Assembly: GCA_015680635.1 (NCBI GenBank) | Contig: JAABOA010000040.1 | Location: forward strand, 1 to 31,625 | Source: Lunasporangiospora selenospora | Taxonomy: Eukaryota; Mortierellomycota; Mortierellomycetes; Mortierellales; Mortierellaceae | Direction: 5' to 3' | DNA length: 31,625 nt | Shown: positions 1 to 31,625 of the stretch, piece after piece | Numbering within the stretch: position 1 is the stretch's first letter | Layout of the letters: every line of letters begins with the position of its first letter | Notes under the pieces: generated by a model | The model's database searches: none | The model's input: only the letters and a program-made list of their open reading frames with translations | What the model was told of the DNA's origin: nothing | Translations under genes and position numbers: made by a program

Positions 1-324
1 TTTTTTTTTTTTAAACCTCTCAATTGGGCGCTCGCTTGTTAGTTCACCGTCATCCATCCTGTCATCCACTTTGGCATTCATTTTCGCCACAAGTCCTGGC
101 TATTCTCCATCTCAATCCCAATATTCGTTCTATATCCCTTACCACACGTGCGACCTTCTTCCTCGATAGCAAGTCCCGTTTCTCTGCCACACCGTTGCTC
201 ATCTCTTTTTATTGATTCGGAAAGGAACACACAGCCAAACCTGAGGTCACTTTCCTTCCATTTCGCAGTGTCCCAAGTCCCTTGTCGTAATGTGTACTTG
301 ATACAATTCACTTTATAACCCATC
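1..324. other. 5' flank of the first gene
   Basis: Pyrimidine-rich non-coding sequence that opens with a 12-T run. No convincing gene is visible; the short reading frames on either strand lack coding character. It probably holds the promoter and 5' UTR of the gene starting at 325. An AT-rich stretch (TTTATAA near 311-317) is too close to the start codon to be a TATA box. Confidence 0.5.
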
Positions 325-568
325 ATGGAAACTATCTACGGCGTTCAGGTAAGAGATTTGAAAGGTCCTTGTTCCGCTATTGCACATTCCCGAGGGTATT
401 CCTCCATGCTTTTTTTATTTTCTCCACAATTCTCGTCATTTGCAATCACTTCCCCGCAATGTCGTCCGTTCGTCCTCCCATGCAAACCAACTCCGCCTGG
501 AAGTGGAGATTGGCTCACTTTGCCCACGAGTGGCCCTCACACTTTTTGCAACCACGTCTCCTTGGCCT

Positions 569-620
<52 letters not shown>

Positions 621-2322
621 GCTGGTCCCTGTCTCCCCTTCTCTGTGCATTTCTCTTCTCTCGACTCGGTACTGTTTTACTGACAGGGCATTGTTCGCAA
701 CCTGAACTTTTGAATGGGTTAAACAGGCTGATACAGAAACCCTACGCGAGGCCCATGAGCATCACAAACGGATGCTTCGACAGCGGCAGCTGGAGCACCG
801 GCAGCCAACGACGGTCTCAGATTCATCATCAATGACAATGCTTGCAGCCTCCGGCAAGCCGAGGGACCTCTCCAAGCCCACGCTGATCACGCGATCAACG
901 TCGGCGTCGGCTCTTCCCCCAGCTAACCTCCAAGGGGATCGGACTGACCAAGCCTCCTTTGCGAGTCTCAAGAGCAACCAGGCAAGCAATAATAACGCAT
1001 ACTTGGTCTCGGCCACATTGCCGTCGACTGCGTCTGGGCTGCCAGTCAATGGCCCGAGGACGATGCCTTCGTCCCCCTTTATCTCCGCCACCGCCGACCA
1101 CTCACATACAGCCCAACAGTCGCAGACCCAGCTCCGTTCTGCAACCCACTCACCTGCCTTCATGGGCAAGATCTATGATCATGAACATCCTCCTCATCGT
1201 CTCACTGGCGGCACCCTGACTAGTATCCCTTGGCTCTCGTTGCCTGGGGCTGCAACGGGAGGAAATGCAGGATCCGGTACTCCGAATCATGCTGGCGTTG
1301 AGAGTCCTGCAAATATGTTTAGTCGTCGTCGGTCAGATGCTACGTCGGGCACATCAACCCCAGTCCCTCACTCGGGAGGATCGATTGATGGACTGCACGC
1401 AGAGTCAGCTGCTTCGTCAACCTCTTCTCAGCAGGAGAACCCAATGCCCCACCCGCCGCAGCTACAGCCACACAACCACCCTGCCCATCATCACCATCTC
1501 CTTAGTCATCAGGAACTAGCGGCACTTAGCAGGAACGGATCACCTATGCCGCTGAAAGAGGCCCTTCCGCCTTATCTACGCAAAGAAGCAGGTGGGCTGA
1601 CCTCCATGGAGCGATCCTTATCCAGTCCAGGCTCAAGCCTGGTCCACACTTCACCTGTGTCGCCTTTTATGCTCCCACTCCCGCAGCACTCGGCACTCGT
1701 GTCTAGTGCTGGCAGTCATGGAGCTACCGGAGGGACCAGCACGAGCTCCGCCGGTGGAGCGTCTCCCTCACACTTGCTCTTCCCATTCTCAAACATGTCC
1801 CATTCTGACTCGAACACAGTCGGCATTAATACCACAACAACGGGATCTACAGGGCCATTAGTGTCTTCTGCTCGACCTAGGTTGGAAATGGAGAGAGCTC
1901 GGTCAACAGGGGTCTTGCCTATGAACCATCACCATCACCATCACCAACAGCAACAACCATCGACTCGCACTGGACCCATGGGTGTTGGTATCGGCATAAC
2001 CATCGGCAAGGATCGACTCCAACAACACTCGGGGGGTAACCTCAATTCTCCTGGGTCAAGTACAGGAGCGTCTGGAGCGGTATCGAGCTCGGTGTCCAAT
2101 TTAGGCTCTGCAGGTGGAGTGAGCGGAGCAGGATCGTTCTTCCGGACGTCAACGCCCTTGGCGGCAGCAGCAGTGGCGGCAGCAATTCCTTCACATTTTG
2201 GAGCGAGTGGAGGCTTTGGGAGTAGTCATACGGGTGTTGGGGGAGGAGCTTCTCCGGCCAAGCTGAGCCATCCTTCCTTTGGTCCCGATGGAACTTTTCC
2301 GTCCAAAGAAGTCCATGCGTAA
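325..2322 (+). CDS. Ser/His/Gly-rich, probably disordered protein of unknown function
   Basis: Two exons, 325-348 and 727-2322, joined in phase 0 over a 378-nt intron (CAG|GTAAGA donor, AACAG acceptor), give 539 aa. I do not recognise the family. The first exon encodes only METIYGVQ, and the second opens with a short charged helix-like stretch (LREAHEHHKRMLRQRQ). The rest is low complexity: runs of Ser, Gly and Ala, many Ser-Pro and Thr-Pro sites, an RRRS patch, and a poly-His run followed by poly-Gln near codon 400. No membrane segment or catalytic motif is visible. Codon use and the long open frame support a real gene. Such proteins are often kinase-regulated signalling or RNA-associated factors, but that is only a guess. 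The tiny first exon is the least certain part; the start could lie elsewhere upstream. Confidence 0.6.
574..617 (+). repeat. (CT)n microsatellite in an intron
   Basis: A pure CT dinucleotide run of about 44 nt inside the 349-726 intron. The 'LSLSLS' reading frames over it are artefacts of the repeat. Confidence 0.95.
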
Positions 2323-2477
2323 CAGCACTTTGAAGGAAAATGACAAAGAGCTCTTCCGTCGTGGTCTCTTCCTGCGACCTTTTGTTCAAGACTCTTTTTT
2401 TTTTTCTTTTTTCTTTAGCCTTTTATTCTCTTTGCCAAATGACATTGAATGATGTTTTTTGGGTTGTGTATAGTCCC

Positions 2478-2513
<36 letters not shown>

Positions 2514-2868
2514 ATATTACTTTTTATTATTACTTTGGTGGTTGTAAAAATAAAAACGATCCCCCTTTCTTCTAGAATCACCTGATTAAAACAGGTGTTA
2601 TGGACAGAGTGCCAGGGGTATCTTTCCTTGCCCGTCAGTATACTCTCCTTTACCATTCCTATTTTGGTAGTCATGACAATAGCATCATAAAGAAAACCGT
2701 CTACTGAAAAGACTAGCAAGAAGAGGTATTGGACATTAGCCCCTGACCAATCCTAGTTGTCGTTCATGTACACATGACACGTAGTAATGGCACTCGTCGA
2801 CAATCAGAAAAATCCCAAGTCTCTTAATCTCACTGGTAACTTCATTTTTGACCCTTCGGAGTCACATA
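2323..2868. other. Intergenic region with 3' UTR of the first gene
   Basis: It contains a poly-T stretch, a (CT)n microsatellite and an AATAAA at 2549-2554 that probably serves the upstream gene. From about 2600 to 2868 I see no gene, RNA or obvious repeat. Confidence 0.5.
2481..2511 (+). repeat. (CT)n microsatellite in 3' flank
   Basis: About 31 nt of uninterrupted CT repeat, 160 nt past the stop codon of the first gene. Confidence 0.95.
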
Positions 2869-3036
2869 TTAGGGGGTCTCAAACCTGAGGTTTTTTCAGG
2901 TTATTTGCAAATGCACAGTCCTCAAATAAACTGCGTATTTGCGAATGCACTTGCTCTCGAGGTCCTTTTTCTCAAATAACCTCTTCAAATACGAGGTTAT
3001 CTGAAAATTTGAGTCCTCAGGTTTGAAACCCCCTAA
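2869..3036. mobile_element. Small terminal-inverted-repeat element (MITE-like)
   Basis: The ends are inverted copies: 2869-2890 reads TTAGGGGGTCTCAAACCTGA(GG) and the reverse complement of 3015-3036 matches it at 21 of 22 positions. Further partly paired sequence extends inward (TTTTCAG and GTATTTGAA-type blocks), so the whole 168 bp could fold back. Inside, a 15-bp motif is repeated directly with one mismatch (2902-2916 and 2936-2950, TATTTGCRAATGCAC). TA lies at the outer edge of both arms (2870-2871 and 3034-3035), which would fit a TA target duplication and a Tc1/mariner-type mobiliser. A TTA/TAA reading is also possible. It has no coding capacity. The element type is inferred; only the inverted repeat is directly visible. 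Confidence 0.65.
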
Positions 3037-3883
3037 TGGACACACAATTTCATGAGCAGAATGTACAAGAACAAGACCATTTAGAAGAAAAACGTCGTGC
3101 TTTATCAGAGGCGCAGAAAGAATACTTACACAACCCACCACCACATGAGCCCCAAGGTTCAAATGGACCTACAGCTTCAATGATCCAGTCCTTGCAAGAT
3201 GAGCTACTCGCTCCCTCTTTAAGGAAAGAGATTCGTGGGAGAAAGTAGAGAGCAGATCAACAACCACAAGATGGAGATCCCCACAACGGCAAGCAAGGAC
3301 AAGAGCAGAGTTGTCAGCCACACGAATCAGGGCGCCAGATGCAGAAACCAAAGGTATCAGAGGTATCAACGGCGTCAGAAGAACCATTAACAAGAAGACA
3401 GCGGCATGCTTATGAACTCGAGCTGGATCAAAGTTTTGAACAAGAACATAGGATCCAACCAGAGCCTTAACCAGAGTCTCAAAGAGCTTCATATTGTATA
3501 GCACTCCTTGGCCAATATACTCCAGAAGCTTGAGGAAGAGCTGGCGACAACAAAGCATGGAGTCGTTCCAAATGAAATAACGAAATGATCCCACAAAACT
3601 GTTCACTTTGGGAACATTGGTAAGAATGGTTCTTTGGATTCAAAGAGCTGCCGTCGATCTGGAGGCTCTCAAACACCGAGGAACCAAATGGAGCTCTGTC
3701 CAAGGCAAGAAAGGGGAAGAATTAGCCCGAAAGTACAAGTTTAAGAAAGATATAATCACTTCAGTCCTGGAGAGAATGCTAAACAAGCCAGGGTCATTAG
3801 CTGAGAGACAAGAGGCTGCTCTGTTAGAAACAGAGCGGATCTTGTCTAATATGCCGTTGAACAATTATGTCAAAGTATTGTAA
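3036..3883 (+). pseudogene. Decayed coding region, family not recognised
   Basis: Coding-like sequence runs in pieces on the plus strand. The first piece (3036-3246) is rich in Glu and Gln. It meets an in-frame TAG at 3246-3248, then the same frame continues with similar composition to a TAA near 3468. A second frame carries Leu-, Glu- and Lys-rich text (NQSLKELHIV, then a stop, then LQKLEEELATTKHG). A third open piece, 3608-3883, encodes a basic helical segment (GKKGEELARKYKFKKDII) and ends at a stop. At least one in-frame stop and two frame changes therefore interrupt it, and none has good splice signals. AATAAA follows at 3953-3958. The first ATG is formed by the last base of the adjacent inverted-repeat element, so the true 5' end may have been displaced. 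It could instead be two short real genes. Confidence 0.4.
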
Positions 3884-4402
3884 GAGAACGCAACCAGCAT
3901 GAGAACAAGTTACATAGGGCATGTATGACAGCCAGAGTTAGAGCAATAAGTCAATAAAGATGCTTATACATCCTATAACCCCATGCCTGAGATTGTGGCT
4001 CTAAAAATCGACATATCGCCATTTGCTTGGCTCAAACTCAAGTTGAGTAACGTGATCTTGCTTTGCCACCAAAGTGGACCGAGGTCAAATTTTCGGTTCT
4101 TGGCCACCGTCTTTTTTTCCTTTTGTGCCTATTTCTTCTTGTCATCCTCCATCTCACATGCTCGACCACTGATCATCTCCTCTCTCTGTCATCATCCTTC
4201 TGTGCCAAGAAGAATCATTATCGACAATCACCTGACACCTAATGGAGCTACCCTAAGCGTCCTAAAGCTCTTCAACCTTAGGATTTCACCCAATAGCCCA
4301 TCATTTCAACTCATCATTAACGGAGGAAACTTGCGCAACAGATCCACGCGTGGATTTAGTTTATCCTCCTACCAACCCCCCTCACCGGCCTCACTCTTAC
4401 CC
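3884..4402. other. Intergenic region, promoter of the CtIP/Sae2 homologue
   Basis: The left part holds AATAAA at 3953-3958 for the remnant upstream. The right part is pyrimidine-rich and precedes the start codon at 4403; it contains the 14-bp ACGCGT palindrome listed separately. An open frame continues upstream of the chosen ATG but has no in-frame start with coding character. Confidence 0.5.
4342..4355. promoter_or_regulatory. MCB-like palindrome (ACGCGT core)
   Basis: ATCCACGCGTGGAT is a perfect 14-bp palindrome around ACGCGT, 47 bp before the start codon of the CtIP/Sae2 homologue. In yeasts ACGCGT is the MluI cell-cycle box bound by MBF (Mbp1/Swi6 or Res/Cdc10), which drives G1/S genes, including DNA repair genes. 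The palindrome is directly visible; its use here is inferred. Confidence 0.45.
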
Positions 4403-7400
4403 ATGGCCTCTAATCCAGTTATATCCGCAGCTGCGGGCTTTCTACGACTTGGTGTTGAGGATATGCTCTCGCTCACGACTCAGAAGATCAAGAGGCTTGT
4501 TGGTCGCGAACGAGGTGAGTTCACTCTCAACAACAGCCTGTTGGACAATGCACTGCCTCTGTTATGCCTAACCAGCTCAGTTTGCCCCTATACGCCAACT
4601 CTGACTAGAATTGGAAACTCAGCTACAGGAGTCTAAAGACTTGATCACCAAACACCAGCTTAATGCCATAGAATGGTGTACCATCGCCAAGGGTTGCCAA
4701 CGTGACTGGAGCATGATCGCCTACCAGCTTACACAGATACAGCACAAAGTCTCGGATGCACTTCGGGCACAGGACCAGGAAACCCGACCAAATATTCGAC
4801 CAAGTACTAGCGCGTCTACCACAGATCGCTCCAGTCCAGACCGCGCCAGAAGCTCCCCGTCAACCACAACCAATGTTCATGTCGCGTCCATGGGTGAAAT
4901 ATCACCTCCTGCCGCTAACAAAGGAAGTGCTCGCGTTACCGAGGACAATAGTGCTGACCTTCTCCGAACGGTTGCAGACACTATCTCTCGAATAATGAGC
5001 CAGATGTAGGTCGTCTTATCGCTTTATCCAATCGAAAAGGGGTCGATTGGGCATCCTTCCTTATACTTATAATCCATTGCAAACTCTCGATTTCTTCCGC
5101 ATCTCATCTCACAGTGCCAAGGACAAACCATCGCGAGAGCCGGTAGCGCCCTTGCTAAATCGCAACGTCAATGCAACGAAGAATAACCCAGTGGTGATTG
5201 ATGACCCAGGGACCTCGACACCCTTGACGACAGCGAGCGCAAGTAATTCAAATGATTTAACAGGAACCCGGGATTTCTCACCAAGATCTTCAGCATTATT
5301 GTCGGCTTCTTTATCCTCCTCAACATCCAAGAGCTCTGCAAACACACTGCCAGCAGTGAATGCAAACTCCACAACAGAGATATGTAACTGTGGCTGTCAA
5401 GAAGTGATCAAGAGCCTTAAAGCACAGTGCGCATATACAGAAGAGATGCACTCATTCGTGGAAATACGCTACCAAAAATTAGTCGTTGGACTGGAGGCCT
5501 ACAAAGCCAAGGTGGAGCGGTGGAAAGAACAAATGGCAAAGCACCAACATCAAAAACGAATGAAGGCAGCAGCAGTCGCAGCAGCGCGGGCAGCGGATTC
5601 GAATTCACTCTCGACAGTGTCTATGTCCATGCCCTCAACGCTTGATACTCTCTCGCAACCATCTCTGTCACTACAAAGGAGCATTGCACAATCGGTTCAG
5701 AGACGTTTGCAGGACAGTACACAAACCAACGATGGTGTTTCCAGGAGGGCTCGATTTTCATCAACAGAAAGTGGCGAAAATGACAGTTCACCGAGACAAG
5801 AGGTGACGCGACGAAACACTCTTTACAATCAACTCGGCTCAGGCTTGCAGCTTATCGATGATTCAATCACTTCCTCGGCTGTCCCTCTCTCTTCGGCTCT
5901 CTCTCTACCTCTCTTACCTTCCTCCTCCTCTGGAAACTCTTCAAGGACTACGACTCTTGCCAATAACGCAGGAATTGGGGCTGGCTCTGCGTCAGAACCA
6001 CATATTTTGATTGATGACTTAGATGAAGATAACGACAGCGAGAATGAGACCGAACAGCCTCGAGCCGCCTTCAAGGCCATTCAGGTAGTACTGGATAGTA
6101 CTAGAAGCGAGGAAGCCTTTGTGCTGGACACAGAGGAAGATGAGAGTACTGGAGAGAAACCAGTTCAGGGTGTAGAAGCCATGGAAACCGCAGACACAGA
6201 ACAAGACATGGTGGAGCAAACTCAGTCACCTCCAAAGTCACCCACGTTCCCGTCAGATCTTGCTCTCAACCGCCGTCTGTTCCTCCCTCTCTCAGACGAA
6301 GATGAAGATGACAATGACGGGGACACTGGCGAGATGTTCCAGCAAGACCTTCAGAGTCGCTCTCGTCGAGACCCTCTGACGCGCGAGGATGAAGTTCAAC
6401 CCCTCCCACAACAGCCCGGGGCCTTTGATATGGAGCTCGATTCTCCGTCATCAATTCAGCACCAGGCCTCAGCGCAGACATTCAATCAATCAGACAAAGC
6501 TGGATCATCCATTTCAGCTTTATTGAGACAGCCTCGGCTGCCATCTGGCAGAGAACATTCTGCAAGAGCCGACACTATCAAGAATACCCTCTCTGCTGCT
6601 TCTACAGTATCTGTCTCGGCACCAGTGTCTCCAACACTACCAAGACGAAGAACGTCGACTGCGAATACTGTAGCAGCAGCGATTAACTCTGCGGGCCGCT
6701 CTCATCAACACGACACTGAAATGGAGAGATACCGTCGCACTATGCAAAGACATCGATCCTCATCACCCATGTTTGACTCGGATGAAGAGACCTCTCATCT
6801 TCACGGGTCAAATCTGACAAGGCCTACCACCACTGTGCCTGCAGCTTTAGAAAGGAGAGAAGGGCAACAGGGTCAAGAGCTGCAGCCTCGCGAGATACAG
6901 TATAAATCAAGGCGTGACCTTGTTCAGGATTCAACTGCTATCAGTGCAATCGATACCTTTAGCGGCCCCGGGGATGGAAAAATGTTCTCCGCGTCGAGTA
7001 CTAGGAGGGAGACCCAGAAGAATCTGACTAGCCAAACAAGTGGCCAGGAGTATCAAAAAGCGACAGTGTTAGGAAATGTAGGAGACAGAAATGGTCGCAT
7101 TGAAGTCAGTCACCGTGCATCTATACCCTCATCTGTGGGAGGCAGTAGTGGCAGCTCGAGTTCTCGTGAGCAGCGACCACAGCCACCGTATACTCGGGTT
7201 CAATGGGCAGACAACAACGACATGCCACAAGAACCACCACATGGGCCAAGCCTGGATGAGGAATGGAGGCAAGGGTATGAAGCAGACCAAATGTCTGAAA
7301 ATAGAATCTACAACTACACGGAAAGGCGCAAGGATAAGCGCAAGCAGATGCATGGTCAGGATTGCGAATGTTGCCGAAGGGTATAGTACTCTCCTGTCCT

Positions 7401-7793
7401 CTCTCTTTTTTTTTTTTTTATTTTTGACCGAGTTACCATGGAAGGTCGAGATCTAATATACTTGTGGCATTCTCCCGTTTGCTCAAATAGTTTTACGAAG
7501 TAACAGGACCACTCCCACCTCCCGATGGCCACCATGAGTTTTTCACGCCTGCACCTCGGCCAGGAGAGAGGGAGATCTGGGAACAAAGTGCAGACAAGCA
7601 GTTGGAGCATCGAATCAACGAGACATCGAGACATCGAGTTCAATACGAGACTCCACTAACACCACCCGGATTTTGGGATGTCGATTTCCCCCCGACACCA
7701 GAGAGGAAACGTTGGGACCAAGTTGCGAATGAACGAAGAAAGTTTAAGCGACAAAAACAGGTGCAACAACAAGCGCGACCTTCTCGACGCTGA
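4403..7793 (+). CDS. CtIP/Sae2/Ctp1-type activator of Mre11 in DNA end resection
   Basis: Four exons (4403-4514, 4609-5005, 5115-7380, 7491-7793) give 1025 aa with all phases consistent. CtIP, Sae2 and Ctp1 stimulate the Mre11-Rad50-Nbs1/Xrs2 nuclease to start resection of double-strand breaks in the nucleus. The diagnostic C-terminal domain is present: a basic ERRKDKRKQMHG stretch, CxxC (Cys920, Cys923) followed by FYEVTG at the exon 3/4 junction, the RHR motif (residues 972-974), then TPLTPPGFWDVDFPPTPE (979-996). Thr982-Pro and Thr994-Pro sit where the human protein has its regulatory CDK and checkpoint-kinase sites. The N-terminus (about 26-90) is predicted coiled coil, as in the family's tetramerisation region; a second helical segment lies near 265-330. 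The centre is long, acidic and Ser-rich. The protein is larger than the yeast forms (about 300-345 aa) and human CtIP (897 aa). The start is the first ATG that leads into the coiled coil. Confidence 0.85.
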
Positions 7794-8108
7794 GAGAAGC
7801 AAGAATATGGAAACTTTTTTTTTGTAATTTTAGTAGCACCTGCCCTTGTAGAATACATTGCTTGCCAGAAGAAGAAAATTGCATTTTCGGCTGCTCTGTC
7901 GCGCTGCGAACAGCGAACGCACCATCTAAACAGCATCCCAAATGTTCCTGAGTACGACTGAATGAACGGTTATCCACTTGCTCCGGACTCTGGACTCGTA
8001 GACGACGCGTCGGAGCCCTAGCTTAAGGGGTTTAAAATCTCTCTCGTGGACATTAATGCCTTCAGGGCTGGAGCTCGAGCGAGAAACCGCTTCTTTCCCA
8101 ATTGCGAC
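7794..8108. other. Intergenic region between CtIP/Sae2 homologue and focadhesin-like gene
   Basis: 315 bp without a gene. No clear AATAAA is visible for the upstream gene. Near the right end lies CGACGCGTCG (8003-8012), a 10-bp palindrome with an ACGCGT core. An ATG at 8056, out of frame with the focadhesin start at 8109, opens a 78-codon frame that overlaps that gene; if it is in the transcript it would act as an upstream ORF. Confidence 0.5.
8003..8012. promoter_or_regulatory. ACGCGT palindrome upstream of focadhesin-like gene
   Basis: CGACGCGTCG, a perfect 10-bp palindrome with the MCB core, about 97 bp before the start codon. It is weaker evidence than the 14-bp site at 4342 because this gene has no known S-phase role. 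Confidence 0.25.
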
Positions 8109-11100
8109 ATGGCCGCTTCATCTCGGAGACCTGCTCTGGGGTCCACAAAGGAAGATTCCATGGACAAATTATTTTCCTCGTCTGGAAAGGGCAACACTCC
8201 CTCCACCACTAACTCAACAACTTCTCATCATCGATCGGTCACTGTCCAGAAGATCGCCACATTACGTGGTCAATTGGCCAATGCACCCTTGAATGCCACC
8301 AACAACAACAGGAGCCTTGTCCTTGCTCAGCTCTGGTCTCTGGCAGTCTCGCCTATCCCATACACCTCTTCAGTTGCAACGACAGCAATTACAGATCTAG
8401 TCGCTACTGGAGCATTGGACTGGACAGAGACTTTGCAAGGATTTGAGAACGCGCTTGGCTCAACGGGATCCAAGGTTGCGCGTCAAGGTTCTCGTCAAGG
8501 TCAAGGTCAAGGTCAAGGTCAATCGCAGGCCAATATGATCCAAGCTCTGAGCAGTCTTTTTATCGCCGCAGCAGAGTTTCTATCCTCTAACTCAACGACT
8601 ACGGCAAAAACATCTACCGGTGCAGGACGTCATCCTAGTCAAGGCTCAATTAGCAGGAGCGCTTTTGCATCCAAAAACAACCGGCATCCATTTGTGGCTC
8701 TCATCTCGACACATCCAGGTGTAGAGATTTCACTCTTTGGTGCAATGGACAGGATTATTAGTTATTCTTCATCCAAATCTGCCTCGCTTTCTGGATACCA
8801 AATCCAAGCGTTTGATTTGGTGGCACCCTTTCTCGACTTTTGCTTGCTGGATCGACACCAAAGGACAACCATTGTATCCAGCACAGCAATGCTTTGGATA
8901 TTAAAGGTGCTCAATGGCCTTCTCGCATCGAACCTCGGAAGTACCCAAGACGGAAGCTCCTTATTTACTATCCGTCTCTTTGACTACCTCTGTTCAATCC
9001 CGGCTCGATTTCCTTTGGACCGCGAGTCGACGAGCACGGCGCTTCAGGCAGGAATGCAATCCCTGGTCGATTATTACCGACTTCCATCGACCCAGCTTTC
9101 TCTAGACTCAAACTATAAAAGTCTACTCGGCGGACGAATTCTATTCCTTCTGGTCTCTTGGATTGCCGACATGAGACGACTAGGGCTTTCGACAGTCTTT
9201 TGGATGCAGATGGCCGAGACTCTTGTTACTCCAAAGAAGGACTATACAGTTCCCGCACTCAGCTTTGATAGACTTTGGCCACTTTTGTCGTATCTGTTGA
9301 TGAACGCCTCGACTGTCGACGAACAACGAATTCTTGTGGACTGGATGCATTCTGCTCTTATCAAGGTCTTGAGTGAGACGGATGAGGCAGCAGGTACCTT
9401 GGATGCCATGATTGCCAACTTGGCCTTTTTGCCGATATTCCAAGTCATGGGTGAATCGCAAATGGAGTCAGTCAGCAAGAAATGCTCCGAGATGCTTCAA
9501 CGACTAGAGACGATCCCCAAAACAAAGCATAGCCATGCTGTCCAGCAAAAAGAAGTGTCTACTAAGGATAAGCTACTCAGGTGTTCGGGTGTCGCCGGTA
9601 TGATTCATGCCGAGGTGAATCATCTTCGACGAATCTGGACCGACGAAAGCTTGGCTACGGGTAGTTTGAGTAGCGACGATGGTGATAGCGAAGAAAAGGG
9701 GCCCTTGTTTTCGTTTGCGGACGATCGAGTACTCTCAAGCCTTGTATTGACCACGATGATGTTCCACCCGGATGAACAGTACCGCATTCGTGCTCTAACC
9801 GAACAGTCTCAAGCAGAAGATGGTCAGCTGGTGACTTTGGTTCTGTTTCTTTATGTACTCCGAGTGGATGCCTCTCCAATGGTGAAACTTCATCTCTTGC
9901 AAGAGTCTATCCCAGCGTTGGTAACAGACAGGGATGAGGTGGTGACCGCCAGAGTACTGAAGATCATCCTGACACTGATCAATGGAAGCCCCCACACCAA
10001 CACGAGCAGAGGATCCAAATCGAGCACTTTTATGGGAGCTGTTGGTGTAAGGATCCTGTTCATGATCTGGAAGCGCCAACCTCGTGTGTGGAAGACGCTT
10101 CGTCATGTTATCCACGAGTGGGTCGAGATGAGGCCTAGACTGCTCAAGACACCTGTGAGGGGAGAACCAGAGTATGATATGGAAGTTGCCGTCTTGACGA
10201 CTATTAGGTAAGAACTTACTAATCATCGATATGTTTACTATGATCTATCTTTAAACCAGATTTACTGATTTTTTATATCTATTCTTCATTGATATGTAGG
10301 GATGTGTGCGCCTTTGATGCTGCCGGGTATGCAGATATTTTAATTCCGTTCCTTTCGAGCTTACTTCATTCTGTGGAGCTCTATGCTTCATCTATCTGCA
10401 TTATAATTGAGACGATTAATATCGCCGTGGATGCCGGCATCGTTGAACCTAGAGCAGGTGAGCTACCAGCTAAATCCAAGCCGACTTTTGAGTCTCTGAT
10501 ATATGGCAAGATTAATATTAATAGTTTCTTTTTGTCTATCACCATTAGCTTGGAATGTTCTTCTCTGCCATATTGCAGAGCATGCAGTCACGACAGAGCA
10601 CAGCCGGATGCTTCAAGAAATGTGTGTCTTTTATGGAATAGTAGGATCCAGCACAGAAGGTCAGTCCTTTTACTTGAATAGTTATTCTGTCTCTCTTTCA
10701 CTACTGGTATCCACACAACATTTTGACACTCGCGAGATTTTTGCTTTGGACTATATAATAGATACTCAGGTTTTCTTGGATTTGAAAGAAGTCATCTCGA
10801 ATGAGTATATCAAGCCGCTCTTGGATTCGAAAGACCCCGAGGTTCTGGCATCGGCTCTCCGAGCACTTGCTTGCTTTACAGCACCAGAAATCTTGACTAC
10901 ACTTGCAGTGGAAGTCCCGGGGGTTTATATTCGAGAGCGGATCTTGGAGGCAACGGATTCACAAGTCGTGGATGAATATTCGTTGGTATTGGAGAAACTG
11001 GTTAGACATGAACTGACTCATATGAGGAGAGGTCTCTTCAAGGACTCTGCCTCTTCAAGGAGAGGCGCAGATGGTGATCAGCAGCAACCAGGAACTCAAG

Positions 11101-14100
11101 AATTGGACAGAATGCTCGGTGTCATGTCAGTAGTCTCTTCGAGCGTCTTGCAGAAATGGCAGTCTGGAGACGTAAATCCAGGTCTCCGCATTGGCTACGC
11201 TCTCTCGAGTCAGCTCTGTTCTTCGGTGCTGGATAGACTCCCTTCCTCTTCATCTCTTTCACAGTCCAACACAGGTGCTGGAGAAGGCTCTGGTGATGGT
11301 AACAAGGAAGAGACTACAGCAGTCATCCGAACGCAACAAGGATATCGAAACCTGATGACAGCCTTGACGGATGTGACACTCACAGATCATTTGGTAGAGC
11401 GTACCTGTGCCCTGGAAGGCTGGACAGCTATGTTTGATAACATGTGGATGGAGAATGACGATATACGGACGTTGGCCATAGCAGAGACGCTCATTGGGGA
11501 CCTATACAAAAAGATTGCAGATGGGTTCGTACCCGCTCATTGCGCAAACGCCCTCTTTGCAATCTCAGGTAAAGGACCTACTCTTCTTATTTATACCCCA
11601 CTGAGGCAACTACACATTTTTCTTGCTATCTATCAGTCTTCTTAACTTTGGCCCTCTTCTTCAACGTATGTTACCATCTTTTAGGCATTGTCCTTTCTCT
11701 TCATCGACACTCGCACCCTGCATCAACGGTGCAGAGCTCTGTCTTGGCAAAGTATTTACTCCAGAATTTCGTCCAAACAGACGGTGTTTCCGATGTAGGA
11801 GGCAGTGATGAGGTCCAGTTTGCTGTTCTCGTGAGCTTGAGTTTCATCACACCACTTGCAGCTGTGGATGAAAAGCTTGTCCGGGCCGTGATTAACGTCT
11901 TCCTTGAGCGACTTGAAGAGGATGCACTTAACCCATCCACTTCAAGGTAACCACTTCAAGTTGTTTCAACTTTTCCTTCCATACCTCGAGGACTCGACAG
12001 AACCCAACACAATACTAATACCTGGTACATCTCTATCCTTCATATCATTCTATTAGTGAGCTGAGCAACTGGGCAACCTTTGCGACTGGGTGGGCGTTCT
12101 GCAATCTGCTTTCTGGACTTGTCGACTATCCTACAAAGACCTCGGAGCTAAATCAAATCTGTCAACAGACTTTACAGCAGCTGGTTGCTGTCTTTGATCG
12201 AGAACATGGATCCTTTGCTCTTACTCTTGGCCTCTTGATGGCATTTCCAAGACTATCTATCGCTGTGACAGCATCAACCACATCTCGAAAGCGTAATGTC
12301 ACCTCGGCAAGCGAGGGAGAAACTCAGGCGGTCCAAAAGATTATTTCAATGGCAAGAACTGATCTCCGATCATTTTTGGATAATCAACAACAAGTACTCA
12401 CTCCTCAAAGACTCGCTCGTCTTTTGGGTGCGCCATGGGTAGTTGCATTCTCGGATCGATCCGAAAGTTCTCAGGACGAAAGAAAGGATGACACAGAGCT
12501 GTTGGACGGTGCTTTGTTACTCGCAACCTCGAGAGTAAGTTTTAATGGTCCTGTCTAACTGCTATCAAATGATGCTACGTTAATTGCAACAATGGATCTG
12601 ACCATGATTTATTCTTTAAAAATCACTTCCTTTTCAAAAACTATGCAGCGAGACCTCCAGCCGCAATTGGTTCATTTTACAGTTCCATTCTGTCATACGA
12701 TCCACATGAACCTCGATGCACGCAATCCGCCATCGAACGAAATTTCGCTGTTTACTGGTCGCATCCACTCACTCGTGAACCTGATTCGAATCACACCTAC
12801 ATCAGCCGCCCGCCACACTGCTGTCATTGCATTGGGTTCCTGTTTTGGCATTGACTGGTCGCGTGGACCGACAGTTGCCTCTGTGGGTGCAAGTGGACTC
12901 TTTTCATTTTTGGCCGCAAACTCTACCCTGAGCTCTGTCACAAACTCAGCCCTAACAACTTTGATCGAGTTGAGCGGTCTCTCTATTCAAATTACTGGAA
13001 GCGGCAATGTAGGCCCCTCGGCATCTACTCTAAACAGTGGCAGTGCCACGAACGAGTATGCAATAGTCATCCCTGCTCCCAAAGCGGCCAATCCAAAGTC
13101 GATGCTGATGGTTCAGGACTTGAAGGCTGGGCGGCTGTCGGCGATGGTTTTGGGTCATATCGCATGCCATGTCCATCGCTTACGGCAGACTGACAAAGGC
13201 CGAGTGATTGGTACGAGCACCGAACCCAAGGACTACTCACGCCTGTCCGCATCCACCAGTTGGCTGAGAGCAATCTTTGATGGACTTTGGGAGCCTCTTC
13301 AAATGGGAGCTATACAAAAGGCTCAAAAGACATATCGCGTCGGAGAAGAGTTGTTGTTGTATACGATTCAATCATTGCCAACACCCCTGCCAGCCGTGAA
13401 CTGGTTCACCTTGTTGACACAATTAATTGCAGAAGAGCCCCAGGTACTGTCAGTGGCAATTCAGGTGGCATCCAAACATGCGAATACATCCACTTCCCTG
13501 ATGGAGTTCCTGGTGATGATCCTGTCAAACATGAAGCCAGGAACGGGAGAGACTGATGATACTGTAGAAGGCAAGGAATCTAGCATTTCTCCTGAAGAGC
13601 TGATTGTAGGTGAGGAGGGTCTAGGACGTGTTCTGACGCTTGGTGGATTACCACGTTGCTCAGGAGGTGATCAGGCTGCAGAGGAACTGGATAAGGTCCG
13701 TGGTCTTGAAGGACTAGCCAAGAAGGTATCTCTTCCGACCTCACGCGTGGTTGATCTGGTCGAGTCCCTCGCGAAGCAATTGTTTTCAAACACTACTACT
13801 TCCCAAGAAGGTACCAAGTCAGAGTCGGGCCAGAAACATGCTTCAGGAGAAAACTTAATTGGATCGACACCTATCGAGGTCCTGCAATTAATCTTTTTGG
13901 ATACCCTTTGCAGCCATATGCGACAACATGGCCGTGGAACGACTGCGAATATCAACAGTAGTGGTCAAGGCAAGCAGCAAGCGAGTATCTTGACGAGCAA
14001 TCTACAGTCACCCTCGTCGATCCTCGACTCGGCCAAAGAGCTACTCCAGGAACTAAGGACCGTGATGTTGCGTGTATTCACGACAATCTCTGTTGGTCGG

Positions 14101-15129
14101 ATATCATTGTCCAGCAGGGTCTTGAAACGACTAGCAGACCTTTCGATGATGTCACTGTCTCATTTAGAGTCAGCTCTACTCGATACAGTATCGAGACCTG
14201 AAGCAGAATGGGTTCTGAAGCGAGCTGTTGCTGTTGCCTCCTTGTACCGTGCTGGATACCTGCCATCTCATCAAGAAGTACAGTTGACACAGATCTGTCA
14301 ATCTGCACTCTCCATCCTTGCTACTTCGGTCACGGAGACCAATGATCTGAGAGACATTGAATTAGCAGAGAGCGCGATTTCCGTCCTCTTATATGCTATG
14401 TACAAGGGACCCCAGTCAAAGAATAACCCATACAGTCATGAGCCTTTGACAGAGTATCAACAAAAGAAGCTGCAATCGATTCGACTGTCATGGCTGCAAA
14501 GAATCCTAGATCTGTTAGTCCTTGTCTCTAGTCTTCAAGAGATCTTTGTGAAAGCTCTTCAGGTCTTGCTTGGAGGAGCAACATTGCTTTGGTGGGGAGA
14601 GCAGCACCCGCTGGAGCAAGAGCCATTCGATCTAGACGGTGAAGTTGGAGGCACTAACCCTGGAGTGTCTCGAACGGCAGCTTCGGATGATGCAGAGGCC
14701 AGATTTTTGGCCATGGCCGATGATCATGTCCAGCAGCTGGAAATCGAAGTGCACCGAAAAGGCCAGATGATGTCTGGTCAAGATTACAATCTTCTGGAGG
14801 ACGACTCCTTTGACAAGTGGCACCTTCGGTTTATGCATAGTGTGTCTAGCCTGACCACTGCTGGGCCGCCGGTTTCGGCAGCACACGATGGTCATGACAC
14901 ACTTCGAGAAGATGTAATTGAACGCATGACACTTACTTTACCTGGCGTGGTAGTTGGAGGGTCGTCAGGCAGGGCATTGAACTCAAAAGATGGAAACCAA
15001 ATGACCAACAGGCTGTTAAAGTTGGCGATGGATCCCAAGATTGGGTTGCAGGAAAGAGATCTCTTGGTCACTTTGCTGAGACGGGTGGAGGACTTTGTTC
15101 CAAAAGAATTTGGCTGGGTTCTTTTGTAG
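8109..15129 (+). CDS. Focadhesin (FOCAD/RST1)-like helical-repeat protein
   Basis: Seven exons (8109-10207, 10300-10457, 10549-10659, 10762-11568, 11685-11946, 12057-12534, 12649-15129) join in frame to about 2131 aa; human focadhesin is 1801. Animal FOCAD and plant RST1 are large ARM/HEAT-type proteins linked to the cytoplasmic Ski-exosome RNA decay machinery. Family-like blocks I recognise are HPFVALI near residue 200, IRDVCAFDAA and VDAGIVEPRAAWNVL around introns 1-2, the KLVRHELTHMRRGLF stretch near 865-880, a PGLRIGYALSS block, and PAVNWFTLLTQLI near 1555. The match is from memory and stronger in the C-terminal half. A Gly-Gln hexanucleotide repeat lies near 8491-8521. The ATG at 8109 is chosen because the frame has no earlier ATG and ACATGG is a good context. 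Intron 3 (10660-10761, 102 nt) is frame-neutral and has no stop, so retention would still yield protein. For intron 4, an acceptor at 11636 would add 16 codons. Confidence 0.75.
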
Positions 15130-15276
15130 ATGAAAAGGTGAATAAAGATATTCGACATTCGCTTCCTTTTTTTTTCAGAACAGCAAATGTTTATTCCAGT
15201 TTTTCGTTCCTTCTTGGAGACTATGCTCCTTAGACAGAAACGGTCAGTGATGAATGACTATCATAAAAGAGGTCTA
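15130..15276. terminator. Shared convergent 3' region with two poly(A) signals
   Basis: Only 147 bp separates the stop codons of the convergent focadhesin-like and Loa1-like genes. AATAAA for the plus-strand gene lies at 15141-15146, 12 nt past its stop. AATAAA on the minus strand (plus-strand TTTATT, 15190-15195) lies about 80 nt past the other stop. The 3' UTRs may overlap. Confidence 0.6.
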
Positions 15277-17161
15277 TTATCTCCTCAATCGAGCAGATGA
15301 CGAAGTCTTTTTGGAGGAGGACGAGGTGGAGGTTGTAGTAGTAGTAGTCGTCGAGGTTGTAGGTTTTGCACGGATGCCATTGTTCCGGAGAATAAAGTAA
15401 TCCAAAAACTCAGTCTTGTCATGAACCGACAACCCAAGCTTCCGGAAGCGGGTCATTCGGCCCAAAAGATTCAAAATCACACTTCCCAGAGCATCATCAT
15501 CCTGAACAGGCTCAATCTGGCCTGAACCTCCGCTCGTGCTATTGGATGACAGTCCGTCTAGAGTCGAGAAATGAGCGTTCGAAGGCGACTCAAGCGGATT
15601 GAGTGACTTGACAGAGAGATAGTTCGTGAACTGGGCACAGGTGCGGAACAAATGACCAAGACGGGTTCCATTTCCAAGCCCAATGGTAAAGGTTGGCGCA
15701 AACTTTGCGTATTCATACTTTAGGGCCACGAGTTTAATCTGGAACGAAGTCTCGGGCACAGGGCAATTCTTAAAGACTGGGATGAATCTCAAAATGGCTC
15801 TGTTGTTTGTTGTTGTGCCCTAAATCAAGTTGAAAATGTTCAGTTAGAGTCCAATAAGTGTGGTAAGTAATATTCCTTACTAGACACGACTGCTCGCTGT
15901 TTCGTCTTCATCTTTTTTTTCCTTCTCCAAAAGACTTTGGCTTACCTCAGGGAAGATAACAACGGGGCCGGAACCCTTTTTATGCATTGCCTTCATAAAC
16001 TCGGAAAGGGGCAGAGTCTCAATTCCTTCCGGAGGAGATAGCTCTGGGTAGCTTCCAGATTGAAGCAGAGCCTCCCAGAGAGAGATCTCGCGAACCGTCA
16101 ACGTATCCGCATAGATCTGTGTGAACACAGGGTCATAACGGAAAGCAAGATAGAGGACATCGATATACGAGGACCAGTTGCTCACAATCAACTCTCCATA
16201 TGATGCAGAAGGTTTCCTGGATGTTTGCTGCTGTCCTTTGTTCGATGCAGCGTTTCGTCTAATTATAAAGAAGATTGGGAGCAAGAGGATCATCAGCTTT
16301 TCCTAGTCATAGACTATTTTTGATCGAAAATAACTGGTTCAGCATAATACATACCCTCTCTTTAGAGTAACCACCTCATGCTTGATCCAGAAGAATCCCA
16401 GGAACACCAAAATAAGTCGCATCAAGAAGGCAGAAATGAGGCGGTGGTATACTCGGTGAATTGGTCGAATAGGTCGCTATCAGAGGGGGGCCATATTTCA
16501 AATGATTATGTCAGTGTGCCAAATATAGTGCTTTTTTCTTTTTCTTTTTCAATTTTTTTTTTTTGGAGCTTGTGAGCACCCAGAACCTAGACCAAATTAT
16601 TATGCCGCACTAACATAATAAATTAATCAAATCACAGATTCTTACCAGGACTAGTCCCAGTGTCTGGAGAGCAGTAAGTAAGAGAGCCGCAATGATGACC
16701 AAGACGAATTTGACAAGTCCTGTAACTGGCTTGATAACCATTAGAAGGACAGATACCACCTTCTCGATGGGTAAAGAGTTCGCATTTGCGGGCTATTGGG
16801 TACCCCCGAGAGAATGAGTTTTGTAATAAAGCCGAGATAATTAAGTATAGCGTCTCTGCAGGGGCCAAGAGTCTCCAAGAAAGAAAATCGGGATTATAGC
16901 GCTCGGTATTTCCACTGGATATCGTTACCACTGGCGGCAGAAAGGGCTGGATACCCGTGCCTTGATCCTGGTTGATTGGTTGGTTGGTTGGTTGGGAAAT
17001 GGGTTGGGGGTTTTTTCAAGGAATGCAGATCAGAGTCAGTGGAATGGCTGTGGAAAGTTTAGTTGCAAAGAAAAAGAGGGTGAACAATGCGGATGCGGCC
17101 ACGACCAGGACTTCAGTCCTGAATAAGTGCGACTTGCCCTCCAACGTGAGAATTTCTCCAT
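15277..17161 (-). CDS. LOA1: Loa1/Vps66-type lysophosphatidic acid acyltransferase
   Basis: Six exons on the minus strand (17161-17138, 16967-16929, 16759-16646, 16476-16355, 16258-15946, 15819-15277) give 384 aa. Loa1 transfers oleoyl groups to lysophosphatidic acid at the ER and lipid droplets in yeast. The spliced N-terminus reads MEKFSRWRDQGTGIQPFLPP, very close to the yeast Loa1 start. Two hydrophobic helices follow (about 22-59 and 66-90). PlsC motif I is SNWSSYID (126-133), with Trp where most acyltransferases have the catalytic His; yeast Loa1 also lacks that His. Motif III is VVIFPEGTTTNNR (about 199-211). The C-terminal RFRKLGLSVHDKTEFLDYF stretch resembles the yeast tail and precedes Thr/Ser runs. 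Intron 1 is GC-AG. Exon 3 has a tandem GAG/AAG acceptor, so one Lys may be optional. Confidence 0.8.
16968..17137 (-). other. GC-AG intron in the Loa1-like gene
   Basis: The donor on the minus strand is AGG|GCAAGT, the usual context for GC-AG introns, and the acceptor is AACCAG. Removing it joins an 8-codon first exon to codon 9 and restores the conserved family N-terminus. No GT donor nearby gives a sensible product. Confidence 0.75.
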
Positions 17162-17809
17162 TGTCCTAGTTGGCTCCTGAGTCTAAGGCTGTAGGCGACG
17201 ATGACAAAAGTGATGGCAACAGCAAATGGAGGAGTTGGCCTGTGTGAAACGACCGTTATTTCCTGCCTGCAGAGTATTACGCCAATTACGGGCAAGGCCA
17301 AATCTGGACCGCGCTATTGGACTGAGGGAATTCTCGGGCTTCCATGTTTCCACTTTGGCTCCAAGCGAACTTAGCCCGGGCAACGAGGCATAGAGTCCCG
17401 AGGCACACGACCTGCTTTCCTCCAAATAGAGAGGGAACAGAAAAAGATGATGGAGATGGATGATGACGATGGCATAAACACATTCTCTCTGCCTGTCCCT
17501 CCTGGACATTCTCACAGCCTTTTTTTATTTATTTTTTTGTCCTCCCTTGCTCTACTTTCTTCATCTTCATTGCTGTACGCCTACCATTCTACTTTCAGGC
17601 ACCATCTCCGCCAAACCATCCGCCCTTGCCAAAATCTCAGACTGTGACCGCAAGGCTGGACCTTTCATCATCGCTCTCTACTCTTTCTCTCTCTCACCCA
17701 TTCCATAGCCTCATCTCTTCAACCAGTCTTGCCTCCCTCTCCTCTCTTTCCTCCTTTTATCCAACTATCTGAAAAGACTTCTCCCCTTGGTCCGCAGATC
17801 AGTCAAGCT
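17162..17809. promoter_or_regulatory. Divergent promoter region, LOA1-like / CAS1-like
   Basis: 648 bp between two start codons on opposite strands. The right half is strongly pyrimidine-rich on the plus strand (about 17500-17760), as expected for a 5' UTR in these fungi. No TATA box or further gene is evident. Confidence 0.5.
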
Positions 17810-20800
17810 ATGCAGACCTGGCCTGCGAGACTAAACAGGACACAGCTCCTTTTTTGGGCCATCTCGGCCACGCTTGTCGTCCTGGCTGGCCTCCGCCAGA
17901 TCCTCGGTAAGCTTGATCCTGACCGCCCCATCCATTCTATGTGCCTGTGCACCCACTCGAACCACAAACTCTGACCCTTTAGACTCTTTTGCTCTTCTCT
18001 TTACTACACATGTAGACCCGGCAGATAGGACTCGCTGCAGGAGTCTACTCAATGAAGGAACCTGGGTCGATAGGCAAAATCAACAGTGGTACCCTACTGG
18101 GTGTATGCTCAAGACCTATACTTCACCCAGCATACAATCCTGCCTGAAAGGGTCAAGGGTCGTTATGATCGGAGACTCAGTCGTTCGCCAGCTTTACAAT
18201 GCGACTGTACAAAAAGCCCTGCCTGGGATCAAAGTGGAAGGCGACCGGCACTCAGATATCTATGTCCACGACCCTTTATCTGGCATGGAATTTGAGTTTT
18301 ACTGGGACCCTGTCCTGAACTCAACTAAAGCGAAGGACCTAATCTGGCCTGAAGAGTCTGCAAATCGAATCGTGGATAGACAGTCGAACAAGCAAACACC
18401 TACGATCTTTCTTGTGGGGATTGGAATCTGGCATATACGCTATCCAGAGTGGTCGGGAGGTCGGGACCGATGGCACCAGCTAGTACAACAATTAGTAAAG
18501 CGGATGGACGACCCGAATGCAACCTCCCTAGGGCACAATATCTTCCTGTCACCAATTTCAGCTGTTAACCCAGAGAAGCTCTCCCCTGAACGCCAAAAGA
18601 TGCTCTTGCCGGAAGAAATTGACACAATGAACCAGATTCTTTTCCAAGAGACTCTGGAGACCACCATCACAGTGCCATTTGTGTGGAGTCAAATGAGCGG
18701 GACCGCAAACAATGCCACAAACGACGGATTGCATTTCTCGCTCCCCGTCATGTCGGTCAAGGCAGACATTATGCTCAACTTTGTTTGCAATAACAAACTT
18801 CCAAAGGTCGCCCCTATGACAGCAACATGTTGCTACGATTACCCGTCCAACCAATGGTTCCAAACGCTGATGCTGGCCTTCTTCTTAGTTTGGCTTCCAA
18901 CTGGATACATTGTTCAAACCTGTACGTCTTTGTCGAGTGCTTAAATGCTAAATAATTCAAGCTCTGAAACTCGAGTCACTTGCAATCTGCTGCATACAAA
19001 AATTGAGTTATGCTAACCTCTTTTCTCTATACTCTTTTTGTTCAATGCAGATTTCCGGCAGAGTGCTCTTGCTGGCATCTTCCCTAGTATTGCGGTCCTG
19101 CGGGCACTCTCGATCGTTTCGGCAGCAGTAGTGTTCATGTACTTTTCAGATCGGACAACTGTCTTTGCAAAGGGTAACAAGATCAACGCCCTCGCCACGT
19201 TCTTTGTGTATTCGATATTGGCTGCAGGCTGTTTCACATTGAAAGTATCAGAAAAAGACCAACCTTTTCTGAACCGCGATCAGACAGACGAATGGAAGGG
19301 ATGGATGCAACTTATCATCCTCGCCTATCACTACGTCGGTGCCTCGAGCATCTCATGGATTTACAACCCTGTTCGAATGCTTGTCGCCAGCTACCTCTTC
19401 ATGACCGGATTTGGACATTTTGTATTCTACTACAAGAAAGCTGACTTTGGAGTCGTCCGTGTCGCCTCTATTCTCGTCAGACTCAACCTACTTACGGTTT
19501 TCTTGGCATACACGATGGATACTACATACTTGTCATACTACTTTGCTCCGCTCGTCTCCTTCTTTTACCTCGTCATCTACGGAATGATGTATATTGGGCA
19601 CAAACATAACCATGTCCCGGTATTCATAGTCTCCAAGATCATCATCACAGCCATTCTCACAGCCGTTTTCGTCCACGTCCCAGTGTTCCTCGATACCATC
19701 TTTGCCATCATTCACTTCTTTTATGGCGTAACCTGGTCTGCAGCGGAATGGCGCTTCCGATTGAATCTGGACGTATGGATTGTTTTTGTAGGCTCGCTCG
19801 TAGCATATCTCTTTATCAAAGCCCAGGAACTCTCAGTCACGACACACCCCCGTTGGAACATCATTGCCAACACTGCAACGGCTCTATCCCTTGTCAGCCT
19901 GCTCTTTTACTTTGCATATACCTCGATGACAAACAAATTTGAGTATAATCGCCACCATCCGTTCATCTCCTGGATCCCGATCGTATCGTTTGTCATCCTC
20001 CGCAACTCGACGCAATACCTTCGAAACACAACTTCGACCTTCTTTGCGTTCATTGGAAAATGCTCACTGGAGACTTTCATCGGCCAGTTCCACATGTGGC
20101 TCGCAGGAGACACGAAAGGAATCCTGATTCTCGCGCCCGCGTCTTCAAACTCTGTTTTAATCATCCTAAACACTGTTGTGACCACCTTCATTTTTATCAT
20201 GGTTGCAAATGCGGTTGCAGGCGCGACAGGCGAACTGTCGGACTGGCTGGTCACTGGGAGAGAACCCTCAACAAAGAATACCCCCGCATTGCCTCACAAC
20301 CGTCCACGAATTACCCCATCAAGGTCGTATTCCGCCGTCCCCACTATTAACACACCGGAGGGAGGCAAGGAAAGACGGGAGAGGCAAATGTCACTCTCCC
20401 CAGGAGCCAAACGACAGTCAGTCATGCTCTCACCTATTGCCTCTTCGGCTGGTGCTTTCACTCCCTCTACACTCAAGGCCATGATGGATGCAAGCTATGC
20501 AAAAGAGAACAAGTCTCGACTTGGATCACCCTCGCTCACTCCTACACCCTTAGGTCCGTCAGCCTCTTCATCGTCGTCATCATCACCATCACCATCATCA
20601 TCATCATCATTCTCCGGGCCATATTCTCCTTCGGTAACACCCCCAGAGAAACCCTGGGAGATGGTGAACATGACTGATAAGAGCACCAGTGGAGCAGCAT
20701 CCGACAAAGCAAGGGACCAAAAAGGACGCCATGAACAACCCAATTCCGTGGCAGGTTCTAGCAAATTTTCAAAGAAGCACGAAGGTGTCTCGCTTCAGAT

Positions 20801-20999
20801 CGATACCACCCAAGTAGAATCACCTGAGCTGGCATTACCTCAACCAAGCGCAGTGCGAACCGTCTCTGCGCTCTCACCGTCGGAGGTGACATTCAAGAGT
20901 CTCTGGGCGCATCCAGGGTGGAAGGTAGCCATTTTCCTTGGGGTAACTTGGGTCCTAAATTTTGGGTCTAATTGGCCCACCACATCGACTGTTCAATAA
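17810..20999 (+). CDS. CAS1: Cas1/CASD1-family glycan O-acetyltransferase
   Basis: Three exons (17810-17906, 18016-18921, 19051-20999) give 983 aa. The family moves acetyl groups onto sugars in the Golgi: sialic acid in animal CASD1, and capsular glucuronoxylomannan with Cryptococcus Cas1. The N-terminus has one signal-anchor helix (LLFWAISATLVVLAGL). A lumenal SGNH-type domain follows, with VVMIGDSVVRQLYN (Gly85-Asp86-Ser87) and a C-terminal Asp269-x-x-His272 (NDGLHF). From about residue 310 there are ten or more membrane helices typical of the Cas1 acyltransferase domain. Residues about 738-950 form a Ser/Pro-rich, probably cytosolic loop with poly-Ser, before a last helix (KVAIFLGVTWVLNFG). 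The stop codon overlaps AATAAA (20995-21000). In this fungus the substrate is unknown; a wall or secreted glycan is likely. Confidence 0.85.
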
Positions 21000-21170
21000 A
21001 GAGTTTGAATGATTAGACTGCAGTGATATCACTTGCATGTGGATTTTTTTTTAAATAAAATACCGCGATGCCTCTTTACTGTTTCCTTCCAAATCTTTGA
21101 AAAAGAAAAAAATCTGCGTATCCAAGTACATCTCATATCACTCTTGAATAATAAAATACTACATCCAGAA

Positions 21171-23181
21171 ATGGCCACATCTCCAACTTCAGCGTCCCCA
21201 GTTCTAGTCACTATCCCCAGTTCAACAACAACTGTGGATCTGCCTCTTGCTCAAGCCCAGGAGCCCCAATCAGTAGCCCAGTCGAGTATGGCTGCCACCA
21301 AGGAAGAGCTTGTCGAAGGACTGACAAAGTTGCAGAGGTCTCTCCAGGTCTTACAGCTAGACTGTGATAAACTCATGGATCTGTTGGAAGGCACTACCAG
21401 AAGTAGCAACTCACTATCGCTTGGAGCTCCTTTGGGTACTGTCCAAGAAGAAATGTCCAGATCAACCCAAGCTAAAAACACTGCGAGTACTGGTATCTCG
21501 AAGTCAGATATTGCCCGAAGGCGAACTCCGAGGTTTATTTCTCGCAAGCCATTCTGGGCCATAAAGGTCAGGGGATGTTCTAAACAACTTGTCCTTTGTC
21601 GTTTAGTCCCTCTTTTCCATTTTGTCAGACGCTCTAAAAGAGAAATGAAATCTTGAATATTCCAATAGGTCCTTGAGCCGTCAGGGCTAGTCTCGGTAGA
21701 GTCGCTGGATGACATAGAGATGAGAGACTCCGTTCGAGAACTCTTGAAAGTTGACAAGTATGTCCTTTTGTTATCGTATCCCAAGGAGCCTTGATACTCA
21801 ACAGCTTTCTAACTTTTTGTCCTCATTTTACCACCCTTCTTATCGCCTAGAATTCCCGAAGCGAGCTCTGCCGAAAAGAGTGTACTCAGTCCTCTTTTGT
21901 CTGGTAAGCCAAGCCTTTTCTACCATTTCATAGGAAGTGTTGGGTATATTCGTAAACTCAGCTCTTTGTTGCATTACTATAGGCGATGATGTTGTCATCC
22001 AGGTCAGAGGAACTAGACTCCAGAGCTTTTGCGCCTATCCGATTATAGAGGCGCTTGAGGGGGCAACTGCTGACCTACAAGTGATCGCCATTGTCAATCG
22101 ACTGGACTCCCGCAGTACCAAAAGTTTCTTGAGATCTCTCCAAGAACACGTTGACAAGATGAATTTAAGGGATATCCGCGTTCAGGTTGTGGCAGAGAAC
22201 CAGATCCAGGACCTTGAAGTCTCCGCTTTGGATGTCTCCGCTATGGCCAATGTCTTTGTTTGTACACCAGAAACCATGGCCAAATTCCGAATGACCAACG
22301 TACTGAGGCCTAAGGATATCGCTGTCATGGTTGTCTATGAGGCCGAGTATGTGCTTCGGAACACATCCAATACGCAGATTGTTGCCTCGGCGCTGAGCGG
22401 GTTTGATAACTGTCAGGCGATCCTTGCATGCCATGATGGAACCAAAGAAATCATGCGTGCGTTGGACACGCTTGGACTCAAGGGAAACAGCGCGACCTTT
22501 AGCATGGACTATACTTTTCTCCATGAGAATCTACACTACTACTATGCTGAGGAAGGCGCCCTGGACGAGAATGAGATTTGTCTTACGCATACTATTCTGG
22601 AAAGGGCTGTTGAACTGAGCAAGAAGTACCTGGTGGTTGTGATATGTATGGATACTCAAGAGGTTGACGCCATCATTGGTTATCTCAATAACCGCGCCAA
22701 CATCGTAAGTAACGCGTCCATTGAGTTGGGTCCCCCATCAGTTTATTTCCAAAGTGAACAATTGAACCAATGATGTGTTTCTTTGGATCCTTGAACTAGG
22801 CTACCGTATCCACGTTTGACTCGCAAAAGTTCACTAATGGAATCTTGGTGACGACCAATATTGTCACTGGGATCTTTCAGAACAAGATAGCTGAAGTGAA
22901 GCTGATCCTCAACATCTCTGGAGTGAAGATCTACCCAGAGAAATACTTTAGCATGTAAGAGCGGCAATTTCTTTCTTTATCTCCTTTCATAGAAACCCTC
23001 TCTTGAGCTAATTATTGACAACCCTCCTATGTATAATTGTATGGATGATAGGATGGCGTCATATTTGGATTTTGGGTATCGATGCAGAGTCGTTACCAAG
23101 GTCAGCTCGCCCAAGGCCTTGAATGGAGTTCAATCGTTCGGTGTATCTTTCCAAGAGCTGTTTGCCCCTCTTCCTTTCTGA
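21171..23181 (+). CDS. eIF4A-like DEAD-box pseudohelicase, catalytic motifs lost
   Basis: Six exons (21171-21566, 21669-21757, 21851-21903, 21983-22704, 22800-22954, 23052-23181) give 514 aa. Residues 1-110 are an added Ser/Thr-rich region with a short coiled coil (LVEGLTKLQRSLQVLQLDCD). From about 144 the sequence follows eIF4A end to end, but every functional motif is changed: Q-motif region ASSAEKS (166-172), Walker A position VRGTRLQ instead of SGTGKT (187-193), PTREL to VNRLD, TPGR to TPET, DEAD to YEAE (298-301), SAT to CHD, the domain-2 ARGID position to VTGIF, and HRxGR to SMMAS. The structural text remains (GILVTTNIV, EVKLILNIS, SFGVSFQELF near the C-terminus). It should not bind or hydrolyse ATP normally. 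Six clean exons and the absence of stops argue for a selected protein rather than a fresh pseudogene. A scaffold or eIF4G-binding decoy is conceivable but unproven. The gene starts only 171 bp after CAS1. Confidence 0.7.
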
Positions 23182-23413
23182 GATCGCTGCTTGGAGTTTG
23201 TCCTCATCGGCTCGCCTCTTGCGACCCAAGGAGCATTAACGTCTCCTATTGCGTTGGGTTGGTTTGAAGCTCCCAATTTCTCTTCCCTTTGCTGAGTGAT
23301 GCCTCCCTTTTTTCCAATAAAAAAGCGGTCACTTCTACCCTTTTTCATTTGGTCACCTTTGCATGTCGTTCACTTAACCATTCCTCACATCATCAAAAGA
23401 AGTCTTTGTAATC

Positions 23414-25083
23414 ATGAATAGAAGGCGCATGCAAGTTGGAAGTCAGGCGTACAAGGAGCGTATGCAGACGATGAATGTAGGTCCCATCTCTTGAGAGCGT
23501 ATTCATCGTGCTCATTGAAATGGTTATTGCATTTGGTTTCATTTCTCCTACCAAGTCTTGGCGAAACATTCAGTCTCGCCCAGAGTTGGTCTACTAGAAA
23601 GCCGGATATTTTGGCTCAAAAACAATACACGCCAACAAGCTATCAAAATATCGTTCTTCAACATTGCGCACGCTATAGCTTACATAACCAATAATTGAAT
23701 GACTTTTTGTCATTTCTTTCTGGGGGGGGGAGGCTCTTAGGAATCCTACCAAAGAGTTGGACAGTCAATATCAGACGCTCAAATGCAACAGCTCAAGAAC
23801 CAACTAGAGATCTTTCGAACAAATCTCGAGAATTTTGCACGCATGCACAGGAAAGATATCCAAAAGAATCCAGAGTTTCGAATGCACTTTCAAAAGATGT
23901 GCGGAAATATTGGCGTCGATCCACTTGCCTGTAATCCCCCTCCAACGTTGTTTCAAATGGCCTTCTTTCATTTGGTGGTCGCACCAGTGGACTCTTTTGC
24001 TCTATTCAGTTCATTTTAGCAAGCTGTGTTACTCAGGATCCAACGCTGATATTCTTATACCCTTTATCAACTGTGTGATTAGCAAGCAAGGGCGTTTGGG
24101 GCGAACTACTCGGCATGGGTGACTTTTACTACGAACTTGGAATTCAAATCATTGATGTCTGTCTCTCGACTCGCCCTCTCAACGGTGGACTCATGGAACT
24201 TTCAGAGGTCAAACGAAAAGTGGAACGAATGCGTGGTGTTCGGGAGACAAGCAATAAGAGTCGAGAGGCGAAAAGCAAATGGACCATAAGTTTATCAAAG
24301 GACACTAGCATGGAGATCTCAGAGTAAGGGGGAAAACTTTTTCTCAATATCTTGCTGCATGCTGACAAATCGAACCATTACGTGGAACCCATTGGCTATT
24401 CAGAGGACCTAATGCATGAAATTTATCTTGTTCTCAATGCTGGCTTCTCAGGGATGACTTATTGAGATCAGTTAAGACGCTGGCGCCATTAGGAAGTGGA
24501 TTTCAGATTCTTCAAATTGGCGACAAAAAGATGGTCAGCTCTGTGCCTCGTGAATTAAACAGGGACCAGTCTGTTATCTTGGGCTTGGTTCAGGTACATA
24601 CACTGTTTCCTGCTCTTATTAATGACAGCCCTTTTAAGACACGAACCTTTCAGTCTCTAGTCTTTGCATCGCTCTCTTTTTACTAACTATGCTCTGCCAA
24701 TTACTTCTTTTTTTTTTATCTAAAGAAAACCAATGGACATATCAATATAGATATTGTTGCCAAGATGCTCGGCTGGGAGAGCAGAAGAACAATAACAGCT
24801 TTGGTAAGTTCCAGTCGTATTAAATTGTGAGTACATTCTTATCCTGCGTTGGCATTATTGACTCTTACAAATCCTTGTGTCTCACTCCATTTGCCCCCCC
24901 CCCCCTCCATCCATTTAGGATACATTGCTGGAGGACAGTTTGATGTGGATCGATATGCAGACGGAGCCTCACGAATACTGGGTGCCTGGATTTATTGAGC
25001 GGGAGGTTGAGGGCGACGAGAGCGAGGACAACGACGTATACGCATCAGTCCATACAACTAATACAGCAACCCTGGCAATATAA
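23414..25083 (+). CDS. SNF8: ESCRT-II subunit Snf8/Vps22
   Basis: Six exons (23414-23476, 23765-23930, 24083-24323, 24452-24593, 24726-24803, 24919-25083) give 284 aa; human SNF8 has 258. With Vps25 and Vps36 it forms ESCRT-II, which sorts ubiquitinated cargo at endosomes. Conserved stretches include the basic MNRRR start and AYKERMQ, the helical [47 protein letters not shown], then the two winged-helix domains with [19 protein letters not shown] and [20 protein letters not shown]. The C-terminus is extended by an acidic tail. Intron 1 is long for the window (288 nt) and carries a 9-G run (23722-23730); the last intron carries 12 C (24894-24905) before its acceptor. Confidence 0.9.
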
Positions 25084-25215
25084 TAGCATAAGCAATCGTG
25101 TAGAAAGCTACTCTCCTTGGTGCAGAAGAAACCCCGTCTCCAATATATTTCAATACACAAACCAAGCGGCACACCAATGAAAGAGTTGTAGAGTTGAAAT
25201 CCGTTTATTATTGCG
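25084..25215. terminator. Convergent 3' region SNF8 / NAD kinase
   Basis: 132 bp between the two stop codons. The minus strand has AATAAA only 7 nt past the NAD kinase stop (plus-strand TTTATT at 25204-25209). No matching AATAAA is obvious for SNF8. Confidence 0.5.
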
Positions 25216-27469
25216 TCATTCGGAAATGTAGTGGCTCATGGAATGCTTGTTATGAAAACCTTGGTTCCACTTCAAGAGGTAGTTAATATCCTTGATCCAA
25301 TCTTCGCTCGCATGGACTCTATTGACACAAGGCATAGGGAAAGGAGACATGCAAACTTGTAGGAACTCGTTCTTGTCCAGGAAAAACGTCTCTTTACCGT
25401 CCAGTGACACTTCTGCTGGACGTCTGGATGACTCGCCGATCTATAGCAATGAAATGGTTGATATCTTTCAGAATCTACGTTTTCTTTAAAACGATAGTAT
25501 ACATGGCCCCAACGTTCCTGCTTTACCTTCAATTGAATTGTTGCATTTGGTGGCAAGAGCACCGGTCGGAAGGACAGCGATCTTGGACAAATGGGCGTCA
25601 TCAATAGGGATTGAATGGAGGGGTGGACAATAGATCCGCCAGCAGATAAGGAGTAGGCTGTAGACCCTGTAGGCGAGGCAACAATAAGTCCATCGGCGAC
25701 AGCTTCTGTAATCAAATGGCCGTCGACATAGCACCCAATGGATGTCAAGTGTGGATACCGTCCACGATGCAGGTTTACTTCATTCATGACAGTGAGGTCA
25801 TTGATCCTGCCTGAACCATCCTTGGCCTGAAGTCGGCGTCCATCCGCTCCGTGCAAGGTGCACTTCAGCCGCATGCGTAGTAGGAGCGAGGCGTTGCAGC
25901 TGTCGAAAATCTTTTGAAGTGCTGCCTGATAATTATCGATATCTATTGTTTTATGGGCAAGAGTACAGAGCGGCATGAGCATCTTGATAGATAGGACAAA
26001 TGTTGCTGGAATAGTAAAGGACTTACGGTACGGAAGTAGGAAACCCAGAGTGCCCAACGAGAAAGAGATTACTGGAGGAACAGCTGATTTAAAGAGTGAA
26101 GAGGTGTGAAGAATCGTGCCGTCACCTCCAAGGGTGACCACTAGATCTGTCACTCGAGTGTACTCCTCGACTATTTTTCCATCTAGAGATTTTGTCCGCA
26201 TACGAGAGTAATAGCAACAGTGGTTAGAACTACTAATCGGTCATCATCCGTATTGAAGTTGTGGAGGCATAGAGGGAGGAGAAGTGCAAATACCTGGAAT
26301 AACGTAGACGAATGGAAGTTCCTCGGTGAATTGCTCAGCAACGTCTGGTTCGACTACAACGTTGGCATGCTTGTAGTTCTTGTGGATCCAACTATGTTCC
26401 TTGATCGAAAGAGAACAGTCCTCACAGTTTTGTCAGATACGACTATGCTCGTTTCAGCAAATGGAATGACCATAGATTATAGTAACAGCCTCTTTTTTTC
26501 ATTGGCAGTGAAACCCACGTCGCAACATCGATAAGTGCCCTGTCTGTCTTTTCGTCGCATGGCTTCTTGATGATGAGCACCGTCCTGGGACCTTCATCCC
26601 ACTGCAATTTGTAGTTTCCACTGTGGACATAAGTATTTAAATAAAGAAAAGAAAGATGAGGACAGGGTTAACTGGTAGTAGGTAGAAGAAGACAATGGAA
26701 CCATGAATCGATCCACATCCACTGTGTTGGTTACCCATATGTAGTTCCGAATGATTGTCGGATTTCTCTGCTCGCTTCCTGCTCAGTATTGAATCCAAGA
26801 TCCTTTGGGAAGATGCCTATTTTTGCACAGAGGCGATGGTGAGGTCAACTAGTGCAAGAAATACGACATTTGGATCTGCAGTGAATTTTACCGAGTGTGG
26901 CTCAACCTACCTGGAGTGTCGAGAATCATCTTGGTTCTAGTTGGGAGCTCACTAGTAAGTCGAAGCTTACCGCCACGTCCACCGCCTCGACCAATGCCGG
27001 CAGAAAAAGTCTGTGATCCGCTGTCATTCAAGGTGATCTCAGACTCTTGGTCCCCAGAACTGGGATTATGTTTGTCAGTATTATTCAGGGCATGCTGGAC
27101 AGAATCGTCATGACTTGGCAAGTCGCCTGAGCCTGAGGAATATCTCCGAGTGCTGGAGATGCCATGCCCTGAGTATTGAAATGTCCTGAGAGTAGGGGAG
27201 AGAGTAGATGGAATTGCCCGAGGATATCGCTGCCACAAACCCTTCCTGAGCTGATCGGCTTGATCCGAACAATGATCCCGGAATAGGCCGGAAGGGTGCG
27301 AAGTGAACAACCTTGTCTGGTTGGAGGTCAACCTTGTCTGACGGGAAGCTCTTGCAAGCACTGAGAGTATTGCCTTCCTTGGAGTAGTAGCAGTAACAAC
27401 GCGACTTGATGCGAGAAGTTGCCTAGATTCCAAAAGCACATGGAGAGGTGTCGGCCGAAAGAGCGCCAT
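25216..27469 (-). CDS. POS5: Pos5-like NAD(H) kinase, probably mitochondrial
   Basis: Seven exons on the minus strand (27469-26911, 26816-26735, 26620-26519, 26391-26294, 26182-26027, 25942-25527, 25440-25216) give 545 aa. NAD kinase phosphorylates NAD(H) to NADP(H). Visible motifs are TVLIIKK at the start of the domain, LGGDGT (298-303) for nucleotide binding, VMNEV, SPTGSTAYSLSAGG, and MTPICPRSLSFRPVLLP near the C-terminus. The first about 60 residues are rich in Arg, Ser, Leu and Ala with almost no acids (MALFRPTPLHVLLESRQLL), which looks like a mitochondrial presequence, as in yeast Pos5. A Gly-rich patch (GIGRGGGRGG) lies before the domain. Intron 5 (25943-26026, 84 nt) is frame-neutral and stop-free, so retained forms would insert 28 residues after LLPY. 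Donor 3 is a weak GTGGGT. A cytosolic Utr1-type role is possible, but the N-terminus favours mitochondria. Confidence 0.88.
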
Positions 27470-27536
27470 GATATTGGAATGGAATGAGTTGAACTCTTTA
27501 TTTCAAAGAAGGGGTTCAACATTCCATTCCAATATC
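27470..27536 (-). promoter_or_regulatory. Long hairpin abutting the NAD kinase start codon
   Basis: Arms 27470-27494 and 27514-27536 are inverted copies: 23 paired bases interrupted only by a 2-nt bulge, with a 19-nt loop. The hairpin ends directly at the base before the ATG (27469-27467). In a minus-strand transcript that starts upstream, it would sit in the 5' UTR next to the start codon and could hinder initiation. The upstream arm also contains a minimal uORF on the minus strand (27527-27516, ATG GAA TGT TGA). The structure is certain at DNA level; a regulatory role is inferred. Confidence 0.6.
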
Positions 27537-27751
27537 TTGTCTCATGTGGCTTAGTCAGCAACCATGGCCCATTAAAAGGGTCTTGCTTTTGCATGCATGC
27601 ATCGCAACTCTTTTCTCTCGACCGTCTCAACCATACACTGAATCTCCAAGGACTCTCAGAATACATAAAGGAAACAAGGACATTGGACAACAAAGAACAA
27701 AGGACTCCTTGCATCTGCTCTCTTTTTAGATAGAGGATCACAAACTTCAAA
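27537..27751. promoter_or_regulatory. Divergent promoter, NAD kinase / CPSF30
   Basis: Together with the hairpin, only 282 bp separates the two divergent start codons. The region contains two overlapping GCATGC palindromes at 27592-27601 (TGCATGCATGCA). No TATA box is clear. Confidence 0.45.
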
Positions 27752-28984
27752 ATGACGATGGCATACTCGATTATCCCTTCTGAAATTGACTTTCAGGAGT
27801 ATTCGTTTGATTTCGAAGACTATGTCAAGAGCGAACTAGGCCTCGACATTACTAACTCTTTCAAGAAAAATGGAGGTACAATCCGCCCTCTCCATCACCT
27901 CATCATTCGACCTTTTTTTCAGGAGCCCTCGACACTGTAGGATTCGGTCCAGACTTGGAAGAAATTACCAGTGGAGATACTAGCCCTGACTCTAAACCGC
28001 AATCATCGGTATATTTTACCAACCAAACGAGCTTCTTGCTAGACAGAGTATGAGATATCAGATACTCTTGACCCACCATTACCTTACAACACATTAAGTA
28101 ATCTGGACCTTTTACTTGGAACATGCTGGAAGTACCCTAGGATCCTACAATATTGGACCAAAGCTAGTTACCAATACTTTTCCCGCTCAGACGACCAGCT
28201 ACATGGCGAAACCCCTCAGTTCTACAATATCTGTGATGTAGCATGGACCTTGACCTAACTTTTTGATTTCTTTAGAAAACGGCGATAATATTTGTAGGTT
28301 CTTTCTCAAGGGACACTGCTCAAAGGGCAATAATTGTCAGTTTAGACATGTGAGGACAGATCCTTCCAAGGCGGTTGTCTGCAAGCACTGGCTTCGTGGA
28401 TTGTGCAAAAAGGGAGACAATTGCGAGTTCTTGCATGAATATAACCTTCGAAAGATGCCCGAGTGTTGGTTTTACAGCAAATACGGAGAATGCAACAACG
28501 GAGCCGAATGTATCGTACGTAAATATCGTTTTCAGACAGAAGAAGAAAGAAGAAGCAATACAGATCTGTTTTTTTTTCCTTTCAAAGAGACGGCTCGATT
28601 TGAACTTTGGGGGAATGATTAGAAAACCAGGAAGCCCATCCTAGATTTTACCTCCCTACTTGACTACTCTTGTATTCTAATAGTATCGACTATGCTGCCC
28701 TCTCCACCTCTCTTATTCTGCATTGATGTACAAAAAACTAGTACCTGCACATTGATCCTGAAAGCAAGATCAAAGACTGCCCTTGGTATGCCCGTGGATT
28801 CTGCAAGCACGGACCCAACTGTCGCCACAAGCATACGCGAAGAATTATATGTCAGAATTACCTCACTGGGTTCTGTCCACTTGGACCGAATTGCCCTAAT
28901 GGACAGTAAGATCTATAGCCTCTCATTAGCCTTGAACGTAAACTCGCCATTGTCACACCGATAGTAATCTTTACTTCCATCCAT

Positions 28985-29016
<32 letters not shown>

Positions 29017-29466
29017 AGTCCGAAGTATGAACTACCACCGCCTAATTGGGATGACGGTGCAGGATCAAGGGTACAGCAGAATCAAGATCGATCGTACGAG
29101 CGTGAAGAGGTATGTTATATGACTAACGGATGCTACTTTTTCGAGACTCCATCAGCTCATACTAAACAGGCTTGACATTATTAACCTTCCCCCCATTCTA
29201 TTTAGCATCCCCCTCGGCAGGATGGAGACACGCCAACCACATTCAGGAGAGTCGAAGATGTTACTTGCTTCAAGGTAGGTGTATCCATGTCTTACCCGCC
29301 ATGACTTGGCTTTAAAAGGTACAGCTAATGTTCGAATGTATTCGCTGATACTCTTTTCTTTTCTCTTTTGACAATGGACATCTCGGAACTCTACTAGTGC
29401 AACCAAAAAGGTCACTATGCAAATAGATGTCCACAGGGTCGAGGATACCACGACATGCAGCATTGA
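27752..29466 (+). CDS. YTH1: CPSF30/Yth1 mRNA 3'-end processing zinc-finger protein
   Basis: Exons 27752-27875, 27923-28008, 28043-28097, 28276-28514, 28742-28905, 29019-29109, 29206-29274 and 29398-29466 give 298 aa. CPSF30 binds the AAUAAA signal within the cleavage and polyadenylation complex in the nucleus. Five CCCH fingers are visible: ICRFFLKGHCSKGNNCQFRH, VCKHWLRGLCKKGDNCEFLH, ECWFYSKYGECNNGAECIYLH, DCPWYARGFCKHGPNCRHKH and ICQNYLTGFCPLGPNCPNGH. A CCHC zinc knuckle (CFKCNQKGHYANRC), split by the last intron, follows, as in animal CPSF4 and unlike budding yeast Yth1. The fingers are secure. The region between exon 1 and finger 1 is not: it needs a 34-nt intron (28009-28042) to keep phase. 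An alternative is a weak donor near 27977 leading straight to 28276. The first two introns are unusually short (47 and 34 nt). Confidence 0.85.
28989..29016 (+). repeat. (CT)n tract forming a splice-acceptor pyrimidine stretch
   Basis: A CT-rich run with one TT interruption lies directly before the TAG acceptor at 29018 in the CPSF30 gene. Here the microsatellite itself serves as the polypyrimidine tract. Confidence 0.85.
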
Positions 29467-30085
29467 TCGACAAAATCAGATGAGTTGCAAGACGATAAAC
29501 AAGGTTGTCTATTCGCTTTATTCGCTTTCGCTGTTAGTGGCAAAGAGAAGACCCTTACTCCATCTGTTTGTAACTTTGTGTGCCAACAACACACCATTCC
29601 CTGAGCCTACATATGGTACATAGTCAATAAAGAGGGTCACATTCTCGTGAGCTAAAAAGTTTTGTGCTACTTTATCAAAAAATAATACAGCAGGCCCACA
29701 GTCAAGGAAGAGCAAGGGAGGCGACTTCCTCCTCTCCCCCTATTTGCTTGTGCCCAGTGCAATGCCCCCGCGCCAGATGTATGCATGAACGTGCGCAACT
29801 TGTGGCCATGAGACTTCTTGTGGAGTGTCCTTTCTTGTCCATGGTTAGCCCCTTTGTCATATGGTTAGGTCAGGTCAGGTCGAAGGATAGGCCCAACCGT
29901 TACCCCTTTTGACAAAGGCAATGGTTATAAAAATCCAGCTGAAAAAGAGACACTACATACAAAGACTTTCCTCGTGCTCATTTTTTTCTCACTTCCTCCA
30001 TCTTCCTTACCTCAACTTACTCTTTCTCGCTCCCAGCAAGCTATTGCGAACAATCAACCCGACTCCTCTGCACCTCCCCAATACA
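29467..30085. other. Intergenic region, CPSF30 3' end and promoter of membrane protein gene
   Basis: AATAAA at 29626-29631, 160 nt past the CPSF30 stop, is a likely poly(A) signal. TATAAAA at 29926-29932 is a plausible TATA box, about 155 bp before the next start codon. Around it are three ATGGTTA heptamers (29841, 29861, 29921), an inverted CCTTTGTC/GACAAAGG pair (29851-29858, 29911-29918) and a short GGTCA tandem (29868-29879). Short reading frames here look non-coding. Confidence 0.5.
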
Positions 30086-30769
30086 ATGACATCTTCAAAA
30101 AAAGATCGCGACTTGTGCTGTTGCTGCATTCGACTACGACTTGCTGTTGCAGTGGTTTCACTCATCTACTTGGCCATCACAGCTGCAACGACATATCAGA
30201 AATATGTTGCCAATGACCTTGGTAAGATAAGGGAGCGATATGCTACAATTACTTTGGGATTGTAAGAATAGATATCCTAACATCTGATTTGTCTCCTCTT
30301 CCATCTCTTCAAATACTATACATCTACCGAAACAGGAGATCGCACTGCCAAGATTATCATCTTTGTCTCTGCAGGATTCCAGGCTCTCATTGCACTTCTG
30401 GGTCTCTTATCAGCATTGACCAAGGTGGTGGTGATCACTCGAGTGTATTGCATACTCTGGTGGATTCTGACCCTTGCAGTGCTGGCCATGTCTGTAGGCA
30501 ACTTGTTTCTTATTATCCGGAATGACAAGGATGCAGTCCGGGATCAATGTCGCCGAACCTCAACGCCGTCTGAAGGAGCTAATGAGGTTACGGATGAGCA
30601 GGCGGATGGCTGCTTTAAGCTGGTAGTAATCATCTCCTCTGTTGTTCTTGGACTCCAATTCGTGCTTATGTGCCTGATTGGCTGGGTGAACCAGAGATTC
30701 CTGAGAGAAGTCAGACAGGATGTAGCGGTTGACAATGCCCTCAAAGCCGTGGATGAAAGTGAGGCATGA
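30086..30769 (+). CDS. Four-transmembrane protein of unknown function
   Basis: Two exons (30086-30221 and 30336-30769) give 189 aa; the 114-nt intron has a GTAAGA donor and an ACAG acceptor and keeps phase. A Cys cluster (DLCCCCIRLR) just before the first helix could be palmitoylated. Four hydrophobic helices follow: about 17-33, 51-72, 80-104 and 143-165. A polar loop with two Cys (DQCRRTSTPSEG to DGCFK) separates helices 3 and 4; these Cys could form a disulfide if lumenal. The tail is acidic and cytosolic by the positive-inside rule. The layout recalls MARVEL or tetraspan proteins, but I see no family motif and leave it unnamed. AATAAA lies at 30855-30860. Confidence 0.7.
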
Positions 30770-31561
30770 TAAAGGTGCTGAAAAGCCAAAATGGATATCT
30801 AATGGCGTATCAGTAGTAGTACTGCTGCAGATTATATTTGTAGGCATTACTTGTAATAAAACTATGTCTATGCTTTTCCGAAGGAGCCCTTCATCTTGTG
30901 GACACCATCGATGTACAAACAGCCCATGTCCTTATCCTCTCACACTCACAAAGACAAATGAAAAGAGTACCATGTTTGCAGAAAACTGGAGCGTCTCCCC
31001 TTCTTCTGTAGAACTGCACAGACACTCATCCCTCCTTTTGTCATTCTCCTCTTCTTCCTCCTCCTCTTCTTTCCCCTCCTCCTTCCTCCTCCTCCTCTTC
31101 CCCCTCCTCCTTCCTCCTCCTCTTCTTTCCCCTCCTCCTTCCTCCTCCTCCTCTTCCCCCTCCTCCTTCCTCCTCCTCTTCTTCCCCCTCCTCCTTCCTC
31201 CTCCCCATCTACTCTTGTTCATAATATCCTGTCACTTGCCTCGTCTCTAGAAATCAGAGCGCACTGTGGGGAGAACGAAACAGAGAGCCCTGTCGAGACT
31301 GTTCCTGATACGGTTTTAGATTGACTCTCATTCTAGGTAAACCAGGAGACGTCGGCTTTTGATGGCTTATTTTGTACTACGATGCTTTGCCACACTCCCC
31401 ACTCTCCAAAGTACCAGTTTGTTTCGCCTCACTCACCCGCCACGCCATTTTACTATTTAATGCCGCCTCTGATTTGAAAAGAGTTCTCAACCAAACCACT
31501 TTTACTTCTTGTCCTGGTCTCTGACTCTTTGGATCTCACTGATCACCCTCCATCCCACAAA
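30770..31561. other. Intergenic region with minisatellite
   Basis: 792 bp without a supported gene. It contains AATAAA (30855-30860) for the upstream gene, a homopyrimidine minisatellite, and an AT-rich, pyrimidine-rich stretch (about 31440-31560) that may be the promoter of the gene beginning at 31562. The long Arg/Glu-rich minus-strand frame here is only a translation of the repeat. Confidence 0.55.
31056..31195 (+). repeat. 28-bp tandem minisatellite, homopyrimidine strand
   Basis: Five exact-length 28-bp units in tandem (31056, 31084, 31112, 31140, 31168). Units 1 and 3 are identical, units 2 and 4 are identical, and unit 5 is a close variant, so the array also shows a 56-bp period. The plus strand is only C and T from about 31044 to 31206. 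Confidence 0.9.
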
Positions 31562-31625
31562 ATGCACGAAACTACCCCTCCCCAGAACTTCGGGAACTCA
31601 TTCCCACCCCTCACTACCTATACCA
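31562..31625 (+). CDS. Possible start of a gene cut by the window edge
   Basis: An ATG in a good context (ACAAAATGC) opens a frame of 21 codons that runs off the end: MHETTPPQNFGNSFPPLTTY, with one more residue. It follows a pyrimidine-rich stretch like the 5' UTRs of other genes in the window. The Pro/Thr-rich start resembles disordered N-termini of fungal regulators. Too short to name. Confidence 0.35.
   Translation, partial: MHETTPPQNFGNSFPPLTTYT

Follow-up and report, generated by a model that had tools for sequence, protein, structure and literature searches.

The window analysed here is a stretch of 31,625 nucleotides of DNA from the soil mould Lunasporangiospora selenospora (Mortierellaceae), and on its forward strand it carries a six-exon gene for a candidate pseudohelicase. 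Exons 1 (21171..21566), 2 (21669..21757), 3 (21851..21903), 4 (21983..22704), 5 (22800..22954) and 6 (23052..23181, with the stop codon at 23179-23181) join to 1545 nt, encoding 514 aa plus a stop in an intact frame, and all five introns have GT..AG borders. The initial annotation had proposed this structure and it is borne out: exons 1-5, read in frame, have the codon bias of the other long frames in the window, and the introns lack it. The codon bias of exon 6 supports neither coding nor non-coding status, and the exon is fixed instead by relatives that share both its motif VI block and its C-terminal end. The block M(M/L)ASY(L/M)(D/E) is present in all eight database rows reaching it (P0002, P0004-P0009 and P0011), and these rows terminate a few residues at most from the C-terminus of the 514-aa protein.

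The public model of this locus, BGW38_006281 (P0001; window 21171-25083), is a chimera of the pseudohelicase gene and the SNF8/Vps22 gene. It is 97% identical to the spliced protein over 98% of the latter. Neither end of exon 6 is included, nor are the N-terminal exons of SNF8, and the model continues into the downstream SNF8/Vps22 (EAP30 domain, E 6.1e-31), which apparently has its own start at 23414. Between the two genes lies a forward-strand AATAAA (23316..23321), a likely polyadenylation signal. We consider the six-exon model better than the public one because of its intact frame, the exon 6 shared with relatives, the separate SNF8 start and this AATAAA. An NAD kinase gene at 25275-26240 on the reverse strand is convergent with SNF8. 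Upstream on the forward strand, two adjoining frames at 17835-20999, one NXPE-like (E 3.8e-8) and the other a Cas1-type acyltransferase with 10 TM segments (E 1.3e-123), are probably one CAS1-like gene. A 729-aa frame at 8022-10211 has weak similarity, below the cut-off, to DUF3730 of focadhesin/RST1.

Exon 1 encodes aa 1-132, comprising a low-complexity tail, a long predicted helix and an Arg-rich linker, so that the new N-terminal extension claimed at the outset does precede the core. The helix (aa 38-76; 21282..21398) appears coiled-coil-like at low confidence (block pLDDT 34-67), and the model of P0008 has a corresponding helix at 55-88. The Arg/Lys-rich linker itself occupies aa 116-132 (RRRTPRFISRKPFWAIK; 21516..21566). 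A basic linker is found in all six rows compared (window, P0003, P0004, P0007, P0008 and P0009), where the 46 residues preceding the core include 7-13 R+K; that of Dissophora ornata is less basic, with 7 R+K and 6 D+E. The pre-Q region VESLDDIEM (compare eIF4A VDSFDDMNL) is encoded by exon 2 and the Q-motif position by exon 3. Exon 4 covers RecA-like domain 1 and the beginning of the predicted domain 2, which continues through exon 5, and exon 6 supplies the C-terminal part.

Protein searches yielded P0001-P0011, which represent ten distinct genes, including that of the window, from eight named species and two further sources (P0002 and P0004). The named species are L. selenospora, Modicella reniformis, Mortierella sp. 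NVP85, D. ornata, Mortierella sp. AD094, M. polycephala, Lobosporangium transversale and D. globulifera. P0006 and P0007 are two models of a single D. ornata gene, diverging at about the position of the window gene's first intron. Such searches reach proteins that have short words in common with the query; the first two returned three proteins only, and a third, using residues 186-346 of P0003, returned ten. All named matches are from Mortierellaceae, as judged by look-up for five of the eight species and by genus for the remainder. The suggestion of a lineage-specific protein is thus upheld. Orthologues, whose absence from sister species the initial annotation would have taken as a sign of a decaying pseudogene, do exist. 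The two Dissophora proteins cluster together (tree support 88), as orthologues would. P0002, P0003, P0010 and P0011 appear truncated; P0004-P0009, as protein models or frames, measure 443-547 aa. P0004, a single uninterrupted frame of 547 aa, can fairly be taken for a spliced transcript because it spans all five intron sites, near which other models break or begin. With exon 4 as query, no second copy of the gene was seen at E<=10 in the examined assembly (8.2 Mb, possibly incomplete). No description of this Mortierellaceae pseudohelicase family was found in the open-licence literature.

By the terms of the initial annotation, the family call would fall if profile searches gave no helicase match; such a match was obtained for domain 1. 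Alone, the window protein matches no Pfam family at E<=10. Two of the 11 members match Pfam DEAD, at E 0.014 for the better of them, and P0003 falls short of the curated cut-off. Searched alone against the PDB, the window protein places eIF4A at the top of the list with E-values (0.26-1.2) that are not significant, and two unrelated chains are listed as well. The three-row profile A1 retrieved 17 PDB sequences at E<=10, every one of them named as eIF4A, CshA, SUB2 or RNA helicase, led by eIF4A-I (E 0.006). With the eleven-row profile A2, 23 sequences were retrieved at E<=1: the top twelve are eIF4A-I/II (E 5.9e-4 to 1.3e-3; 20.6-21.6 bits), followed by five SUB2/RNA helicase chains from E 0.0038 (SUB2 up to 19 bits) and then by six weak unrelated ribosomal or tropomyosin rows. 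Aligned by hhalign with five DEAD proteins of the same genome, A2 gave E 4.7e-5 and a probability of 68% over domain 1. The domain-1 profile comparison scored 34.1, against a maximum of 11.1 among 40 column-shuffled controls. With an HMM of six DEAD proteins, seven of ten members outranked every one of 500 shuffled sequences, and the remaining three fell among the shuffles. Domain 2 gave a profile-profile score of 8.9 in the wrong register, a value reached by two of 40 shuffles, and is therefore not significant. In the converse search, the family HMM had no significant match to single DEAD proteins; eIF4A-III was best at E 0.27, with a shuffle second.

In a domain-1 tree with six DEAD proteins, the family falls beside eIF4A-III (support 64) on a very long branch. 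By sequence likeness, we give eIF4A a slight preference over any other DEAD-box protein as the source. The original assignment to the eIF4A family consequently stands as the best profile match and must be softened in one respect: eIF4A appears to be the best among close candidates, with SUB2 next. The 8.2 Mb assembly contains eIF4A-III (L001). No clear exon of a canonical eIF4A was seen there with PF00270 or eIF4A-III queries, which says little because the assembly may be incomplete and some of the DEAD matches were not identified.

AlphaFold2 models built from 10-11 alignment rows predict a DEAD-box fold, with mean pLDDT of 63.7 and 52.6; DEAD-box folds are well known to AlphaFold2. The top Foldseek match of the P0001 model is a UAP56 entry. 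RecA-like domain 1 is thus present by both profile and predicted fold. The putative domain 2 in the P0008 model has block pLDDT of 68-87 over residues 381-490 and 48-62 beyond, and alignments span it. The models suggest a helicase fold whose catalytic motifs are lost, the combination that marks a pseudohelicase in PMC9539457.

Motifs were compared in ten rows, P0006 being excluded as a near-duplicate of P0007, and residue numbers are those of the window protein. At the Q motif, Gln is replaced by Glu170 (21873-21875) in all nine rows reaching the position. The Walker A position is VRGTRL (aa 187-192; 22003..22020), shortened and without GKT; aligned as VRGT--RL against AQSGTGKT, the loop is two residues short in the window protein and 2-3 residues shorter across all ten rows. 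The place of the Walker A lysine is taken by K in six rows, R in three and M in one. In place of PTRELA, motif Ia reads VNRLDS (aa 217-222; 22093..22110), with xNRLDA in seven of ten rows, and in place of TPGR, motif Ib reads TPET (aa 274-277; 22264..22275), with TPEM again in seven. The most conserved stretch of the family, VYEAEYVLR (aa 297-305; 22333..22359), occupies the motif II position in place of xDEADxxL. It is invariant in 11/11 rows, and YEAE replaces DEAD in all ten of the motif set. Motif III has CHD (aa 329-331; 22429..22437) in place of SAT; six of ten rows have CHD and the others CRD, AHD or VHD, with D331 invariant and H330 kept in nine.

The assignment of the domain-2 motifs follows alignment order and the predicted fold. 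Motif IV would, by alignment order, be VICMD (aa 399-403; 22639..22653), and C401 and D403 are present in 9/9 rows. At the putative motif V position, TTNIVTGIFQ (22851-22880), which varies within the family, the first D is lost in 9/9 rows; P0004 and P0005 keep the R in register, and P0011 keeps the last D. The probable motif VI, SMMASYLD (aa 471-478; end of exon 5 and exon 6), is the conserved block of the relatives and reads (E/Q/S)M(M/L)ASY(M/L)(D/E) against HRIGRTGR, free of arginine in all eight covering rows.

These alignments confirm what the initial annotation read at the Walker A, DEAD and SAT positions, as well as the loss of HRIGRxGR, now aligned with SMMASYLD. Its statement that all helicase motifs are replaced holds for the motifs, each of which is altered, though some of their residues survive: among 35 scored domain-1 motif columns, the commonest residue has changed in 26, and the DEAD-box norm persists in nine (V, E and A of VxDEAD; T and P of TPGR; R and A of PTRELA; K of GKT; and the I preceding Q). 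Three more Walker A columns, gapped in most rows, were left unscored. Neither the window protein nor any of the 11 database proteins contains a Walker A, G.GK[ST] or HR.GR string; a few of these proteins have stray DE.[DH], SAT-like and PTRE strings, off the motif positions. Because the defining motifs were tested for and are absent, the family is not a DEAD-box helicase but a DEAD-box-derived pseudohelicase. The predicted fold, the profile link to eIF4A and the alteration of the motifs in all relatives agree with the pseudohelicase proposed originally, and we regard this identity as very probable.

An active site merely released from selection would be expected to have its columns among the least conserved, and the opposite is seen. 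With redundancy removed, motifs II (VYEAEYVLR), VI, III, Ia and Ib hold the five most conserved 9-residue windows, and the next places go to the linker stretch FSMDYTFLH, the run leading up to motif I (GDDVVIQVR), and motif IV. Motif columns of domain 1 are more conserved than the rest of the domain, by a difference that one of 165 circular shifts attains and, when permutation is stratified by predicted secondary structure, 3 of 10000 permutations. For the replaced columns only, four of 153 shifts reach the observed difference. These tests draw on a single alignment, that of ten related rows, and make no correction for kinship. The GG, Q and V motif positions show no excess conservation. Since Y, A, V and L occupy several of the conserved positions, part of the conservation may reflect packing.

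The rewritten face has also changed in charge. Over the domain-1 motif columns, ten members have a net charge of -3 to -6, where six DEAD proteins have -2 to +2; over the domain-2 motif columns, the eight covering members have -2 to -4 and four DEAD proteins +2 to +3. The core as a whole has a net charge of -13 to -19 in five full-length rows and -8 in the truncated P0003. The former catalytic face is nevertheless not purely acidic, because conservation extends to three arginines: R188, which is K in one row, R219 and R305.

Fast divergence, with the window protein sharing 36-43% core identity with nine others, is what would be expected of a decaying pseudogene or dispensable remnant. Decay is nonetheless highly improbable given the lengths retained in P0004-P0009, the stretches that are invariant despite the divergence, and the single frame of P0004 across five intron sites, which resembles a spliced transcript; the product is almost certainly functional. 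Convergence, in which an unrelated Rossmann- or RecA-like protein has been pulled to the DEAD-box fold by the predictor, would account for a window protein with no Pfam match, for a domain 2 devoid of profile support and for the non-significant search of the family HMM against single DEAD proteins. The colinear domain-1 profile matches to eIF4A/SUB2 and the DEAD-HMM test with its shuffles argue against convergence, which we hold to be just as improbable as decay.

A competitive eIF4A mimic would retain surfaces for a cofactor of the MIF4G/MA3 type and sequester or tether that cofactor, thereby tuning translation, a link that the initial annotation had raised. The nearest profile matches, eIF4A-I/II, and a pre-Q region (VESLDD/VDSFEE) like the VDSFDD of eIF4A are consistent with mimicry, yet the SUB2 score is almost equal, and conservation peaks on the former ATP/RNA face and apparently not on the known MIF4G-binding surfaces; mimicry therefore seems unlikely. 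Alternatively, E299, E301, H330 and D331, with D221 and D403, might bind a metal or small ligand and perhaps support new catalysis. YEAE and D331 are invariant in ten of ten rows, H330 recurs in nine, and C401 and D403 are found in nine of nine. Against such a site, C329 becomes A or V in three of ten rows, H330 becomes R in one and D221 becomes E or N in two; residue 402 is H in six of nine rows, M in the window protein and R in two; and, in our judgement, no known active-site pattern is recognisable. A new ligand or catalytic site of this composition is rather improbable. The family does have new consensus blocks (IEK, GDDxxLQxR, NRLD, TPEM, VYEAEYVLR, HDG, ICHD and MLASYMD), and a broader proposal, that much of the DEAD-box catalytic face was swapped motif by motif for this near-invariant consensus, which would form a new and specific ligand-binding or catalytic pocket between the two RecA domains, is tentatively entertained, though doubtful. 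We know of no helicase-fold protein with a pocket function of that kind between its RecA domains.

We favour, with some reserve, a protein with two RecA domains that descends from a DEAD-box (eIF4A/SUB2-like) ancestor, that no longer binds ATP as DEAD-box proteins do and whose catalytic face has become a partner pocket; the mechanism by which that pocket would act as a scaffold we rate at about even. Under this proposal, a DEAD-box gene was duplicated in the common ancestor of these Mortierellaceae or earlier, and the copy would have lost its ATPase and ATP-driven RNA clamping, leaving it with no ATP cycle. The old catalytic face would have become a fixed, mainly acidic binding pocket for a protein partner, formed by E170, D181/D182, D221, Y298/E299/E301/Y302, H330/D331, D403 and D478, alongside the conserved R188, R219 and R305. 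Its ligand would most plausibly be a basic or Arg-rich segment, either of a partner or of the protein's own Arg-rich linker, and the long N-terminal helix may mediate dimer formation or anchoring to a complex. By analogy with what has been proposed for Utp25, the job of the protein may be scaffolding or regulation.

In the open-licence literature, described pseudohelicases seem few: three papers use the term, and two of these deal with such a protein. The present one, so far known from a single family of fungi, evolves fast and keeps its rewritten domain-1 motifs more strictly than the remainder of the domain. With eight named species available for comparison, it offers a natural experiment in the conversion of an ATP-driven RNA clamp to a static binding module. 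It also illustrates that proteins of this sort can escape single-sequence Pfam annotation, and that this locus has an incorrect public gene model.

The family resembles eIF4A (eIF4A-I/II and eIF4A-III/FAL1) in its domain-1 profile and predicted fold, its pre-Q region and the order of its motif positions. It differs from eIF4A in that all motifs are altered, the P-loop is 2-3 residues shorter, the motif VI arginines are lost, the stretch between motifs IV and V is shorter, and an N-terminal helix and Arg-rich linker have been added. SUB2/UAP56, an active ATPase with intact motifs, is the second-best profile match (E 0.0038) and the top Foldseek match of the P0001 model. Identity with Utp25 was considered and found no support: Pfam Utp25_C was absent from the window protein at E<=10 and from the 11 members at E<=1, a test in which nine of the 11 also miss DEAD. 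Nor was Utp25_C seen in the 8.2 Mb assembly, though that assembly is possibly incomplete and intron-split matches in it can escape. A DEAD-box-type pseudohelicase does have a precedent in Utp25/Def, which PMC9539457 describes as a DEAD-box-like pseudohelicase of the SSU processome, essential and common to yeast and human. Utp25 is the closest analogue; the present family, by contrast, is found in Mortierellaceae only, among proteins sharing short words with the query. A further parallel is the bacterial pseudohelicase PriA of Deinococcus radiodurans, which, according to PMC4504706, has lost ATPase and unwinding activity and kept binding roles. PriA differs in being a DNA helicase of another family that has been tested biochemically.
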